Virus record (IMG/VR): IMGVR_UViG_3300009161_000047
Span: 1-63,449 of that record
Length of the DNA stretch: 63,449 bases
Source: a virus
Reading direction: 5' to 3' (one strand)
In this document: one piece after another, positions 1 to 63,449 of the stretch
Numbering within the stretch: the first letter of the stretch is position 1
Layout of the letters: every line of letters begins with the position of its first letter
The notes under the pieces: model-generated
Database searches by the model: none
What the model saw: the letters and a program-made list of their open reading frames with translations, nothing else
Told to the model about the DNA's origin: nothing
Made by a program: the position numbers and the translations under genes

Positions 1-432
1 AAGTATGTTGAGATCACAAGTGATAACGATCTGACAAAGATCTTTTATTGTAATTCGGATTTGATTTCAACTCCTTCGAAACGCATTACTATGCCTTCGG
101 AAGACATTACTTTTCAAATATCCGATGACACACTGAAGAAGATTGCAAAGTCTGCATCTATTCTTGGGGTAGATGATCTTAAGATCTATTCTAGTGATAA
201 ATTTATCACTATTGAAGTTCTTGATAAGTCTAATTCATCGACTAATACTTGGGAGACAAAGACTTCTGGTGAATTCAATTCAGAATTTACAGTATTCATG
301 AAGATCTCAAATTTGAAATTGCTTGAAGGTGATTATAAGATCACTATTTCTAACAAGGGTCTATCATGCTTCAAGCATATGACTAATGATGTTCTGTATT
401 ATATTGCTGCTGAAGCTGACTCTAAGTTCTAA
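1..432 (+). CDS. 45: Sliding clamp gp45, C-terminal part (5' truncated by window edge)
   Basis: The frame is open from base 1, so the N-terminus lies outside the window and about 143 codons remain (T4 gp45 has 228). The family forms a trimeric ring that tethers the replicative polymerase to DNA; in T4 it also activates late transcription together with gp33 and gp55. The C-terminal stretch, ending in a 'YYIAAEADSKF'-type segment, resembles the T4 end 'YVVALEAD'. The identification is strengthened by order, since gp44, gp62 and RegA follow exactly as in T4. An intrinsic terminator lies 25 nt after the stop. The TTG at 61 is not a start, because the coding frame continues upstream of it. The start and N-terminal domain cannot be judged here. 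Confidence 0.88.
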   Translation, partial: KYVEITSDNDLTKIFYCNSDLISTPSKRITMPSEDITFQISDDTLKKIAKSASILGVDDLKIYSSDKFITIEVLDKSNSSTNTWETKTSGEFNSEFTVFMKISNLKLLEGDYKITISNKGLSCFKHMTNDVLYYIAAEADSKF

Positions 433-456
433 GAGTAAGACCTAGTTGAAATTGCC

Positions 457-487
457 AGACGGTATAGTGATGATTATACCGTCTTTT
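457..487 (+). terminator. Intrinsic terminator/attenuator after gp45
   Basis: A 10-bp perfect stem (AGACGGTATA at 457-466 pairing with TATACCGTCT at 475-484, 8-nt loop) is followed by a short T run. It separates gp45 from gp44 and probably lowers loader expression relative to the clamp, which is needed in larger amounts. Confidence 0.75.
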
Positions 488-503
488 ACATTATGAGGAT
501 ATT

Positions 504-1448
504 ATGAATCGGAATACACTTTGGACAGAAAAATACAGACCACAGACTATTGATGATTGTGTTCTTACAGAAGATGTTAAGAAAGCATTCAAGAATTTTG
601 TGAAGAACAAAGATATTCCAAATCTTCTGTTAACTGGGAAACCTGGTATGGGAAAGACGACAATCGCAAAAGCAACTTGTAATGAACTTGGTTGCGACGT
701 TATGGTTATCAATGCATCTTCGGATGGTAATATTGATACCCTAAGGAACAAGATTCAAGTATTTGCTTCTTCTATTTCACTTTCTGGTGGTCAGAAGATT
801 GTGATTCTTGATGAAGCAGATTATATGTCATCCGCAGTGCAGCCTGCACTTAGAAACTTCATGGAAGAGTTCTCTAAGAATTGTCGGTTCATTCTGACTT
901 GTAATTACAAGAAGAAGATTATTGAACCACTTATTTCACGATTAACTGTATTTGAATTTTCGATTCCTTCTTCACAGAAATCTAAACTAGCTTCTTTGAT
1001 GATGAAGAGAATTCAAGGTATTCTTGAGAAGGAATCTGTAGAATACGACAAGAAAGTATTAGCAGAAATTATCATGAAATTCTTTCCTGATTTCAGAAAG
1101 ACTATTTCTGAGATTCAACGATATGTTATTTCAAATGGGCGAATTGATGTCGGGGCATTATCTTCTATTCAAGATGTTTCTATTCGTGAACTTATTGCTG
1201 CTCTTCGTGGTAAAGATTTTCCTGGGATGAGAAAGTGGGTAAACGAGAATCTAGATTCAGATGCTAGTTCGATTGTTCGATTAATTTTCGACAACCTTGA
1301 GAATCATTTAGAACCGTCATCTATTCCTACTGCTATTGTTATTCTTGCAGATTATTCTTATAAAGCAGCTTTCGTAGCCGATCAGGAAATTAATATCACA
1401 GCTATGTTTGTGAACATTATGGCAGAATGCTTATTCAAGAGGATCTAA
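504..1448 (+). CDS. 44: Clamp loader ATPase subunit gp44
   Basis: AAA+ ATPase that with gp62 opens and loads the gp45 clamp at primer-template junctions. At 314 aa it is nearly the T4 length (319). Visible motifs are the N-terminal 'LWTEKYRP' box typical of RFC-type loaders, Walker A GKPGMGKT at residues 45-52, Walker B VILDEAD at 100-106 and a sensor/arginine-finger region with S-R at 145-146; the third residue of the usual SRC motif is Leu here. The ATG at 504 is preceded by an AGGA ribosome-binding site. It lies 1 nt before gp62, so the two loader genes are translationally linked. It is cotranscribed with gp62 and regA. Confidence 0.97.
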   Translation: MNRNTLWTEKYRPQTIDDCVLTEDVKKAFKNFVKNKDIPNLLLTGKPGMGKTTIAKATCNELGCDVMVINASSDGNIDTLRNKIQVFASSISLSGGQKIVILDEADYMSSAVQPALRNFMEEFSKNCRFILTCNYKKKIIEPLISRLTVFEFSIPSSQKSKLASLMMKRIQGILEKESVEYDKKVLAEIIMKFFPDFRKTISEIQRYVISNGRIDVGALSSIQDVSIRELIAALRGKDFPGMRKWVNENLDSDASSIVRLIFDNLENHLEPSSIPTAIVILADYSYKAAFVADQEINITAMFVNIMAECLFKRI

Positions 1449-1449
1449 C

Positions 1450-1863
1450 ATGCCCAAACTTGGTGATATTCTAAATTCAATTAATCTCACTAAAGACGCA
1501 GATCTGATTGATGAATACAATAAATCAGATTACGTTCCATTTCTAATTAATAGAGGACTGTCTTTCTATCCAGAAACAATCTTACACGCCAATTTCCTAA
1601 ATTCAAATTGTCATTTAGATCGAATTCTACAATATAAATATTATTTGTCGGCGATCAAGAAGAAGAAAAGATTCTCAAAGTGGTTGAAAAATTGTAAACC
1701 ATCAGAGGATATTTTGATTATATCTAAATATTACAATATATCTGTTAATAAAGTGAAAGAGATATCTGATATGATTACTTCTGAAGATCTGGACAATATG
1801 CGAAAATATCTAGATATTGGTGGATCTAAAGGGTCATCCAAAAAAGGAAACGTTGATGAATGA
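1450..1863 (+). CDS. 62: Clamp loader small subunit gp62
   Basis: Non-ATPase partner of gp44 in the clamp loader. The N-terminal part 'DYVPFLINRGLSFYPETILHA' is the family signature (T4 has DYVPFIVNRGLS). At 137 aa it is shorter than T4 gp62 (187). It starts 1 nt after the gp44 stop, and its last codons overlap the regA start (ATG at 1856), so gp44-gp62-RegA form a tightly coupled unit. A TATAAATA string at 1633-1640 lies inside the gene with no start codon nearby and is probably chance. Confidence 0.93.
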   Translation: MPKLGDILNSINLTKDADLIDEYNKSDYVPFLINRGLSFYPETILHANFLNSNCHLDRILQYKYYLSAIKKKKRFSKWLKNCKPSEDILIISKYYNISVNKVKEISDMITSEDLDNMRKYLDIGGSKGSSKKGNVDE

Positions 1864-2317
1864 CAGAATTACAAATTGGGTTGAGACATTTATAGAAGTC
1901 ATATTAGATAATCAAGAAGCTTTTTTACTTTGTAAAGAAACTCTAACAAGAATTGGAATTTCTTCTAATAAAGATAGAAAATTATATCAATCTTGTCATA
2001 TTTTACATAAGAAGGGAAGATATTATCTTGTCCACTTTAAAGAATTATTTACACTAGATAATAGAGCTTCTGGTCTTGATGAAGAAGATACATCAAGAAG
2101 AAATACTATCGCGAAGTTGCTTCATGAATGGGGTCTCTTTTCTATTATTGGGGCAGAATATGTTGGTGAGGATGTTGAGACTGGAAAGAAGATCTATCGA
2201 TATCCAGAGAAGATGACTGTATTTTGTCCTTTGAATAAAATCAAGATAATCACACATGCTGATAAAGATAACTGGGATTTAGTTTCGAAATATACAATTG
2301 GGAAAAAAATATTTTAA
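1856..2317 (+). CDS. regA: Translational repressor RegA
   Basis: RNA-binding repressor that in T4 blocks the ribosome sites of many early mRNAs, including those of 44, 45 and regA itself. The core 'KETLTRIGISSNKD' then 'LYQSCHILHKKG' then 'YYLVHFKEL' is nearly identical to T4 RegA, and the C-terminal 'W-x-LV-x-KYTIG' is also kept. The protein has 153 residues against 122 in T4, with extra length at the N-terminus and in the C-terminal half. The ATG at 1856 is chosen over an upstream in-frame start because it has a GGA-type site (AAAAAAGGAAA) and puts the conserved core at the family position. It overlaps the end of gp62 by 8 nt. Confidence 0.97.
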   Translation: MNDRITNWVETFIEVILDNQEAFLLCKETLTRIGISSNKDRKLYQSCHILHKKGRYYLVHFKELFTLDNRASGLDEEDTSRRNTIAKLLHEWGLFSIIGAEYVGEDVETGKKIYRYPEKMTVFCPLNKIKIITHADKDNWDLVSKYTIGKKIF

Positions 2318-2335
2318 GGGAGGCTTAAGCCTCCC
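2318..2335. terminator. Bidirectional terminator between regA and the virion block
   Basis: Perfect palindrome GGGAGGC-TTAA-GCCTCCC directly after the regA stop. On + it is followed by T-rich ATCTTATTTTATTTC, and on - by TTAAAATATTTTTTTCC. It therefore serves the convergent replication and structural operons. Confidence 0.88.
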
Positions 2336-2343
2336 ATCTTATT

Positions 2344-3663
2344 TTATTTCGATTTTATCACATACCCAATTTTTCCATCAACACGATCGGTCTTATATCT
2401 TGTTGCAGATTCAATAAAAACATTTGTTACAGCATCACTGGGCCACACGGTGTTAAATTTCTCAAATACAATCTCATCAACCCCAGCTTTTGTTGCTTTC
2501 CTTGCTTGTGTATAAATTTGAATTGTATTTCCGTTTAATAGAATAGAAGCAAATCTACTGAATTTAATAACTTGATTATCTTTATTAATATATTCACAAA
2601 CTGATTTTGCAATACCAGCAAGTACATGATAAAATACTGGTGGTGTTTTACCCGAACCAGGTTTAATCGTATCTCGAAGCTTAATCAGATTTGTTGTTAA
2701 TTTTAGATTCGGATTTCCTTTCAACTTTTCTACTAATTCTTTTTCTGTTTCAGTGAATTCGAATAATTTTTTCTTAGCTAATAGTATTGCAATTTCCAGC
2801 GGCGCAGTTTCTGCACCACTTTCGGCAATAATTTGGCTAATATCGATTGCTAATTTGAAATCTTTGAAAATATCTTTATCTTTGAAATTTTTATATAGAG
2901 TATATAAATTTGTTACACTAGCTGCTGCGGATTTAGCAGCCGAACCAAACTTAGAAGAAATGTTGATTTGCGAAACACCAGAAGTTAGATAAGAATCATA
3001 AAGTCCTTGTGTTACACCCTTCGGAAAATTAATCTTAAACTTTGATAGATCGTCAGTTCCTGTTATCGCTTTAATACCATCTTTAGCATTACCACCATAG
3101 CTTTTTCCGCCTTTGATTAATGCAATAGGTTGTAATATCTCAGCAAAATAATTTGTGATAGCAGTTTCGGATAAATCACCAATAACAACAGATATTGGAT
3201 AATCACCAGCGATCGCTTGTTTGGTTGCTGTATATAGAGGTGAAACCTCACCGAATGCCTTCCCAACTTGTTCTAAAATATTTTCCATTGACAAATTTTC
3301 GAAATTATCTAGAAATTCAGATGGTTTCAAACCAGATTTTTCTTTATCTGTTGCTTTGGATTTATAGTTAAAATAGTTTGGATTTGAATTATCCCATTTA
3401 GTAGTTTTCGGTTTAATATATTTAATAAATCTTACAATTTTACCAGATTCTCCTTTAAAACTAACAACACCTACTCCTGTCAGATTAGATAACGGTTTGT
3501 TGACAGGAGTAGCATCAGAGATATTTCCTGCATCTTTTAGAGTATCAAAAAATTCTACTTTCTGGAATATGAGAGATTTTCCATCTTTATCTACGAAAGT
3601 TTCACCTGTTTTTCGACCGGTTAATCCCTGTGATTCTGTTAAATATTCAATAAAAGATAACAT
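2344..3663 (-). CDS. Candidate capsid-targeted virion protein of unknown function
   Basis: 439 aa, not recognised by function. The first ten residues MLSFIEYLTE fit the T4 internal-protein capsid-targeting pattern: Met, aromatic residues at 4 and 7, and an (I/L)-x-E site for prohead protease gp21 at position 10. The remainder is a mixed Lys-rich globular protein with a small-residue motif 'ISSKFGSAAKSAAAS' near residues 230-245, a string I remember from uncharacterised proteins of marine T4-like phages. The gene is last in the - operon 4443-2344 and starts by TAATG overlap with the stop of the upstream tail-tube-like gene. It may be an internal head protein injected with DNA or another processed head component. 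Function is inferred only from the N-terminus. Confidence 0.7.
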   Translation of the reverse strand: MLSFIEYLTESQGLTGRKTGETFVDKDGKSLIFQKVEFFDTLKDAGNISDATPVNKPLSNLTGVGVVSFKGESGKIVRFIKYIKPKTTKWDNSNPNYFNYKSKATDKEKSGLKPSEFLDNFENLSMENILEQVGKAFGEVSPLYTATKQAIAGDYPISVVIGDLSETAITNYFAEILQPIALIKGGKSYGGNAKDGIKAITGTDDLSKFKINFPKGVTQGLYDSYLTSGVSQINISSKFGSAAKSAAASVTNLYTLYKNFKDKDIFKDFKLAIDISQIIAESGAETAPLEIAILLAKKKLFEFTETEKELVEKLKGNPNLKLTTNLIKLRDTIKPGSGKTPPVFYHVLAGIAKSVCEYINKDNQVIKFSRFASILLNGNTIQIYTQARKATKAGVDEIVFEKFNTVWPSDAVTNVFIESATRYKTDRVDGKIGYVIKSK

Positions 3664-4181
3664 TAAATTGCCTCCAGTTTATAATAGGAATAGTTTAGAG
3701 TAACATCCGTGGTTATTGGTGTAACGTCTGTGACAGATGCATCATACTGCAAGGGCGATAGGGCAGTTGGGTATACGTCAACGAACGTCACTTTTGCAAT
3801 GGGATTTTGTTTGTTTGATAAAATGAACAGTGTAGCATCACTGTATATATTAACCCTGTTTGAATTATTTGGTGAGGATCTTGCAATTGATTTATAGGAA
3901 TCTAGAGATTGTGGGTGTCCGATCCCAAACATCCAGTTATATATTTCGATGTAATTTGCAAGATTTTCTTGAACAATAAAATTCAAGGTAAGTGGATCGA
4001 AAGTTAATTTATCACCTGGTAATCGAAGATCCAATAATGGAGTTGGTTGAATTATTTCCCCAAGAGATACACCAGGGATATTGACACTATAAGACAAATA
4101 TTCAACATTTGGAAATTTGTTAAAAATTAATCGAAAAAGAGCTGGATTTGTTTGATCGAAACTTGCCGGATTAAATGCCAT
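3663..4181 (-). CDS. Tail-tube-fold (gp19-like) virion protein
   Basis: 172 aa. The segments 'VEYLSYSVNIPGVSLGEI' and 'LPGDKLTFDPLTLNFIVQE' followed by 'YIEIYNWMFGIGHP' have the layout of the T4 gp19/gp54 tail-tube superfamily: a strand pair, 'PG-x-x-L-x-F' and an aromatic helix. It could be a tube, tube-initiator or baseplate paralogue. A second member is encoded at 37330-37902. It overlaps the upstream cupin-like gene by 11 nt and the downstream gene by 1 nt, so it belongs to the same late operon. Assignment to a specific T4 gene is not safe. Confidence 0.65.
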   Translation of the reverse strand: MAFNPASFDQTNPALFRLIFNKFPNVEYLSYSVNIPGVSLGEIIQPTPLLDLRLPGDKLTFDPLTLNFIVQENLANYIEIYNWMFGIGHPQSLDSYKSIARSSPNNSNRVNIYSDATLFILSNKQNPIAKVTFVDVYPTALSPLQYDASVTDVTPITTDVTLNYSYYKLEAI

Positions 4182-4443
4182 CTGATTCCTGTATATCTAT
4201 TTTTAGATTTGTAGTTCCTCGCCATAATCTATGATAGACCATTTTAGGAACGATTAGTTCTGTTCCTTTTATTAATTCTACTGGCATGGCATTGTCGAAT
4301 TGAATCATCCATCCTACACCTTCTATAATATTTATCTTTCTATCTTTCTTATCTCTATGCCATATTAATTCTGTAGTTTCGACATCTTTAGAGAATTCTC
4401 TTCTGAAAGAGTTTTCCGTTGTTTTTTGTTGTTTGTATGTCAT
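4171..4443 (-). CDS. Small cupin-like phage protein
   Basis: 90 aa. The pattern 'IWHRDKKDR-x-INIIEGVGWMIQFD' then 'IKGTELIVPKMVYHRLWRG' is that of a single-domain cupin-like fold (H-x-D, G-x-G-W, P-x-x-x-x-H-R). Such proteins are common in marine T4-like phages next to structural genes, but no function is established that I know of. The start has AAGGA 5 nt upstream. It sits between the HAD fusion gene and the tail-tube-like gene in one late operon. An isomerase-like or sugar-binding role is possible but unsupported. Confidence 0.6.
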   Translation of the reverse strand: MTYKQQKTTENSFRREFSKDVETTELIWHRDKKDRKINIIEGVGWMIQFDNAMPVELIKGTELIVPKMVYHRLWRGTTNLKIDIQESDGI

Positions 4444-4448
4444 AATCC

Positions 4449-5573
4449 TTACCAGAAAAATTTACCGCCACCTTTCAGTCCAAGTTGTTTAGTGAAATAT
4501 GGAAGTCTACACGACCAATACCCAGGCTTTGTTTTATCTGTTTTCTCTGCGCAACGATGTCTTGCAGCAAATGATTTTCTAGCAGCAGGATTATTTATCT
4601 TTGCATTTAACCCAGTGGTATCACCAAACTGGACTTTGATTACATTACCTTTATCGTTTTTAACATAGACGTAGAATTTCTTAGATCCACCACGTTTTGG
4701 TGAATTTAATTCTAATTCTTCAGTATCTTCTTCTAGAGGGAGATCCAGAGGAACAGATTGTTCTTTTATCTTAACTATCTTTGCTTCTGGTGTAACCAAA
4801 TTCGCTTCGAATTCTACGTCCGGAAATTCTTTTGACAGTTGTAGAAATTTTGTGAGATTAGATATCGCATCGTCGATTAATCTCACACGAGAATATTTCT
4901 CTGTATTGAGGAATCTTCTTATATATCTTGATTTTTTCTCTGCAGAGGATGCGTCGTCAGTTTCGTTTCCTGCTCTATATATATGAACATCGTTTTCTAT
5001 ATCTATTCCATAACTTGCAAACTTTTTGATAATTGGATTTTTATCATCAAAGTCAGCTCTTGCTGTTAAGATAATGACATCAGATCCAACTCGTTTAGCA
5101 TTAGCTAATATTGCTTTTAATTTAGCTATTAGTGGTCTTATTGGTTGTGATTCTTTTTCAAATTTATTCGCATTTTTAAATTCAGAAAAATCAAAAGATT
5201 CACCTGGCTCCAAAGAATAAGAATTGAATTCTTGATTTGTAAGTGTTTTAATTTTCTTTCCGTCTTTCATTACACCAATAATAGCTGTTGTATGAAATAG
5301 TGTATCATCTATATCAAAAATTGTTAAACCAGATTTAGATTCTTCTGTTATTTCTAGTTCTTCACAATATATCCCAAAAGATCCAATATCAGAATCAAGA
5401 ATCCAGTTTTCTATCTCAGAAAGATTCAATGTATTTCTTACTTTTCGTGCTTCAGCTATAAGATCCATATGCCCTTTCGAACCCCACCGAAAGATACACT
5501 CGTTTAGTGGGATATTCTTGGAAATGTGATAATCTAGCGAATTTTCTGAAATAAAAGTCTTGAATGAGTGCAT
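4449..5573 (-). CDS. HAD-family hydrolase fused to a C-terminal phage domain, with capsid-targeting-like N-terminus
   Basis: 374 aa from the second ATG. The central HAD domain has motif I DIDDT (about residues 87-91), a motif-II-like 'VIILTAR', and later 'RLIDDA' supplying the acidic pair, suggesting a phosphatase. The C-terminal ~80 residues ('KKFYVYVKNDKGNV', 'FGDTTGL', 'ARKSFAARHRC', 'KPGYWSCRLPYF') are a separate Cys-containing module known from T4-like phages. Start choice: the - strand late promoter (5579-5586) places the predicted first transcribed base on the A of the ATG at 5573, not on the ATG at 5579. This yields MHSFKTFISE, a 10-residue capsid-targeting-like leader ending in an (I)-x-E site. 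It may be packaged in the head. Its substrate is unknown. Confidence 0.75.
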   Translation of the reverse strand: MHSFKTFISENSLDYHISKNIPLNECIFRWGSKGHMDLIAEARKVRNTLNLSEIENWILDSDIGSFGIYCEELEITEESKSGLTIFDIDDTLFHTTAIIGVMKDGKKIKTLTNQEFNSYSLEPGESFDFSEFKNANKFEKESQPIRPLIAKLKAILANAKRVGSDVIILTARADFDDKNPIIKKFASYGIDIENDVHIYRAGNETDDASSAEKKSRYIRRFLNTEKYSRVRLIDDAISNLTKFLQLSKEFPDVEFEANLVTPEAKIVKIKEQSVPLDLPLEEDTEELELNSPKRGGSKKFYVYVKNDKGNVIKVQFGDTTGLNAKINNPAARKSFAARHRCAEKTDKTKPGYWSCRLPYFTKQLGLKGGGKFFW

Positions 5574-5578
5574 AGTCA

Positions 5579-5586
5579 TATTTATA
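5579..5586 (-). promoter_or_regulatory. Late promoter for the HAD-fusion operon
   Basis: A perfect TATAAATA on - lies five bases before the ATG at 5573, so the mRNA should begin at the start codon. It overlaps the + strand late promoter 5583-5590 in a TATTTATAAATA palindrome. Confidence 0.82.
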
Positions 5587-5590
5587 AATA
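5583..5590 (+). promoter_or_regulatory. Late promoter for the GIY-YIG-like gene
   Basis: A perfect TATAAATA on + lies six bases before the ATG at 5597, which predicts a leader of about 1 nt. It shares four base pairs with the divergent - strand late promoter. Confidence 0.8.
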
Positions 5591-5596
5591 TTGTTT

Positions 5597-6010
5597 ATGT
5601 GGATCTATCAAGAAAAAGAATTCCTAGAAGCTAGTCCAGACGATTTTGGATTCATTTATTTGATTACTAACAAAATTAATAAAAGGAAATATATTGGTAA
5701 GAAACAATTCTGGTCACATAGAACCAAAAAAGTGAAGGGTAAGAAGAACAAGAAACATTATATTATTGAATCCAATTGGAAAACTTATTGGGGATCTTGT
5801 GAAGAATTAACCGAAGATATCAAAATTTTCACTGAAGAATTCTTTACACGAGAAATAATCAAAATTTGTAAGACAAAAGGCGAATTAACATTCTCTGAAG
5901 TCGAGGCACAAATAAAGATGGACGTGTTAACATCCATCTTTGAAGGATCTAAGACGAGAGAATTCTATAACGGTAATATTATGAATCGATGGTTTGTTAA
6001 ATTAAATTGA
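5597..6010 (+). CDS. GIY-YIG-like small nuclease domain protein
   Basis: 137 aa from the ATG at 5597. 'FGFIYLITNKINKRKYIGKKQFW' carries the F-x-Y ... K-Y-I-G spacing of GIY-YIG nucleases, followed by a basic stretch (RTKKVKGKKNKK) and an aromatic 'WKTYWGSCEEL'. Related stand-alone proteins occur in many T4-like phages and may be homing or junction-type endonucleases. Catalytic Arg and Glu positions are plausible but not certain. It lies alone on + inside a long - strand virion block, with its own late promoter, as expected of an inserted selfish gene. Confidence 0.65.
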   Translation: MWIYQEKEFLEASPDDFGFIYLITNKINKRKYIGKKQFWSHRTKKVKGKKNKKHYIIESNWKTYWGSCEELTEDIKIFTEEFFTREIIKICKTKGELTFSEVEAQIKMDVLTSIFEGSKTREFYNGNIMNRWFVKLN

Positions 6011-6017
6011 AAGGTAT

Positions 6018-6650
6018 TTAAGAAACTCTTAAAATGTTGACCAACATATAAAAACTGGGGAGACCTGGATACGTAGATGTAGATCCAGTATGACGGATGT
6101 CTATAATATTTGATCCGCTACTCAATGAAATTGTACTCAATTTATCTTTATTGATTGTTTGATTAACTCCTGCAATATTACTGTCAGCAGTTATATATAT
6201 ATTATTCGCATAAAGATAATAAGTAACAGTATTCTCGGACGAGCCTCCACTTACAGGATAAAAAGCACCAATTTTATATGTCCCAGCAGGAATATTCGAT
6301 ATTACATATCTATGTTCCCTTCCCGCCGCATAATTATTTCCATTTTCATCTGTTCCGTATCCAGTAGAATTATTTAAATTTAATGAGAATATTTTACCAA
6401 TACTATTGAATATTGTTGAACCATTAGTATTAGTTGAAATCTTAGTAGAGAGATTAAAATAATCTGAATTAGGTTGTACTGTATCATCAAATGTACTTGG
6501 TGTCACGAATGCTTGGTTGTAAAAAAATTTCAATGATCTCTGGGTACTCGCAGGTCTGGTAAGTAAGAATGGTTTAACAACTGAAGCAGACGCTCGTGTA
6601 AATGTTACAACATCAAAAAGTGAAATTTGTCCACTAGACTGTAGTGCCAT
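6018..6650 (-). CDS. Putative fibre tip/adhesin or fibre-associated protein
   Basis: 210 aa. It begins MALQSSGQISLFDV, an N-terminal motif typical of phage tail-fibre and minor virion proteins. The rest is Ser/Thr/Asn-rich beta-structure ('GTYKIGAFYPVSGGSSENTVTYYLYANN') like a carbohydrate-binding jelly-roll. It overlaps the 3' end of the giant fibre gene by 17 nt, so the two are coupled and the protein probably assembles on that fibre. A receptor-binding role is inferred from position and composition. Confidence 0.6.
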   Translation of the reverse strand: MALQSSGQISLFDVVTFTRASASVVKPFLLTRPASTQRSLKFFYNQAFVTPSTFDDTVQPNSDYFNLSTKISTNTNGSTIFNSIGKIFSLNLNNSTGYGTDENGNNYAAGREHRYVISNIPAGTYKIGAFYPVSGGSSENTVTYYLYANNIYITADSNIAGVNQTINKDKLSTISLSSGSNIIDIRHTGSTSTYPGLPSFYMLVNILRVS

Positions 6651-9600
6651 ATATTGTCTCCATTTTAGTGTTTAATTCTTTAATTGCTTCTACTAACATA
6701 GCAATCATCTGACCATAATCAATACCTTTCATTCCTTCTTTATTTCTTGAAACAACTTCTGGGATAATCTTCTCAACATCTTGAGCCATTAGACCAATTG
6801 ATCTGTGATTCACACCAATCTTGTTATAAGAATAACCTTTTAGATTTTTAACTTTATCAAGAGCGTTTGATAATTCTGATATATTCTCTTTAATTCTTAT
6901 GTCTGATCCAGCATAAACATCGCCTGTTGCGTAAACATCTCCATTTACATATAATCTATAAGAAGCATTTGCTGAGGCATTAATTCCTAAGAAGGAGAAA
7001 TTTGGTGAATTTGTCGTACTGAGACTTTGATTTGGGATTGTAAACCCTGTTAAACTAGAGGCAGTTGTAGCGGTAGCTGCATTACCAGAACATGATGTTG
7101 AGCTTCCATTAATATTAGCGGAAATTGTACTGTTAACAGTTAATCCAGCAAATGTCGGTGAATTTGCTGTACCAAGACTTTGATTAATTGTATATTGTGT
7201 TATATTATATGCGGATCCATTGATATTAGCGGAAATTGTACTGTTAACAGTTAATCCAGCAAATGTCGGTGAATTTGCTGTACCAAGACTTTGATTTGGG
7301 GTTGCAAACCCTGATAAATTAGTGGCAGTTGTAGCAGTAGCAGAATTGCCAGAACATGCTGCCGCAGTTGTAGCAGTAGCAGAATTGCCAGAACATGCTG
7401 CCGCAGTTGTAGCAGTAGCAGAATTGCCAGAACATGCTGCCGCAGTTGTAGCAGTAGTTGCATTTCCAGATAGAGAAGCTGTAATTGTTCCTGCCGTGAA
7501 GTTTCCAGATCCGTCTCTGGCCACAATAGCTGACCCAGTATTTGCGTTAGTTGCAGTTGTAGCAGAATTTGGAATAGATGTCAATGATGCACCTGAACCA
7601 GAGAATGATGTAGCAGTAACTGTGCTGTTGAATGTTGCAGCGCCAGTAACCCGTAGATTACCCGCAACATCTAATTTATATTGAGGATCTGTGGTCCCGA
7701 TGCCCACATTGCCGCCGAAGGGCATGAGGTTAAAGTTACCAGCAGAAGTTCCGGCCTGATCGACGACCTGCATGGAAGGATTACTACCAGACATGAATGT
7801 GGTGAGCAGCCACCCTGATGAAACTAATGTCTGGATCGAAGTAACAGCGAGTGATCTAGCAGTAGCCAAGGTAGTTACTTGTACACTCCCCGTATTCAGA
7901 ACGCTGAGAACGCCCGGATTACTCGATCCTGCGATGCGAACATTTCCATCAGCTGTTATTGTGATTCTTTCTGTGTTATTTGTGTATAAAGCAACAGGAT
8001 GATTTGTTGTTGTCCCAATACCAAGACTAGTCCCTCCGGTATTATAGAAAACACCCTTCAGAGTATTAGTAGTATCTGATACAGTAATCCCATCATTTGA
8101 AACTACAGATACATGTAGCTTAGATAACGGACTTGCTGTCCCGATACCGACATAAGAGTTGGTTGCTATGTTTGCCAAAGCAATATGACGATTTGCAACA
8201 CCCTGAGATATAGCATTAATAGAAAAATATGGAGTGGCAGCAGAAGCATTAAATGCTAAGAAAGCTCCCTGCCCAGGACTAGCAACGTCACCATTACCTA
8301 TATGTAGAGTAGTGTCTGTAGTCGTGCCGCCCGCATATATTTTAGCATTACCTAATACGTCTAGTTTATGAGCAGGACTGACAGTTCCTATACCAACATT
8401 ACTAGCTACAGTTAATCCACCGGTTGCTGTAATTGTTCCTGCCGTGAAGTTTCCAGATGCGTCTCTGAGAACAATTGTACCGACAGTCGATGTACTTGCA
8501 GTGATCGTCGCCGAATTAGCTTGATTTGTAATAGTTGCAGCATTACCGTTGATATTAGCAACAATTGTACTATTAACAGTTAATCCAGCAAATGTTGGTG
8601 AATTTGCTGTACCAACATTTTGATTGATTGTATACTGTGTTATATTAGTAGCAGTAGATGCATTACCAGATAGAGAAGCTGTAATTGTTCCTGCCGTGAA
8701 GTTTCCAGATCCGTCTCTGAGAACAATTTGATTTCCTACGTTAGAAGAAGTTGCAGTGATAGTTGCTGAATTAGCTTGACCTGTTATAGTTCCTGCATTA
8801 CCTGTTGTTGAATCGGAAATTCGAGCAGAATCGACTCTCACACCGAATGTACTGCCGCCATTCCAACCCATAAGCGTTGGATACGTGGCGATCCAGGCGG
8901 TGGCTGCGTTTGTATTGTTGACTGCACTTCCTGAGGGAGAAGTGGCATTGGAAGCATCAAAGATAACATGAGAATTCCCATAATTCTTCCAAGCCAATAA
9001 TCCAACTACTGCACTGATTGTTCCATTAGTAGCCCAGGTGTCTCTGGTCGTTGAAAGATTAACTGCATTTGTAGCAGTCGCCGCATTTCCGGTTACATTA
9101 ATGTCCCAAGTCCCAGAGGCTCCAGATCCTGTTGTGTTTACTAGTGTACCAGAACCAGGTAATGTTAAATTTGCCAGATTAGTTGCAGTTGTAGCAGTAG
9201 TTGCATTACCAGTAAGATTACTCGAAATATTTGTAACAGTTAATCTTGTACCATCGAAAGTCATATTTGGAGAACCTGCTAGGGCTCCTGCATTATTGTA
9301 TTGCACTTGAGTGTTGGATCCACCAACAGTCGCAACTGTTATCGAACCACCAAGAGAAACTGCAGATCCATTTATAGTGATTGTAGAATTTGATAATTTA
9401 GCATTAGAGATGGAACCTGCTAACATAGTATCAGTTACCACACCGGATCCAATCACTGTTGTTAGAGCAACATTAGCAGATCCATTGAACCCGACTGCAG
9501 TTGCAGTAACATTACCTGTTAACGAGAAGGTTCTTGAAGTCTGTAAAGTTGTGGCAGTAGTTGCATTACCAGATAGAGAAGCTGTAATGGTTCCTGCACT

Positions 9601-12600
9601 GAAATTATTGGACGCATCTCTAGAGACTATTGTATTTACAATAGCTGCTGTATTTGCGGTCGTCGCAGAATTCGGAATAGAAGTTAAAGAAGCACCAGAA
9701 CCAGAGAAAGATGTTGCAGTTACTGTTCCTGGGAAAGAAGTATTTCCTGATGCGTCTAGAATAGTAGCTGTTCTAGTGATGGTAGTGAAAACACCAGAAT
9801 ATTGTCTAAAATGTATGGGCTCATTACCATCATCAGCTGTGGCGAATTCGACGAATCCAGAATTTGAACCAGTGCCACTGACTCTAATTCTGAAAAAATC
9901 ATTATCAGCCATTGTACCATATACAAGATCGTGTGCCGCAGTTCCAGACAACACAGGACCGATTACAGACACAGCACTTGTCGCAGAAGTTGCTGTGTTT
10001 ACTGAGATAGTAACTGTAGTATCTCCAGAAAAATCTGTAGCAAGAACTCCGGACACATTTCCCGCAAATGTTATATTTCTAGTGGCAGCTAATCTTGTTG
10101 CAGTTGGGGCATTACCAGTAATACTGGCAACAATTGTACTATTAACAGTTAATCCAGCAAATGTTGGTGAATTTGCTGTACCAACACTTTGATTGATCGT
10201 ATACTGTGTTATATTAGTAGCAGTAGTTGCATTACCAGATAGAGAAGCTGTAATTGTTCCTGCCGTGAAGTTTCCAGATGCGTCTCTGAGAACAATTGTA
10301 CCGACAGTCGATGTACTTGCAGTGATCGTCGCCGAATTAGCTTGATTTGTGATAGTTGCTGCATTACCAGTAATATTGATTCCCCAAGTACCAGTTGCTC
10401 CAGTTCCTACTGTGTTCACTAGTGTTCCAAAAGTAGGTAAGGTAACAGAAGTGGTGCCACTTGCAGTTAATGATATATCGAACGCATTGATGGTAGTTAA
10501 ATTTCCACCAAGAGTTATAGTCTTACCAGAATTGTTTACCCCAGTTCCACCATATAGACCTACGATTACCGAACCATTCCAAGTTCCTGAAGTGATTGTG
10601 CCGACCGAAGTTAATGAAGAAGCTAAAACACCAGAACCTAAAGTATTTGCAGATAATACAGAAATTGCATTTATTCTATAGACGTATGTAGAAGCAAGAT
10701 TTGAATCACCCACTACATCTAATTTGTACCCAGGACTAGTCGTTCCGATGCCCACGCTGCCGTTTACGGCGAGAGCTGCGGTTGTGTAATTGGCATCCGC
10801 ATATCCGATATTTAAACGAGGATTAGTACCACCGATCGCTAGACCATAACTAGATCCACGCAAACGAACCTGATCGGTCGAGACGGTATTAAACATCATG
10901 TCGCAATACACGTTGGCCGATGAGGCAAGTACCAAACTTGGCCCTCCGTTTGAGGTTAAGTTTAACCCCATTTTTATATCAGAGCTTCCTTCAACGATAT
11001 TTAACTTCGCAGCAGGACTCGTCGTTCCGATGCCCACGTTGCCGCCTAAAGGGGCCAATGAAATGTTACGATTAGCGACATCTTGCGACAGAGCGTTAAT
11101 GGAAAGGTACGGAGTAGCAGCGGAAGCGTGAAATGTTAAAAACCCACCCTGCCCAGGACGACCAACGTCACTATTACCTATATATAGAGTAGTGTCTGTA
11201 GTCGTACCGCCTGCATATATTTTAGCGGAAGCCCCTAACACGTCGAGCTTATGACTAGGACTCGCAGTTCCAATGCCCACGCTGCCAGAGCTATCTATTA
11301 CCATCCTGTTACTAACGTCGTTAGTACGAAAACTAAAAGCATTTATGGAGTTGTCGTAAACGATGGAACCTATATCATCATCCGCACTGTCCCCCATTTG
11401 AATAATAGATTGTCCTGCTGTGCCAGAAAGAATACAGAAACGAGCAAGGTCATTTACCGTAGCAAAATTCTGAAACACAGCGACTGTATTAGCTGCGCTA
11501 ACTAACGAAGGTGCCGAGCCTCCAAGCGAGACGTGTAACTTTGCCGCAGGACTCGTCGTTCCGATGCCCACGCTGCCATCAGAAATAACTCTAATTCTTT
11601 CAACACCAGCAGTTGAAGCAGCAATTGTATCTGCTGCCGGGAACCAGAAACCAGTATTAAGATCACCTGTATTTGAAATTGAAGGCGCAGAAACAGATCC
11701 GTCTCCAAAAGCACCAACTCCTGCTACAGTTAGGAGGGCATCAGGACTATTCGTCCCGATTCCTACGTTTCCATCAGCTGTTATTCTGATTCTTTCTGTG
11801 TTATTTGTAAATAGACCAACAGGATGGTTTGTTGTTGTCCCAATACCAATAGAATTTCCTCCGGAATTATAGAAAACACCTCGGAGAGTAGTTCCATCTG
11901 TAGATGTTACACTGATACCATCATTCGATAATGTGGCTATATGAAACTTAGATGTTGGAGTAATTCCGATGCCAATCTCACCTGTTGATAGAACCCGGAA
12001 TCTTTCAAAACCAGCAGTTGAAGCAGCAATTGTATCTGCTGCTGGGAACCAGAAACCAGTATTAAGATCACCTGTATTTGAAATTGAAGGCGCAGAAACA
12101 GATCCGTCTCCGAATGCACCAACTCCTGCTACAGTTAGGAGGGCATCAGGACTCGCCGTCCCGATTCCTACGTTCCCGCCAAATCCTTGTAGGATTAAAT
12201 TAGCAGCCACCGATCCGCCGTTGTAATTCACTCCTTGAATGTACGGAAATCCACTTGTTTCTACAGAGCCAATTGCAAGTGAGTAACCAGTGCTAGACCA
12301 TCCACGAAACGAGGCTACTGCGTTAGAGTTTGAGGTAGCAAGCGTACTCGCGACTTGGCCACCCGTCCCGACGAGTGCAAGGCGAGCATTAGTCGATTCA
12401 GTAGCAGGTGTCGTCGTCCCGATACCTACTCTACCGGAACTGTCAATAACAAATCTATATTCAGACGCAGTGGCGTCATATAAATAATATGCACCCTGTA
12501 AAGCAGTAGTGGCAAATGTAGCCCCACCTACGCCAACATTAAATTGTCTGGCGACCGCCGTAAGTCGTAATTCAGGATTTGCACTTGCACCCGATGTGCT

Positions 12601-14223
12601 ATCTATAAGCACGGCAGCTCCACTACCAGCAATATGTAATTTCTGGCTAGGAGTAGATGTCCCGATGCCTACTAGACCTACGTTATCGATATACATCCTG
12701 GTGCTTCGTGCATTATTCCCGCCAGTATTGAAACCTAATGTATAACCAGCGAGATAGCCGGTATAGGGTCCTACGGCATCATTCATGAATAGAGCCGTAT
12801 AATATCCTGGGTCCGTACCAGCGCCTCTAAACGTAATTGTACCTGATACATCTAACTTCGCCCCAGTCGTAACACTTGTAGCCCCGATACCTACGTTACC
12901 AGCGGAAGTAATCCGCATTCTTTCGGCGATAGCTGCACCGTTTGCACGAGTACCGAATGCTAAATAACTTGCCCCGTTTCCATCAGTAGCATTTTCTTTT
13001 GCGCCCTTGATGATGGCAAATTGACCAAACTGCGTTCCGGTGTATCTGCCGCCCAGTCCAATCGTGGCTCCAACGTCTGCGCCCAGAGTGGAGTTGGAAT
13101 GCACATTCAAATTCGCAGCATTACCGGCGATTCCAAAAGCATAATTTGGACCCACCACAGTGGCTCCCACGTCAATGGTGTCGCCTGAGATGTTGAGCGT
13201 TCCACTATCCAACACTGTGAATTTATTAGTAGGAGTATTCGTTCCTACTCCCAATCTATTATTCGTATCATCCCAATGAAAATTCGCAGAATCCCATATA
13301 TAAGAATCTGTCGGAGAACCGAACAAAACAGATCCAGTAGGAACATCTGGGGTGATTGTAGATATCTGTATTTTCTTTAGAGAATTTGCGAAACTAGTTG
13401 CACCAGAAAAAGAATCATAAACAAGAAGGTAGTCTGTTGCTCTTGTTACATCTGTTAATGAAGTAATCAATGGTTTATTTTCAATTGATTCATCAGTTAA
13501 CCCAGCAATAACGTCACAATACATAACAGGAGTTAATATAGCTCCTGTACCACCACTAGTCGGTGTAATCGTAACTGTTGGTAATGCAGAATATCCGTAG
13601 CCACCATCGTTTATTGATGTACCATTGATATTACCACCAGAAACAGTAACTGTTAATCTGGTATTTCTACCAATAAACAACCAATTATTTGCTAGACCAT
13701 TTGAATGTAGTGGAACCGATGTATTGTGTGCAATTGCTGTCGTTGCTTTATAGAACTTATAAGATACACCTGTTGCACCAGTAATAGCAAATGCGCTTGA
13801 TACAATAGTATTAACAGCGAAACCTGTAGATCCAACGACCGAATTTATTGTTGTCCCAGTCGCACCTGGAAATCCTGTTGATCCTGTATAAGGATTGGAG
13901 ACAGTGACATACGGTGGGGTGGTATAATTGATACCAACGTCAGTTATTTTAATTTGTCTTACAATTTGGTTATTAGTTGGAATGGATACAGTTAAATCAC
14001 CTAAATCTTGATAAGGAGAATCTGTGTTATAATGAGTTCCAAATGCCTTATTTGTATTAGTATCGGATTGACCCCAAAAGACAATGAATTCACCAGAATT
14101 TTGTGGTAGAACAGGAGATATCGATTCAGCTTTAACTAATTCTAATGTTTGAAATCCTTCATTTATTTTTGAACCCCATTGAGACAGATTATCGCTATTT
14201 TTCAATCTTGGTAATGTTGGCAT
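6634..14223 (-). CDS. Giant tail fibre with C-terminal S74 intramolecular chaperone
   Basis: 2529 aa. The body is built of beta-repeats of the 'VGIGTTSPAAKLHV' type alternating with 'SLSGNATTATN' and 'GTANSPTFAGLTVNSTI' units, the usual make-up of long trimeric fibre shafts. The last ~95 residues are a Peptidase_S74 (endosialidase-type) domain. 'SDIRIKENI' near residue 2440 supplies the self-cleavage Ser and the conserved Lys, and 'GLMAQDVEKIIPEVV' is the second signature. The chaperone should be auto-cleaved after trimerisation. Strong codon-level repeats (for example 7325-7441) can drive unequal recombination and fibre-length variation. Several long antisense frames over this gene are by-products of its composition. 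Confidence 0.92.
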   Translation of the reverse strand: MPTLPRLKNSDNLSQWGSKINEGFQTLELVKAESISPVLPQNSGEFIVFWGQSDTNTNKAFGTHYNTDSPYQDLGDLTVSIPTNNQIVRQIKITDVGINYTTPPYVTVSNPYTGSTGFPGATGTTINSVVGSTGFAVNTIVSSAFAITGATGVSYKFYKATTAIAHNTSVPLHSNGLANNWLFIGRNTRLTVTVSGGNINGTSINDGGYGYSALPTVTITPTSGGTGAILTPVMYCDVIAGLTDESIENKPLITSLTDVTRATDYLLVYDSFSGATSFANSLKKIQISTITPDVPTGSVLFGSPTDSYIWDSANFHWDDTNNRLGVGTNTPTNKFTVLDSGTLNISGDTIDVGATVVGPNYAFGIAGNAANLNVHSNSTLGADVGATIGLGGRYTGTQFGQFAIIKGAKENATDGNGASYLAFGTRANGAAIAERMRITSAGNVGIGATSVTTGAKLDVSGTITFRGAGTDPGYYTALFMNDAVGPYTGYLAGYTLGFNTGGNNARSTRMYIDNVGLVGIGTSTPSQKLHIAGSGAAVLIDSTSGASANPELRLTAVARQFNVGVGGATFATTALQGAYYLYDATASEYRFVIDSSGRVGIGTTTPATESTNARLALVGTGGQVASTLATSNSNAVASFRGWSSTGYSLAIGSVETSGFPYIQGVNYNGGSVAANLILQGFGGNVGIGTASPDALLTVAGVGAFGDGSVSAPSISNTGDLNTGFWFPAADTIAASTAGFERFRVLSTGEIGIGITPTSKFHIATLSNDGISVTSTDGTTLRGVFYNSGGNSIGIGTTTNHPVGLFTNNTERIRITADGNVGIGTNSPDALLTVAGVGAFGDGSVSAPSISNTGDLNTGFWFPAADTIAASTAGVERIRVISDGSVGIGTTSPAAKLHVSLGGSAPSLVSAANTVAVFQNFATVNDLARFCILSGTAGQSIIQMGDSADDDIGSIVYDNSINAFSFRTNDVSNRMVIDSSGSVGIGTASPSHKLDVLGASAKIYAGGTTTDTTLYIGNSDVGRPGQGGFLTFHASAATPYLSINALSQDVANRNISLAPLGGNVGIGTTSPAAKLNIVEGSSDIKMGLNLTSNGGPSLVLASSANVYCDMMFNTVSTDQVRLRGSSYGLAIGGTNPRLNIGYADANYTTAALAVNGSVGIGTTSPGYKLDVVGDSNLASTYVYRINAISVLSANTLGSGVLASSLTSVGTITSGTWNGSVIVGLYGGTGVNNSGKTITLGGNLTTINAFDISLTASGTTSVTLPTFGTLVNTVGTGATGTWGINITGNAATITNQANSATITASTSTVGTIVLRDASGNFTAGTITASLSGNATTATNITQYTINQSVGTANSPTFAGLTVNSTIVASITGNAPTATRLAATRNITFAGNVSGVLATDFSGDTTVTISVNTATSATSAVSVIGPVLSGTAAHDLVYGTMADNDFFRIRVSGTGSNSGFVEFATADDGNEPIHFRQYSGVFTTITRTATILDASGNTSFPGTVTATSFSGSGASLTSIPNSATTANTAAIVNTIVSRDASNNFSAGTITASLSGNATTATTLQTSRTFSLTGNVTATAVGFNGSANVALTTVIGSGVVTDTMLAGSISNAKLSNSTITINGSAVSLGGSITVATVGGSNTQVQYNNAGALAGSPNMTFDGTRLTVTNISSNLTGNATTATTATNLANLTLPGSGTLVNTTGSGASGTWDINVTGNAATATNAVNLSTTRDTWATNGTISAVVGLLAWKNYGNSHVIFDASNATSPSGSAVNNTNAATAWIATYPTLMGWNGGSTFGVRVDSARISDSTTGNAGTITGQANSATITATSSNVGNQIVLRDGSGNFTAGTITASLSGNASTATNITQYTINQNVGTANSPTFAGLTVNSTIVANINGNAATITNQANSATITASTSTVGTIVLRDASGNFTAGTITATGGLTVASNVGIGTVSPAHKLDVLGNAKIYAGGTTTDTTLHIGNGDVASPGQGAFLAFNASAATPYFSINAISQGVANRHIALANIATNSYVGIGTASPLSKLHVSVVSNDGITVSDTTNTLKGVFYNTGGTSLGIGTTTNHPVALYTNNTERITITADGNVRIAGSSNPGVLSVLNTGSVQVTTLATARSLAVTSIQTLVSSGWLLTTFMSGSNPSMQVVDQAGTSAGNFNLMPFGGNVGIGTTDPQYKLDVAGNLRVTGAATFNSTVTATSFSGSGASLTSIPNSATTATNANTGSAIVARDGSGNFTAGTITASLSGNATTATTAAACSGNSATATTAAACSGNSATATTAAACSGNSATATTATNLSGFATPNQSLGTANSPTFAGLTVNSTISANINGSAYNITQYTINQSLGTANSPTFAGLTVNSTISANINGSSTSCSGNAATATTASSLTGFTIPNQSLSTTNSPNFSFLGINASANASYRLYVNGDVYATGDVYAGSDIRIKENISELSNALDKVKNLKGYSYNKIGVNHRSIGLMAQDVEKIIPEVVSRNKEGMKGIDYGQMIAMLVEAIKELNTKMETIYGTTV
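7325..7441. repeat. 39-bp x3 perfect tandem repeat inside the fibre gene
   Basis: Three identical 39-bp units (7325, 7364, 7403) encode a 13-residue module containing CSGNSATATT, followed by a partial fourth copy. The repeat is in frame, so copy-number change lengthens or shortens the shaft without disrupting it. Confidence 0.85.
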
Positions 14224-14474
14224 TATTGTTCCTTATTATTGACACATATACATAATAACATTTCCTTAATCTCACTAATTTCTTCTTTAATTTTATTTAT
14301 ATCATCCACAGAATTTCGTAATTCTTGTATATCTTTTTTAAGAGAATCGTAAGCGGATTTCTGTTTGATAATTTTTTTTCTGAATTCTTCTCTGGCTATA
14401 TCGTCTGTTACTAATATAGCCTTCGAATTTGTGTCTCTTAAGAGATTAGTGGTTTGTGTTTGTATTATTGACAT
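14223..14474 (-). CDS. Small coiled-coil virion-region protein
   Basis: 83 aa. Residues about 30-72 ('EFRKKIIKQKSAYDSLKKDI' onward) form a heptad-rich coiled coil, with two Cys near the C-terminus (LLCICVNN). It lies between the DUF4815 gene and the fibre gene and ends by TAATG overlap with the fibre start, so it is coupled to fibre synthesis. It may be a fibre-attachment or assembly factor. A TATAAATA on - (14294-14301) inside the gene could serve the fibre. The family is not recognised. Confidence 0.65.
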   Translation of the reverse strand: MSIIQTQTTNLLRDTNSKAILVTDDIAREEFRKKIIKQKSAYDSLKKDIQELRNSVDDINKIKEEISEIKEMLLCICVNNKEQ

Positions 14475-14475
14475 T

Positions 14476-17400
14476 CTAGATAATTCTGTCTAATGCTATT
14501 GCTCTAAAATCTGCTATCTTAGGAATAACAGTTGGATCTGATGTTAAGAATACAATCTTAATGGCAAATTCAGTAAATGAATTATAAGTTACCCGTCCAT
14601 TATTTGCAACATATGATATGTTTTCAGGATAAGCAGTTTTCTCAGGTCCATAGATATATTCTTTAAAATTAGAATTAGATAATGAGAAAGAATTGTCGCC
14701 AGGATATTCTCTGTACATTTCTACCCATGATTTATTCGATAAGAGATCAGTGTCTTCCGCAGCTTTAATTTTATAGTACACTTTGATATCTGTTCCAGGT
14801 AGCCTAACTGCAGTTACATAAACTTTCAGATAATCAGCTGGAGATTGTAGAACAATTGGTCTAGTAATATACTTAGAAGCAGCAGAACCACCAGAAGGAA
14901 AGGTTTCAGCCAGAGAATAAACTGTGGCAGCAGCAGAAATTCCAGTTGATCCAACAAGTGTTCCAAAACCAGTAGCACCAGTAGCTCCTCCAATTGTATA
15001 ACCAGTTCCAAGAGATCCTCGTGCAACAGTAACACCAGTCGCCCCAGTAGTTCCACCACCAGCTAGTACAGTCATATATTCTGTTCCAATCTTCATTAGA
15101 GATCCATTTTGGATAAATTGTGAAGAAGATAGATTTATGATTGTGGCATTAAAACCAGTAGCACCAGTTGTCGTTGTAGTTCGTTCTGTTATATTATTGA
15201 CATCGTTTTCGATAACAATAATATTATTCTTTTCCATGTCAATAATCGGAGACACATGATTGAAAGTAACAGTTCCAGTAACTCCATGTTTAAACGACTC
15301 CGCATTTGCCACAATTTCACGTCTACCAGTGAATTCATAATTCTTATTTGTTAATATAGGAGTGAATGAAGATTCAATAGATGAATTGACTGGTTTGGAA
15401 ATAAACGAACTTACAACAGATGTATTTGGGAATTCCATTGTTGATAACCCAACCCAAACAATATCAGCAAATCCATCACCAGCAGATTTTCCAGTAAATG
15501 TAATATTTCCAGAAACTGTTCCAATGTTTGCAACAGATAGATAGATTACAAATCCGTCTACTGCAGTAATCTCAGCTGCAGCTCCAATTCCTGTACCAGT
15601 AACTGATTGACCTACTTTAAGGTCATTGCTATTATTTACAATAATTGCGTAATAACCAGTATTTCCTGTGCCAGTTTTAATTCTTGTTGGTGCACTAGCT
15701 GTAATATAATCTGTTAATACTACAGAGAAAGAACCTTCGATGAACGAACATCTCTTAAGAGTAAACTTCATGTCTTTAGTTTGTTCGGCTGTCCAAGTAG
15801 AAGAATTCTGAGACAAAAACAGAGAACCAACATAGGGTTGCTGAGTGATTAAGATATTTGTACCTATCAACTTTTTCCCAATTTCTGCGATCCATAGATT
15901 ATAATTAGTATTATCTGTTAAACAAACTATACAATATTCTCCTGGTTCTAGATAAACAATTGAAGGGAATGTGAAGGTAGTTGCTGAAGTTCCGGTGTCG
16001 CTAATGTTAACAAAATTTGGCATTAGACTCTTTTCAGCAAAAGGAAGTATCACAGTTGAAGAAGGATAACCATTTACAGTGGGTCTGATTTGAACTGTAA
16101 CTGGTAAAGAAGCATCTTTTGTTTTAAAGAACAGATCTACCGAATCAATGAATAACCCATTGGGAAAAAATGCAGGATCGACGAAGAAAGATTGCGCAAG
16201 AGGATCTACCATGCATGCATTGGATATGTTGGCAAGAACGAATGCGAAACCGTTTTGGTTCAAAGCCTGTTGTGTAGTTAAAGGGCCCATGATAGGGCCG
16301 GTCGAAATCGATGGCGCCGTGGCGTCATTAGCATAAACGGGGACATCGTCGATATATGTAATAATCGGATTCGACGGCGAGGCTGGCGCCGGATCCGGCG
16401 CCAGCGCTGGCGCCGGAATGGTGGGCGTCAAGAATGGTAAGCCACCACTATTAGTGGTATAAGTCGGTGTAGAAGTCTGCGCAGGTCTTACAGGTTCTGT
16501 TGTTCTGACGTTTATTGTCTCTGATTGTTTGTGTATCAAAATTCCATTTGCTGTGAATCTTGATTGAGAAAATGTAGTCTCTAGATCGATATCATTTGAT
16601 GCACTATCTGATAATCTCAACATTCTATCGCCAACCAAAAATTTACCTTCTGGTATTACGAATGTTCCAGAGATCGATCCGGTTGGACTCGTTTTATTAC
16701 TCGGTGTTGCAAAAGCACCATAATAATTTTGGAAAGTTACTGTATCAGTAGCAACAACATTTCCTGGATTTACAACTGTCAGTGTAATAGTATTTCCAGT
16801 AATCCCTGTAATTCTAGAACCATTTACAGATCCTGTTGCACTAAAAACTAATTGACCAACATACACACCAAATGTATCTGGGACAGTAATTGTAAGAGAA
16901 CCAGAAGTTCCTGTTACTCCAGTTTTAGTGATGTTGAATGTAACATTACTAGAAATTAAAACATCATCAAAGAATGGAAACACTACGGATTCTGGCTTCA
17001 TACCAGAAGCAGTGAATACGATAGTTCTTGTTCTCATCCATTGAGACGAAGAAATATCCACAACTCTATCGCCCAATTTCATTGTAGTGGTTTTGGTAGT
17101 TGAACTTTGTTGATTTTGAACATTTGTTCCACTATTAGTTTTGGCTGATTGTGTATTAACTGCTGCTTTACCGATTACTGCATTTCTAACTTCTCCTGTT
17201 CTATAATTTCTCCATTGCGCATTTCTTGCGCCACCTGCAACATTTCCACCTGTCCCACCGGTATTAGTTTCTTCATATCTCCAATCTTCAGTTAATAAGA
17301 CATCAATTGTCGCCGCAGGAAGATTAGCACCAAGTTCTCCACGTGCTAATCTATCTTCTACACGATCATCTTCTTCAGTTCCATTGAAGTTATTTTCCCA

Positions 17401-20400
17401 ATTATTCCAAGTAGATCCTGCGAAATCTAAACCACTCTTGATATTATCGTTGTTACCATTTACATTAATAATATTCTCAGGTCTGCGAGTTTCATCTTTC
17501 CAGAAATCCACTGTTGGATTAATGGACATAACACCTTTCCATGTAAACACAGAATATGGATTAACATTAACTGTTTGCGAAGCAAAAGATTGAACTACGA
17601 AATCTATAGGAGTGAAAATTCTTGAGAGTAAAGGACCTCTTTGAGTGTATCCTGTTGATTCAGATGTCTTTAATAATAAATCATAGTTCTTGGTATAGAA
17701 TCTTGGTCTAGCTTCTTGCTTTCTCGAATCTATAGAGCATCGATAATCTAGATTACCAACATCACCGATTCCATGTCCTGTAAATGTGTCAACAATAAAT
17801 CCATTCTTGAATCTATCATTTCCATTTGCATCTGTAACATCAAGTGTTGCAGTTTCTCTTTCTAACATATTGAGAAGAGAATAATATTCGATATTTTCGA
17901 TTCTCTTTTCAATTTTTCCGATATCTCTCATTGTATATCTCTTATTATCGATATATTCGAGAGTTATGTCTCTGTTATTGAAAGTATATGGATTATATCT
18001 AACAGTATACAGAGTCATACCATTATCTAGTTCATCCGGTTGTTTTGGATAACTATCAGAATTTCCTTTAAGAACTTTAAATGATTTATCAGCTGTTGCA
18101 ACTATCTTATCGATTCTGGATAACCAGTGTGTGACATCTGCATTCATATTAGAACCAGAAATAGGAATAACAGTACTGTAATATGGACCGGATCCAGCTA
18201 CAGCTGCATCACTGTTTCTCACTGGTCTGAAGTCTACACAATTCGTCAAATTGAATATTTTTCCTGTTGATGAAGCAAAAGTAGGTATTTTAGTGTAAGA
18301 AGGATACGAGTCTACGTTGAAGTAACCTGAACCAGAATGAGAATAATATTCAAAGAAAACATTTATAGCTCCTGTTACAGTTTGCCCAGGAGACAAAGAT
18401 AATAGCGAGTGTTCATATGTAAAATCTCTTTGACCATTATCAAAACCGAACTTACTGGTAACATCTTTTGTCGGATCAAACCAATCTGCTTGCGAAGTTG
18501 AATTTAAAATCTTAATAATTCTGAGACCGTCAGGAACTGTTAATGACAAGCTATTAGTGTCTGAAATTGCAGTAGAAAAATACTTTATTCCTGAAGCAAG
18601 TGAGTCTGAATTATATGTATTTGAAGTTGTTGGTGGGGCAATTTGATAATAAGAAGATTCGTCTGGTACAGCTAAGAATCCAGTTGCTCCCGAAATAGTT
18701 GCAATCTGCGTTGTTTCGTCGTATGCTGAAATTGTGAATCCAGTTGCACCAGTCATGGCTCCAGTGCCATACAGAATCTTGATCAGCCCATCTGTATAAT
18801 AATTAGATACAGAAGAGTTTGCTGTTGAAGCTAGTTTGATTGTATTAGACGAATTCGGTCCTAGTCTGGCATAACCAGAACTAGTTTTTGGTTCTATTAG
18901 AGTTTTAATTCTTGGGGTTGTTGTATTTGCATTAACAGTATATACAACAGCAGTAGTAGTCGCCCCAGTTGCCCCAGGAAGAGTAATGGCTGCAGTTCTA
19001 TTAGCAGCAGATATTGCCAATGTATAATTGGTAATCTGTGCACCAGTAATAGTATTAATTACTAGATAATGTGTATCTTTTGTTGTAGAATCTGTTCCTG
19101 TTTGGAGAGTTTCATTAGATGCAACAGTCCATGTGAAATTGGTGGCAGATGCAAATGTGCGAGCACCTTTATATTGATAATCTGTATCTGTTGCAGAAGT
19201 AAAAGTTCCTGGACTCAGAGGATCTTCAATTTTAAATGTTCTTACTGCTCCCAATCCTGTTTCAAATATATAACTTGCGGAGTCCGTTCCTAATAATGCT
19301 CCTGTAGCACCAAGATCTACAGGAACAAGATCAAACTTTTTAGTTGTTCCATTTTCGGATCGTAATGATCTGACATCACTGAAACCATTTCCTGCAGCTA
19401 GAATAATTGCAAAAAGATAAAATCTATATCTTCTTACACCACTAACAGTAGAATCATATTGAATAGATGAAACTCTACAAGATCCTAATTGTCCCGCCGC
19501 AGCATTATATAGATACAGTGTTTCTAAAGAAGAAATATCAGGATATCCCTTGTCTACAGTGACAACAACATAATTACCATAATTCATTCCAATATCTAAT
19601 CCGTTGATTGTCGAATCATCTGTATTAGATCTTGGTTTATCTAGATCAACATATTGTCTTGCAATAGTTTCGAATTCGTATCCTTTAACATAAGCTTTAC
19701 CAGCTTCAAGATATGCACGCAATTTGTTGTCATCTGATGGGTGATTTTGGATATCAGCTCGAAATGGTCTTACAGTATAATCGCCAGATTCGTCGTATGT
19801 TCTTCTTGCTAATGTCTTTTCAATTTCGGAATAGAGAGGTGTGGTAACTTGTCTATATAATTGGCCGTCTCTAACTTCCAATAAATCAATAAATCGATCG
19901 GCGTCTTCAGTGAAATCTAAAGCTTTTGACGAAAAGATTAAATTAACTTTTAATCTATGAGCACCAGGAGCAGCATAATTATATGATCCAGCTGCATTAT
20001 CTAATAGAGTAGTGTCGTCTCCTTCATCAATAATTGCGAGTTCAGAAACCAACCCTGCTTTGACACTAGCAAATCGTGTGTATTTTTCAAGATAAGTAGT
20101 TTGTTGTGGGCAGATTACAAAGAATCCCTTTGTATAGAAGATACCACTGTCAATTGATGCAGTTGAAGACGCTCCGCTGATATCTCCTGAAGCTGCAGCA
20201 AAACAAGATCCGGCCCCAGCAGCATTAATAGTTTCACCGAATTCGTCGAATTCTAAACCATTTAGAGGTTGGATAATTAGTGTCTTTGGATCTGAACCTT
20301 CTTTGTCAGCAACTGCAACAACTATAGCTTTAGCACCGGAAGTTGCACCAGTAATCGTCTTATTCAAGAAAGAAGAAACGATAAATTCAATTCCATTAAA

Positions 20401-20652
20401 ATTATCTTGAATTTTAATATATTTTCTTGATTTGGTGTTGATTGTTGTCATACCACCAATAACAATCGAACCTTCTTTGAAAATATGATTACCAAATCTT
20501 TCTACTTGATTTTGGCAAATGGATTGTAATTGATTTAATTCTCTAGCTTGAACTGCATATCCAGGTCTAAAAAGAATTCTCAAAAAATCTTTATTCTCTG
20601 GTGAAAAATCGTCCCAGTATGGTGCTGAATTTAATTCTGAAATTGCTGGCAT
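14476..20652 (-). CDS. Large DUF4815-type baseplate/fibre-network protein
   Basis: 2058 aa. The N-terminus 'LNSAPYWDDFSPENKDFLRILFRPGYAVQARELNQLQ' is the signature of the DUF4815 family, found in T4-like marine phages beside gp8. A later segment 'DPLAQSFFVDPAFFPNGLFIDSVDLFF' is another conserved block. The protein carries many G-x-T-G insertions ('TGATG'). By place it follows gp8 and precedes the fibre, so it likely replaces the T4 gp10-gp11-gp12 type peripheral baseplate proteins and anchors fibres. The exact T4 counterpart is uncertain. Confidence 0.8.
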   Translation of the reverse strand: MPAISELNSAPYWDDFSPENKDFLRILFRPGYAVQARELNQLQSICQNQVERFGNHIFKEGSIVIGGMTTINTKSRKYIKIQDNFNGIEFIVSSFLNKTITGATSGAKAIVVAVADKEGSDPKTLIIQPLNGLEFDEFGETINAAGAGSCFAAASGDISGASSTASIDSGIFYTKGFFVICPQQTTYLEKYTRFASVKAGLVSELAIIDEGDDTTLLDNAAGSYNYAAPGAHRLKVNLIFSSKALDFTEDADRFIDLLEVRDGQLYRQVTTPLYSEIEKTLARRTYDESGDYTVRPFRADIQNHPSDDNKLRAYLEAGKAYVKGYEFETIARQYVDLDKPRSNTDDSTINGLDIGMNYGNYVVVTVDKGYPDISSLETLYLYNAAAGQLGSCRVSSIQYDSTVSGVRRYRFYLFAIILAAGNGFSDVRSLRSENGTTKKFDLVPVDLGATGALLGTDSASYIFETGLGAVRTFKIEDPLSPGTFTSATDTDYQYKGARTFASATNFTWTVASNETLQTGTDSTTKDTHYLVINTITGAQITNYTLAISAANRTAAITLPGATGATTTAVVYTVNANTTTPRIKTLIEPKTSSGYARLGPNSSNTIKLASTANSSVSNYYTDGLIKILYGTGAMTGATGFTISAYDETTQIATISGATGFLAVPDESSYYQIAPPTTSNTYNSDSLASGIKYFSTAISDTNSLSLTVPDGLRIIKILNSTSQADWFDPTKDVTSKFGFDNGQRDFTYEHSLLSLSPGQTVTGAINVFFEYYSHSGSGYFNVDSYPSYTKIPTFASSTGKIFNLTNCVDFRPVRNSDAAVAGSGPYYSTVIPISGSNMNADVTHWLSRIDKIVATADKSFKVLKGNSDSYPKQPDELDNGMTLYTVRYNPYTFNNRDITLEYIDNKRYTMRDIGKIEKRIENIEYYSLLNMLERETATLDVTDANGNDRFKNGFIVDTFTGHGIGDVGNLDYRCSIDSRKQEARPRFYTKNYDLLLKTSESTGYTQRGPLLSRIFTPIDFVVQSFASQTVNVNPYSVFTWKGVMSINPTVDFWKDETRRPENIINVNGNNDNIKSGLDFAGSTWNNWENNFNGTEEDDRVEDRLARGELGANLPAATIDVLLTEDWRYEETNTGGTGGNVAGGARNAQWRNYRTGEVRNAVIGKAAVNTQSAKTNSGTNVQNQQSSTTKTTTMKLGDRVVDISSSQWMRTRTIVFTASGMKPESVVFPFFDDVLISSNVTFNITKTGVTGTSGSLTITVPDTFGVYVGQLVFSATGSVNGSRITGITGNTITLTVVNPGNVVATDTVTFQNYYGAFATPSNKTSPTGSISGTFVIPEGKFLVGDRMLRLSDSASNDIDLETTFSQSRFTANGILIHKQSETINVRTTEPVRPAQTSTPTYTTNSGGLPFLTPTIPAPALAPDPAPASPSNPIITYIDDVPVYANDATAPSISTGPIMGPLTTQQALNQNGFAFVLANISNACMVDPLAQSFFVDPAFFPNGLFIDSVDLFFKTKDASLPVTVQIRPTVNGYPSSTVILPFAEKSLMPNFVNISDTGTSATTFTFPSIVYLEPGEYCIVCLTDNTNYNLWIAEIGKKLIGTNILITQQPYVGSLFLSQNSSTWTAEQTKDMKFTLKRCSFIEGSFSVVLTDYITASAPTRIKTGTGNTGYYAIIVNNSNDLKVGQSVTGTGIGAAAEITAVDGFVIYLSVANIGTVSGNITFTGKSAGDGFADIVWVGLSTMEFPNTSVVSSFISKPVNSSIESSFTPILTNKNYEFTGRREIVANAESFKHGVTGTVTFNHVSPIIDMEKNNIIVIENDVNNITERTTTTTGATGFNATIINLSSSQFIQNGSLMKIGTEYMTVLAGGGTTGATGVTVARGSLGTGYTIGGATGATGFGTLVGSTGISAAATVYSLAETFPSGGSAASKYITRPIVLQSPADYLKVYVTAVRLPGTDIKVYYKIKAAEDTDLLSNKSWVEMYREYPGDNSFSLSNSNFKEYIYGPEKTAYPENISYVANNGRVTYNSFTEFAIKIVFLTSDPTVIPKIADFRAIALDRII

Positions 20653-20661
20653 TTAATCCTC

Positions 20662-22530
20662 TTAGAATTGAATAATAACTCTGATATCTTCAATCTGTTC
20701 GACGAATCTTGAAAGTGGTGTTCTGTTTTCCACATAGAGAACAGTTCCGGTATTTGGTTCTACTCCAACATTAGTTATACTTGATGTAGTGAAGGTAGAA
20801 GAACCAGTTGTAGTTACGGTCGCTGTTGCGAAATATGGATAAGTGGTTCCTGCACTTGAAGACTTAGAAAGATTAGTAATATAAACTTTCTTATTAACAG
20901 TATCGTGTTGTACAACTGTTCCAATTGCTGTTTCGGAACCACCAGATCCTTGATAGATTGTAGTGTCTGGCGGTATTACAGTAGTTGTTCCTGAAATTGA
21001 AGTATAATTTAAAATTAAACATTGATTCACAACAGTATCGGTCGCAAGGAATCCATATTGTGATGTGGCATCCGGTAAAATATCAAATGGTTCAGTCACA
21101 GTCAGGAGTTTTGAACTACCCACATAAGTACTGACAATTCTTAATTGTCCTCTTCCTTTTCCTGAGTATATATAAATCTTCTTTCCATTATGCACGCTAT
21201 TAGTGGCAGAATCGGTTGACGCAAGTGTCATCTGTGAAGTCGTCAAACCAGATCTGGCTTGCGCTGTTTTTAACGAGCCATAAACAAGAGGATTTGTAAT
21301 TAATCCAATTTTTCTATATTCATTAGAAGAAACAATTACACCACCCTCGTCTCCTTCAAATTTAGCTTTTGATAGTAAATTGAATGCGCCCAATTCGACT
21401 ACAGGATCAGAACCATGACCACCAAATGGAGAAATAATTGCTTCTGCCGCCGCCCCAGATCCTCCTCCACCAGTAAATGTAACAGAACATTTAGTATATC
21501 CAGATCCTGGAGCAAATATTTGTATTTCTCTTACAGCGTTCGATGTCATTCTAGCTATGGCTACTAAATTCGCACCATTACCAGTTACAGTTATTTTTGG
21601 TGAGATATATGCTCTCAATCCTGCAGTAACTGCACTGCTGAGTGTTACTGTTCTGGTTGAAGCAACATAAGCTGTAATATTTCTAACTTCTTGTACGACA
21701 CCAGATGCATTTTTAGTGTATAGAACACTGTTAACATAAGCACTGTCAGTGCCACTGGCAGATTGACCACTATCAATTAGAATTGTAGATCCTGATACTG
21801 TATAAGTGAATCCTTGCGAATTTGTAGTGTTTAAGTTATCAGTTGCTGGCAGGATATTCGTGTAAGCAGAACCAGCATTTGTCACTTTGATATTATAGAC
21901 ACCACCATTAACGGCATTTGTGATGATATCCCAGTTGTCAGTTCCGTCGTCTTCATTTAGAGTACGAATTGGAAACCAATCTGTTGTTAAGAATTCCGAT
22001 GCATCGATCGGTCTTAACGTGAATATATATTTCCAGATATATCCATCAGATAACGGCGAATATGTATCAGATCCAGTAAATGCGACGGTTGTTGGTTCTA
22101 CAGTTGACTCAACACCATTTACATTAGCTCCCGGGGACGCACCATTATCTAAACACTTATAAACTCTGAAATCGTCTGATACAACATAAAAAGGATAATA
22201 TTCAATAGTTGAAATAGTTCTTTTAGTCAACAGATCCGAAAGATCTACTTTATCAGAATACGCCTGATATCTTCTATATTCTTGCCAACGATATAGACGA
22301 ATAACATTTACACAATTAGAAACAGATATCCTCTTAAGATATAGCATCTCATCGTGTGCTTCCGGTTCTAGTGTGAATGTGTCGAAAACTGAATTGGGAG
22401 CAAGATCGCCTCCAGTTCCAGTCCAGCTAGTTGGCTTAGAAACAAAGAAATATACTGATTCGTCTTCGATAGTATTTCTGAAATTGTTGAGATTTGTGTG
22501 TCTCAAAGAAGAACTTAGAACTGTTGGCAT
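20662..22530 (-). CDS. 8: Baseplate wedge protein gp8
   Basis: 622 aa, almost twice T4 gp8 (334). Conserved pieces are the N-terminal 'FYNSI'-equivalent 'FRNTIEDESVYFFVSKPTSW', the block 'YKCLDN' then 'DGYIWKYIFTL' (T4: DGYVWEYLFEI), 'ITNPLVYG' (T4: ITNPLEAK) and the C-terminal 'VENRTPLSRFVEQIEDIRVIIQF' (T4: MENRPPI...EEINILF). The middle region contains extra beta-rich inserts. The gene starts a transcription unit: a late promoter (22553-22560) gives a 17-nt leader with AAGGGA. It joins the two wedges with gp6, gp7 and gp53. Confidence 0.93.
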   Translation of the reverse strand: MPTVLSSSLRHTNLNNFRNTIEDESVYFFVSKPTSWTGTGGDLAPNSVFDTFTLEPEAHDEMLYLKRISVSNCVNVIRLYRWQEYRRYQAYSDKVDLSDLLTKRTISTIEYYPFYVVSDDFRVYKCLDNGASPGANVNGVESTVEPTTVAFTGSDTYSPLSDGYIWKYIFTLRPIDASEFLTTDWFPIRTLNEDDGTDNWDIITNAVNGGVYNIKVTNAGSAYTNILPATDNLNTTNSQGFTYTVSGSTILIDSGQSASGTDSAYVNSVLYTKNASGVVQEVRNITAYVASTRTVTLSSAVTAGLRAYISPKITVTGNGANLVAIARMTSNAVREIQIFAPGSGYTKCSVTFTGGGGSGAAAEAIISPFGGHGSDPVVELGAFNLLSKAKFEGDEGGVIVSSNEYRKIGLITNPLVYGSLKTAQARSGLTTSQMTLASTDSATNSVHNGKKIYIYSGKGRGQLRIVSTYVGSSKLLTVTEPFDILPDATSQYGFLATDTVVNQCLILNYTSISGTTTVIPPDTTIYQGSGGSETAIGTVVQHDTVNKKVYITNLSKSSSAGTTYPYFATATVTTTGSSTFTTSSITNVGVEPNTGTVLYVENRTPLSRFVEQIEDIRVIIQF

Positions 22531-22552
22531 GTTTTACTTGATCCCTTGTATA

Positions 22553-22560
22553 TATTTATA
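22553..22560 (-). promoter_or_regulatory. Late promoter for gp8
   Basis: Perfect TATAAATA on -. The predicted start is near 22547, leaving a conventional ~17-nt leader with an AAGGGA ribosome site before the ATG at 22530. This contrasts with the leaderless cases. Confidence 0.8.
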
Positions 22561-25500
22561 GTGGATATGATTTGATTATACAACCAATTGGTTGATTTAT
22601 GGATTTCCATCCAGAATTAATTTCAAAACCGGTAGATCCTATGATATTGATTGTAGAATTATTGTTAGATCTAGTTAGATTATTTACATTATTTAACTCA
22701 TCTGATTCTTCGTCTTTTTCTACATATAATATTTTATTTATGCGATCATATTTAATTACTCTCATTTTATTGAAAACTGTTGAATTAACCAACAATGATG
22801 ATTGTTGCACTAGAGTTTCCCCATACTCAAAGATAGGATGAGGTTTGCCAGAGAAAGTCTTTGATGATGAAGTAGTGTCTGATGCTGGTTGATCTAAATC
22901 AATATTCCTTCCAGATATATTTCTAATTCTTGAATTTGCTGTAATACCAGTTCCAGAAATTGATTGACCAATATATAAATTATTTGTGTCAAAAGAATTA
23001 TCTGTTAATGTAATTCTATCCAAACCGATTACAGTGGAACAAGTTGTAGAAATAGATGAGGTGTTCACATAATATTGATAATGACCAAACATGGAGTATT
23101 TTGCGATTGGAGCTATTTCAACAGCTGAATTTAGAGGAGACGATAATATTCTAATATCTGCGCCAGTTCCAACTATTCCAGTTGCTCCTGGTGAGAATCT
23201 AATAATAGGATCGTAAATATATCCTCTTCCATTACTAGTTAATGATATTCCAGTAATTGCACCTGTTATACCAACACTTGTAATTGTAGCCGCCGCTCCT
23301 ATTCCATATCCACCTTCAAAAGATATTGTATTTGCAGTGCTGTAACCGATACCACCAGAAGAAATACTCAAAGAAAGTACACTTCCACCATAATGATCAT
23401 CATTATAATTTGCACCAGTTGGCCCTGTCGCTCCACCAGGATAAGTGTATAAATCAGGATAAACAAAGTAAGTTGAATTGTTAGGAGTTATAGTCCCAGA
23501 AGGATATCCATAACATTGAATAGTATTCGTTATTTCGTCATATTCTTTAATATTAAGAACACTGTTCACACCATTACCAGAAGAGATAATCAGATTGAAA
23601 TTTTTATACAAATCGTTTTGCGGATGTACTTTATGATTTCCTGTCCCCTTTGAGATGAAGATAAATCCAGTAGCACCTGTTGCTCCTGATATAGCAGTAG
23701 TGAAACTATTTGCTAATTGAATATTATCCGAATCTACTATAATAGCATAATATTCATTTCCAGAAACTAATCCAGTTAAACTCGAATTCCCATTATTGTT
23801 ATAAGTTAATCTCGTAGCAGTAGATAATTTATGTATGGGAATATTAATCATGAAACCAGTGGCCCCAACAGATCCAGCTGGTCCTGTCGCCCCGATTATA
23901 TTAGTTGCACTGTTAAATGTATATTGCGTAATTCCAGTCGCACCAAGAACTCCGGTCGCACCAGTTAGAGGATTTAAATTATACGCAAGATCGTATTTCG
24001 ATAAACCAATTTTTAAACCTGTCGCTCCCGGATCAGGAACAGAAAACGTCCCAGCAGAGACACTATCGATAAGATAATTTTGGATAAGTCTATATGATAA
24101 TGCTGTATTGGTTCCTGTAGATATCGCTGAATCGAAAGTTACAGTTTTAGATTCCCCAACATAATCCGTTATAGTTCTGATCACTTTTGTGCTATCAGGG
24201 AAAGTTATGATAATTGTGTAACCTGTATATTCATCATCTAGATTCGACAAACCAGTTTCACCCAAATCTAATGTAGAATAAGACGTAGATGCTGTAACCG
24301 AAACAGTTCCGAGAATAGTTTGGAAGAAATCTGGAATACCTGTTCCAATATTTCTAATAATATCGTTTACAGTTGGTCCCAACATAGCTTTGCCAGGATC
24401 TAATTCAGAAACAACAGGAAGAATAGTCGTCTTCGCATGATCTATCGGATAATATTCTAATCTGGCAGTACCAGATAATTGCGAACCCATATTATGGGAT
24501 GGACCAGAAGCACCAGTAGCAGTGGTTCCTGGTGTGGTCGCTCCTGCGATAACTTTGTACCAATTCCCCTCATATTTGATAATATTACCAATAGCAACCC
24601 CAGTCGAACCTGTCCAGAAAGAATAACCTGGATCATAATAAGTTAATGTGTTTTTTCCATTTAAAGCTTGCGCTGGTCCTGTTATGGCTGTGATTGAAAA
24701 ATTTGTTGTGAATCCTGATGCTCCAGTTAATCCAATAGTTGGAACGATAGTGTAACCATTACCACTATTTGTTATTTGTACAGAAGAAATGTGAACACCA
24801 GTTGCACCAAATGATAATGTTGCATTTCCAGCAGCACCGGTTCCAGTAGCTCCTGTAAATGATAGAGGATAACTACCAGGAGACATAACATTAGATATTC
24901 CAGAATTCGAAATACTAGTACCAGAAACACCTATTGTATGAACTGGTCCTGTAGATCCAAATTCACCACTAACGGCACCACCCAAATTTCCTGTTATTTT
25001 ATAGAAATTCGATTCATTAAATAAGATATCCCCACTATATCCACTGAATGGAGGATAATATCTCATTATGGTTGTTCCGTTTGGATAAGAACGTTCAACG
25101 TGAGTTGGTGGATATTTTCCAGGATTTCCAGCCTGTGTAACTAAATAATAATTATTATTCCACACGACAATGTCATTTTGTAAGAATGAAGTTGCACCAG
25201 TTTGTTTCCATAATTTAGGAGTAGTTTCTAAACCAGGATACCAGCGATAAGCGTCGAAAGAATCTCTTACAAACTTAGTTCTTTTTGTTAATACAGTAGT
25301 GAAAGATTGAATATAGTCTTGATATTCTGTTTCTACAAGATTTTCTACTTTAGAATATATTCTAACAATGTCACCATTTTGGGGAAGCGGTGACAAGAAT
25401 CTAACAATTGTTGAATCGACTATGATGTAATGGACACCATATATTCTTCGAACACCATTCAAAAACACAAACACCAATTGTTCTGTAGGACCGGAAAATA

Positions 25501-28500
25501 TTAATTTAGCAGTACCAACAGTTTGCTCACCGCTTGTTACGGATGGTGGAGTATCTCCGAATTGACCTGAAGCAGAAACAATAAAAATGTTATCAATAGA
25601 TCCAACTCTTAAGAATATTTTTTGTCCAACACTAACAATATCTTGAGCTTGCCAGTTAATTCCGTTATCTAACGGTGGAAGAAAACCAAAATCAGTTCTA
25701 AGTTCAGGATAATCTTCATCTGTATCAGGATCTGTTATTATAGTGTTATATTGTTCGTAAAAAGTGTTATAATTATCTCTTTCTGCATATAGAGATTCGT
25801 CTCTAACAGAAAGAATTTTAGAAAAATATCTCAGACCTGCAGGATGTATGGTCTTTTCTAAGATTGTTCCAAACAGTCTAGCTGATTGATCGGAGATAAT
25901 CTCATATGAGAAATCTTGATAGTATTCTGAATCTTGAATCTTCTTAGATGAAGAAGGTTGACTGTCAGTTCCAATATATTCACCATCATATTTCAATAGA
26001 CCAGAAAGATTTGCAGTAAATTCAGCACCTTCTCCACCATTTGTAGTGAATGGTGGTTGTGATTGGTAATTGAAACCGAAATTGTTAATTTTATAATTTA
26101 CGATTGAATTAGTAGATACTTGCGTAAACGAATGCACTTGGTGTAAACCAGTTGATCCTAATTGCATCAATACACCAGTAGATCCTGCCTTCGCACCTGC
26201 GAAAGTACTGAATAATTGCACACCAGTCGCACCAGTTATTCTGGCATAATATGTCACACCATCGACTAAATTAAGAGGTCCAGTCGTACCTGCATATAGA
26301 CCAGTGCTTCCATTGAACGAATAAATTAACCCTCTTCCGGTTTTGAAATTGTGAGGAGTATTGAATGTTATTGTATCTGAAGAAGGATCTACTAGAGCTA
26401 ATCCGGAAGCTTTGGTGAGAGAATGCTTTTCACTTTTATTAGAGGATAATAGATTTACCAATAATCCAGTAGATCCTGCAATGGCCCCAGCATAAGTCTT
26501 ATATAATTGTACACCAGTCGCACCCGTTATTCTTCCAAAATAAGTTTGATTATCTGCTAAACCAATTCTTGTTAGATATAATAGATGATTCTGTGAAATA
26601 GAAGCTTGACTTAGATTAATTATACCAGTCGATCCAGATGTACTAGTAGATGGATCTGAATTGGATAATCTTAAATATCTTCCCCTGATATCACTATACA
26701 TTTTAACTGTAGTATTTGGGGAATTTCCAATAAAAGACCAATATCCTGTTGCACCGGCAGTATGTGTTGGAATATTTATACTGTCAGGAACTACAGAAGT
26801 AGATTTATAGAATTTAGTAGATACACCATCGATAACTTTAATTGTAACTGCTGAAGAGAATCCAGTTGAACCTATTTTAAATGGAATCGATTGGGATGCT
26901 GTAGCTCTATCTAAATATTGTTTAGGTGTTTCTGCTGTTATTGCTAATATTTCAGATGCTGGAATATCTATATTTATGTTTCTTGGTGAATAATCAATTG
27001 TAAATGTTGTTGCACCAGTATGTGGATCCGGTATCGTAAGTGTTGGTCTGGTCGAATATCCATCACCACCATCGGTTACAGCAATAGATACGATACCTGT
27101 TGCACCAGTAGAACCGATATTCACTAGTCCTATTGTCGCAGTTCCTAAAGCAGTTTTTCCAATAAAAGACCAATATCCTGTTGCGCCGGCAGTATGTGTT
27201 GGAATAGTGGTATTATGTGGAACAGGTGCATAAGATCTATAGAATTTAGTCTTTGGTGAATCGAAAACTTTAATCTGTATGTCAGTTCCGAATCCAGTAG
27301 CACCAATTCCTGTGGCACCGGATGTAAATGATGTTGATCCAGTATATGGATCGGAAAAAGTAATGCTTGGTGCTGAAGAATATCCTGAACCAGAATTTAC
27401 AATATCAACTTCTGCAACAATGTTAGTGTCTTTGGCAAAAGAAGTTAATGCATAATATATCTTGTCGTCGTTTAATCCGAGCACTCCCGTCGCACCTACC
27501 GGTCCGGTCGCACCATTAAACGAATAAATTACGGTGTCACCATTTGTATAATTGTGAGATGTGTTCAGGATTATACAGTCATTAAGTGCATCCACATCAT
27601 CCACTACATTAAATGGTGCAATTGTAACAGTATTACCTGGAACATTATTTCCGATAATGTCAATCTTAGTGTTCAACGAGTATACTAAAGCGTCACCATT
27701 GAAATAATTATGTGGAGTATTGAATGTTATTGTTTCTGAAGTTGAATTAACATTACCATTAATCGTAAACGACTTCGAAACATCTGAAAAATCGTTTGAA
27801 ATATCAAAATATTTTGGTTCGTTTTTGACTGTTCCAGTTTCTGTTACTCTAGCTAAGAAAGAAGAATCTGATAAAATTTGATCATCTTTCGAATAATTTA
27901 TTCCCCCATCAAGAATATTAAGTGAAGAAATACAGGGACGAATATTTGCTATAACTGTCGGTGTTACCGTTCTATCAAAATTTAATAGAGAAATAGGTTC
28001 ATCTGCATCGAATATTCCATTGATTTCATTTAATCTTAATTCTAGAGTTAACCCACCCGATGCAATTGCTACATCTGTTACAGATTGAATAGTTGCTGTT
28101 GCACCAGAATCCAAACCGATAATTCTTTCACCCAAGAAAGATTCTGTGAAAGATTCTTCTGTTTCTTGTGTATTTGTAGAAGTAACTCTTATAATGAAAT
28201 CTTCAGACCACTTTCCATCAGATACTCTTAACATATCTGTTTTTGGATAATAAATCTGAACATCCGAATCAAATAGAATTCTGAATAAGAATTGAATCGA
28301 TTTCTCTGCACCTTTTGAATTGTAGAATTGTTTTATGAATTTAATTAATTTTCTTACATCGACTTGTCTAGATTCAACTAAATTATCAGATTCGAGATAT
28401 AATCTATCTGGAATATCCGGGAGTAATTCTCTTTTGAGAGATTCAATACACTTTTCTACAGTTTCATCGATATCTCTAGAATTTTGTGATGCAATTACAG

Positions 28501-29410
28501 AAGTATTCAGACCATTAAATACAGTTGTGGTAACTGTTTCTAAAACAGCACCCGATCCACCACCGCCAGTCACAATAGCTTTAGGTTCTTCTTGTTTAGT
28601 GTATCCAGATCCGGGATTTGTAACAACAATCTTCCTGACAACTCCTGAATCTAAGATGGGAACAGCTACAGCTCCTGCTGCGCTTCCTGTTCTGGGATCA
28701 TTAATATACACGCCTTCATCGTTTTTAGTTACAAAATATACTATTACAGATTCTGGTCCACCGGATGAAATATGTTTAGATGTTACATTAGCGAAAGTGG
28801 ATAATCCAGTTGCACCTGTGAATCCAGTAGAACCTTGGTATGGTCCTGCAGTAAATTTATGAGTTTGACTGATAATCGATGACGAAAGATTTATTCCTGA
28901 TCCACCTGCCAATGCACCAGATCTATTTGAATAGATCTTAACTGTGGTTGGTGATGTATTATTAACCCAATAAGTTGATCCATCAACTAATCCAATAACA
29001 CCAGTAGAACCTACTGGTCCAGTAGTTCCATTAAAAGAATATAAAACTTCATCACCATTAGACAGATTGTGAGTAGTTCCAAATGTTATGATATCTGTAT
29101 TAGTATTAACTGAAGTTAAATTAAATGGCTTGATGATAACTGAAGAAGTTGCTGCTTGATTAACAGAATAGACTTTATTATTGAAGCTGAATCTTTCCCC
29201 TTTTGCATATGATGTGTTTCCCGCCCAAGTTGAAACAGGATTATAACCAGACCCACCATCTGTAACTTTAACAGCAATTATTTGACCTTCTTCTGAATCG
29301 AGAAAAGAATAATACTGTTCCATTAATTCCAGGAAGAGTGGATATTCTTCCCTAATATATTGTGGAATCTGCGATTTAATGAAGAATTTCTTTTTGTGGG
29401 GAATATGCAT
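22556..29410 (-). CDS. Giant gp7-like baseplate wedge protein
   Basis: 2284 aa, more than twice T4 gp7 (1032). The N-terminal 'IPQYIREEYPLFLELMEQYYSFL' and, near residues 335-400, 'VDVRKLIKFIKQFYNSKG' then 'SIQFLFRILFDSDVQIYY' match the order of the C-terminal gp7 domain of T4 ('FCEAYIQYLSDGYG ... YDFYSTKGIEASYKFLFKVLYNEEVEI'). The rest is a long chain of beta domains with repeated 'VTYYARITGATGVQLF' modules and dozens of G-x-T-G tripeptide insertions. It lies directly after gp6. A late promoter (29428-29435) precedes it. It probably forms the wedge backbone and peripheral baseplate arms. Confidence 0.8.
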   Translation of the reverse strand: MHIPHKKKFFIKSQIPQYIREEYPLFLELMEQYYSFLDSEEGQIIAVKVTDGGSGYNPVSTWAGNTSYAKGERFSFNNKVYSVNQAATSSVIIKPFNLTSVNTNTDIITFGTTHNLSNGDEVLYSFNGTTGPVGSTGVIGLVDGSTYWVNNTSPTTVKIYSNRSGALAGGSGINLSSSIISQTHKFTAGPYQGSTGFTGATGLSTFANVTSKHISSGGPESVIVYFVTKNDEGVYINDPRTGSAAGAVAVPILDSGVVRKIVVTNPGSGYTKQEEPKAIVTGGGGSGAVLETVTTTVFNGLNTSVIASQNSRDIDETVEKCIESLKRELLPDIPDRLYLESDNLVESRQVDVRKLIKFIKQFYNSKGAEKSIQFLFRILFDSDVQIYYPKTDMLRVSDGKWSEDFIIRVTSTNTQETEESFTESFLGERIIGLDSGATATIQSVTDVAIASGGLTLELRLNEINGIFDADEPISLLNFDRTVTPTVIANIRPCISSLNILDGGINYSKDDQILSDSSFLARVTETGTVKNEPKYFDISNDFSDVSKSFTINGNVNSTSETITFNTPHNYFNGDALVYSLNTKIDIIGNNVPGNTVTIAPFNVVDDVDALNDCIILNTSHNYTNGDTVIYSFNGATGPVGATGVLGLNDDKIYYALTSFAKDTNIVAEVDIVNSGSGYSSAPSITFSDPYTGSTSFTSGATGIGATGFGTDIQIKVFDSPKTKFYRSYAPVPHNTTIPTHTAGATGYWSFIGKTALGTATIGLVNIGSTGATGIVSIAVTDGGDGYSTRPTLTIPDPHTGATTFTIDYSPRNINIDIPASEILAITAETPKQYLDRATASQSIPFKIGSTGFSSAVTIKVIDGVSTKFYKSTSVVPDSINIPTHTAGATGYWSFIGNSPNTTVKMYSDIRGRYLRLSNSDPSTSTSGSTGIINLSQASISQNHLLYLTRIGLADNQTYFGRITGATGVQLYKTYAGAIAGSTGLLVNLLSSNKSEKHSLTKASGLALVDPSSDTITFNTPHNFKTGRGLIYSFNGSTGLYAGTTGPLNLVDGVTYYARITGATGVQLFSTFAGAKAGSTGVLMQLGSTGLHQVHSFTQVSTNSIVNYKINNFGFNYQSQPPFTTNGGEGAEFTANLSGLLKYDGEYIGTDSQPSSSKKIQDSEYYQDFSYEIISDQSARLFGTILEKTIHPAGLRYFSKILSVRDESLYAERDNYNTFYEQYNTIITDPDTDEDYPELRTDFGFLPPLDNGINWQAQDIVSVGQKIFLRVGSIDNIFIVSASGQFGDTPPSVTSGEQTVGTAKLIFSGPTEQLVFVFLNGVRRIYGVHYIIVDSTIVRFLSPLPQNGDIVRIYSKVENLVETEYQDYIQSFTTVLTKRTKFVRDSFDAYRWYPGLETTPKLWKQTGATSFLQNDIVVWNNNYYLVTQAGNPGKYPPTHVERSYPNGTTIMRYYPPFSGYSGDILFNESNFYKITGNLGGAVSGEFGSTGPVHTIGVSGTSISNSGISNVMSPGSYPLSFTGATGTGAAGNATLSFGATGVHISSVQITNSGNGYTIVPTIGLTGASGFTTNFSITAITGPAQALNGKNTLTYYDPGYSFWTGSTGVAIGNIIKYEGNWYKVIAGATTPGTTATGASGPSHNMGSQLSGTARLEYYPIDHAKTTILPVVSELDPGKAMLGPTVNDIIRNIGTGIPDFFQTILGTVSVTASTSYSTLDLGETGLSNLDDEYTGYTIIITFPDSTKVIRTITDYVGESKTVTFDSAISTGTNTALSYRLIQNYLIDSVSAGTFSVPDPGATGLKIGLSKYDLAYNLNPLTGATGVLGATGITQYTFNSATNIIGATGPAGSVGATGFMINIPIHKLSTATRLTYNNNGNSSLTGLVSGNEYYAIIVDSDNIQLANSFTTAISGATGATGFIFISKGTGNHKVHPQNDLYKNFNLIISSGNGVNSVLNIKEYDEITNTIQCYGYPSGTITPNNSTYFVYPDLYTYPGGATGPTGANYNDDHYGGSVLSLSISSGGIGYSTANTISFEGGYGIGAAATITSVGITGAITGISLTSNGRGYIYDPIIRFSPGATGIVGTGADIRILSSPLNSAVEIAPIAKYSMFGHYQYYVNTSSISTTCSTVIGLDRITLTDNSFDTNNLYIGQSISGTGITANSRIRNISGRNIDLDQPASDTTSSSKTFSGKPHPIFEYGETLVQQSSLLVNSTVFNKMRVIKYDRINKILYVEKDEESDELNNVNNLTRSNNNSTINIIGSTGFEINSGWKSINQPIGCIIKSYPL

Positions 29411-29413
29411 GTA

Positions 29414-31231
29414 TTATTCTACTTTCATATTTATATTGACATCAGTGTCTACGATAACAAGAATATTGTTTCTTAATGATGATACAGTATATTCAACAGG
29501 CTCTGCGATTACATCTATTGTTTTATCTACATTTATTACTGAAGAAGGTTTGAAATTTAATATCTTAACTAATCCTGTATTATAGTTAATTGTTCCACTG
29601 TTTGTCTTTAAGATAACTTTGTTTCCAGAATCCATTTTATATATTCGGATTAAACCAGAAGAATCATCTTCAATAAAGAAATCGTTATTAGAAGCTCCAA
29701 GAGTTGAATCATTTAAAGCTTTAAATGCCGCAGCAGAATGAAATGATCCTGGTCTTAGAGGATTCTGGAAATCGATTGTATATGTCTGTGTAATATCTAT
29801 TGATACAGGGAAATTCTTTCTTAATTTAATTTGAGAGTAATTTGAAATAATAGAATTTTCAGTTTTATCTATATCATTCACGAATTTAGAATACGAGAAT
29901 CGTGTACCGAATTTCAACAATTCATCAGAACTGTATCTCATTATCTTAGCTAAAATTAGAGATTTCAATTCAGCAGAAGTGAACATAGTTCTCTTTGCAT
30001 TAAACAGAACTGAAGCATTTATTTGTATAAAAGTGAAATCTGCATCTACTATTTCAGGAATGATTGTTAATACATTCTTAGTTTCTATGATATTTGTAAT
30101 GATTTCTTGTTTAACTGCATTTGTAATTCTAAATCCTCTTTTTGGTTTGAAAGAGATAAACACTTTTCCATAAATTGGTGGGATGTTATCTTGTCCACCC
30201 CAAACCGAAATAGATTCTGCTTGTGGATAATCTCGTTCTAAGAAGAACCGATAATCTTCGGCAGTTACTGCTCTTCCTTGCGTCGAGAAATTATTTAAAG
30301 CACTTGTACGAATTGATTCAATATTTTCTTCGGAAGAACCACCATAAGTGGTTTCGATATTGTTAAAAACAAGATCAGATGAGCCAAATGATTGAGCTCC
30401 TGTTCTTCCTGCACCAATAGTATCAGAAAGAGTTAATTTAGATATACCATTTGCAGCTTCACCAGAAGAAGTTTGGAAAGTGATTATAATAGTTCCACCT
30501 TCAGGTTTCATTCCTAGAACTCCATCACCAAATTGAATTACATAATTTCTATTTGTAGATTCAAATAGATAATAGATCTGAGATTCTTTGTCTAAGATTG
30601 TGATATCAGAAACTAGATTATATGTTTGTGTATTACCACTAGTACCAGCTTCTATATTGAACACTTCAATAGATTCTGTATCTATGTTGAAATTATTAAT
30701 GTAAAATTTATTTACAGGAATACCATCTCCATCTGTTGCGTCATACTGGATAGATAATCTAGTTCCTTCTCGTAATTCGACATCTGTAAATAGATATCTA
30801 GATCCATCTGACAAAGCCGATATTGCGCTTGTTGGTTGGAAGATAAATGAAGTACCATCGATATCACCAACAAATTTTGTTGTTTTTTCTAAAGTAAGAG
30901 CAGTATTAGGAGAATCTGTAGTTGGGATTGTGAAAGTTACTTTTGTTTTCGATGATTTCTTAGATTTAGGTGTGTATCCTAAATTTCTTGCTATAGAAAC
31001 TACGGAAGATCTCAATTGAGCAGTATCAATAAAATTCTCATTCATCGCCATATTAAGATACACTGCATTATAATGTGTATTATAAGCAAGTATATCCATT
31101 ATAATGGATAATCCGGATCCTTCGTAATTGTAATCAGTAAATGATGAATTATTCGCAATATACGCAGCAATATTACCACGAATTGTTTCGAAATCTAATT
31201 CAGAAACTAGATTTACTGTTTTATTTGGCAT
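29414..31231 (-). CDS. 6: Baseplate wedge protein gp6
   Basis: 605 aa (T4 660). The N-terminal 'LDFETIRGNIAAYIANNSSFTDYNYEGSG' with 'DILAYNTHYNAVYLNMAMNE' is the gp6/J-like signature. The middle 'AVTAEDYRFFLERDYPQAESISVWGG' is the conserved core of gpJ-type baseplate proteins. It forms the inner ring that holds wedges around the hub. The start overlaps the gp25 stop by 1 nt, and the stop lies 3 nt before the gp7-like gene. Confidence 0.96.
   Translation of the reverse strand: MPNKTVNLVSELDFETIRGNIAAYIANNSSFTDYNYEGSGLSIIMDILAYNTHYNAVYLNMAMNENFIDTAQLRSSVVSIARNLGYTPKSKKSSKTKVTFTIPTTDSPNTALTLEKTTKFVGDIDGTSFIFQPTSAISALSDGSRYLFTDVELREGTRLSIQYDATDGDGIPVNKFYINNFNIDTESIEVFNIEAGTSGNTQTYNLVSDITILDKESQIYYLFESTNRNYVIQFGDGVLGMKPEGGTIIITFQTSSGEAANGISKLTLSDTIGAGRTGAQSFGSSDLVFNNIETTYGGSSEENIESIRTSALNNFSTQGRAVTAEDYRFFLERDYPQAESISVWGGQDNIPPIYGKVFISFKPKRGFRITNAVKQEIITNIIETKNVLTIIPEIVDADFTFIQINASVLFNAKRTMFTSAELKSLILAKIMRYSSDELLKFGTRFSYSKFVNDIDKTENSIISNYSQIKLRKNFPVSIDITQTYTIDFQNPLRPGSFHSAAAFKALNDSTLGASNNDFFIEDDSSGLIRIYKMDSGNKVILKTNSGTINYNTGLVKILNFKPSSVINVDKTIDVIAEPVEYTVSSLRNNILVIVDTDVNINMKVE
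29428..29435 (-). promoter_or_regulatory. Late promoter for the gp7-like gene
   Basis: Perfect TATAAATA on - inside the 3' end of gp6. The predicted start at 29422 leaves a 12-nt leader (GTAGAATAATAC) without a clear ribosome site. Confidence 0.65.
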
Positions 31232-31629
31232 TATCTGACTCTCTCTAGATTTACTCTAACAGATACCTGGTCTTGGACATTTACTATATTGAAGAATATT
31301 TCAATATCAAGAGAATGGTTATCTATAGATTGTTTGACATTAACATTAATTATTCTTGCTCTTGGTTCGAAATTATTTATCACAGTTCGAATAGCAGTCT
31401 CAAGAATAATAGAAGTTTCAACACAGAAATTTTCGAATAGCGAACCATATACACCAGAGCCTATTTCTGGATGAAATACTCTCTCAGAAAAATTAGTCAT
31501 AACTAATGTTCTTACTGATCTCTTGACTGCATCAACATCTGTTAGTGTATAGATATCAGAAGTTTTTGGATTTTTTATTAGAGATATGTCGATATCTCTG
31601 TATCTATTTTGTAATGTTGTGGTGGCCAT
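31231..31629 (-). CDS. 25: Baseplate wedge protein gp25
   Basis: 132 aa, the same as T4. 'RYRDIDISLIKNPKTSDIYTLTDVDAVKRSVRTLV' and 'ERVFHPEIGSGVYGSLFE' are the gp25/lysozyme-like (GPW) family signature. It is part of the wedge core and triggers sheath contraction. The ATG coincides with the predicted first transcribed base of a near-consensus late promoter (AATAAATA, 31635-31642). It overlaps gp6 by 1 nt. Confidence 0.96.
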   Translation of the reverse strand: MATTTLQNRYRDIDISLIKNPKTSDIYTLTDVDAVKRSVRTLVMTNFSERVFHPEIGSGVYGSLFENFCVETSIILETAIRTVINNFEPRARIINVNVKQSIDNHSLDIEIFFNIVNVQDQVSVRVNLERVR

Positions 31630-31634
31630 ATTGA

Positions 31635-31642
31635 TATTTATT
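31635..31642 (-). promoter_or_regulatory. Late promoter variant for gp25-gp6
   Basis: AATAAATA on - (one mismatch to TATAAATA) lies exactly five bases before the gp25 ATG, the same spacing as the perfect leaderless late promoters. Confidence 0.6.
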
Positions 31643-31676
31643 GCCTTAGAAAATTTATTCTAGAATACATAGAAGT

Positions 31677-32564
31677 CTATAGAAACGGTAGTTTTGGAAT
31701 GCTTTTGAGAGCAGCATACGTGGCGTTTATTGTATCTATTGTTGTGTTTATAGAAGCGTATATTGTATAATATTCTGAATTTCTCGGATCTATTGCTGCT
31801 GGTAATTTTGGAATCTCTTTATGCCCTTTTCTTTTATCCTTAAACATTTTGCCTATATCTTTAATGTTGTTTGCAATATCCTTAACATTATCCACAGTAT
31901 TAACTAAATTATTTGCAATATTAGCCACTGCTGCAGCAGTATTTGCAACGTCATTAATTTGACTTAATGCAGAAGTAACATTATTAATTGCACCTGTTGC
32001 GTCTACACCAAGATTACCAATAGATGATGCCAAACCATTAATTGAAGATAATGAAGCTGCAATACCAGAAATACCACCACCTATATAATCATTCAGATCA
32101 CCAATCGCTTCCTGAACATCAGAAGGAGTATTGGTTATACTTGTATTATTTTGGTTAATATCTATAACATCCACCCATGAATCTGAAGTTCTTAATAGGG
32201 AAGAAGATTGAAAATTAAGAGTTGCAGTTAATCCTTCTATTTGGAAAAGAGATTGTTGAAAATTACCACTAGTTAGATTTTGTGAAAGAGATTGCAATGC
32301 ATTAGCAGTATTCTGTACTTGAGAAATTTGGCTGACAGAAGATCTTAGAGCAGCAGTAACATCATCAGATATTAAACCTTCGCTTGATAATAATCCGATT
32401 GAATCGAATGCAGCATAACTTACTGTTCTCCATGAAACTGGTCTGTTAATAAATGGTGCAGCTATAGCTGCAATTTCTGCAGCAATAGCAGCGGCTCTAT
32501 AAATTTTAAGTAATTTAGCATTATTAGTTGCAAATGAAATTACTGGTAAACTTGGTATTGGCAT
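31677..32564 (-). CDS. Ala/Ser/Asn-rich baseplate-region protein, unknown
   Basis: 295 aa, not recognised. It has an Ala/Ile-rich segment near residues 22-40, then long helices with regular Asn/Ser/Ala heptads ('ATGAINNVTSALSQINDVANTAAAVANI'), probably a helical rod. It lies between gp5 and gp25, where related phages often carry a spike-tip or small baseplate gene. No PAAR-type metal motif is visible, so a spike tip is not supported. It starts 4 nt after the gp5 stop and is cotranscribed with the hub genes. It may be a virion component linking hub and wedge. Confidence 0.6.
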   Translation of the reverse strand: MPIPSLPVISFATNNAKLLKIYRAAAIAAEIAAIAAPFINRPVSWRTVSYAAFDSIGLLSSEGLISDDVTAALRSSVSQISQVQNTANALQSLSQNLTSGNFQQSLFQIEGLTATLNFQSSSLLRTSDSWVDVIDINQNNTSITNTPSDVQEAIGDLNDYIGGGISGIAASLSSINGLASSIGNLGVDATGAINNVTSALSQINDVANTAAAVANIANNLVNTVDNVKDIANNIKDIGKMFKDKRKGHKEIPKLPAAIDPRNSEYYTIYASINTTIDTINATYAALKSIPKLPFL

Positions 32565-32568
32565 GGTT

Positions 32569-33987
32569 TTATACTGGTGGAACTGGCACCGGCTTCGGGC
32601 CCACTGGATCGAATAACGGTTTACCGAGTGGTTGCGTTTTTGGTATCAGTCTGGTAACAATTGGTGATTCCGAATTAATACTGATCTTTGCAGATAAATT
32701 AATCTGTGAAGTAGTCGAGTTTAGATTCAATAATGTACCTGCTGTAACAGATGTTAGCAGTTTTGATCCAACAGATGTTTTCGCATCTGATTGGATAGTT
32801 GTAGTTTTACCATCAACAAGTGTTTGGAGATTCGAACCAACAATTGTTTCTGTAGCCGAATATAACTTAGCACCTGCTGTTGTTGATGAAATATTCATTC
32901 CCAATTTAGATGTCAGAGTAAGGGTTGATGTGTTTGATGTCAAATTTATCGATCCTTTGGTTGAATCAGGTGCGCCAGCGGAAACACTAAAATTTTCATC
33001 ACAAGATATTCTAGTTGAACCAGCTGAGTTTATATTAATGTCCCCACCAGCTTTCATCACAATATCTTTCACAGCATCTATAGTTATATTCTCATTACAA
33101 AAAATAGTAGTGTCTTTCTTAGCGTGAATTGTTAATTTATTATTCGCTTCTACGTTTATATCGTTTCCAGCGTATATATTAACTCTTCCTTCTGCAGTTA
33201 TATTGACAGATCCTGTAACAAAAATATGATCATCACCTAAAACGATTGTATAATTTTCTCCATTAATCTTCGTTATCTTGTGTGCTTTGCCCTTTTCCTC
33301 ATAAACTTCATAGAAAGTTCCGCATGGATGGTACTCATGTATTCTTCTATGATCTGGTGTGTCATCCCATTCTTTAACTATTCCACCTTCAGTTTGGAAT
33401 ACTTTATTAAATGGATATTGTGCACTATATGGAGGCTTGGGTTCCAACCATTCTGTATCTGTATCTCTTGGTCCACCATTTTCTGATTCTCCCTGGAGTG
33501 CAACTCGAATTGGTTCTCCTTTATTAGCAAGATTCTTTTTTCTCTGTTCAATTACTGTTTTATCTATCTTTTCATTTCTTGCTAATCTATTAGTATCTGG
33601 CTCTTTTAAATGATCTTCTTCAGGATAATGTGCTAATGGATCTGAGAAACCGATATTGGATCTAGCTTTTTCTTGAGGGATTCCACCAATAGTTCCAAAA
33701 ACTACAGGTTCTTGACAATTTTCACCATCTCTGAAGAAACCGATTACCCATGTTCCTTCAACACACCCAACAGGAGCTTCTCCTATCCCATTCATTGAAG
33801 CCGAAGATATTGGCATAATAGGAAATGCCCAAGGTAAATCTTTCGTCGGAATTTTCGTTTTATCTTCTGTATGATATCCAAGAATTCTTACACGAAGTCT
33901 TCCCAATTTCTGAGGATCCATTCTATCTTCAACGACACCTTGAAACCAAACAAAACGATCGTATCCCAAAAATCCATTACTAATCAT
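32569..33987 (-). CDS. 5: Baseplate hub spike gp5 without lysozyme domain
   Basis: 472 aa. The N-terminal OB-fold (about residues 8-105: 'RFVWFQGVVEDRMDPQKLGRLRVRI', 'GTWVIGFFRDGENCQEPVVFGTIGG') is typical gp5/VgrG. The C-terminal half is an octapeptide-like beta-helix ('VNIYAGNDINVEANNKLTIHA'), the membrane-piercing needle. T4 gp5 carries a lysozyme between these parts; here no muramidase motif is present, and the peptidoglycan hydrolases sit in the tape-measure-like protein instead. It ends with Pro-rich 'GPKPVPVPPV'. It overlaps the gp27-like stop by 1 nt, matching the gp5-gp27 complex. Confidence 0.93.
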   Translation of the reverse strand: MISNGFLGYDRFVWFQGVVEDRMDPQKLGRLRVRILGYHTEDKTKIPTKDLPWAFPIMPISSASMNGIGEAPVGCVEGTWVIGFFRDGENCQEPVVFGTIGGIPQEKARSNIGFSDPLAHYPEEDHLKEPDTNRLARNEKIDKTVIEQRKKNLANKGEPIRVALQGESENGGPRDTDTEWLEPKPPYSAQYPFNKVFQTEGGIVKEWDDTPDHRRIHEYHPCGTFYEVYEEKGKAHKITKINGENYTIVLGDDHIFVTGSVNITAEGRVNIYAGNDINVEANNKLTIHAKKDTTIFCNENITIDAVKDIVMKAGGDININSAGSTRISCDENFSVSAGAPDSTKGSINLTSNTSTLTLTSKLGMNISSTTAGAKLYSATETIVGSNLQTLVDGKTTTIQSDAKTSVGSKLLTSVTAGTLLNLNSTTSQINLSAKISINSESPIVTRLIPKTQPLGKPLFDPVGPKPVPVPPV

Positions 33988-35342
33988 TATTTCACCTCCG
34001 CTGCAATAGTTTCTTTACAACACTCTAGAGTTATGGTATATTGGACTTTAGTAATAGTGTGTCTAATATGCGTGATTAATAAATTTCCTTTATAATAGGT
34101 ATCCATTTTATTTTCGCCCCCAGTTTCAGGTGAAGGTAAATCGAAATACACTATGTCCCCAGATTCTAATGTACAATCACCAGGTAACGTGATTCTTACT
34201 CTAAATAAATCTAAAGAAGCTAATCTGTGTGATCTAATCGAAGATATGTTTTCAGTAAAATTTGGATTTTCTAGAGTTCCAGTAGGATTATATATTATGA
34301 GAGATTCTTTATAATTCTTAGAATTAAAACGGTTGTTTTTAGAATCTGTTAATCCAGGGAACATTTTAAATTCTTCTAGGTGATAGAATTTATCGAAGCC
34401 ATCATCATAATTAAATACTGTTTTTTTCCAAGTCTTAGTTGTTATGTCATGTGATATTAGAGTGCTATTATATAACCCATTAGCATTATTTGTTAGGGTA
34501 TTGAAAGAATTCACAACTTCATAATTATATGCATTGGCATATTGGTAGTCTAGTTCTGGTGTGTCAATGCCAACATTTCCAGGTCTGAAATAGATCTTTT
34601 TTCTGGCATCATAAGCAAGAAGATCATCTAAAGATAAAAACCAGAATTTATTGCTAGTTGTTTCGGTATATCTTGATTTGGTGTATGAAGATCTGTCTCC
34701 TGATGTTGGACCATCATTATATAGAGTTTGGAAGAAAAAGAAAGTTGGTGTGTTATATTCTGCAGAAATTGCTCTAGAAGCTAACCAATTTATAGTCTTT
34801 AATGGAGTCCAATTAGGTATAACAACATTTGCATTTCTAACAGTCTTTTCAAATTCATATGTGTCGGGGAGCCCGAATTCAGAAAATACTTTCTCTACTA
34901 TGTAATCTACATTGTAGTCAGTGAAAGATTTCGATATTCGAATATTTCTATCAAGAACGAATTCTTCTGAAACAAAATGGATCTCATATGATTGAGATCT
35001 TTCATTAATCATTGTTCTGTTCTTGATATCTATCACTCTTCCAACAAAGATAATGTTTTTGATTGTAGGTTTGACTGCTTTGTCTTTTTTGGTTATTGCC
35101 TGTTGCGACGCATGATCTCCCACAGAAACTTCAATAACAATTGCTTCATTACCCATAATAGGTAAAGGATTTGAACCAGATATTAGATTAAGAGCATCGT
35201 TGACAGTTACCCAACCAGTTAATGATGCAGAATAGATAGATTCAAAGATATTAATCTCAGTGAAAACAGCAGATAAATTAACAGATGTTTTCTCACCTAT
35301 TATGACTAATTGTTTTATCGAATAATTACCTGCTTGTATCAT
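33987..35342 (-). CDS. 27: Baseplate hub protein, gp27-like
   Basis: 451 aa. The beta-rich N-terminal domain 'IFESIYSASLTGWVTVNDALNLISGSNPLPIMGNEAIVIE' and 'NRTMINERSQSYEIHFVSEEFVLD' are typical of gp27/gpD hub proteins. 'PNWTPLKTINWLASRAI' is a conserved hub segment, and the C-terminal 'LPGDCTLESGDIVYFDLPSP' resembles the late-D-type tail. It forms the trimeric collar on which gp5 stands. The neighbouring gp5 and 1-nt overlap support the assignment. In T4 gene 27 is elsewhere, so the order is rearranged. Confidence 0.85.
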   Translation of the reverse strand: MIQAGNYSIKQLVIIGEKTSVNLSAVFTEINIFESIYSASLTGWVTVNDALNLISGSNPLPIMGNEAIVIEVSVGDHASQQAITKKDKAVKPTIKNIIFVGRVIDIKNRTMINERSQSYEIHFVSEEFVLDRNIRISKSFTDYNVDYIVEKVFSEFGLPDTYEFEKTVRNANVVIPNWTPLKTINWLASRAISAEYNTPTFFFFQTLYNDGPTSGDRSSYTKSRYTETTSNKFWFLSLDDLLAYDARKKIYFRPGNVGIDTPELDYQYANAYNYEVVNSFNTLTNNANGLYNSTLISHDITTKTWKKTVFNYDDGFDKFYHLEEFKMFPGLTDSKNNRFNSKNYKESLIIYNPTGTLENPNFTENISSIRSHRLASLDLFRVRITLPGDCTLESGDIVYFDLPSPETGGENKMDTYYKGNLLITHIRHTITKVQYTITLECCKETIAAEVK

Positions 35343-35346
35343 GGTA

Positions 35347-35952
35347 TTATAGTAAAGAGCGAAATGTGTCTACAAAAATACCAATATAACTACTATTGCA
35401 AACTAAAATATTTCTTTTCGCCTCGTTGGCTTCTTCTTCAATTTCGTAATTGCTCTTGCTATATTTCATTAATCTGCCATTCTCAGATACTGCTCTCGAA
35501 GTCTGTGAACTTATATTCGTATAGAGATAATTGTTTACGGGAACTTCTAAAAAATAATTTTTATCTTCTACTAAATCATCTGAAAATCTTTCGTAAGATT
35601 CTCTGATGAAATATTTGTAAGTCGTCTGTGCACCAGAAATGGACCCGTATTTATCTGCAATATAATCTTCAAATTCACCATATTGTAGAGGAAAATCATA
35701 AAATCTATCAAATTTATTATTGATGATCATTATCGTCCAATAATACATTGGTGTTTTATACAGGTCATTAGATATGGATTCTATATCTTCACCTGCCCTG
35801 ATAAAGTATTTGTAGAAAATACTTTTATCGTCGATTAATGATTCGCGTCTAACTATTCTTGTTGTTATATTCTTAAGAATTAAATTAACATTTCCTGTTT
35901 CGTCCACGAAATTTGGATATAACACATATGGGAAAGATGAGAAATATGTCAT
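35347..35952 (-). CDS. 53: Baseplate wedge protein gp53
   Basis: 201 aa (T4 196). 'YKYFIRAGEDIESISNDLYKTPMYYWTIMIINNKFDRFYDFPL' is the LysM-like gp53 signature (T4: 'DGE-x-PE-x-I-x-YDLYG'). In T4 it clamps neighbouring wedges together. It begins 1 nt after the gp48 stop and ends 4 nt before the hub gene. Confidence 0.93.
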   Translation of the reverse strand: MTYFSSFPYVLYPNFVDETGNVNLILKNITTRIVRRESLIDDKSIFYKYFIRAGEDIESISNDLYKTPMYYWTIMIINNKFDRFYDFPLQYGEFEDYIADKYGSISGAQTTYKYFIRESYERFSDDLVEDKNYFLEVPVNNYLYTNISSQTSRAVSENGRLMKYSKSNYEIEEEANEAKRNILVCNSSYIGIFVDTFRSLL

Positions 35953-35953
35953 A

Positions 35954-36859
35954 TTAGAAAGTCACCCCTGTTTCCTTTTCGATTGCTGCCCTATCCAAAA
36001 TTTCAGTTTCTTGGAAAGTCATTGAAATTGAAATTTCTACCGGGGCATTTGTGTCTTTAAATGTGACGAAATTTTTACCATAAGAAACTTGCAAATCTTT
36101 GAGAATGCATCTTTTGGTTTTAAAGAGATATTTGTTTTGAGGTGTAGATGTAGTATAAAACAGTAATTCGAATTCAGAAGGAAATTTAAATAACAGAGAT
36201 GCAGCAGCTAGTTCTGGATGCATCGAAATCTTTAGAGCCTTTATTATGTCTTTAATTGACTCTGAATCTTTTTCATTCTTTGCAACCAATTCATATGCGA
36301 ATTTAAATTCTCTAAATTTGACACCATTTAAGAGTAACTCTTGGTGAGGATTAACTGACAATCCTGCTTGTATACCTAAAAGTTTTGCCCCACTTTTTGC
36401 TACGTCTCCACTTGCGGCGGCAATACCAGCGGAGGCGATCTTCCCTATCATACCAGCTTTCCCCTTAAAAAGAGATAAAATGTTGGCGGTGCCAGTGACC
36501 ACACCACCAACAACAGAAGCACCCAAGTCAGTTACCGACTCTTCACTATAATTAATGGTGTAATTTGTATCCAATGATAGAGGCATCGGTAGAAAGATAG
36601 TATAGTCACTCTTATTATTATACAATGTCGATCTTCTGTTAACAGCTCCTGGAATGAAATTTTCAGCAACGCCGGGGATGGCAATGACTCCGGTGCTGTA
36701 CGCCACAGCACCAGCCACATCCTTAAGAACAGATGTTCCAACAGCTGTTACAACATTTGACTCATTTTTGAAGATATTAATACACAATCTATTATTACCA
36801 TATCTATTAGATTCGGCTGTTAGATCAGAAGGATATGTGAAGATTTTGGTTTCGGCCAT
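35954..36859 (-). CDS. 48: Baseplate tail-tube cap gp48
   Basis: 301 aa (T4 364). The N-terminal 'TKIFTYPSDL' is followed by a Gly/Ala-rich hydrophobic middle (about residues 105-155) and a C-terminal gp48 block: 'HQELLLNGVKFREFKFAYELVAKNEKDSE', 'FPSEFELLFYT', 'KDLQVSYGKNFVTFKDTNAPVEISISMTFQETEIL'. It caps the hub and starts tube growth together with gp54. A near-consensus late promoter (36867-36874) predicts a leader of only about 2 nt. Confidence 0.88.
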   Translation of the reverse strand: MAETKIFTYPSDLTAESNRYGNNRLCINIFKNESNVVTAVGTSVLKDVAGAVAYSTGVIAIPGVAENFIPGAVNRRSTLYNNKSDYTIFLPMPLSLDTNYTINYSEESVTDLGASVVGGVVTGTANILSLFKGKAGMIGKIASAGIAAASGDVAKSGAKLLGIQAGLSVNPHQELLLNGVKFREFKFAYELVAKNEKDSESIKDIIKALKISMHPELAAASLLFKFPSEFELLFYTTSTPQNKYLFKTKRCILKDLQVSYGKNFVTFKDTNAPVEISISMTFQETEILDRAAIEKETGVTF

Positions 36860-36865
36860 ATATTC

Positions 36866-37303
36866 TTATTTATTAAACAATTCTTTCTCGGTTAAAACTA
36901 GAAATTCCATGCCAGCCTTCTTTGCGAATTCTTTTGCATATTTCCATTTCGCCTGATTAACCAAGTAAGTGTGTACGCTAGACACATATGATTCGGTTAT
37001 TTTTTTTGGTCTTTTCGGTTCAATAGTTTGTGCATATGGTTTTACTTCTACAAGATATTTTTTATTAATTCCTTCCTTAGTTCTAACTATGAAATGGAAA
37101 TCCACATAATATCTGTGTGCCTTTCCATCTAATGGTGAAATGTAAGGAACAACAATCTCTTCCGATCCATATTCTAATATAGCTGGATTAGTATCAAGAT
37201 ATTTTAAGAATCTTAATTCCCAGGTAGATCTCCAAATAATATTCGTTGGATCCCCTTTATATTTGTTTGGTGATTTTGGAGTGAAACGACCCGAATATGC
37301 CAT
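36866..37303 (-). CDS. 4: Head completion protein gp4
   Basis: 145 aa from MAYSGRF, the exact family start (T4 begins MAYSGKF). 'NIIWRSTWELRFLKYLD', 'VPYISPLDGKAHRYYVDFHF', 'YLVEVKP' and 'NQAKWKYAKEFAKKAGMEFLVLTEKEL' line up along the whole T4 protein (150 aa). The D...E-V-K arrangement is that of a PD-(D/E)XK-like nuclease fold, with D near 'YVDFHF' and E-x-K in 'LVEVKP'. It trims and completes DNA-filled heads before tail joining. A longer frame upstream (to 37339) is hydrophobic and not used. It is divergent from the gene at 37330. Confidence 0.96.
   Translation of the reverse strand: MAYSGRFTPKSPNKYKGDPTNIIWRSTWELRFLKYLDTNPAILEYGSEEIVVPYISPLDGKAHRYYVDFHFIVRTKEGINKKYLVEVKPYAQTIEPKRPKKITESYVSSVHTYLVNQAKWKYAKEFAKKAGMEFLVLTEKELFNK
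36867..36874 (-). promoter_or_regulatory. Late promoter variant for gp48-gp53-hub operon
   Basis: AATAAATA on -, seven bases upstream of the ATG at 36859, located in the last codons of gp4. This is near-leaderless spacing. Confidence 0.5.
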
Positions 37304-37315
37304 TATTATATTTAG

Positions 37316-37323
37316 TATAAATA
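37316..37323 (+). promoter_or_regulatory. Late promoter for the 37330-42027 operon
   Basis: Perfect TATAAATA six bases before the ATG at 37330; the predicted leader is about 1 nt. No ribosome-binding site would fit in the transcript. Confidence 0.8.
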
Positions 37324-37329
37324 ATAGAA

Positions 37330-37902
37330 ATGGGATCATTAAACGAATTCAAAGCCAATTTAGAAAAATTCGGAACAGTCAGACAATCTAGATTCGAAGT
37401 CACAATACCAGGTATATATTCTCTAGATCTGAAGTTCAGATGCGAATCAGTCAATATTCCTGGTATACAGATTCTAACCAAAGATTTCAATTTATATGGT
37501 GGTCAACCAATAGTAAAAATACCGAACGGAAGATCTAACGAAGAAATTCAGATGACTTTTCTTGCTATGCAAGATATGAGAGATAGATATTTTTTCGAAG
37601 AATGGATTTCTGACATTTCAGATTTCGGAACAAATAATGTTGCTTATTATGACAACGTTGCTAAATCTATTTCGATAACTATATTTAATGAAAAGGGGTC
37701 AACAGCTGAATTGGTCTCAGTATATACTGTAGAATTAGCTAAAGCAATTCCAACACGTGTTGAGATGATACAAGTTGCATGGAAAGATTATGATACTTTG
37801 TTATCATACTCTGTTAGTTTTTCATATGAATCTTTAGTTATCAAAAGCTCTGGAAATATTTCAGAAAGACCATTCCAACATTTAGATAAAGTACAAAAAT
37901 AA
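37330..37902 (+). CDS. Tail-tube/tube-initiator protein (gp54/gp19-like)
   Basis: 190 aa. 'SRFEVTIPGIYSLDLKFRCESVNIPGIQI' followed by 'IQMTFLAMQDMRDRYFFEEWISDI' and a C-terminal 'YTVELAKAIPTRVEMIQVAWKDYDTLLSYSVSFSYE' follows the tail-tube superfamily plan: strand, 'IPG' loop, helix, then a 'P-x-x-x-x-W-x-x-x-x-x-x-x-x-V-x-F-x-Y' end. Its place beside gp48, gp26 and the tape measure suggests the tube initiator gp54, but it could be a tube subunit. It heads a + strand late operon and appears to be translated from a leaderless message. Confidence 0.75.
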   Translation: MGSLNEFKANLEKFGTVRQSRFEVTIPGIYSLDLKFRCESVNIPGIQILTKDFNLYGGQPIVKIPNGRSNEEIQMTFLAMQDMRDRYFFEEWISDISDFGTNNVAYYDNVAKSISITIFNEKGSTAELVSVYTVELAKAIPTRVEMIQVAWKDYDTLLSYSVSFSYESLVIKSSGNISERPFQHLDKVQK

Positions 37903-37911
37903 GGATAAATT

Positions 37912-38631
37912 ATGTTACCTAAATTATCGCACCCAAGTTATGAAGTGAAGATCCCTTCTAACAAAAAGACTTATAAGTTCAGACCATATACGGTCAAAGA
38001 ACAAAAGATTCTGCTCATGATGCAAGAATCAGAATCCATTGAAGATATAACTAGGACTATCACTGATCTCATTGAATCCTGTTCAATAAATCCATTCTCC
38101 ACAAAGTCTCTGACTTATTTTGATATCGAATTTCTTTTCATGAAGATTCGTTCTAAATCAGTTGGTGAAACAACTAAAATGTCATTTAAGTGTAATAATA
38201 TTGTAGATGATGTAGTTTGTGGAACAGTTAACGAATTCGAAGTTTCTTTAGACGATGTCGAAGTTTCTTTTGCAAACTCATCATCAAATGAGATACTAGT
38301 TGCAAAGGATACATTCATTAAATTACGTTATCCGAGTGCGGAATCGGCAAAATATTTAGAACTATATAATAAAACGAAAGAAATAAAATATTTCGTTTCA
38401 GCTGTGGCTGAAGATTTAGAAACTATCATGGATTCGGAAAAGGTTTATGATGATTTCACACAAGAAGAATTAACTGAATTTATAAATTCTTTAGATTTAA
38501 CCGTATTCAAAAGTATATTAGAATTCTATGTTAATACACCAAAATTAACCAAAGAAATTTCCTTTAATTGCAAAAAATGCAAATATTCTGAAACTATTGT
38601 ATTGTCCGGTTTATCTGATTTTTTCGTATAG
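37912..38631 (+). CDS. 26: Baseplate hub assembly protein gp26-like
   Basis: 239 aa (T4 208). 'KTYKFRPYTVKEQKILLMMQESESIEDITRTITDLIESC' and 'LTYFDIEFLFMKIRSKSVGE' are the T4 baseplate gp26 family signature. Two Cys pairs ('FKCNNIVDDVVCG' and 'FNCKKCKYS') could bind zinc. It acts in hub assembly and is followed by a small protein and the tape-measure-like gene, the typical place of a tail assembly chaperone. The spacer to the next gene is 20 nt, and no frameshift site is obvious. Confidence 0.85.
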   Translation: MLPKLSHPSYEVKIPSNKKTYKFRPYTVKEQKILLMMQESESIEDITRTITDLIESCSINPFSTKSLTYFDIEFLFMKIRSKSVGETTKMSFKCNNIVDDVVCGTVNEFEVSLDDVEVSFANSSSNEILVAKDTFIKLRYPSAESAKYLELYNKTKEIKYFVSAVAEDLETIMDSEKVYDDFTQEELTEFINSLDLTVFKSILEFYVNTPKLTKEISFNCKKCKYSETIVLSGLSDFFV

Positions 38632-38651
38632 CTATTAATAATGATAATTTG

Positions 38652-38813
38652 ATGAATTACTATATGAGTAATTTTACTATGGCGCAGTTCTATCACTACT
38701 CTCTTTCTGAACTAGACGATATGTATCCTTGGGAAAGAGAAGTTTATATGACTTTGTTGAACAAACATATCGAAGAAGAGAACGAACGAAGAAAGAATGC
38801 CAAAAACAAATAA
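38652..38813 (+). CDS. Small tail/hub assembly protein (chaperone-like)
   Basis: 53 aa: begins MNYYMSNF and contains 'QFYHYSLSELDDMYPWEREVY' followed by a charged helix 'IEEENERRKNAK'. The motif 'M-x-x-x-H-x-x-x-x-x-x-x-x-x-YPWE-x-x-x-x-x-L' is typical of the second part of phage tail assembly chaperones just upstream of tape-measure genes. Function is inferred from motif and position. It overlaps the tape-measure-like start by 17 nt (ATG 38797, stop 38813), which indicates coupling. Confidence 0.75.
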   Translation: MNYYMSNFTMAQFYHYSLSELDDMYPWEREVYMTLLNKHIEEENERRKNAKNK

Positions 38814-41800
38814 AAGTTTAGCTAAATTAATAGATATTGTAAATAAGAATTCGTCTTCCAATTTGAAGAATGTTGAATCTATTTCTAACGATATATCTTC
38901 CCTCAAAGATCTTCTGATCGAAGATCGAGCTCTTAATGCAAAATTAAGAAAACAGAGATCGTCAGAAAATAAAAACGCCAAGATATTATCAGATGATTTA
39001 GATGAAATTCGTTCTAAGAGAAACAAAATCGATTCTGAAATTGCATCTCTTCTGAACGAAGAAAAGACACTACAAAAAAATCAACAAAAAGCAGACAAGA
39101 AAAAAGAAGATGAAGATTCAACATATTACAGTAAACTTGGAGATAAGGAACTACAATCCGGAAATCTAGTTAGTGGATTGTTATTTTCGTTTCTGGGAAG
39201 AAATGAGAAAAATCAAGAAGAAATAGAAAAAGAGAATAAACAAGCCGATAGTGATGAGAGACGGAAGAGATTAGATTATCTAGAGAATGAGAAGAATGAT
39301 AATGCAAAAGAAAGACAATCTCGAGTTAATGAATTTAAGAAGCAGACAAAAACCAAATCTCCTGTTAATACAACCGTAGCAACACCAGAAAAAACCAAAG
39401 TAACTCCAGATCCTGGTGTAGTAGATCAAAAATATTCGCAAAGAGATGCGGAGATCATATCTCCATCACCAATTGTAATACAAAATATCATAGATCCTGT
39501 AACTGTTGAAATTTCAAAAATAAGCGAAAAATGTTTATCTGATTTAGCAAAAGTGTTCGCTTCTTCTGGGGGATCTGGCTCTGGATCTGGTTTTGATATT
39601 CCGGACTTTGACATGCCTGATCGGCGAGGTAAACCCAACACAGGCCGGGGTCGAGGCCGAGGTCCAAGCCGAGGTCCAAGCCGAGGTCCAAGCCGAGGTC
39701 CAACAGGACGTCTCGGTGTACCCAGGGTCGGTGGTTCTCCAGGATTTTTTGCAAAAGGTCTTGGATATCTATCCAAAATTCCTGGAGTTACCAGGTTGGC
39801 GGGGATTTTGCCTGGCTTGGCAGGTGCTGGTGCAGCTGGCGCTGGTGTGGCGGGTGCTGGTGCGGCTGGTGCGGCGAAGTTGGGGGCGGGAGGAGCCCTC
39901 AAAGTTGGTGCGAGACTATTAGGAAAAGCCGCCCTGCCACTGACAATTGCTATGGCTGCTTTTAATGGCTATCAAGGTGCCACTGACGAAGGTGTCAATA
40001 GTACATTATCATCAAGAGAGGGAAGAGAAAACGAACCAATTACTGCAACAGAGAGACTGAGATCTGGGAGATCAAGTATACTTTCTGGATTAACAGGTGG
40101 GCTTATCCCAGCGAAAGCTATTGCTGATGCATTCGAATCGCCACTCGGTCAATTAGTAGAAATATTTGATCCATTCACATTACTTGCTAAGGGTTTAGAA
40201 AAAATGTTACCTGGTTTGGATAAGTTGAAAGACTTGGCCAAAAATGTCGGAGGAGTGATTAGTGATGGATTTAAGGGTGCAGCGAAATTCTTTGGATTTA
40301 CAGGAAACGAAACAGTTAATCCAGTAGATCCACTAGTGATGACTGCAGAAAAACAGAAAAATGCTGATCTGTTGACAGAACAGATGAAGAAAAGAGGATT
40401 TAACGATAAACAAATAGCTGCTGGTCTAGGAGTTACAGCTAAAGAATCCGGTCTGGTATCTAAGAGTGAAAACTTAGATTATGCTAACACAGATAACACA
40501 CGTATAAGACAACTCTTTGGAAACCGAGTCGCTGGAAAAACTGATGAAGAATTAAATACCATCAAGAAAGATCCCGAGAAGATGGGCGAGACGATGTATG
40601 GTAAAGATACTGATATTGGCAAAGGGATGGGCAACACCGAGGTCGGCGATGGATGGAAATATCGAGGCCGTGGATTTATTCAATTAACTGGTAAGACCAA
40701 TTATGCTGCTGCCAGCAAGGCAATATTTGGCGACGATACATTGGTCCAAAATCCTGACCGAGCCAACGAACCGGCAATTGCGGCTGAGATTTCTGCATGG
40801 TATCTTGATAAACGTGGTAAAGACATGGCTGGCAAGATGGGAGTGGATCTGGCTGCAGCTTCTCAGGAAGATGTTAACAGAGTCATGGTCAGTGCAGTTG
40901 CAGGCTCTGAGGTGAAAGCAGGACAAGGAATCACAGGAACAGAAGGTTTAGCTAAAACTGATGCATATGCGAAACAGTTTGGTGGAGATACTGTAAATCG
41001 TTTCGGGGCTGCGGGAGCAGCGAAACCCTCAATGGCGGCAAAAGCACCATTCGGTGCTGGAGGAGATTCGGGTGGAGGTGGTGCTTCGGATAGTTTCGGT
41101 GAACAAGCTGGAGGAAATTATAATGCAAAACAACTATCTGACAGTGGATTGAAATTAAGAGGATATGGAGATGTTCAGGCTGCTGGTGCGTATTTAGATG
41201 AAAATTTAGTAAATCTATCGAAACAATTACCAAGTATTGTTGATGCGGAAAAAATCGCTGGTAAACCTGGAGAAGATCCTCTTGAATTTGTAAACATTAG
41301 TGGTCTCAATGATGCATATCATAAAACATTACCATACAAATCGCAACACACAGAAGGCAAAGCAGTTGATTTCACATTAAATAGAAGACCGACTAAAGAA
41401 GAAGGGGAAAAGTTGGTGGCCCTTCTAAAGAAAAAAGGATTCAGTAAAGTAATAGATGAATATAATTATCCTTCTGGGGCAGCAACAGGTAACGGACACA
41501 TTCATGCTGAAGTAGCTGGTACTTCTTCTGATAAGTCATCTGCACCATCAGCAGTTGCTCCTGCGGGTGCACCACCAACTCCGGGTGCACCGGAGATGGT
41601 TGGAAAAGCACCATTCGGTGCTGGAGGAGATTCGGGTGGAGGTGGTGCGTCAGATAGTTGGGGTGAACCTGCGGGAACTGTTACACCAGCAACTAAAGAA
41701 ACTGCTGTCGGGGCGGTGGCTACAGTGGCACCATCATTAATGGCATATCAAGAGCAGACACCGATTGCGCCGACAGTTGCCAAGACGACAGTGCCTACTG

Positions 41801-42027
41801 AAGTCGCGATGCCTAACGACACCGGTGTAAAACAATTTGTCGCATCAAAACAAGAAAAGGTCGGCGCAGAAGAAGCCGGGAGTGCCGCTGGACCAACTGT
41901 TATCAATGCCCCACAAAATAGTACGGTGAATAATTCTCAAGCTGCTTCTAATAAGAATGTTAGAGAAAAACCAGCATGCCCATCCAATACATTTGCAAAC
42001 ATTTACAATAAACTAGTTTGGGTTTAG
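38797..42027 (+). CDS. Tape-measure-like hub protein with GH19 muramidase and M15-type peptidase
   Basis: 1076 aa. The N-terminal ~180 residues are coiled coil. A Gly-Arg repeat linker (about 285-305) and a hydrophobic Gly/Ala segment (about 325-400) follow, typical of tape measures. Residues ~525-720 form a GH19 chitinase/lysozyme domain (E550 in 'GVTAKESG', then 'WKYRGRGFIQLTGKTNY'). Residues ~770-905 form a D-Ala-D-Ala-peptidase-like domain with the zinc motif S-x-H-x-x-G-x-A-x-D (H851, D858) and 'GHIHAEV' (H901, H903). The two enzymes would open the peptidoglycan during injection, replacing the missing gp5 lysozyme. Two identical 45-bp repeats flank the peptidase domain. It converges with the glycosyltransferase gene, overlapping by 4 nt. 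Confidence 0.88.
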   Translation: MPKTNKSLAKLIDIVNKNSSSNLKNVESISNDISSLKDLLIEDRALNAKLRKQRSSENKNAKILSDDLDEIRSKRNKIDSEIASLLNEEKTLQKNQQKADKKKEDEDSTYYSKLGDKELQSGNLVSGLLFSFLGRNEKNQEEIEKENKQADSDERRKRLDYLENEKNDNAKERQSRVNEFKKQTKTKSPVNTTVATPEKTKVTPDPGVVDQKYSQRDAEIISPSPIVIQNIIDPVTVEISKISEKCLSDLAKVFASSGGSGSGSGFDIPDFDMPDRRGKPNTGRGRGRGPSRGPSRGPSRGPTGRLGVPRVGGSPGFFAKGLGYLSKIPGVTRLAGILPGLAGAGAAGAGVAGAGAAGAAKLGAGGALKVGARLLGKAALPLTIAMAAFNGYQGATDEGVNSTLSSREGRENEPITATERLRSGRSSILSGLTGGLIPAKAIADAFESPLGQLVEIFDPFTLLAKGLEKMLPGLDKLKDLAKNVGGVISDGFKGAAKFFGFTGNETVNPVDPLVMTAEKQKNADLLTEQMKKRGFNDKQIAAGLGVTAKESGLVSKSENLDYANTDNTRIRQLFGNRVAGKTDEELNTIKKDPEKMGETMYGKDTDIGKGMGNTEVGDGWKYRGRGFIQLTGKTNYAAASKAIFGDDTLVQNPDRANEPAIAAEISAWYLDKRGKDMAGKMGVDLAAASQEDVNRVMVSAVAGSEVKAGQGITGTEGLAKTDAYAKQFGGDTVNRFGAAGAAKPSMAAKAPFGAGGDSGGGGASDSFGEQAGGNYNAKQLSDSGLKLRGYGDVQAAGAYLDENLVNLSKQLPSIVDAEKIAGKPGEDPLEFVNISGLNDAYHKTLPYKSQHTEGKAVDFTLNRRPTKEEGEKLVALLKKKGFSKVIDEYNYPSGAATGNGHIHAEVAGTSSDKSSAPSAVAPAGAPPTPGAPEMVGKAPFGAGGDSGGGGASDSWGEPAGTVTPATKETAVGAVATVAPSLMAYQEQTPIAPTVAKTTVPTEVAMPNDTGVKQFVASKQEKVGAEEAGSAAGPTVINAPQNSTVNNSQAASNKNVREKPACPSNTFANIYNKLVWV
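41040..41084. repeat. 45-bp direct repeat, copy 1 (left of peptidase domain)
   Basis: Identical over 45 bp to 41604-41648 and 564 bp (188 codons) apart, in the same reading frame. It encodes a Gly-rich linker 'KAPFGAGGDSGGGGA'. Confidence 0.9.
41604..41648. repeat. 45-bp direct repeat, copy 2 (right of peptidase domain)
   Basis: Second identical copy of the Gly-rich linker DNA. Recombination between the copies would remove the M15-type domain in frame. Confidence 0.9.
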
Positions 42028-43364
42028 AAGAAAGCGTCTAATGTTGCTTTAGGTATAAGGCGATCGATGAAACCGAAATGTCCGCACCAAATGTCATCGA
42101 TCGTCTCTTTAACTTTTGTATTTGTAAGTGAGTCAAAATCTTGATTGGGTGCAGCCACAAGGGATAAGTATGCCTTTGCTACCTCAGTTCTCGAGAATAA
42201 AGTGTCAACTAGTGTGTAATTTGTTTCGACAATCTTCATGTAATCTTTCTCAGACATCTTCATAAAGCCTTTGATATATTCTGCAAAAGACCTTGGTGTT
42301 GCGTCATAAGGTATCATAAGATAATTTTCATTTGGGCGAATAATATCAGAGATCCCTTCTAAATTATCAGAAACACCTAAATTTCTTGCAATAGGAACAA
42401 CACCAACACGCATTGCATCTACAATTACTCTATTGAAATGTGATCCATATGTTCTAGACCATGACGTATCTATTAGAAATTTAGATTCAGAAAGAATAGA
42501 ATCTCGGGTCTCTTCAGAAATGAAACCTTTATATTCCATTCCATTATCTAGAGCATTATCCCAAATCCTATTACCCATCCATTCTGGTTTAGCATCTGGA
42601 TCACGATCCGGTGTACAAAAATACTCTTCCTTACATTTATCCTTTGAAGTCATGTATGCACGTTCAATACCATCACCTGCAATAATTACTTTCGCATATG
42701 AAGACATATGCGGAATAGCTGCAACTAAATCGTCAACTCTTTTCCATCGTTTAAAAGTTTGAAGTGATAGAAGCTGATTCTTTCTTGAAGAGAATGATAC
42801 ACCAGTTCTTTCGATGCTCTTCTGTGGATTAACAATCAGAGCTCTTGGAATTTCCATATTTTTAGCAGAGAGAAATGCGCTAGGGTGCACACAAGCTAAT
42901 CCTGAAATATGATCTTTTAATTTAAAAATCCAGGGATAATATTTAAGGAGATTACCGTCATGCACAATCACGATTTGTTTCACTCTAGTATCCAAATTTG
43001 TGATCATCTTAACCCATTCGGTCTCGCCGATTGTTTCTTCACATTTAAAACCAAAAATAGATTCCCAAATAACTAGATCACAGGTATTTGCTTCTTTCAC
43101 GAAGGAATCGATATATTCAGAAGAAAGAAATGGGGCATAAGGAACACCCCATCCGGATCCTTGATGGATAGGAAAACCAGATCCTTCTCCTGTTGTGTAA
43201 TCACTCAGATCTTTTGTACGTTTACCAGGAGCTGTCTTCGACGCCTTAACACAAACAAGACTAACTTCATGGCCCAGATCTTTGAATCCGGCCATGAGCT
43301 GTTCTGTGTGATTGACGATCCCACCATAATTATTGAAGTCATGAACGACACATAGGATTTTCAT
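42024..43364 (-). CDS. GT-B (GT4-like) glycosyltransferase, probable DNA-base glycosylation
   Basis: 446 aa. The N-terminal Rossmann half starts 'MKILCVVHDFNNYGGIVNHTEQLMAGFKDLGHEV', the GT4 acceptor-domain pattern. The C-terminal half has 'LLSLQTFKRWKRVDDLVAAI' and a donor-site region 'GSHFNRVIVDAMRVGVVPIARNLGVSDNLEG', where the usual E-x7-E second acid is Asp. It follows the dioxygenase gene by 8 nt and shares its early promoter, so the likely substrate is the hydroxylated base made by that enzyme (glucosylated hydroxymethyl-pyrimidine). This is inference; a capsule- or protein-directed transferase is the alternative. Confidence 0.82.
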   Translation of the reverse strand: MKILCVVHDFNNYGGIVNHTEQLMAGFKDLGHEVSLVCVKASKTAPGKRTKDLSDYTTGEGSGFPIHQGSGWGVPYAPFLSSEYIDSFVKEANTCDLVIWESIFGFKCEETIGETEWVKMITNLDTRVKQIVIVHDGNLLKYYPWIFKLKDHISGLACVHPSAFLSAKNMEIPRALIVNPQKSIERTGVSFSSRKNQLLSLQTFKRWKRVDDLVAAIPHMSSYAKVIIAGDGIERAYMTSKDKCKEEYFCTPDRDPDAKPEWMGNRIWDNALDNGMEYKGFISEETRDSILSESKFLIDTSWSRTYGSHFNRVIVDAMRVGVVPIARNLGVSDNLEGISDIIRPNENYLMIPYDATPRSFAEYIKGFMKMSEKDYMKIVETNYTLVDTLFSRTEVAKAYLSLVAAPNQDFDSLTNTKVKETIDDIWCGHFGFIDRLIPKATLDAFF

Positions 43365-43372
43365 AATAGTCC

Positions 43373-44683
43373 TTAAATATCCAGAACTGCGGTCTTATTA
43401 CCATAAATTGTATCTTCAATTTCAGCAGCATATTCGTGTAATCCGTTATCTACCAGATACTTGTACCAATTTTCACTTTCCCACATGCCTGCAGAAACAC
43501 CGTTCCATCGATCATACCATAATGGATGGTTTTTATTTGTCCGACGATATTCGACGAAATTAAATCTAGTGTCTTCATAAAGCTTAGATCTACAATCTAA
43601 CATCTTTTCACGCATATAACAAACAATTGAGATTCGTTCATGTAAACCAGATTCAGAAGAGATAGGTGTATTCCCATGAATCGAATGAATATCCATTGCT
43701 AAGAAATCACCAGGCTTTACAGAGATAGCGATGCGATACTCCGGGAAGATTAGATAACATCCATCCCAATCCACACCATTATAGGTTGTTGATAAGTTTC
43801 CGAATCCACCTCGAAAATCTCCCGCATCCCTATGCGCAGCAGTACGATAATTCTTATTAACAGTTACTGTGGTGTAATTTGAATTACCAATTCTGAATGC
43901 TGGATCAATATGATCCATAGCAGCTTTCTGAACTTCATATCTGCCAGGAACCAACTCTTTGAATTGTTCTGATACAGCTTCAATGAAGGGAATAGCTTTT
44001 TCAAATTTGTCTTTATTATTGGCAGTGTAAGAAGTTAATCTACAGTACGGAATACGTGGATATTTGTCGAAAGAACCAGCAATCCCAGAAAGAACTGGAT
44101 TAGCATAAGAAGTATCTGAGATCCAATCATTAATAATTTCTACCTCTTTGATCCGTTCTTCGTATGAGAGTTTAGTAGTCTTCTGTACCCATGAATCGAA
44201 GTCGAAATCGGCAGGTCGTTTAAGTGTTAACCAGACCCTTCCTCTGGCAGAAACTTCTTCTGGATTCTTTTTAGATTTCGTGTAAGCTGTTTCGATAGGA
44301 TCTTCAGAAGTAACTGTATTCATTGACCCAGAAAGAACATCAATCAAAGATTCTTGAAGAGTGGTCACCCAATCTCTTCCTGTAGAGCGATCTGTTCTTG
44401 GTCCTGCGGCAAGACCACGATTTTGTGATTCACCAGCTGCTTCTTTTAATCCTTCATAAGCCATCCGAACTAGTTCTGGGGAAAATACAGCCTTCCTGAA
44501 TTTAAGAAGTAAATTGTGTTCTCCGTTTGTGACGGGATTACCTTCAGAATCGATCAGTTTATCTAATGGCTTATACACATCACATTCTTCTGTGATCACA
44601 TAATCGTAATGACTCTCATCAAGGAACTGACCCAACAGATTCTCACACGGATATTTTTTCTCTAAATATTTAATGTCAATCAT
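43373..44683 (-). CDS. TET/JBP-type 2-oxoglutarate/Fe(II) dioxygenase (putative DNA base hydroxylase)
   Basis: 436 aa. The C-terminal half (about 205-365) is a double-stranded beta-helix dioxygenase. 'NYRTAAHRDAGDF' gives the iron ligands H284 and D286, 'GDFLAMDIHSIHGNTP' the distal H336, and 'HERISIVCYMR' the 2-oxoglutarate Arg (R350). The order 'HRDAGDF ... FGNL ... G-x-YLIFPEY-x-IAISVKPGDFL' is that of phage TET/JBP proteins that hydroxylate thymine or 5-methylcytosine in DNA. The N-terminal ~200 residues are not assigned. It is expressed from an early promoter (44698-44726) with a leader containing GAGG, and is followed by a glycosyltransferase. Confidence 0.82.
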   Translation of the reverse strand: MIDIKYLEKKYPCENLLGQFLDESHYDYVITEECDVYKPLDKLIDSEGNPVTNGEHNLLLKFRKAVFSPELVRMAYEGLKEAAGESQNRGLAAGPRTDRSTGRDWVTTLQESLIDVLSGSMNTVTSEDPIETAYTKSKKNPEEVSARGRVWLTLKRPADFDFDSWVQKTTKLSYEERIKEVEIINDWISDTSYANPVLSGIAGSFDKYPRIPYCRLTSYTANNKDKFEKAIPFIEAVSEQFKELVPGRYEVQKAAMDHIDPAFRIGNSNYTTVTVNKNYRTAAHRDAGDFRGGFGNLSTTYNGVDWDGCYLIFPEYRIAISVKPGDFLAMDIHSIHGNTPISSESGLHERISIVCYMREKMLDCRSKLYEDTRFNFVEYRRTNKNHPLWYDRWNGVSAGMWESENWYKYLVDNGLHEYAAEIEDTIYGNKTAVLDI

Positions 44684-44697
44684 TATGCCTCAATTAT

Positions 44698-44726
44698 ATT
44701 ATACCTTAAAAATGTTTGTGTGGCAA
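44698..44726 (-). promoter_or_regulatory. Early sigma70-type promoter for dioxygenase-glycosyltransferase operon
   Basis: On -, TTGCCA (44721-44726), 17-bp spacer, TATAAT (44698-44703). It is followed by a ~10-nt leader with a GAGG site before ATG 44683. Confidence 0.8.
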
Positions 44727-44771
44727 GCTTAAACTCACCACACATACAGTTATTTAGATTCCGAAAATACA

Positions 44772-45284
44772 TCAATCAATTTCTGGAATTTCCCAGTCGC
44801 CGGATTCAGTTTTGCATTTAGTGATTTTCGCTTTCTTTTCTTCGCCATCAATAGTCACTTTAATATCAAAATCTTTGCATTGAATCTTCTGATCTTTCTG
44901 ATCTTGATACACAATCACTTTATCTTTATTCTTAGTAGATCTGCCAATCGCGAATCCTAAAATACCAACTCCTAAACCAATAGCAGTCGCAGCACCAGTA
45001 GAAATTCCTCGTCCTGAACGATTGTAGTTATTGTAAACAGGATATCTGTTATAATTGTTATACACAGGATATCTGTTATAATTGTTATACACAGGATATC
45101 TGTTATAATTGGGACGATTATTATAATGTTGAGTTGGATACCTGTCTCTACTTGGACGATTGTATTGAGTGGGATACCTGTGTTGATGATTATTATTATT
45201 TGAAGGAAATCTGCGCCAGCCTTCTGCGAAAAGATTACACGCAAATACCAACAGTAAACTACAACTTAGAAGCTTCTTGAACAT
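44772..45284 (-). CDS. Exported protein with NYNRYPVYN repeats and glycine-zipper segment
   Basis: 170 aa. A signal peptide (MFKKLLSCSLLLVFACNLFA, probable cleavage after LFA) is followed by an Asn/Tyr/Arg/Pro-rich region with three 9-residue NRYPVYNNY-type repeats. Next comes a small-residue membrane-like segment 'GAATAIGLGVGILGFAIG', then a basic/acidic C-terminal domain. It is an envelope protein of the infected cell and could act in superinfection exclusion or lysis timing; neither is proven. It overlaps the upstream WYL_2-like gene by 26 nt and therefore belongs to the early operon starting at 46097. Confidence 0.7.
   Translation of the reverse strand: MFKKLLSCSLLLVFACNLFAEGWRRFPSNNNNHQHRYPTQYNRPSRDRYPTQHYNNRPNYNRYPVYNNYNRYPVYNNYNRYPVYNNYNRSGRGISTGAATAIGLGVGILGFAIGRSTKNKDKVIVYQDQKDQKIQCKDFDIKVTIDGEEKKAKITKCKTESGDWEIPEID
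45039..45110. repeat. 27-bp tandem repeat (about 2.7 copies) in the exported-protein gene
   Basis: Unit starting AGGATATCTGTTATAATT at 45039, 45066 and 45093. Each unit encodes nine residues, so expansion keeps the frame. Confidence 0.8.
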
Positions 45285-45576
45285 AATTTTGTACTTCCTT
45301 TTTGGTCAGAATCGTCACATCCAAAATATTTTCTACTAGAAAAGATCTGTATGCCATCTTATTTAGGTCGAATGCAGAAATGATATAAGAATTTTGTGAA
45401 CGAACCTTATCTGTTTTCTTTTCATACACAGGCATTAATGCTGGATTAGATGTACAAGTCATCACCCTGATGGCACCATCTTTTTTAACAAAGGATACTA
45501 CACAAACATTTTCAGCCAAGTTCTTAACGATCGTGTTTCTGTACGCAATCATTTCTTCTACAGTATTAAATTTCAT
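45259..45576 (-). CDS. DUF2693/WYL_2-like SH3-barrel protein
   Basis: 105 aa from MKFNTVEEM. 'VCVVSFVKKDGAIRVMTCTSNPALMPVYEKKT' and 'MAYRSFLVENILDVTIL' are the signature of a small phage SH3-like barrel family (DUF2693/WYL_2), of unknown function and found in many T4-like phages. The ATG at 45576 is preferred over 45591 because GAGGAAGG lies just before it. It overlaps the neighbours on both sides (45566-45886 upstream, 44772-45284 downstream). Confidence 0.75.
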   Translation of the reverse strand: MKFNTVEEMIAYRNTIVKNLAENVCVVSFVKKDGAIRVMTCTSNPALMPVYEKKTDKVRSQNSYIISAFDLNKMAYRSFLVENILDVTILTKKEVQNYVQEASKL

Positions 45577-45886
45577 TGATACCTTCCTCACATTCTGTCA
45601 ATAATTGGCTTTTGTTTTTTTCTGACGAATTCTTATGATTTAAATGAATTAGAAGAATAATATTATGCACAGCTTTATATAAATCTTTCTGATTCCTGCC
45701 GTCTTTCTTACCGTATCTTGCAAGATACTCGATTGCATTAGAAATAAATGCACCTTCGCCGTGACCGATTGACAGAATCAAATCGTTTACTTGTAAGTTA
45801 TTTCCGGAAGCATAATGCTGATTATATGTGGATCCGATATACTTCTCAATATCTTTAAGAATCTCTGTTTCATTATATTTAAACAT
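45566..45886 (-). CDS. DUF3310-like small early protein
   Basis: 106 aa. 'HYASGNNLQVNDLILSIGHGEGAFISNAIEYLARYGKKDGRNQKDLYKAVHNI' resembles the phage DUF3310 nucleotide-kinase-like family ('GNAIKYL-x-R-x-GKK'). It is probably a small helical early protein linked to nucleotide metabolism; function is inferred only from the family. It overlaps both flanking genes in the operon from 46097 to 44772. Confidence 0.65.
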   Translation of the reverse strand: MFKYNETEILKDIEKYIGSTYNQHYASGNNLQVNDLILSIGHGEGAFISNAIEYLARYGKKDGRNQKDLYKAVHNIILLIHLNHKNSSEKNKSQLLTECEEGINEI

Positions 45887-46097
45887 TCGCGATTCCTTTT
45901 AAGTGGATCCGCTCATCTTGATAATGTCCTTTCCAGGAACGAACCCAAGCAGGTACAGAATGAATAGCCGAATTTTGAATCGCCTCGGCTTCGACGAAAA
46001 ATTTGCCAATCCAGTAAAATGTGGTATAATTTGTGGTGATACCTACAATTACATGCACGATAAAAAACGCTGACAGAAAACCAGTAAAAATATTCAT
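45879..46097 (-). CDS. Small single-pass membrane protein, first gene of an early operon
   Basis: 72 aa. One hydrophobic helix (about residues 3-30, 'FLSAFFIVHVIVGITTNYTTFYWIG') is followed by a soluble tail. Family not recognised. The start codon lies 9 nt after a TATAAT box, so the mRNA is nearly leaderless. An alternative frame starting at 46125 is upstream of the promoter and is rejected. It is the first of four overlapping genes. Confidence 0.65.
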   Translation of the reverse strand: MNIFTGFLSAFFIVHVIVGITTNYTTFYWIGKFFVEAEAIQNSAIHSVPAWVRSWKGHYQDERIHLKGIANV

Positions 46098-46105
46098 ATA
46101 CTATT

Positions 46106-46134
46106 ATTATACCTTTTCCACACAATTATGTCAA
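46106..46134 (-). promoter_or_regulatory. Early promoter for the 46097-44772 operon
   Basis: On -, TTGACA (46129-46134), 17-bp spacer ending AAAAGG, TATAAT (46106-46111). Start predicted at about 46099, 1-2 nt before the ATG. Confidence 0.85.
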
Positions 46135-46155
46135 GATCTTTTTTTCAAATAATTT

Positions 46156-46183
46156 AGACTGGGGAGGCTGTCCTCCCCAGTCT
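46156..46183 (-). terminator. Terminator after the secreted-protein gene
   Basis: 12-bp perfect GC-rich stem (AGACTGGGGAGG / CCTCCCCAGTCT, loop of 4), 9 nt past the stop of the gene ending at 46192. On - it is followed by AAATTATTTG. Confidence 0.82.
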
Positions 46184-46191
46184 AGTGGTTT

Positions 46192-47211
46192 CTAGAAAAC
46201 AGGAATCGTAGTGAAATAAGATTTCTCTTTATTGAATTTCAATCCAAATCCAGTTAATGATGGTCTTGTAGTTTTTACCCTAACAGAACCAATTTTCGAT
46301 TTTGTTTGTGGGAACATTATATCTAATGTTAATGAAGTTTGGCCTTTCGCAGGAATAGATAATTTATCCACATGAATCTGACTACCAAAATTATCATAGA
46401 ATGTGAACGCTACTTCTTGTGGATAATTCAAATAATTAACTAGAGCAAGACCTGTTGAATATGGACCAGAATTATCGAATGGCAGCACAAACTCGTCCTT
46501 ATTGGGAATAGAGCTTGAGATAGTCGCTTCGAATAAATTGTTAGAGTATGTTGATTGTGCAACAACACCCGAACCATATACAGTCTTAATCTCCAGTGAA
46601 CCAGTTTTCAAAGAATTCGGGTCAGACATAACCACATCAGTAGATCCATTTCCAGGAAGTCCTACAGAATATTCTGTCATATAATTACCATTAACAAAGA
46701 ATGGATTATTCGTTCCTGAAGGATCATAAAACTTCAGAGTGACGAGACTCAACCAATTAGATGTGTTAGTTAATTTAACTGTTGTCGTCCAACCACCACC
46801 TGATGCAATATGCGGAATAGTTGGATCTGTTGAAGTGGTGAATGTTCTAGAATCAATTACTGTTAAATTAATCCCAAAAGAAACAGAATAAGCCGGTTGA
46901 AATGTTTGAGTAAATGTCACCGGAATATTATAATTTCCAACAGTTAAACTGTTTCTCACAATAGACATTCTAATAGCCTGGGTTGTTCCAGGTGGAAGAT
47001 ATCCTTGTACTGGCCAAATCAAAACCATCTGTTGATTCGATGGAATCACCGTGTTAAATGCGAATGAAGTCGAATTCGACGACAATGTCACGTCAGGAAC
47101 AGCAACAATTGTGTCCGTTGCTAAATCGAAAGTCACATTCACGCTTGAAGGTGACAAACTGGGCTGTGCAAACAACCCGATACTAAACAAACTCAGTAAA
47201 ACTAATTTCAT
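46192..47211 (-). CDS. Secreted protein with bacterial-type beta-sandwich domains
   Basis: 339 aa. A signal peptide (MKLVLLSLFSIGLFA) is followed by two Ig/BACON-like beta domains. 'SLSPSSVNVTFDLATDTI' with 'LPPGTTQAIRMSIVRNSLTVGNYNIPVTFT' and then 'IPHIASGGGWTTTVKLTNTSNWLSLVTLKFYDPSG' are of a style I know from many secreted proteins of Acidobacteria (Solibacter-like). The gene has a strong AAGGAG ribosome site and its own terminator, unlike the neighbouring leaderless genes, which fits recent acquisition from a host. Possible roles are surface masking or exclusion. No enzymatic motif is seen. Confidence 0.75.
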   Translation of the reverse strand: MKLVLLSLFSIGLFAQPSLSPSSVNVTFDLATDTIVAVPDVTLSSNSTSFAFNTVIPSNQQMVLIWPVQGYLPPGTTQAIRMSIVRNSLTVGNYNIPVTFTQTFQPAYSVSFGINLTVIDSRTFTTSTDPTIPHIASGGGWTTTVKLTNTSNWLSLVTLKFYDPSGTNNPFFVNGNYMTEYSVGLPGNGSTDVVMSDPNSLKTGSLEIKTVYGSGVVAQSTYSNNLFEATISSSIPNKDEFVLPFDNSGPYSTGLALVNYLNYPQEVAFTFYDNFGSQIHVDKLSIPAKGQTSLTLDIMFPQTKSKIGSVRVKTTRPSLTGFGLKFNKEKSYFTTIPVF

Positions 47212-47235
47212 ATTTCTCCTTAATTGTAAATAAAT

Positions 47236-47763
47236 CTAAACTCCCCATAAATTATCTAAATCTTCTTTTTCTATTAGATCACCATTGGGGATTTCGTCAC
47301 CATAAATTATATATGAGACTTTAGATTGTCTGAACATTTCTATTGTTCTTTTTTCGTGCTCATAATATATTGAGGTCTCACGTCTGAATGCGCCCAAATT
47401 CTTGGGCGACACAATAACATTAGTTATTCCAGATTGAATGATCCCTCTGGCACAATCTACACAAGGAAAATGAGAAACATACATTGTACAACCAGATATA
47501 CATGTACCCATTCTTGCGGCATTGTAGATAGCATTTCTTTCTGCATGTTCTGCCCAATAATATTTTTCTGGTCTTTCCCATTTGTGAGGATCTGATTCGT
47601 CGACTCCTCTAGGAAAACCATTAAATCCTGTAGATCTAATTTCGTGTTCTTTCCCAACAATTATTGCCGAAGTCTTCGTCTTATCTTTCGATTTAATTGC
47701 AATAACATCAAGTAGCTCTACAAAATATTTGTCCCAGGGCATAATACGCAAATCAATTCCCAT
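47236..47763 (-). CDS. cd: Deoxycytidylate (dCMP) deaminase
   Basis: 175 aa. Converts dCMP to dUMP for thymidylate synthesis. The zinc/catalytic motifs H-A-E ('YWAEHAERNAI') and PCVDC ('SHFPCVDCARGII') are intact. 'TSAIIVGKEHEIRSTGFNGFPRG' is the dCMP-deaminase type substrate loop. The start may be the ATG at 47763 or the one at 47742 (MPWDKYF), which matches the usual family start. The gene is cotranscribed with the receiver-like gene upstream (22-nt gap). It could feed the dTMP pool if thymine is the base later modified. Confidence 0.92.
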   Translation of the reverse strand: MGIDLRIMPWDKYFVELLDVIAIKSKDKTKTSAIIVGKEHEIRSTGFNGFPRGVDESDPHKWERPEKYYWAEHAERNAIYNAARMGTCISGCTMYVSHFPCVDCARGIIQSGITNVIVSPKNLGAFRRETSIYYEHEKRTIEMFRQSKVSYIIYGDEIPNGDLIEKEDLDNLWGV

Positions 47764-47785
47764 TATACAGGTTTACCTTTTCCTT

Positions 47786-48175
47786 TTAGAAGTGAGTAAT
47801 TAGAAGAGATTCGATTCTCGAGAAAGGAATATTATGCCTCATAGGATCTTGCGTATGAGTAACATAATGTTGAGCAATATCTTCACACATTCTCTTTGAT
47901 CCTACTGGATTTAATGAATGGACCATGCAGATTTTACTTGGCCATTTATTATTCTCTTTCATCCAAAGGACAAAATCATAACCAGTTTTGTTAGGAGAAT
48001 GATAATCAGGGTCCATGTTGGCCTGATAATGATCTTCGGCCAAATCATGGTCCAGCCATGCTTCCTCGATATCATTTTCTTGCATTATAATAACAGCTTC
48101 TTCGTAAGACTTGGCGATCTTCCAATCGCCAATAAACGGACAAGGTCTAACATCGTCAAGCCAAAGTTTTTTCAT
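47786..48175 (-). CDS. Cyclic-phosphate-processing receiver-like domain protein
   Basis: 129 aa from MKKLWLDDVRPCP. 'KLWLDDVRPCP', 'AKSYEEAVIIM', 'AWLDHDLAED', 'TGYDFVLWM' and 'MVHSLNPVGSKRM' are the pattern of the single-domain receiver family linked to cyclic-phosphate processing (cPRR), found in phages and near RNA-repair genes. Acidic residues DD and D-H-D are in the receiver positions. Function in phages is unproven. The upstream frame to 48202 is not used, since homologues start at M-x-x-L-W-L-D-D. Confidence 0.72.
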   Translation of the reverse strand: MKKLWLDDVRPCPFIGDWKIAKSYEEAVIIMQENDIEEAWLDHDLAEDHYQANMDPDYHSPNKTGYDFVLWMKENNKWPSKICMVHSLNPVGSKRMCEDIAQHYVTHTQDPMRHNIPFSRIESLLITHF

Positions 48176-48209
48176 ATATTTTCCAAAATTATTAAATACC
48201 AAGAGAATT

Positions 48210-48294
48210 TGGGGCTGAAAGATGGACTCAAACCATCGAGGGATTTCTCCGCCACATTACAAGTGTGGTCCAATCGTCGCTATGGGATTCCAGC
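48210..48294 (-). tRNA. Class II tRNA with UGU anticodon (Thr by anticodon, Tyr-like architecture)
   Basis: Cloverleaf read on -: acceptor GCTGGAA/TTTCAGC (one G-T), D arm CCA/TGG, anticodon stem CCACA/TGTGG with loop CTTGTAA, variable arm of 14 nt containing GGA-GAAA-TCC, T arm GATGG/CCATC with loop TTTGAGT, discriminator C and an encoded CCA. The anticodon is TGT (Thr ACA), but a long variable arm is normally found only in Leu, Ser, bacterial Tyr and Sec tRNAs. The D-loop also lacks GG. It lies 5 nt after the Cys-rich gene and is probably transcribed from the late promoter at 48651. Confidence 0.68.
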
Positions 48295-48299
48295 TTATG

Positions 48300-48458
48300 T
48301 TATTTCTTCTTTCGTTTGCAATAGCAATCGCATAAACACTTCTTGACGCAAGGACACTTATCCGCACAACACTTATGTGTTTTACAATATTGTGGAATAT
48401 CTGCAGTATTAGAGAATAATAAACCGCAAGAAATAATAAAACTAACAACAAAAAACAT
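48300..48458 (-). CDS. 52-residue Cys-rich cationic secreted peptide
   Basis: MFFVVSFIISCGLLFSNTA is a signal-peptide-like hydrophobic start. The mature part 'DIPQYCKTHKCCADKCPC' continues with 'VKKCLCDCYCKRKKK': nine Cys and ten Lys/Arg in about 34 residues. The ribosome site is AAGGAT, 7 nt before the ATG. No family is recognised; it looks like a knottin or metal-binding peptide. It is located between two tRNA genes on the same strand, and a TATAAAAA late-promoter variant lies upstream near 48483. An overlapping longer frame (48257-48451) lacks an ATG and runs through the tRNA, so it is rejected. Confidence 0.65.
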   Translation of the reverse strand: MFFVVSFIISCGLLFSNTADIPQYCKTHKCCADKCPCVKKCLCDCYCKRKKK

Positions 48459-48558
48459 AATTTATCCTTTAATATTTTTGGGAATTTTTATAGTCTTTCA
48501 GTTTCTGAAACTTACTCTGGGTGACTAGTGCCGGAAGCCCATCTCGTTATTCAATATT

Positions 48559-48635
48559 TGGTCGGGGCAAGAGGATTCGAACCTCTGGCCCTCTGCTCCC
48601 AAAGCAGATGCGCTACCAGGCTGCGCTATGCCCCG
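48559..48635 (-). tRNA. tRNA-Pro (anticodon TGG), CCA encoded
   Basis: Complete canonical cloverleaf: acceptor CGGGGCA/TGCCCCG, D stem GCGC/GCGC, anticodon stem TCTGC/GCAGA with loop TTTGGGA, T arm AGAGG-TTCGAAT-CCTCT, discriminator A plus encoded CCA. A late promoter starts transcription about 10 nt upstream. Confidence 0.96.
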
Positions 48636-48650
48636 ACGTCCTCATATCAT

Positions 48651-48658
48651 TATTTATA
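48651..48658 (-). promoter_or_regulatory. Late promoter for the tRNA cluster
   Basis: Perfect TATAAATA on -. The predicted start at 48645 leaves about 10 nt before tRNA-Pro; the Cys-rich gene and second tRNA lie downstream. Confidence 0.72.
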
Positions 48659-48668
48659 TCCTGTAACT

Positions 48669-49982
48669 TTAAATCTTTTCACCACAATCAAATCCACGCC
48701 AACGTAGGAATCGTGGGAATCGTAGAGAATAAGTTCCATCTTGGTTTTGTGTAATAGTATCTGCTCTAACTTCGGCGATCTGTCCGATCACAGAATCCTT
48801 GGTAGACCAGATGGCCGCACGGTCTTCATCAGAGAAACCTGTTCCCACATTTACACTAATCGATTTTCCGGATTCAGTTCCTTCACAAACAATAGCACCA
48901 AGAGATCCAAGATTTTTACCAATACCTTCTTCAATACCAACCACTTCCAAAGAAAGATCCAAATATGGTTTCAATTTTAACCAAGAAGAAGATCGCTTGC
49001 ACTCATAAGGCGCAGCTGGATCTTTAATCATTAATCCTTCATATCCACCTTCGATCGCTTTCTCATTCATTTCGCGAAAGATCTCACGACCAGTTACTGT
49101 AGATAAATTAACCAAACGATTAGTGAGAATCTTTACATTCGGAAGCGATTCCTGGAACTCTTCAAACCAAATTTCGAGTGACTTAGAACGGATCTCTTGT
49201 GAGATCCCACAATATCCTGCCAAGAAATCTTGCATTGGAATCATATCAAATATATGAAGAACAGCATCATCAGTCTGAACATTTTCTTTTCTATTGAGTT
49301 GTTTCATTAGATCTTGAAAATTAGCAGACATCACTTCGCCATCAAACACCCAAGGATCTGAGAGGGATTTGGCAACATCAATAAAGCTTTCACGGATTTT
49401 AGGAAAGTTTTCCATCTCTTTTCCATTCCTGGAAAACTGAGTTACACGCCCATCAGGAAAGACAAATGTCAAAACACGAGCACCATCCAATTTTACTTCA
49501 AGAAACTTCTCACCAATCATCTTGGTCTGTTGATCAGTGGAATCTTGAGCAAGCTGACAAGAGAAAGTCGGAATAATAAATTTATCCGAAGCTGATAAAT
49601 TCTTCACAACTTTATTGACGGTCTTCTCAGAAACACCACAACGAAGATCCTTCATGAGAATCAGACGATACCAATTATTCCACTCATCTTGAGTGGCAAG
49701 ATTCATGAGACGTGTAATCTCATCTTTGGCTGTGTTACCTGTAATCTTGCGATTAACTAGTTTGTTTAAAAGTTCGGTGAAGTCAACCCATGGAAGACCT
49801 GGGCCAGAATCAGTTTTTTCCGGAATCTGGCGGACACCAAAAGTCATGAAACTATCAAGAGCATACTTGATACCATAAAATAGGATAGTGTTATCATTGC
49901 GAATCTCACGCTCCAGAATGGCTTCCTTGCCAAGACGGGATCTATCAGCTTGCAATGCACGAATAACTTTAGACGGAATCAT
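48669..49982 (-). CDS. 30: ATP-dependent DNA ligase (gp30)
   Basis: 437 aa (T4 487). It seals nicks in replication and repair. Motif I is 'EVKLDGAR', with the adenylated Lys at about residue 165; motif III/IIIa is 'WVFDGEVM', motif IV 'EGLMIKDP' and motif V 'SWLKLKP'. The C-terminal OB fold ends 'FPRFLRWRGFD'. It starts by TAATG overlap with a 65-residue gene and is third in an early operon that begins with a membrane microprotein at 50253. Confidence 0.96.
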   Translation of the reverse strand: MIPSKVIRALQADRSRLGKEAILEREIRNDNTILFYGIKYALDSFMTFGVRQIPEKTDSGPGLPWVDFTELLNKLVNRKITGNTAKDEITRLMNLATQDEWNNWYRLILMKDLRCGVSEKTVNKVVKNLSASDKFIIPTFSCQLAQDSTDQQTKMIGEKFLEVKLDGARVLTFVFPDGRVTQFSRNGKEMENFPKIRESFIDVAKSLSDPWVFDGEVMSANFQDLMKQLNRKENVQTDDAVLHIFDMIPMQDFLAGYCGISQEIRSKSLEIWFEEFQESLPNVKILTNRLVNLSTVTGREIFREMNEKAIEGGYEGLMIKDPAAPYECKRSSSWLKLKPYLDLSLEVVGIEEGIGKNLGSLGAIVCEGTESGKSISVNVGTGFSDEDRAAIWSTKDSVIGQIAEVRADTITQNQDGTYSLRFPRFLRWRGFDCGEKI

Positions 49983-50179
49983 TAATAGATCTCCATAATT
50001 TCACAAAAACGAGCAACGATGACTTTACTGTCAAGATCTTCTAAATCGAAGATAGGCGAACCCAAACTATCAACACGAATATTTTTGACTTTCACAATAC
50101 ATTCAAATAGTTTAGAATAAACTAGTTGATTGATTACAATCTCTTTTGTTGGTTTTCGAAACTCAAGGTCGCTAAACAT
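49982..50179 (-). CDS. Small early protein upstream of ligase, unknown
   Basis: 65 aa (MFSDLEFRKPTKEIV...). A basic/acidic beta-rich small protein, not recognised ('ECIVKVKNIRVDSLGSP' suggests a barrel). It is coupled on both sides by TAATG overlaps, to the membrane peptide at 50179 and to ligase at 49982, so it is certainly translated if ligase is. Confidence 0.6.
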   Translation of the reverse strand: MFSDLEFRKPTKEIVINQLVYSKLFECIVKVKNIRVDSLGSPIFDLEDLDSKVIVARFCEIMEIY

Positions 50180-50253
50180 TAGAGCACCGTCGTCGAAAAA
50201 ATGATAATCAACATCAAAGCGATTAGGGAGAGCAAATCTTTAAAGTTATCCAT
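50179..50253 (-). CDS. 24-residue membrane microprotein (MDNFKDLLSLIALMLIIIFS...)
   Basis: The ATG at 50253 coincides with the predicted transcription start of an early promoter. The peptide is one hydrophobic helix after an amphipathic start, and its TAA overlaps the next ATG (TAATG). It may be a real membrane peptide, or a leader that couples translation of the leaderless mRNA to the ligase operon. Confidence 0.55.
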   Translation of the reverse strand: MDNFKDLLSLIALMLIIIFSTTVL

Positions 50254-50259
50254 ATTCAT

Positions 50260-50288
50260 ATTATACCGTTTCCATAGTGAAAAGTCAA
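50260..50288 (-). promoter_or_regulatory. Early promoter for the ligase operon
   Basis: On -, TTGACT (50283-50288), 17-bp spacer, TATAAT (50260-50265). ATG 50253 lies at about +1. Confidence 0.85.
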
Positions 50289-50318
50289 GGAAATTGAAAA
50301 TTTATCTTCCCTTTGTTT

Positions 50319-50546
50319 TCAACGATTTACAAATGTTTTCATATCGGTACATTCCGTGTACCCAGACATATATTCTTCCACTTCTGCAAATGAGAAGACT
50401 AGTGTTTCCAGTCCGAGGTACGTTCCTTCCGGCTGTCTCCGCCACCGTGGTTTTGGTTTACGATTATAATAAGCATCGGCGGATCCACAATCGTAAAGAC
50501 TACCGTTCTGGTCACGATCGAATTGGATAGATTTTTTCTTTTCCAT
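50319..50546 (-). CDS. Small conserved phage early protein (GSADAYY type)
   Basis: 75 aa. 'LYDCGSADAYYNRKPKPRW' followed by 'EVEEYMSGYTECTD' is a motif shared by small early proteins of many unrelated phages (pattern GSADAYY-x-R ... EYM-x-GY). Function unknown to me. The ATG is at the predicted transcription start of its own promoter. Confidence 0.7.
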   Translation of the reverse strand: MEKKKSIQFDRDQNGSLYDCGSADAYYNRKPKPRWRRQPEGTYLGLETLVFSFAEVEEYMSGYTECTDMKTFVNR

Positions 50547-50552
50547 ACATCA

Positions 50553-50581
50553 ATTATACCTTATTGGAACCCCCATAGCAA
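50553..50581 (-). promoter_or_regulatory. Early promoter for the GSADAYY gene
   Basis: On -, TTGCTA (50576-50581), 17-bp spacer, TATAAT (50553-50558), then seven bases to ATG 50546. A 55-bp hairpin repeat lies immediately upstream (50597-50651). Confidence 0.85.
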
Positions 50582-50596
50582 GGAGGCCTCGAAAGA

Positions 50597-50651
50597 ATAT
50601 CTCCTTTGTTTTCAACAGTATTCTGCAAGTGACTGATTCAGAAGGAGATAT
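50597..50651. repeat. 55-bp hairpin repeat, copy 1
   Basis: Identical over 55 bp to 53900-53954. The ends ATATCTCCTT/AAGGAGATAT pair as a 10-bp stem. On - the inside reads as the C-terminal coding end 'YLLLNQSLAEYC' plus stop. Confidence 0.85.
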
Positions 50652-50654
50652 AGA

Positions 50655-51032
50655 TTAATTAATAATTTCGTTCCCAGAGACCCGAGCGTACCCATAGACC
50701 TCTGCGTTCCCAGAGACCCGAGCGTACCCAGAGACCTCGGCGTCCCCAGCGACCACTGCGTCCCCAGCGACCACTGCGTTCCCATAGATCCAGGCGTTCC
50801 CAGAGACCATTGCGTTCCCAGAGACCATTGCGTTCCCATAGACCTCTGCGTTCCCAGAGACCTCTGCGTTCTCAGAGACCACAGCGTTCTCAGAGACCAC
50901 TGCTTCAGGACCAACGTAGGCAGTCTCAGCGACACTAGCAGTATTCTCGACCCAGCCTCCTCCATTAGAATGAGGGTGCCACGTCTCAAGAGTAGCGTCA
51001 GGAAAAGCAGATTTTAAATCTTCAAATGTCAT
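50655..51032 (-). CDS. Hexapeptide-repeat (left-handed beta-helix) early protein A
   Basis: 125 aa. A conserved N-terminal module 'MTFEDLKSAFPDATLETWHP' with 'GGGWVENTASVAETAYVG' precedes about 14 hexapeptide turns of the V-S/Y-G-N-A-x type ('VSGNAEVYGNAMVSGNA'). This should fold as a left-handed beta-helix. Acyltransferases of this fold have extra catalytic loops, which are absent, so a structural or binding role is likelier. Two paralogues occur at 53363-53848 and 54430-54864. All are early and near-leaderless. Confidence 0.82.
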   Translation of the reverse strand: MTFEDLKSAFPDATLETWHPHSNGGGWVENTASVAETAYVGPEAVVSENAVVSENAEVSGNAEVYGNAMVSGNAMVSGNAWIYGNAVVAGDAVVAGDAEVSGYARVSGNAEVYGYARVSGNEIIN

Positions 51033-51040
51033 ATAGAACC

Positions 51041-51069
51041 ATTATACCTTATTGGAACATCGATGTCAA
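51041..51069 (-). promoter_or_regulatory. Early promoter for hexapeptide protein A
   Basis: Consensus TTGACA (51064-51069), 17-bp spacer, TATAAT (51041-51046) on -. It is followed by GGTTCTAT and the ATG at 51032. Confidence 0.9.
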
Positions 51070-51086
51070 GTGAGAATATTATTCTC

Positions 51087-53306
51087 TCAAACAATTAAGT
51101 CAATAAATTTTGATATCATAGTATTAACTCGTTTCTGTGTGGAGGCCGATTTACAGAAAGTCTCTGCGACAGAAAGAGTTTTTTCTTTTGAATTGTGCGG
51201 TTTCGGTTTTTTGAACATCTCAGTAGAACATATAAATGTAGTATCGAATGATTCTTTATCCACTCGTTCAATCACAATATATTTAGAGTTAAAAGCTTCA
51301 TGTGTTTTCTTTCGAAGATAACCGGAATATCGCATATTCTGTATTTCTTCACTAGTGAGGCCCATTTCGGTCAAATATTTTTTCCTTTGATCTTCTGTGA
51401 TTTCGTACAATAAATCAGATGTAATTAGAAAATTGATTACTGTGACATCTTTCATTCTAGTCTTAATAATTTTCAAGAAATCCTCAGAAGTGCATCCACT
51501 ATTATATTCTGAAAAATAATGATTCAGTTTCGTTTTGGGATCGTGGATAACAATTTTAGATCTATATGAAGGATAGGGATAGCCGTAAGTTTTGGCGTTT
51601 TTATATATAACAGATTTAGCTGGACCTTGGCCGTCGGTGAAATAAACAACATTCACTATTTTCGCAGCACAATCTTCTCTAAATTTTGCCACTAGTGAAT
51701 CTAGACAGAGATGTGTTTCTGATAGGGGAGTTCCTCCTAAACCATACATGTGATTACCTATATGATTCATGAAAATATCAACCATACATTTAAAATTGCT
51801 TTCCGACATTCTAGAACTTAGTAATTCTAATAATCGAAATTTGTCAGTAGTCTCAAAGGTATATTCATTTTTTCCGATATGTGTGTCGAACACGACTTCA
51901 CAATCTTGTGCATCGTACTCGTATTGACGAACTGAATCAAAGAACCCATATAAAACATAAGGAATACCGATCTGTTTACAAAAAAGAATTAATTCTAATG
52001 CCTTTGTTTTTGCTGCACGAAGATATGCAGACATTGAACTAGAAAAATCCATAATGAAAATCAACCCATGGTTTTTTCCATTCGGGCGAACTTCAAAAGT
52101 TTTGAATATTTGATCGTTATATTTGTAGGAATACAACTTGTTCATATCTAAACTGCCAGTTCTGAACATCATCGTTTTATTATGTTGATCAGCTTTCTTT
52201 CGCATTTGGAATAGCTGTTTGTGTAAAGAGATGTTATTCTTATGTTCAGTATAGAACGAGGATAACGAGTTGCCAGTCTTACCAAATATTTCGTCTAATT
52301 CGGAATCTTCTTTTATTTCTTTATTTTCTTGACTAGTAGAAAAGATTCTATCAAAATCTTTTTTAATAGATTCAAACGGATAGATAATAGTCCCCAATAT
52401 GGGTGTAGGCATATCAACATACAAAATTTTACCGACAGATGTATTGACACGATCTGATAGAGAGTTATCTAGATCTCGGAGAGTTTGCGATTTCGATGGA
52501 GTGTTTGTAGATTCTGTTACAGTTGATGATTCTTTTTGAGTATCGTCATCTACTTTTCTAGAAGTTCTAGCAGAACCGCTCTCAGTGTCTCCAGAATCGT
52601 CAGTCGATTCTTCGGTGGATTCTTCGGTGGATTCTTCGGTGGATTCGTCAGTCGATTCTTCGGTCGATTCTTCGGTCGATTCTTCGTCAGTCGAATCTTC
52701 GGTGGATTCTTCTCCCGATTCCTCTTTCTGAGAAGAGTTATTGCGTTTTCGGTTTTCGTGAAGTTCCGAATCGAAGATTTCAATTGCAATATCAATCACT
52801 TCTTTAAAATTAACTACAGATTCAATCTTTCGAATATAAGTCTCTTCTCGTTCACTCAGAGACAAAGAAAAGATTCCATTAAATTTGAAATAGACATTCA
52901 ACCTGTCAATTAACGACAGATTCTTGACATCATCTATTACCATTATCTTATTTTCGAGAATCTGTTTATAACCGTGAAAGAAGATTTTCTTCATTCCAGG
53001 ATAACGTTGTTTCACAAGAGATTCGATTCTAGCATCTTCGATAATATTAAGATAATCACGAAAAACATCATTCGGTTCTCTCAATTTAAGAGCAGCAATC
53101 CATTCGTCAGAATTGGTATAGAGAGCGTGGCCGATCTCATGACCAATTAATAATTCAACAATAATATCAGAAAGATTCTCCCAAGTTGGGATAACGAGTA
53201 CTCGCTTTTGGGTATCGAAATAAGCAGTCTTCTCAGGCTGCTGGATAACTGTAATGTCTTCGGCAGACATCAATTTCGCGAGATTTTCTTGTACAGTTGT
53301 TATCAT
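51087..53306 (-). CDS. cobT: CobT-like VWA protein with HExxH metallopeptidase domain
   Basis: 739 aa. The N-terminal domain has a zinc-peptidase motif 'GHEIGHAL' (H56-E-x-x-H60) and 'IIEDARIE' (E90) as a likely third ligand. Residues ~205-290 are a Ser/Thr/Glu/Asp repeat linker (EESTEEST). The C-terminal VWA domain keeps the MIDAS: 'IMDFSSSMS' (D-x-S-x-S), 'GGTPLSETH' and 'VVYFTDGQG'. The plan matches CobT and other VWA partners of MoxR-type ATPases. A MoxR/CobS-like ATPase is encoded 1.7 kb away on +. A cobalamin role is unlikely without CobN; remodelling of a host complex is an inference. Confidence 0.85.
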   Translation of the reverse strand: MITTVQENLAKLMSAEDITVIQQPEKTAYFDTQKRVLVIPTWENLSDIIVELLIGHEIGHALYTNSDEWIAALKLREPNDVFRDYLNIIEDARIESLVKQRYPGMKKIFFHGYKQILENKIMVIDDVKNLSLIDRLNVYFKFNGIFSLSLSEREETYIRKIESVVNFKEVIDIAIEIFDSELHENRKRNNSSQKEESGEESTEDSTDEESTEESTEESTDESTEESTEESTEESTDDSGDTESGSARTSRKVDDDTQKESSTVTESTNTPSKSQTLRDLDNSLSDRVNTSVGKILYVDMPTPILGTIIYPFESIKKDFDRIFSTSQENKEIKEDSELDEIFGKTGNSLSSFYTEHKNNISLHKQLFQMRKKADQHNKTMMFRTGSLDMNKLYSYKYNDQIFKTFEVRPNGKNHGLIFIMDFSSSMSAYLRAAKTKALELILFCKQIGIPYVLYGFFDSVRQYEYDAQDCEVVFDTHIGKNEYTFETTDKFRLLELLSSRMSESNFKCMVDIFMNHIGNHMYGLGGTPLSETHLCLDSLVAKFREDCAAKIVNVVYFTDGQGPAKSVIYKNAKTYGYPYPSYRSKIVIHDPKTKLNHYFSEYNSGCTSEDFLKIIKTRMKDVTVINFLITSDLLYEITEDQRKKYLTEMGLTSEEIQNMRYSGYLRKKTHEAFNSKYIVIERVDKESFDTTFICSTEMFKKPKPHNSKEKTLSVAETFCKSASTQKRVNTMISKFIDLIV

Positions 53307-53314
53307 ATAGAACT

Positions 53315-53343
53315 ATTATACCTTTTCCATCCAGGAATAGCAA
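53315..53343 (-). promoter_or_regulatory. Early promoter for the CobT-like gene
   Basis: On -, TTGCTA (53338-53343), 17-bp spacer, TATAAT (53315-53320), then AGTTCTAT and ATG 53306. Confidence 0.85.
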
Positions 53344-53362
53344 GGATTTTTTTTGAAAAATA

Positions 53363-53848
53363 TCAACCGATAATTTCGTCCCCAAAGACCCGAGCTTTCC
53401 CAGAGATCGTTGCGTTCCCAGAGACCACTGCGTCCCCATAGACCACTGCGTCCCCATAGACCTCAGCGTCCCCATAGACCACTGCGTCCCCATAGACCTG
53501 AGCGTACCCAGAGACCTGAGCGTTCCCAGAGACCATTACGTTCCCAGAGACCTGAGCGTCCCCATAGACCTCAGCGTTCCCAGAGACCACTGCGTTCCCA
53601 GAGACCCGAGATCTCCCATAGACCACTGCGTTCCCAGAGACCACTGCGTTCCCAGAGACCCGAGAGTTCCCAGAGACCATTGCGTTCTCAAAGACCCGAG
53701 CGTACCCGAAGACCAATGCGTCAGGACCAACGTAGGCAGTCTCAGCGACGGTAGCAGTATTCTCGACCCAGCCTTCTCCGTTAGGATGGACGTGCCAAGT
53801 GTCTAGGGTAGCGTCAGGAAAATCGGATTTTAAATCTTCGAACTTCAT
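53363..53848 (-). CDS. Hexapeptide-repeat early protein B
   Basis: 161 aa from MKFEDLKSDFPDATLDTW. Same N-terminal module as protein A, with ~20 hexapeptide turns ('VSGNAVVYGRSRVSGNA') and the same capping end 'VFGDEIIG'. It is longer than A by about six turns, so turn number varies between paralogues. The in-frame extension to 53896 lies upstream of the promoter and is not used. No signal peptide. Confidence 0.82.
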   Translation of the reverse strand: MKFEDLKSDFPDATLDTWHVHPNGEGWVENTATVAETAYVGPDALVFGYARVFENAMVSGNSRVSGNAVVSGNAVVYGRSRVSGNAVVSGNAEVYGDAQVSGNVMVSGNAQVSGYAQVYGDAVVYGDAEVYGDAVVYGDAVVSGNATISGKARVFGDEIIG

Positions 53849-53856
53849 ATAGAACC

Positions 53857-53885
53857 AGTATACCTTATTGGAACACACAAAGCAA
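53857..53885 (-). promoter_or_regulatory. Early promoter for hexapeptide protein B
   Basis: On -, TTGCTT (53880-53885), 17-bp spacer, TATACT (53857-53862), then GGTTCTAT and ATG 53848. The 55-bp repeat copy 2 starts 14 bp upstream. Confidence 0.82.
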
Positions 53886-53899
53886 GGAATTTTCAAACT

Positions 53900-53954
53900 A
53901 TATCTCCTTTGTTTTCAACAGTATTCTGCAAGTGACTGATTCAGAAGGAGATAT
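53900..53954. repeat. 55-bp hairpin repeat, copy 2
   Basis: Identical to copy 1 and in the same orientation. Here the coding-like frame on - continues upstream, suggesting this is the end of a decayed gene. Confidence 0.85.
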
Positions 53955-54055
53955 TCTTTCTTGAAATCCTTGAAGATTCCATCTCTATACCCACCTGTGT
54001 TATTGCCCTCATGGATCGTCCCAGGGACGCACACAAGCGATCTCTGGATTCAGAT
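53912..54055 (-). pseudogene. Remnant of a gene 3' end (…GGYRDGIFKDFKKEY…AEYC)
   Basis: On -, a stop-free stretch of about 43 codons ends 'NTGGYRDGIFKDFKKEY' then 'LLLNQSLAEYC' and a TGA inside repeat copy 2. It reads like a genuine protein C-terminus but has no start, and a stop lies shortly upstream. The rest of the 53955-54099 stretch holds no gene I can support. The parent family is not recognised. Confidence 0.4.
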
Positions 54056-54099
54056 GATCCACTAGTATACCTGTGTTCTTCTAGTGATCTTGCGAAAGA

Positions 54100-54156
54100 A
54101 TATCTCCCTTTGTTTTCAGTAGTTTACCGCAAGTCATTGAAAACAAAGGGAGATAT
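54100..54156. repeat. 57-bp hairpin, diverged copy 3
   Basis: Perfect 19-bp stem (54100-54118 with 54138-54156) and a 19-nt loop. It shares ATATCTCC(C)TTTGTTTTCA and GCAAGT with the 55-bp repeats. It lies just upstream of the early promoter at 54172 and has no T tract, so it is not a plain terminator. Confidence 0.8.
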
Positions 54157-54171
54157 AGTTTCGAGGCTTCC

Positions 54172-54200
54172 TTGCTATTCCCGGCTGGAACAGCTATAAT
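54172..54200 (+). promoter_or_regulatory. Early promoter for the 54-aa gene
   Basis: TTGCTA (54172-54177), 17-bp spacer, TATAAT (54195-54200), then GGTTCTAT and ATG 54209. Confidence 0.87.
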
Positions 54201-54208
54201 GGTTCTAT

Positions 54209-54373
54209 ATGATGATTACCTTTATTAAGAGCAAAACCAAAGATCAGAAACGTATCGTTCTTTTTCAGATCGGGAATTACCAATACGAAATCTGGAGCCA
54301 GACCTCTGGAACTGTTCGTAAACTTATGGATACTTCTCATGAAGACGCTCTGGTCATTTTCAATGCACTATAA
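54209..54373 (+). CDS. Small early protein, unknown (54 aa)
   Basis: Begins MMITFIKSKTKDQKRIVLFQ and continues 'IGNYQYEIWSQTSG' to 'EDALVIFNAL': a small beta-rich, basic protein. No family recognised. Support comes from the perfect early promoter placed 8 bases before the ATG, identical in layout to its neighbours, and from normal codon use. The second ATG at 54212 is an equally possible start. Confidence 0.6.
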   Translation: MMITFIKSKTKDQKRIVLFQIGNYQYEIWSQTSGTVRKLMDTSHEDALVIFNAL

Positions 54374-54392
54374 AGTGATTTTCGGTTCGTCC

Positions 54393-54421
54393 TTGACACA
54401 ATAGAAATTTTAAGGTATATG
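54393..54421 (+). promoter_or_regulatory. Early promoter for hexapeptide protein C
   Basis: TTGACA (54393-54398), 17-bp spacer, TATATG (54416-54421), then GGTTCTAT and ATG 54430. The -10 box deviates at the last base. Confidence 0.8.
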
Positions 54422-54429
54422 GGTTCTAT

Positions 54430-54864
54430 ATGACATTCAATGAGTTAAAAACGGCTTTTCCTGGCGCCACCACTGAGCGATGGAGAAAACACTCCTTAGG
54501 AGGAGGCTGGGTCGAGATTACTGCCCGTGTCGCTGAGTCTGCCTATGTTGGTCGTGATGCTATTGTATCTGGGAACGCTCGGGTCACTGCGAACGCAACG
54601 ATCTCTGGGAACGCTCGGGTCTCTGGGAAAGCTTGGGTCGCTGGTAACAGTGCGGTCTCTGGTAACGCAGAGGTCTATGGCAACGCCCAGGTCTTTGGGA
54701 CCGCAGTGGTCTCCGGAGACGCTGAGGTCTATGGGGACGCTCAGGTATTTGAGACCGCTCAGGTCGGTGAGGACGCTCGGGTCTTCGGTTATTCCCAGGT
54801 TTCTGGGAGATCTCTGGTCTTTGGAGACACGGTAGTCTGGAACGAAATTATTATTAATCGTTGA
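54430..54864 (+). CDS. Hexapeptide-repeat early protein C
   Basis: 144 aa. N-terminal module 'MTFNELKTAFPGATTERW' with 'GGGWVEITARVAESAYVG' as in A and B, then ~17 hexapeptide turns that are more diverged ('VTANATISGNARVSGKAWVAG') and the end 'VVWNEIIINR'. It is on the opposite strand to A and B, about 0.6 kb from B across a repeat-rich intergenic region, so an inverted duplication is likely. Function unknown. Confidence 0.82.
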   Translation: MTFNELKTAFPGATTERWRKHSLGGGWVEITARVAESAYVGRDAIVSGNARVTANATISGNARVSGKAWVAGNSAVSGNAEVYGNAQVFGTAVVSGDAEVYGDAQVFETAQVGEDARVFGYSQVSGRSLVFGDTVVWNEIIINR

Positions 54865-54881
54865 TATTCTTTTAAAAAGAC

Positions 54882-54910
54882 TTGACATCCTTGACTTTCT
54901 AAGCTACAAT
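54882..54910 (+). promoter_or_regulatory. Early promoter for the CobS-like gene
   Basis: TTGACA (54882-54887), 17-bp spacer, TACAAT (54905-54910). Unlike most early genes here, it is followed by a ~54-nt leader that starts with the GGTATGTACC palindrome and ends with an AAGGGAAA site. Confidence 0.85.
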
Positions 54911-54931
54911 AGGTATGTACCAGTTTTAAGT
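54889..54931. repeat. 43-bp inverted repeat, copy 1 (promoter core and leader start)
   Basis: Perfect inverted copy at 61572-61614. It covers the spacer, -10 box and first ~15 bases of the transcript. Confidence 0.92.
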
Positions 54932-54970
54932 GATAGTATTAAATAATTTGTTAAGGGAAATTTCTACATT

Positions 54971-56149
54971 ATGAAATCTTTTATTGAAGCTGTAAAAATT
55001 GAGTTTCCAGATAAGCAAGTCTTCACCAGACCAGAATTATCTGCTGTTGCTGAGAAATATTCTCTACGAAAATCGTTTACAGAGTTTATGACAAACGATT
55101 CGAATAAGATTCGTCGTGGCCTCTATAAAATAGAGTCAAATGTAGAATTATCCGAATCAATAGTTAACCTGGTTAAATTTAAACCAGCAGAAAAAATCCG
55201 AATCCCACAGTCTCCTCTCTTAGAGAAGAAAACTGAAAATATCGAAAGCATTAATTTGATTCCAGAAAAGGATCCAGAATTTGTTCCTTTCGGTGATTTC
55301 AAGCTACTTAAAAAAGTAGTTTCGTCGAAGACTTTCTTTCCGATCTATATTTCTGGTGAATCTGGAAACGGTAAAACAAAGATGGTTTATGAAGTTTGTG
55401 CTCAATCTAAGAGGGAATTAATCAGAGCCAATATCACCGAATCTACTGATGAAGATGATCTGATTGGTGGATATCGTCTGATTAATGGTGAAACGATTTG
55501 GCAAGATGGACCTGCCGTAGAAGCAATGAATCGTGGGGCGATTCTTCTTTTAGACGAAATTAATTTGGCTTCTCCTAAGATTATGTGTCTACAGCCAATT
55601 CTTGAAGGTAATCCCATTTATATTAAAAAGACCAATGTGCTTGTGCATCCGGTACAGGGTTTCAATATTATTGCAACTGCAAATACAAAAGGAAAGTCTT
55701 CCGATGATGGTCGATATATTGGTTCTAATACTCTTAATGAAGCTCTGCTAGACAGATTTGCAATTAATATTGAACACGAATATCCTTCTAAAGATATTGA
55801 AATTAAGATTCTTACAAATATTCTAGACACACATTCTTCTAAAACGGATAACAATATTGAATATGTAGAAAAATTAGTTGAATGGGCCAAGACTATCCGG
55901 GACACTTTTGACGCTGGTGGAGTCGAAGAAATTATTACCACTCGTAGATTGATTCATATTCTTCGGTTCTTTCTTATTATTGGTGGTAATCGGGTTCGTG
56001 CTATTCGTTATGGAATTTCACGGTTCGACCAAATTACCAAGAAATCTTTCTTATCGCTTTATCAGAAATTAGACGCCAGCGTAGAAGTAGACACCGAGAA
56101 CTTTAAAAGTTCTGAGATTGTGTGGGAAGAAATTCAAGGTGCTCAATAA
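54971..56149 (+). CDS. cobS: CobS-like MoxR-family AAA+ ATPase
   Basis: 392 aa. The N-terminal ~70 residues are a helical DNA-binding-like domain (FTRPELSAVAEKYSLRKS). The AAA+ core has Walker A GESGNGKT at 129-136, the CobS/MoxR block 'DEDDLIGGYRLINGETIWQDGPAVEAMNRGA', Walker B 'ILLLDEINLASP', a sensor-1-type 'FNIIATANTKGK' and the Arg finger region 'LLDRFAI'. CobS-like ATPases are common in T4-like marine phages, usually without a CobT-type partner. Here a VWA partner is present, so the two may work as a remodelling machine. Strong ribosome site before ATG 54971. Confidence 0.93.
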   Translation: MKSFIEAVKIEFPDKQVFTRPELSAVAEKYSLRKSFTEFMTNDSNKIRRGLYKIESNVELSESIVNLVKFKPAEKIRIPQSPLLEKKTENIESINLIPEKDPEFVPFGDFKLLKKVVSSKTFFPIYISGESGNGKTKMVYEVCAQSKRELIRANITESTDEDDLIGGYRLINGETIWQDGPAVEAMNRGAILLLDEINLASPKIMCLQPILEGNPIYIKKTNVLVHPVQGFNIIATANTKGKSSDDGRYIGSNTLNEALLDRFAINIEHEYPSKDIEIKILTNILDTHSSKTDNNIEYVEKLVEWAKTIRDTFDAGGVEEIITTRRLIHILRFFLIIGGNRVRAIRYGISRFDQITKKSFLSLYQKLDASVEVDTENFKSSEIVWEEIQGAQ

Positions 56150-56157
56150 TATGCTAC

Positions 56158-56182
56158 TGTCCCATCAGGGACAAACTTTTTT
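56158..56182 (+). terminator. Terminator after cobS
   Basis: Stem TGTCCC/GGGACA (loop ATCA) followed by AAC and six T; it overlaps the next late promoter by 1 bp. Confidence 0.7.
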
Positions 56183-56189
56183 ATAAATA
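56182..56189 (+). promoter_or_regulatory. Late promoter for the zinc-ribbon gene
   Basis: Perfect TATAAATA. Predicted start 56195, 14-nt leader with GAGGGA before ATG 56209. Confidence 0.8.
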
Positions 56190-56208
56190 ATGACTGAGGG
56201 AATTGCTA

Positions 56209-56490
56209 ATGCCATTGTATGATTACCACTGTACTAGAGATGATTGTCAACACTCTTTCGAAAAGAACGTTAAGATGGATGACTGTGATATTCCTTCTAC
56301 CCAACCTTGCCCAGAATGTTCTTCTATTACAATAGTAAAAACAGTTACATCTGCTTATTTTGGTGATCCTGTACGTTTGGGTATCACCAAAGCACCAGCG
56401 GATTTCCAAAAATATGTTTTAGGTAGAATTAAAGAAGCACACCCACTGGGTAATGTCGAACGAACTAGGTCTATTGTAAGAGAAATTTAA
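56209..56490 (+). CDS. FmdB-type zinc-ribbon protein
   Basis: 93 aa from MPLYDYHC, the family start (MPLYDY-x-C). Zinc ligands are C-x(4)-C ('CTRDDC') and C-x(2)-C ('QPCPEC'), a slightly widened first knuckle. The C-terminal helix is basic. Such proteins occur in many T4-like phages near late-gene regulators; a regulatory or nucleic-acid-binding role is assumed. The TTG at 56203 upstream is not needed. Confidence 0.8.
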   Translation: MPLYDYHCTRDDCQHSFEKNVKMDDCDIPSTQPCPECSSITIVKTVTSAYFGDPVRLGITKAPADFQKYVLGRIKEAHPLGNVERTRSIVREI

Positions 56491-56526
56491 ATCTGTGATA
56501 TTCTTTATTATGAATAAAGGATACTA

Positions 56527-57270
56527 ATGTCAAGAAAACCAAAAACATTCAAAAATAATCTAGAACCAACTATAGATAATTCTTTCTCATTAAAAAGAAT
56601 TACCCCAATGACTGATGCACAACAAGATGCATTTAATGCGTTTGAAGAGCATTATAATTTAGTTCTTTGTGGTTCGGCTGGTACTGGTAAAACTTTTATA
56701 TCATTATATTTGGCTCTATCTGAATTAATGAGAAGAGATCGATCTTCAAAAGATGATCCAAAAAAGATTATGATTGTTAGATCAACAGTTTCTTCTAGAG
56801 ATGTTGGATTTCTGCCAGGGACCTTGAAAGAAAAGATGTCAGTATATGAAGATCCTTATCGTGGAATCTTTGCAGAATTATTTGGTAGAGGAGATGCATT
56901 TGAAATATTGAAAACAAAAGGTATCGTTGAATTTTGTTCTACTTCTTTCTTGCGTGGAACAACTATTAATGACTCTTATATTATCCTAGACGAATTCCAG
57001 AATTGTTCATCTCAGGAATTAGAAACAGTTATAACAAGAGTCGGAAAAAATTCGAAAATATTTTTCTGCGGTGATTGGTCACAGAATGATCTCATTCGCT
57101 CTAAATGGGATGTTTCAGGTTTACCAGTTTTCATGAAGATTATAGAAAAGATGCAAGAATTCGATATTATTGAATTCGGAATTGAAGATATCGTGCGTTC
57201 AGGAATAGTTAAATCTTTCATTATCGCAAAGGCGGAAGTGGAAGACGAGATGTCATCTAATAATAAATAG
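56527..57270 (+). CDS. phoH: PhoH-like P-loop ATPase
   Basis: 247 aa. 'MTDAQQDAFNAFEEHYNLVLCGSAGTGKTFIS' holds the PhoH Q-motif and Walker A (GSAGTGKT). Walker B is 'SYIILDEFQNCS', and 'FFCGDWSQNDL' is the PhoH motif near the C-terminus. It is widespread in marine phages; its function is unsettled (RNA metabolism or phosphate stress). The ribosome site AAAGGA is partly inside a small hairpin (TCTTTATT-ATG-AATAAAGGA), which could modulate translation. Confidence 0.95.
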   Translation: MSRKPKTFKNNLEPTIDNSFSLKRITPMTDAQQDAFNAFEEHYNLVLCGSAGTGKTFISLYLALSELMRRDRSSKDDPKKIMIVRSTVSSRDVGFLPGTLKEKMSVYEDPYRGIFAELFGRGDAFEILKTKGIVEFCSTSFLRGTTINDSYIILDEFQNCSSQELETVITRVGKNSKIFFCGDWSQNDLIRSKWDVSGLPVFMKIIEKMQEFDIIEFGIEDIVRSGIVKSFIIAKAEVEDEMSSNNK

Positions 57271-57288
57271 GTTATATTTACATAAAAC

Positions 57289-57975
57289 GTGAAGATTTTT
57301 AAACATAATAAAATAGATCTACCTGTATTACAAACCCAAGAGGGCAACGGGAGAAGATATTATATTACCCCTGAAGGTAAGTATTATCCTTCCATCACAA
57401 CTCTCTTGGGTCAAGGTTCTAAAGAATCATTAGAAAATTGGAAGAAATCCATCGGGGAAGGAGCTGCCAAAGTAATATCTGATTACGCATGTTCTCTTGG
57501 TGAAAATCTACATTATGTAGTTGAAAAATATCTAGATAACGATCCGAATTATTTACAGACCGCCACATCACACTCCAAATATATATTCATAGCTCTTCAA
57601 GAAACTCTTGATAGAATCGACAATATCTACACACAAGAAGCTACTTTATATTCAGATACACTCGGTCTGGCTGGCAGAACTGATTGTATTGCAGAATTCG
57701 ACGGTGTCCCGTCTGTTATTGACTTCAAAACATCAAGAAAAGAAAAGAAACAAGAATGGATTACTAATTATTTTGTACAAGGAACTGCTTATTCTTTGAT
57801 GTTTGAAGAGATGACTGGGATTAAAATTCGCCAAATTGTAATCCTTATGGGTACACATGATTCCCAACCTTTAATTTTCACGGTTGACAGAAAGAATTAT
57901 GTGTCAGAATTGACAAAAATTATGGGCAAATATCTTGGAGATTTGAAATATTATGACGTACAAAGAAATTCATGA
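57289..57975 (+). CDS. RecB/Cas4-like PD-(D/E)XK nuclease
   Basis: 228 aa, GTG start at 57289 (no in-frame ATG before the conserved core). 'YYPSITTLLGQG', 'GENLHYVVEKYL', 'GLAGRTDCIAEFDGVPSVIDFKTSRKEK' and 'YFVQGTAYSLMFEEM' follow the phage RecB-like exonuclease order: catalytic D in 'GRTD', D-x-K in 'IDFKTS' and Q in the Q-x-x-x-Y motif. It is probably an exonuclease acting with UvsY/UvsX recombination. It overlaps UvsY by 23 nt. No promoter of its own was seen. Confidence 0.88.
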   Translation: MKIFKHNKIDLPVLQTQEGNGRRYYITPEGKYYPSITTLLGQGSKESLENWKKSIGEGAAKVISDYACSLGENLHYVVEKYLDNDPNYLQTATSHSKYIFIALQETLDRIDNIYTQEATLYSDTLGLAGRTDCIAEFDGVPSVIDFKTSRKEKKQEWITNYFVQGTAYSLMFEEMTGIKIRQIVILMGTHDSQPLIFTVDRKNYVSELTKIMGKYLGDLKYYDVQRNS

Positions 57976-58384
57976 TTTAGCCCAAGTGGAATTGAAAATA
58001 GATAGATTTGCATTAGGTGAAGAAGCAACACGAACTCCTAATATCTTAATGAAATTCTTGGACATCTATCGTACAGAAAAAATAATTCTGCATAAGATGA
58101 ATAGAAAATGCGACGAATTAAAGAAAGACAAGTGGGAATACTACGCCGGAAAATCATCAGATGAAGTTTATCTTGAGAAACCTTTTGATATAAAAGTGCT
58201 CCGACAAGATCTTGACATGTATCTTGCTGCTGATCCAGAATTATCCGAATTAATTTATAATATACAAACACAAAAAGAGAAGATATTTTATTTAGAGAAA
58301 ATCCTTAGAGGAATTGAACAACGAGAATTTTCTATTAAAAATGCGATAACAATGATTCGTTTTGATGCGGGTGAAGTCACTTAA
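57953..58384 (+). CDS. uvsY: Recombination mediator UvsY
   Basis: 143 aa (T4 137). 'LMKFLDIYRTEKIILHKMNRKCDELKKDKWEYYAGKSSDE' and the end 'GIEQREFSIKNAITMIRFDAGE' match T4 UvsY ('LDYYSGRGDGDE', 'SRGFAIKHIQDMRAFEAG'). It helps UvsX displace gp32 from ssDNA. It sits upstream of uvsW as in T4, but two homing endonucleases now separate the genes. Confidence 0.92.
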   Translation: MTYKEIHDLAQVELKIDRFALGEEATRTPNILMKFLDIYRTEKIILHKMNRKCDELKKDKWEYYAGKSSDEVYLEKPFDIKVLRQDLDMYLAADPELSELIYNIQTQKEKIFYLEKILRGIEQREFSIKNAITMIRFDAGEVT

Positions 58385-58398
58385 TAAAACTGTGTAAA

Positions 58399-58406
58399 TA
58401 TAAATA
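58399..58406 (+). promoter_or_regulatory. Late promoter for homing endonuclease 1
   Basis: Perfect TATAAATA. The predicted first base (58412) is the first base of a 5' hairpin. Confidence 0.82.
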
Positions 58407-58411
58407 CTAGT

Positions 58412-58431
58412 GAGGGAATGGTCATTCCCTC
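58412..58431 (+). promoter_or_regulatory. 5'-terminal hairpin of the homing endonuclease 1 mRNA
   Basis: GAGGGAAT-GGTC-ATTCCCTC, an 8-bp stem at the exact 5' end of the late transcript. It may also end read-through from uvsY, though no T tract follows. Confidence 0.65.
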
Positions 58432-58458
58432 TAATCACACACTAGGAAAATATTTTAC

Positions 58459-59049
58459 ATGTCTGAATTTTATGTCTATGCATATTTGCGAGAAGATGGC
58501 TCCCCATATTATATCGGGAAAGGACGAGGTAACAGAGCCTGGAGGAAGTCGGGAAGACAAGTTCCTCCACCTACAGATTCTTCTAGAATAGTTATTGTCA
58601 AAGAGACACTTACAGAAACAGAAGCCTTCTCTGAAGAAATGCGACTCATCCAATTGCACGGTCGAAAAGATAATGGAACAGGAATTCTGAGAAATCTGAC
58701 AGATGGTGGAGAAGGAACTTCTGGATGCAAACGTTCTCAAGAAACCAGAGACAAACAATCTGTAGCTATGTCTGGTGAAAATAATCCTATGTTCGGAAAG
58801 TTTGGAGAAAATCATCCTAATTATGGAAGGACTGGTATAAGTCATCCTATGTTTGGACAGCACCACACTCCAGAAGCCAGAGACAAAATGTCTGCAGCTG
58901 CGTCTGGTGAAAATAATCCTATGTTTGGAAGGACAGGTGAAAACAGTCCCAGGTTTAGACAGAAACTATCTCCAGATTCAATAGCCAAAATGATTGCAAC
59001 CATGAAGAGAAATAAAGAAGCTAAGGATCTCACACAGCATCATTTATAA
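58459..59049 (+). CDS. GIY-YIG homing endonuclease with NUMOD3 repeats (copy 1)
   Basis: 196 aa. The N-terminal GIY-YIG domain is '[19 protein letters not shown]' with catalytic R ('RGNRAW') and E ('[13 protein letters not shown]'). It is followed by DNA-binding NUMOD3 motifs ('[10 protein letters not shown]', 'GENHPNYGR', '[10 protein letters not shown]') and a basic end. It is a free-standing Seg-like gene between uvsY and uvsW. Its stop codon overlaps the late promoter of the uvsW remnant (59045-59052). Confidence 0.9.
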
Positions 59050-59052
59050 ATA
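59045..59052 (+). promoter_or_regulatory. Late promoter in front of the uvsW remnant
   Basis: Perfect TATAAATA overlapping the endonuclease stop, five bases before ATG 59058. It has the same layout as the functional uvsW promoter. Confidence 0.8.
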
Positions 59053-59057
59053 TGTAA

Positions 59058-59147
59058 ATGAATGTGACGCTGAAAAATTTTAATGAAACCCATGTAATTG
59101 TTGAAGCAGAACAAGGAATTATCCAGGAGCTGTACGAACTCCTCTGA
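59058..59147 (+). pseudogene. Truncated duplicate of the uvsW 5' end
   Basis: A 29-codon frame (MNVTLKNFNETHVIVEAEQG..., stop TGA) copies the start of uvsW. The first 41 bases are identical to 59876-59916; the rest is diverged but still homologous up to 'QELYELL', where it stops. The same 8-nt spacing to the preceding endonuclease stop is kept. It could still make a 29-residue peptide. Confidence 0.9.
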
Positions 59148-59189
59148 GAACAAAATATAACTTATTTTGAAAGTCAAGATCTAGTTTTG

Positions 59190-59197
59190 TATAAATA
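59190..59197 (+). promoter_or_regulatory. Late promoter for homing endonuclease 2
   Basis: Perfect TATAAATA; predicted start 59203, one base before a 10-bp hairpin (59204-59235). Confidence 0.82.
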
Positions 59198-59203
59198 ATA
59201 GTC

Positions 59204-59235
59204 GAGAGGAGAATAGTCTTAGAAACTTTCTCCTC
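59204..59235 (+). promoter_or_regulatory. 5'-terminal hairpin of the homing endonuclease 2 mRNA
   Basis: GAGAGGAGAA pairs with TTCTCCTCTC. Sequence differs from hairpin 1 but position and form are the same, and GGAGAG before ATG 59268 lies outside the stem. Confidence 0.6.
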
Positions 59236-59267
59236 TCTAAACACACAAACTACGGAGAGTAGCTTAT

Positions 59268-59867
59268 ATGTCTAAAACTATTTATACAAAAGATCCGAAC
59301 AGATTCTATGTCTATGCTTTTCTAAGAGAAGATGGTTCCCCTTATTATATCGGAAAAGGTACGGGTGCCAGAGCCTGGATCAAGAGACGAAGGTCTTCTC
59401 CACCTGCTGACGTGTCTAGAATATCTATTCTCTTTGAAAATCTGACAGAAACAGAAGCCTTCGATGAAGAAATGAGACTAATAAATTTCTATGGTAGAAA
59501 AGACCTAGGAACAGGAATCCTGAGAAATCTGACAGATGGCGGAGAAGGAGCTTCTGGCTGCATACGATCTCAAGACGCTCGAGACAAAATGTCTGAAGCA
59601 CAGTCTGGAGAAAATCATCCTATGTTTGGAAAGCGCCATACTCAAGACGCCAGAGACAAAATGTCTGCAGCACTGTCTGGAGAAAATCATCCTATGTTTG
59701 GAAAGCGCCATACTCAAGACGCCAGAGACAAAATGTCTGCATCACGGTCTGGAGAAAAGAATCCTATGTATGGAAAGCGTCGATCTCCAGAAACACTAGC
59801 CAAAATGCGTGAAACCATCAAGAGAAATAAAGAAGCTAGGATTCTCAACGAATTAGAAGTTTTATAA
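59268..59867 (+). CDS. GIY-YIG homing endonuclease with NUMOD3 repeats (copy 2)
   Basis: 199 aa. A paralogue of copy 1 ('[25 protein letters not shown]', 'TETEAFDEEMRLI') with more regular NUMOD3 units. A 72-bp unit encoding SGENHPMFGKRHTQDARDKM plus four residues is tandemly repeated (about 59607-59750). It sits directly before the intact uvsW with the same 8-nt gap as copy 1 has to the remnant. The two genes therefore share one duplicated insertion site. Confidence 0.9.
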   Translation: MSKTIYTKDPNRFYVYAFLREDGSPYYIGKGTGARAWIKRRRSSPPADVSRISILFENLTETEAFDEEMRLINFYGRKDLGTGILRNLTDGGEGASGCIRSQDARDKMSEAQSGENHPMFGKRHTQDARDKMSAALSGENHPMFGKRHTQDARDKMSASRSGEKNPMYGKRRSPETLAKMRETIKRNKEARILNELEVL

Positions 59868-59870
59868 ATA
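59863..59870 (+). promoter_or_regulatory. Late promoter for uvsW
   Basis: Perfect TATAAATA overlapping the end of endonuclease 2. The predicted first base is the A of ATG 59876. Late control of uvsW is also known in T4. Confidence 0.85.
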
Positions 59871-59875
59871 TTTGA

Positions 59876-61348
59876 ATGAATGTGACGCTGAAAAATTTTA
59901 ATGAAACCCATGTAATCATAGACACCGAGCCAGGCGTTCTGCAAGAGTTGTACGAACTCTTGTCTTTCGAAGTTAAAGGCGCAAAATTCATGCCTATCTA
60001 CAAGAAGAGGCTATGGGATGGATACGCAAGATTATTGAATATCCGAAACAAAACAGTTGGTAAGGGTCTTGCGTATCACATTAAGTCTTATTGCGAAGAC
60101 AATGGATATATTTTCAACCAGGAATTCAGCGACGATGGATTCTCTGAAGAGATAGCAGATGCATTTATTAAATCGAATAAGATTCATTCTGCCGATGGTT
60201 TCGAGATCGAATTGCGTGATTATCAAATAGATTCTATAAAACATGGAATCCGTAACAACAGATCTATTACTGTCTCGGTTACAGGTTCTGGTAAATCTGC
60301 CATAATCGCTTCTCTAATTCGTTTCTATCACGAAAATACAGAAGGAAAGTGTCTTCTTATTTGTCCAACGACTAGTCTTGTTGAACAATTATATTCTGAT
60401 ATAGGTGAATATTTCCCAGACTGGGATCACTCCACTAAAATTACTAGAATCTATTCTGGTATGGAAAGAGAAGACAAAAGAATTATCATAAGCACTTGGC
60501 AAAGTTTATATGATAAACCGACTTCTTATTTTGATGACATCGAAGTTCTCCTTGGCGATGAGTGCCATTTATATTCTGCCAAAGAAGTTTCAAAGTTATT
60601 TGAAAAATGCGTTAATGCTATTTACAGACACGGTTTCACAGGAACATTATCTGGTGAGAAGATTCATCAATTACAGTTAGAAGGAATATTTGGTAAATCA
60701 AGAATTCTTACAACAACTTCAGAGTTAATCAAAAAATCTCAATTATCGGATTTTAAGATTAATGCTCTTGTCCTTTCTTATTCTGATGCTTCCAGGAAAG
60801 CTTCCAAAGATATCACATATGAAGAAGAAGTGAAATTTCTTATTGGTAATGACAAGAGGAATCGGTTCATTGCCAAATTAGCTGCAAGTACGAAAGGAAA
60901 TACTCTCGTGTTATTCTCTAGAGTAGAAACTCATGGAGAACTTATCTATAACCTTATTCAGAAGTATACTGATAGACCAGTTTATTTCGTTTATGGTGGA
61001 ACTGATGTGGATATTCGAGAAGATGTAAGAAAACAAATTAATGATATTAACGATGGAATTATCGTAGCTTCTTCACAGATATTCTCTACAGGAATTAATA
61101 TTCCTTCACTTCAGAATATCATATTCACACATCCTTCGAAATCTAAAATAAGAGTTCTACAATCAATCGGAAGAGTGCTTAGATTATCTGCGAACAAAGT
61201 CGGACCAGCAATTCTGTTCGATATCGTTGACGATCTACAATTTAGGAATAAGAAGAATTTCTCCATGAAACACTTTCTGGAGAGGGCCAAGATTTATGTG
61301 CAAGAGAATTTCAATTACAAAATAATTAATGTAGATTTGGAGAAATAA
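59876..61348 (+). CDS. uvsW: UvsW helicase
   Basis: 490 aa (T4 about 500). A superfamily 2 helicase that unwinds R-loops and branched DNA, switching replication from origin- to recombination-dependent. The N-terminal ssDNA-binding part is 'FMPIYKKRLWDGYARLLN'; motifs are 'RDYQIDSIKHGI' (Q motif), 'TGSGKSA' (Walker A, 136-142), 'LLGDECH' (DExH, 228-231), 'TGTL' and motif VI 'QSIGRVLR'. A leaderless late mRNA is predicted. An early antisense promoter fires toward the gene from 61593-61621. Confidence 0.95.
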   Translation: MNVTLKNFNETHVIIDTEPGVLQELYELLSFEVKGAKFMPIYKKRLWDGYARLLNIRNKTVGKGLAYHIKSYCEDNGYIFNQEFSDDGFSEEIADAFIKSNKIHSADGFEIELRDYQIDSIKHGIRNNRSITVSVTGSGKSAIIASLIRFYHENTEGKCLLICPTTSLVEQLYSDIGEYFPDWDHSTKITRIYSGMEREDKRIIISTWQSLYDKPTSYFDDIEVLLGDECHLYSAKEVSKLFEKCVNAIYRHGFTGTLSGEKIHQLQLEGIFGKSRILTTTSELIKKSQLSDFKINALVLSYSDASRKASKDITYEEEVKFLIGNDKRNRFIAKLAASTKGNTLVLFSRVETHGELIYNLIQKYTDRPVYFVYGGTDVDIREDVRKQINDINDGIIVASSQIFSTGINIPSLQNIIFTHPSKSKIRVLQSIGRVLRLSANKVGPAILFDIVDDLQFRNKKNFSMKHFLERAKIYVQENFNYKIINVDLEK

Positions 61349-61350
61349 AT

Positions 61351-61557
61351 ATGGAAATAATCAAAATGCCAAAAGCGTCATATGAAAGAATCATTCCGAC
61401 TTCACTAGAAGGAGCGATGACAGAATTAGACAGACGAATTATGATTACTGCGAGAGAAAATCTTGGGCAAGTTCAGGCTCGTGTCATCTTCAGAGAATTG
61501 CTGCAAGATTTCATGCAAGGACTAGAATCCAAGTCCTCGTATATAATTCGTCCGTAA
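61351..61557 (+). CDS. Small protein downstream of uvsW, unknown
   Basis: 68 aa (or 63 from MPKASYERI). Mostly helical ('LEGAMTELDRRIMITAREN'), not recognised. It begins 2 nt after the uvsW stop and so is translated with it; it takes the place of T4 uvsW.1 but no similarity is evident. Its 3' end is covered by the divergent antisense promoter region. Confidence 0.6.
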   Translation: MEIIKMPKASYERIIPTSLEGAMTELDRRIMITARENLGQVQARVIFRELLQDFMQGLESKSSYIIRP

Positions 61558-61571
61558 CAGTAATATCTATT

Positions 61572-61614
61572 ACTTAAAACTGGTACATACCTATTGTAGC
61601 TTAGAAAGTCAAGG
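61572..61614. repeat. 43-bp inverted repeat, copy 2
   Basis: Perfect reverse complement of 54889-54931, enclosing a 6.6-kb segment (cobS to uvsW). Confidence 0.92.
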
Positions 61615-61621
61615 TAGTCAA
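61593..61621 (-). promoter_or_regulatory. Antisense early promoter facing the uvsW operon
   Basis: On -, TTGACT (61616-61621), 17-bp spacer, TACAAT (61593-61598). No - strand gene lies downstream for several kb, so the product would be an antisense RNA to 61557-59876. Confidence 0.72.
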
Positions 61622-61654
61622 ATTCTTTTATTTGTTATCTCTTAAACACAGAAT

Positions 61655-61683
61655 TTGACTATTCGTGAAATATATTGTATAAT
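61655..61683 (+). promoter_or_regulatory. Early promoter for the gp33-gp59 genes
   Basis: TTGACT (61655-61660), 17-bp spacer, TATAAT (61678-61683), then AGTTCTAT and ATG 61692; near-leaderless like the other early genes. Confidence 0.87.
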
Positions 61684-61691
61684 AGTTCTAT

Positions 61692-61979
61692 ATGATGTTA
61701 ATAAATATTTCGATGACTGACGAGAACGAGCTATTACCAAGCATAGAAGATATTCTCATTAAACCTGAAGATCTTTTGCGTGATATCAAAGCTCTAGTTT
61801 TGAATAATAGAATGAATTATTTGGAAGCTGTTGTTTATTATTGTCAGAAGAATAATTATGATATTGAAGCTGTTGCAAAGACGATTCCACAATCACTCAG
61901 AACTCTAGTAGAGGACTCTGCAAAGAAGCTGAAATTATTCAAGAAAATCCATAATAATAGCAAATCGTTACCAATCTAG
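61692..61979 (+). CDS. 33: Late-promoter co-activator gp33-like
   Basis: 95 aa. 'NRMNYLEAVVYYCQKNNYDIEAVAKTIPQSLRTLVEDSAKKL' corresponds to the T4 gp33 core ('FGMSYLEATTAFLEENSIPETQFAKFIPSGIIEKIQSEA'). gp33 bridges the host RNA polymerase flap and the sliding clamp and enables TATAAATA promoters, which this phage clearly uses. The clamp-binding hydrophobic C-terminus of T4 (DFLL) is not obvious; the end here is 'HNNSKSLPI'. ATGs at 61692 and 61695 are both possible. Confidence 0.78.
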   Translation: MMLINISMTDENELLPSIEDILIKPEDLLRDIKALVLNNRMNYLEAVVYYCQKNNYDIEAVAKTIPQSLRTLVEDSAKKLKLFKKIHNNSKSLPI

Positions 61980-61985
61980 ATATCC

Positions 61986-62618
61986 ATGGATATGATCGAA
62001 ACATTTTCTGGATACGATGCATACGTTACTTATCTTGCATTTAAGTTGCATTTTTCGAGTAACACATACGATTTTTTTAAATTTAATGGAAAAACAAAAG
62101 CTAATCCATCATCATTTAATTCTAGAAAAGACAAATATCATTTTGAAAAGATAGCTGCTAAAATATCTAGAGAATCATTTATTGAGAGGATGTTAATCGA
62201 ATATCTAGAAAACTCCAATTTTTGGATTAAGGATATCTTAACAGCAGATAACAAAGCAAGACATCTCGTTTGGAGGGGATATGTGGAAAGTTTTCCATAT
62301 TCTTTCCGCTCAGAATTAGGTAAGATAAAAGAATATTGTCTTCTAAACGAAATAAGTTATGCAGAACTGTTTAAGACAAAGGGAATAACTCACCCTCTAA
62401 TTTTCAAGATGTATATTAGAAAAACGATTCGTCTTGAAACATTTATTTGCATAGATAGTTTGATTAAGATTTCGGATAAGATGTCTTCTCCAGATTCTCC
62501 TCGTGATCCTGTTTGGGATGAAGTTCAAACACTCATGTCTCATTATTTTTCTTTCGTGCAAAAATTTCTACCAGAAAGAAATATACTTAAGAAAATATTT
62601 TTAGAAATTTTCAATTGA
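61986..62618 (+). CDS. 59: Helicase loader gp59-like
   Basis: 210 aa (T4 217). 'SGYDAYVTYLAFKLHFSSNTYDFFKFNGK', 'NSRKDKYHFEKIAAK' (T4: KRRDKYFFQKLSEK) and 'HPLIFKMYIRKTIRLETFICIDSLIKI' (T4: YIFKLLQSNIISFETFILLDSFLNI) follow the T4 order throughout. It loads the gp41 helicase on gp32-coated forks. It starts 6 nt after gp33-like and is upstream of gp32, as its functional partner. Confidence 0.9.
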   Translation: MDMIETFSGYDAYVTYLAFKLHFSSNTYDFFKFNGKTKANPSSFNSRKDKYHFEKIAAKISRESFIERMLIEYLENSNFWIKDILTADNKARHLVWRGYVESFPYSFRSELGKIKEYCLLNEISYAELFKTKGITHPLIFKMYIRKTIRLETFICIDSLIKISDKMSSPDSPRDPVWDEVQTLMSHYFSFVQKFLPERNILKKIFLEIFN

Positions 62619-62643
62619 CATAATAATGAAAATAGGTTATAAT
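62615..62643 (+). promoter_or_regulatory. Early promoter for the acidic protein and gp32
   Basis: TTGACA (62615-62620), 17-bp spacer, TATAAT (62638-62643), followed by a short leader with GAGGTG before ATG 62660. The -35 box overlaps the gp59 stop. Confidence 0.9.
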
Positions 62644-62659
62644 AAAATTGAGGTGAAAT

Positions 62660-62971
62660 ATGGATGAAGATGAAGTAATTAATTTTGATCCTGAGGAAGA
62701 GGATGCTCCTGAAGATGAAGAATTCGACAGTGTATTTGACATAGAAGATTTTAATGATGAATCAATTGAAGTTTTAATTGATAATGTTTCTGAATCTATT
62801 AATACTCTTGAAAGTATTATGTTGAACATGTATTATTCGTATCATAGATTGAAAGAAGAAACTGATGAACACATAAATAATTTAGTAACAGAAAATGAGA
62901 ATTATTGTGAAACAATTACCAAGCTCTATCAACAATTAGCAACTATTAGCAACCAAGAAAAAGAGGAATAA
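62660..62971 (+). CDS. Small acidic coiled-coil protein upstream of gp32
   Basis: 103 aa. The first ~50 residues are strongly acidic (MDEDEVINFDPEEEDAPEDE), followed by a helical coiled coil ('LNMYYSYHRLKEETDEHINNLVTENENY'). Not recognised. It is cotranscribed with gp32 (4-nt gap), so a DNA-mimic or gp32-interacting role is possible but unproven. Confidence 0.65.
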   Translation: MDEDEVINFDPEEEDAPEDEEFDSVFDIEDFNDESIEVLIDNVSESINTLESIMLNMYYSYHRLKEETDEHINNLVTENENYCETITKLYQQLATISNQEKEE

Positions 62972-62975
62972 TTAA

Positions 62976-63449
62976 ATGAATTTCGCAGATCTAAAGAAGA
63001 AGACAAAGAATAATCTAGATAATCTAGTAGCCGAATTAGAAAAGATGTCTACAGGTACTAACAAGTATCAAGACAATCGATTTTGGTCGGTTCCGATGGA
63101 CGAAAAGACAGGAAATGGCACTGCTCTAATCCGATTACTTCCGGCGGGACGAAACGATAAATTGCCTTGGGTTTCAGTTTATTCGCATGCATTCCAAGGA
63201 CCTGGTGGTTGGTATATTGAGAATTCTTTAACCACAATTGGTAAGCAAGATCCGATTGGTGAGACCAACCAAGAACTTTGGGCCACTGGTATCGAAGCGA
63301 ATAAAGAAATCGTTCGCAAGCGTAAACGAAAGCAACAATATATTTCTAACATTTATGTGATTTCGGATCCTAAGAATCCACAGAATGAAGGAAAGGTGAT
63401 GTTGTTTAAGTATGGCAAGAAGATCTTTGAGAAGATTCAAGAATCAATG
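62976..63449 (+). CDS. 32: Single-stranded-DNA-binding protein gp32, N-terminal part (3' truncated)
   Basis: 158 codons are visible; the frame is open at the window end. 'NFADLKKKTKNNLDNLVAELEKM' is the basic N-terminal cooperativity region. 'DNRFWSVPMDEKTGNGTALIRLLPAGRND' and 'PWVSVYSHAFQGPGGWYIENS' are the OB-core signature. The T4 zinc cysteines are absent: the loop reads 'NSLTTIGKQDPIGETNQELW'. It binds ssDNA in replication, recombination and repair. The ribosome site is AGAGGA. Confidence 0.95.
   Translation, partial: MNFADLKKKTKNNLDNLVAELEKMSTGTNKYQDNRFWSVPMDEKTGNGTALIRLLPAGRNDKLPWVSVYSHAFQGPGGWYIENSLTTIGKQDPIGETNQELWATGIEANKEIVRKRKRKQQYISNIYVISDPKNPQNEGKVMLFKYGKKIFEKIQESM

Follow-up and report, generated by a model that had tools for sequence, protein, structure and literature searches.

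Two adjoining genes of a freshwater T4-like phage (a myovirus), one for a TET/JBP-family dioxygenase and the other for a GT4-type glycosyltransferase, raise the question of whether their products act in turn on the phage's own DNA and, if so, on which base. They lie in IMG/VR record IMGVR_UViG_3300009161_000047, whose positions 1-63,449, a genome fragment, form the window analysed here. An earlier note on this DNA had proposed a two-step DNA hypermodification cassette, and comparative data across relatives bear this out as the best-supported reading, with the chemistry predicted. We consider it likely that the dioxygenase oxidises thymine to 5-hydroxymethyluracil (5hmU) in DNA, that the glycosyltransferase glycosylates it and that host nucleases are blocked.

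Layout of the gene pair

43373-44683, minus strand: TET/JBP-family 2-oxoglutarate/Fe(II) dioxygenase (TET), 436 aa, assigned by Pfam PF12851, phrog_24024, catalytic residues and fold
42024-43364, minus strand: GT-B fold, GT4-type glycosyltransferase (GT), 446 aa, assigned by PF00534, PF13692, structure model and linkage to TET
44698-44726, minus strand: sigma-70-type early promoter TTGCCA-17-TATAAT upstream of TET, 11/12 consensus positions
44717-44744, minus strand: hairpin TGTGTGGTGAGTTTAAGCTTGCCACACA overlapping the -35 element, with a similar hairpin in relatives

The earlier note had placed a GT4-like transferase 8 nt after a 436-aa dioxygenase, and the ORF coordinates in the window agreed exactly, with TET preceding GT. 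It had also described one perfect early promoter; a promoter is indeed there and is conserved in relatives, but it falls one consensus position short of perfect. Promoter-like sites in the region numbered 26, not above the 27 expected from shuffles. A TTGACA/TTGACT/TTGCCA-17-TATAAT element nevertheless sits immediately before TET in relatives whose identity falls to about 60% (loci L065, L067 and L142). It is also conserved in L010, L015 and L019, where a hairpin like that of the window accompanies it; the window hairpin may be the terminator of the preceding gene.

The dioxygenase belongs to the TET/JBP family

The sole Pfam profile to match the TET protein was PF12851 (Tet_JBP), which covered residues 207-359 (E 1.8e-24, 86.3 bits against a cut-off of 34.9), and phrog_24024, one phage family, spanned residues 8-413 (E 5e-138). 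Within the catalytic domain, at about residues 200-365, the Fe(II)/2-oxoglutarate site H284-x-D286...H336...R350 was intact, as the note had read it, and all four residues were invariant in 101 of 101 non-redundant TET relatives; the viral collection contained at least 585 related TET stretches. A single-sequence search against solved structures gave no useful match, and a profile search returned TET2 as the best match. In the fold search the top 21 PDB matches were all TET dioxygenases (CcTet, NgTet1 and TET2), mostly in complex with DNA, and FTO came after these; TM values were low overall (0.27-0.44 by query length), the match resting mainly on the catalytic domain, and the double-stranded beta-helix fold resembled TET more closely than it did other dioxygenases. 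The competing identity that the note had named, a hydroxylase of proteins or small molecules, was ruled out, with TET best by profile, sequence and fold. The gene at 43373-44683 on the minus strand is a full-length TET/JBP dioxygenase gene. The label "SNF2 DNA repair protein" on TET relatives is an apparent mis-annotation, the window protein having no SNF2 match.

The protein also carries a long N-terminal region:

TET residues 1-195 (approximately): conserved N-terminal extension, unassigned

These roughly 200 residues, likewise left without assignment by the note, had no Pfam match and no confident partial fold match, though the protein as a whole fits phrog_24024.

The glycosyltransferase is GT4-type

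The GT protein matched PF00534 (Glycos_transf_1; E 7.7e-9, 35.7 bits against a cut-off of 26.4) and PF13692 (E 1.5e-7, above cut-off). Its GT-B structure model, moderately confident at pLDDT 71, matched BshA, PimA and T4 alpha-glucosyltransferase (AGT)-HMU-DNA complexes. At the EX7E-type motif, homologues have E308-x7-D316 and the window GT has S308 with D316; Glu occupies position 308 in 66 of 71 homologues, and Ser308 marks the window's own sub-clade. The profile PF20691 of the TET-associated glycosyltransferase (TAGT) did not match the window GT, which is modelled as GT-B, whereas TAGT has a GT-A fold. Neither a tblastn search of GT against phage records nor a scan of genome contigs for a cellular GT relative gave a match, the latter at the sensitivity used. 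GT is predicted to add a sugar to the hydroxymethyl base that TET produces.

TET is linked to exchangeable tailoring genes

The comparison covered about 100 related phages and viral contigs, with 101 non-redundant TET loci and 53 non-redundant GT loci. When viral contigs were searched with GT alone as seed, a TET relative adjoined the GT relative in 51 of the 53 non-redundant loci; across all GT loci TET was adjacent in 112 of 120, and six of the eight misses end early on the upstream side. The adjacency persisted in reversed gene order.

Looked at from TET, the partner varied. GT4 was present at 54 of the 101 non-redundant TET loci, and 38 carried instead genes of an amidotransferase/GNAT/"amino acid:DNA transferase" (ADDT)/P-loop kinase cassette, one of them (Caulobacter phage Cr30) together with TAGT; TAGT occurred by itself at seven loci and no tailoring gene of these sets at two. 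GT4 and the ADDT set were never found together (0/101), so that the exchange between them is exclusive. Profile matches in the replacement set identified ADDT (PF18724; E 2e-19, 8e-20 and 5e-35), the P-loop kinase (PF18751; E 7e-13) and TAGT (PF20691); ADDT had no match in the PDB. TETs 82% identical to that of the window carry ADDT or TAGT cassettes (L010-L018), one switch occurred at a TET identity of at least 95% (L135/L191), and on the TET tree GT4 requires 20 changes, at least 13 of them forced by well-supported branches. Stenotrophomonas phage DLP6, whose full-length TET is 46% identical to that of the window, has TAGT near TET, not GT4. TET forms a hub around which tailoring genes are exchanged.

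Thymine is the favoured substrate

Thymine had been slightly favoured in the note, which saw no cytosine methyltransferase in the window; the comparative data favour it more than slightly. A profile search of the 63-kb fragment found no C5-cytosine methyltransferase (PF00145), and this profile was absent from 29 of 30 TET-bearing records, including contigs of 147-197 kb, DLP6, C48C1, Cr30 and S-CBWM1. The single exception was Melnitz, of a distant 5mC-type clade whose phages encode an HhaI-like methylase immediately upstream of TET. The thymidylate-synthase superfamily (PF00303), which makes hmdCMP, 5mdCMP or hmdUMP, was absent from the window fragment and from the TET relatives except Cr30, which has one thymidylate synthase. 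With PF00145 and PF00303 absent, no 5-methylpyrimidine other than thymine would be plentiful in the DNA, and we infer that it, not 5-methylcytosine, is the substrate of TET, although a methyltransferase could lie in the part of this genome beyond the 63-kb fragment.

Hypermodification of 5mC has been reported from viromes, and phage pairs of TET/JBP and C5-methyltransferase exist (Melnitz). A cytosine route, in which TET would oxidise 5-methylcytosine to 5hmC in phage DNA and GT would glycosylate it as in other phage TET systems, could also draw on the match of the GT model to T4 AGT, whose natural substrate is 5hmC. We regard this route as unlikely, given that both PF00145 and PF00303 are missing from the window and from large relatives of this TET clade, and that GT has repeatedly been replaced by ADDT, known from thymine hypermodification. 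The characterised pathway of ADDT-type enzymes begins at 5hmU. In characterised thymine-hypermodifying phages a 5hmdU DNA kinase phosphorylates 5hmdU in DNA, which transferases then alter (PMC6449724). The kinase by itself is no proof of the thymine route, because Melnitz phages have a cytosine methyltransferase alongside TET and a weak match to the kinase.

A further gene had been suggested as a possible source for the dTMP pool:

47236-47763, minus strand: dCMP deaminase, 175 aa (PF00383 E 1.9e-19; phrog_174 E 3.5e-36)

This gene is present, and also lies upstream of TET in L010-L020, but it adds little: it may feed dUMP/dTTP, is weakly linked to the cassette and, being common in T4-like phages, was given little weight for the thymine route.

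DNA as the probable acceptor

Glycans and small glycosides are common products of GT4 enzymes, BshA, whose acceptor is a small molecule, was the top fold match of the GT model, and in L200 and L201 the GT lies beside a capsid gene without a nearby TET. An enzyme acting on cell envelope, capsid or lipid, with TET adjacent by chance, is nevertheless quite improbable in view of the 51/53 linkage across lineages and in both gene orders, and of the complete separation of GT4 from the alternative tailoring set. TET-family enzymes can act on RNA, and several phages with the cassette have many tRNA genes. That TET acts on RNA (for example on a tRNA or mRNA 5-methylpyrimidine) and its neighbours modify RNA is very hard to sustain, however, since the partners ADDT and TAGT are DNA-tailoring families, many relatives have the cassette in the replication cluster, next to uvsX and a DnaB-like helicase, and DLP6 is listed with restriction-resistant DNA (PMC8228603).

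Proposed pathway and comparison with known systems

We propose that this gene pair is a cassette for hypermodifying DNA bases after replication. TET would use Fe(II) and 2-oxoglutarate to oxidise thymine of the phage DNA at its 5-methyl group, giving 5hmU, and the GT4-type GT-B enzyme would join a sugar from a nucleotide-sugar to the 5hmU hydroxyl; the resulting glycosylated thymine would resemble base J and block host nucleases. The restriction resistance listed for DLP6 DNA also speaks for this reading, although that phage has TAGT and not GT4 near TET. The sequences show the families, the intact dioxygenase site, the operon, the linkage across lineages and the exclusive exchange of GT with ADDT cassettes; from these we infer thymine as substrate, DNA as acceptor, which sugar is added and that the base is protective.

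The kinetoplastid base J pathway (JBP1/JBP2 thymine hydroxylase and J-associated glucosyltransferase) likewise has a TET/JBP dioxygenase followed by a glycosyltransferase, and its sequence of thymine, 5hmU and glycosyl-hmU in DNA is the one expected here. Unlike that pathway, the phage operon has a GT4-type GT-B enzyme and an N-terminal extension without an assigned domain, and probably serves genome protection. Phage TET + TAGT and TET + C5-methyltransferase systems (P12024L, Melnitz) share the TET/JBP core and linked glycosyltransferases, but the window has no C5-methyltransferase, its GT is not TAGT, and those TETs (288-345 aa) lack the extension. Phages M6, ViI, phiW-14 and SP10 tailor 5hmU after replication with hmdUMP synthase, 5hmdU DNA kinase and amino-acid/alkylamine transferases, and in phages closely related to the window GT is replaced by ADDT/kinase genes; here, however, 5hmU would arise in DNA via TET and not in the nucleotide pool via a thymidylate-synthase homologue. 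In contrast to nucleotide-pool hmU/hmC pathways (SPO1, phiW-14, T4), the window fragment has no thymidylate-synthase-superfamily hydroxymethylase. T-even hmC glucosylation (alpha-GT, beta-GT, TAGT) offers a T4-like phage with a GT-B DNA glycosyltransferase, as would be the case here, but the window has no dCMP hydroxymethylase and its GT is GT4-like by sequence, outside the alpha-GT and beta-GT families. It would therefore be a recruitment beyond the two glycosyltransferase recruitments described (PMC13216743), in which a glycosyltransferase fold of cells would have been turned to phage DNA, apart from the alpha/beta-GT and TAGT lines.

According to a 2019 paper, no phage had been reported to have DNA with thymine oxidised and capped with sugar, like trypanosome "base J"; the cassette predicts such DNA in a common freshwater phage lineage, and a second origin of 5hmU for thymine-hypermodifying phages, by oxidation in DNA as against a modified nucleotide pool. 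The exchange of cassettes makes the prediction testable in the cultured phages Cr30 (ADDT) and DLP6 (TAGT), without the window's own host. We lean towards the broader view that a widespread T4-like lineage makes 5hmU in situ via TET as a hub for exchanged tailoring, whether by GT4, which would give base J-like DNA in a phage, by conjugation of amino acids through ADDT/kinase, or by TAGT; GT4 would then be a separate recruitment. If true, this lineage would be a source of new DNA glycosyltransferases and thymine-oxidising enzymes.

Gene content and features of the TET-GT pair

The 63,449-base virus record that makes up the window carries T4-like genes for clamp loader subunits, RegA, UvsY, a UvsW-type helicase, a gp59-type helicase loader, a gp33-type late regulator and an ATP-dependent ligase, and thus represents a T4-like myovirus fragment. 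The dioxygenase (TET) and glycosyltransferase (GT) genes lie 8 nt apart, in agreement with the earlier note, and the GT stop overlaps a convergent gene (38797-42027) by 4 nt.

43373-44683, minus: TET, 436 aa, ATG start
42024-43364, minus: GT, 446 aa, ATG start

Pfam profile search matched TET residues 207-359 to PF12851 (E 1.8e-24) and to no other family at E 1 or better. The whole protein was assigned to phrog_24024 (E 4.9e-138, residues 8-413), indicating that the N-terminal extension of ~200 residues is a family feature and not an isolated fusion. Phages DLP6, C48C1, Cr30 and S-CBWM1 encode full-length relatives, annotated, except in C48C1, as "SNF2 DNA repair protein". The proposed intact site (H284, D286, H336, R350) proved invariant in 101/101 non-redundant relatives. 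Human TET2 was the top solved-structure match to the family profile (E 1e-4), and the first 21 matches to the predicted fold (AlphaFold, pLDDT 75.5) were all CcTet, NgTet1 or TET2 entries, with FTO only after these; together with the sole Pfam match, this supports TET/JBP identity over other hydroxylases.

The GT passed the PF00534 and PF13692 cut-offs and was modelled as a GT-B fold (pLDDT 71), as expected of the GT4-like transferase described previously. BshA was the best fold match of the model (E 5.5e-14), and several T4 alpha-glucosyltransferase entries, hydroxymethyluracil-DNA complexes included, also matched (E 1.7e-10 to 1.2e-9). The TET-associated glycosyltransferase TAGT is GT-A (PMC13216743), whereas the window GT is modelled as GT-B, which rules out a TAGT assignment. 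Across 71 distinct homologues, G14, G15, H19, H135, D136, K205, K208, E234, H309, N311 and R312 were invariant. The EX7E-type motif reads E308...D316 in 66 of these and S308...D316 in the window's sub-clade, a caveat for the activity predicted in this phage.

About 15 nt separate the end of a TTGCCA-17-TATAAT element from the TET start codon downstream of it. Described earlier as one perfect early promoter, it matches 11/12 consensus positions and taken alone is unremarkable (26 such motifs observed in this AT-rich region, 27 expected). Several relatives nevertheless retain the element ahead of TET (-35 TTGACA in L065 and L067), which supports an early, sigma-70-read operon.

Linkage of TET and GT across relatives

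Searches seeded with GT alone yielded 120 loci, and TET adjoined GT in 112; six others are truncated on the upstream side. After dropping 95%-identical copies, the pairing held in 51/53 loci. Both gene orders occur (GT-TET in L132, for example), and some pairs tolerate one or two intervening genes.

L028:5574-5996: cytidylyltransferase-like gene (PF01467) inserted between TET and GT
L132:2803-3234: cytidylyltransferase-like gene, within the cassette or next to it
L200:2951-4330 and L201:5001-6338: GT4 family gene right after the major capsid gene, no TET nearby

The L028 gene may hint at a nucleotide-activated sugar donor, and both cytidylyltransferase-like genes offer a lead toward a CDP-activated one. 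L200 and L201 are the two of the 120 loci with GT beside a capsid gene and no adjacent TET; perhaps TET lies elsewhere in these genomes, or GT has a second use.

Exchange of tailoring genes around TET

Among 101 non-redundant TETs, 54 occur with GT4, 37 with GATase/GNAT/ADDT/kinase-set genes (ADDT, amino acid:DNA transferase), one (Cr30) with ADDT and TAGT, seven with TAGT only and two without any tailoring gene listed; GT4 and the ADDT set were never found together at these loci. GT4 presence requires 20 changes on the TET tree, of which starred branches impose 13 or more; the tree was built by a short-search method and has some long branches. Exchange is visible even near the window: TETs 82% identical to its own accompany a 254-aa protein and TAGT (L010-L013) or GATase_6, acetyltransferase, ADDT and P-loop kinase (L014-L018, some loci incomplete), and at 73-74% identity GT4 is again present (L019-L022).

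Tailoring genes at TET loci
ADDT (PF18724): L015, E 2e-19; L099, E 8e-20; L074, E 5e-35
ADDT: Caulobacter phage Cr30 (L004), E 2.4e-54
P-loop kinase (PF18751): L130, E 7e-13
TAGT (PF20691): L010, E 9e-7; L067, E 3e-18; S-CBWM1, E 4e-10
UDP-galactopyranose mutase (PF03275), second gene past TET: phage C48C1, L003:11351-12358
Inositol-1-phosphate synthase adjoining an ADDT-type TET cassette: L074:8976-10199; Cr30, L004:14293-15474

Such an exclusive swap at one site would be expected if the cassettes acted on the same TET product. The mutase suggests a galactofuranose donor for the predicted DNA sugar of the C48C1 lineage, and the synthases possibly an inositol-derived tailoring group. Cr30, which is cultured, carries genes for TET, ADDT and a TAGT-like protein, all bearing annotations of SNF2 repair or hypothetical protein.

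The base predicted to be modified

Oxidation of 5-methylcytosine is the rival to a thymine route. C5-cytosine methyltransferase was not found in 29/30 records with TET, including contigs of 146.6, 165.6, 169.5, 173.0 and 197.4 kb and the DLP6, C48C1, Cr30 and S-CBWM1 genomes. The sole positive, Melnitz, has the methylase gene directly upstream of a TET from a distant clade lacking the long N-terminal extension. PF00303 spans thymidylate synthase, dCMP/dUMP hydroxymethylase and dCMP methylase, and was not found in these records, Cr30 excepted. Because a phage source of 5-methylcytosine is missing, thymine is the likely TET substrate, as the earlier note had slightly favoured; the window being a fragment, this reading draws on its relatives.

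Going by the name of its Pfam family and general background, ADDT presumably belongs to 5hmdU-tailoring chemistry. In characterised thymine-hypermodifying phages, a 5hmdU DNA kinase phosphorylates 5hmdU in DNA and transferases then alter it (PMC6449724). Melnitz phages also show a weak kinase match, so a kinase alone is not decisive for the thymine route. DLP6, whose TET is 46% identical to the window's and in which no C5-methyltransferase was found, has DNA entered as restriction-enzyme resistant in a review table (PMC8228603), which fits base modification of whatever identity.

Other genes in the window

46192-47211, minus: 339 aa, beta-rich and Ig-like-looking, apparently with a signal peptide (MKLVLLSLFSIGLFAQPS)
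44772-45284, minus: signal peptide and several near-identical NRYPVYNNY repeats
50655-51032, minus; 53363-53896, minus; 54430-54864, plus: paralogous-looking trio with a similar N-terminal motif
58459-59049 and 59268-59867, plus: tandem paralogues with a GIY-YIG-like motif starting FYVYA(Y/F)

PHROG searches returned no match for the first two products, of which the 339-aa protein appears secreted, unusual for a phage. The third trio member matches phrog_7964/5070, and two of the three flank a 739-aa gene whose PHROG family is named peptidase. The tandem pair probably encodes homing-type endonucleases.

Implications

Phage cassettes of TET and glycosyltransferase had already been predicted. 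As far as checked, the new elements are a GT4-type transferase as the major partner of TET, the mutually exclusive swap between this transferase and ADDT cassettes, and the case that these make for T4-like phages oxidising thymine in situ, a prediction for which Cr30 offers a ready model.
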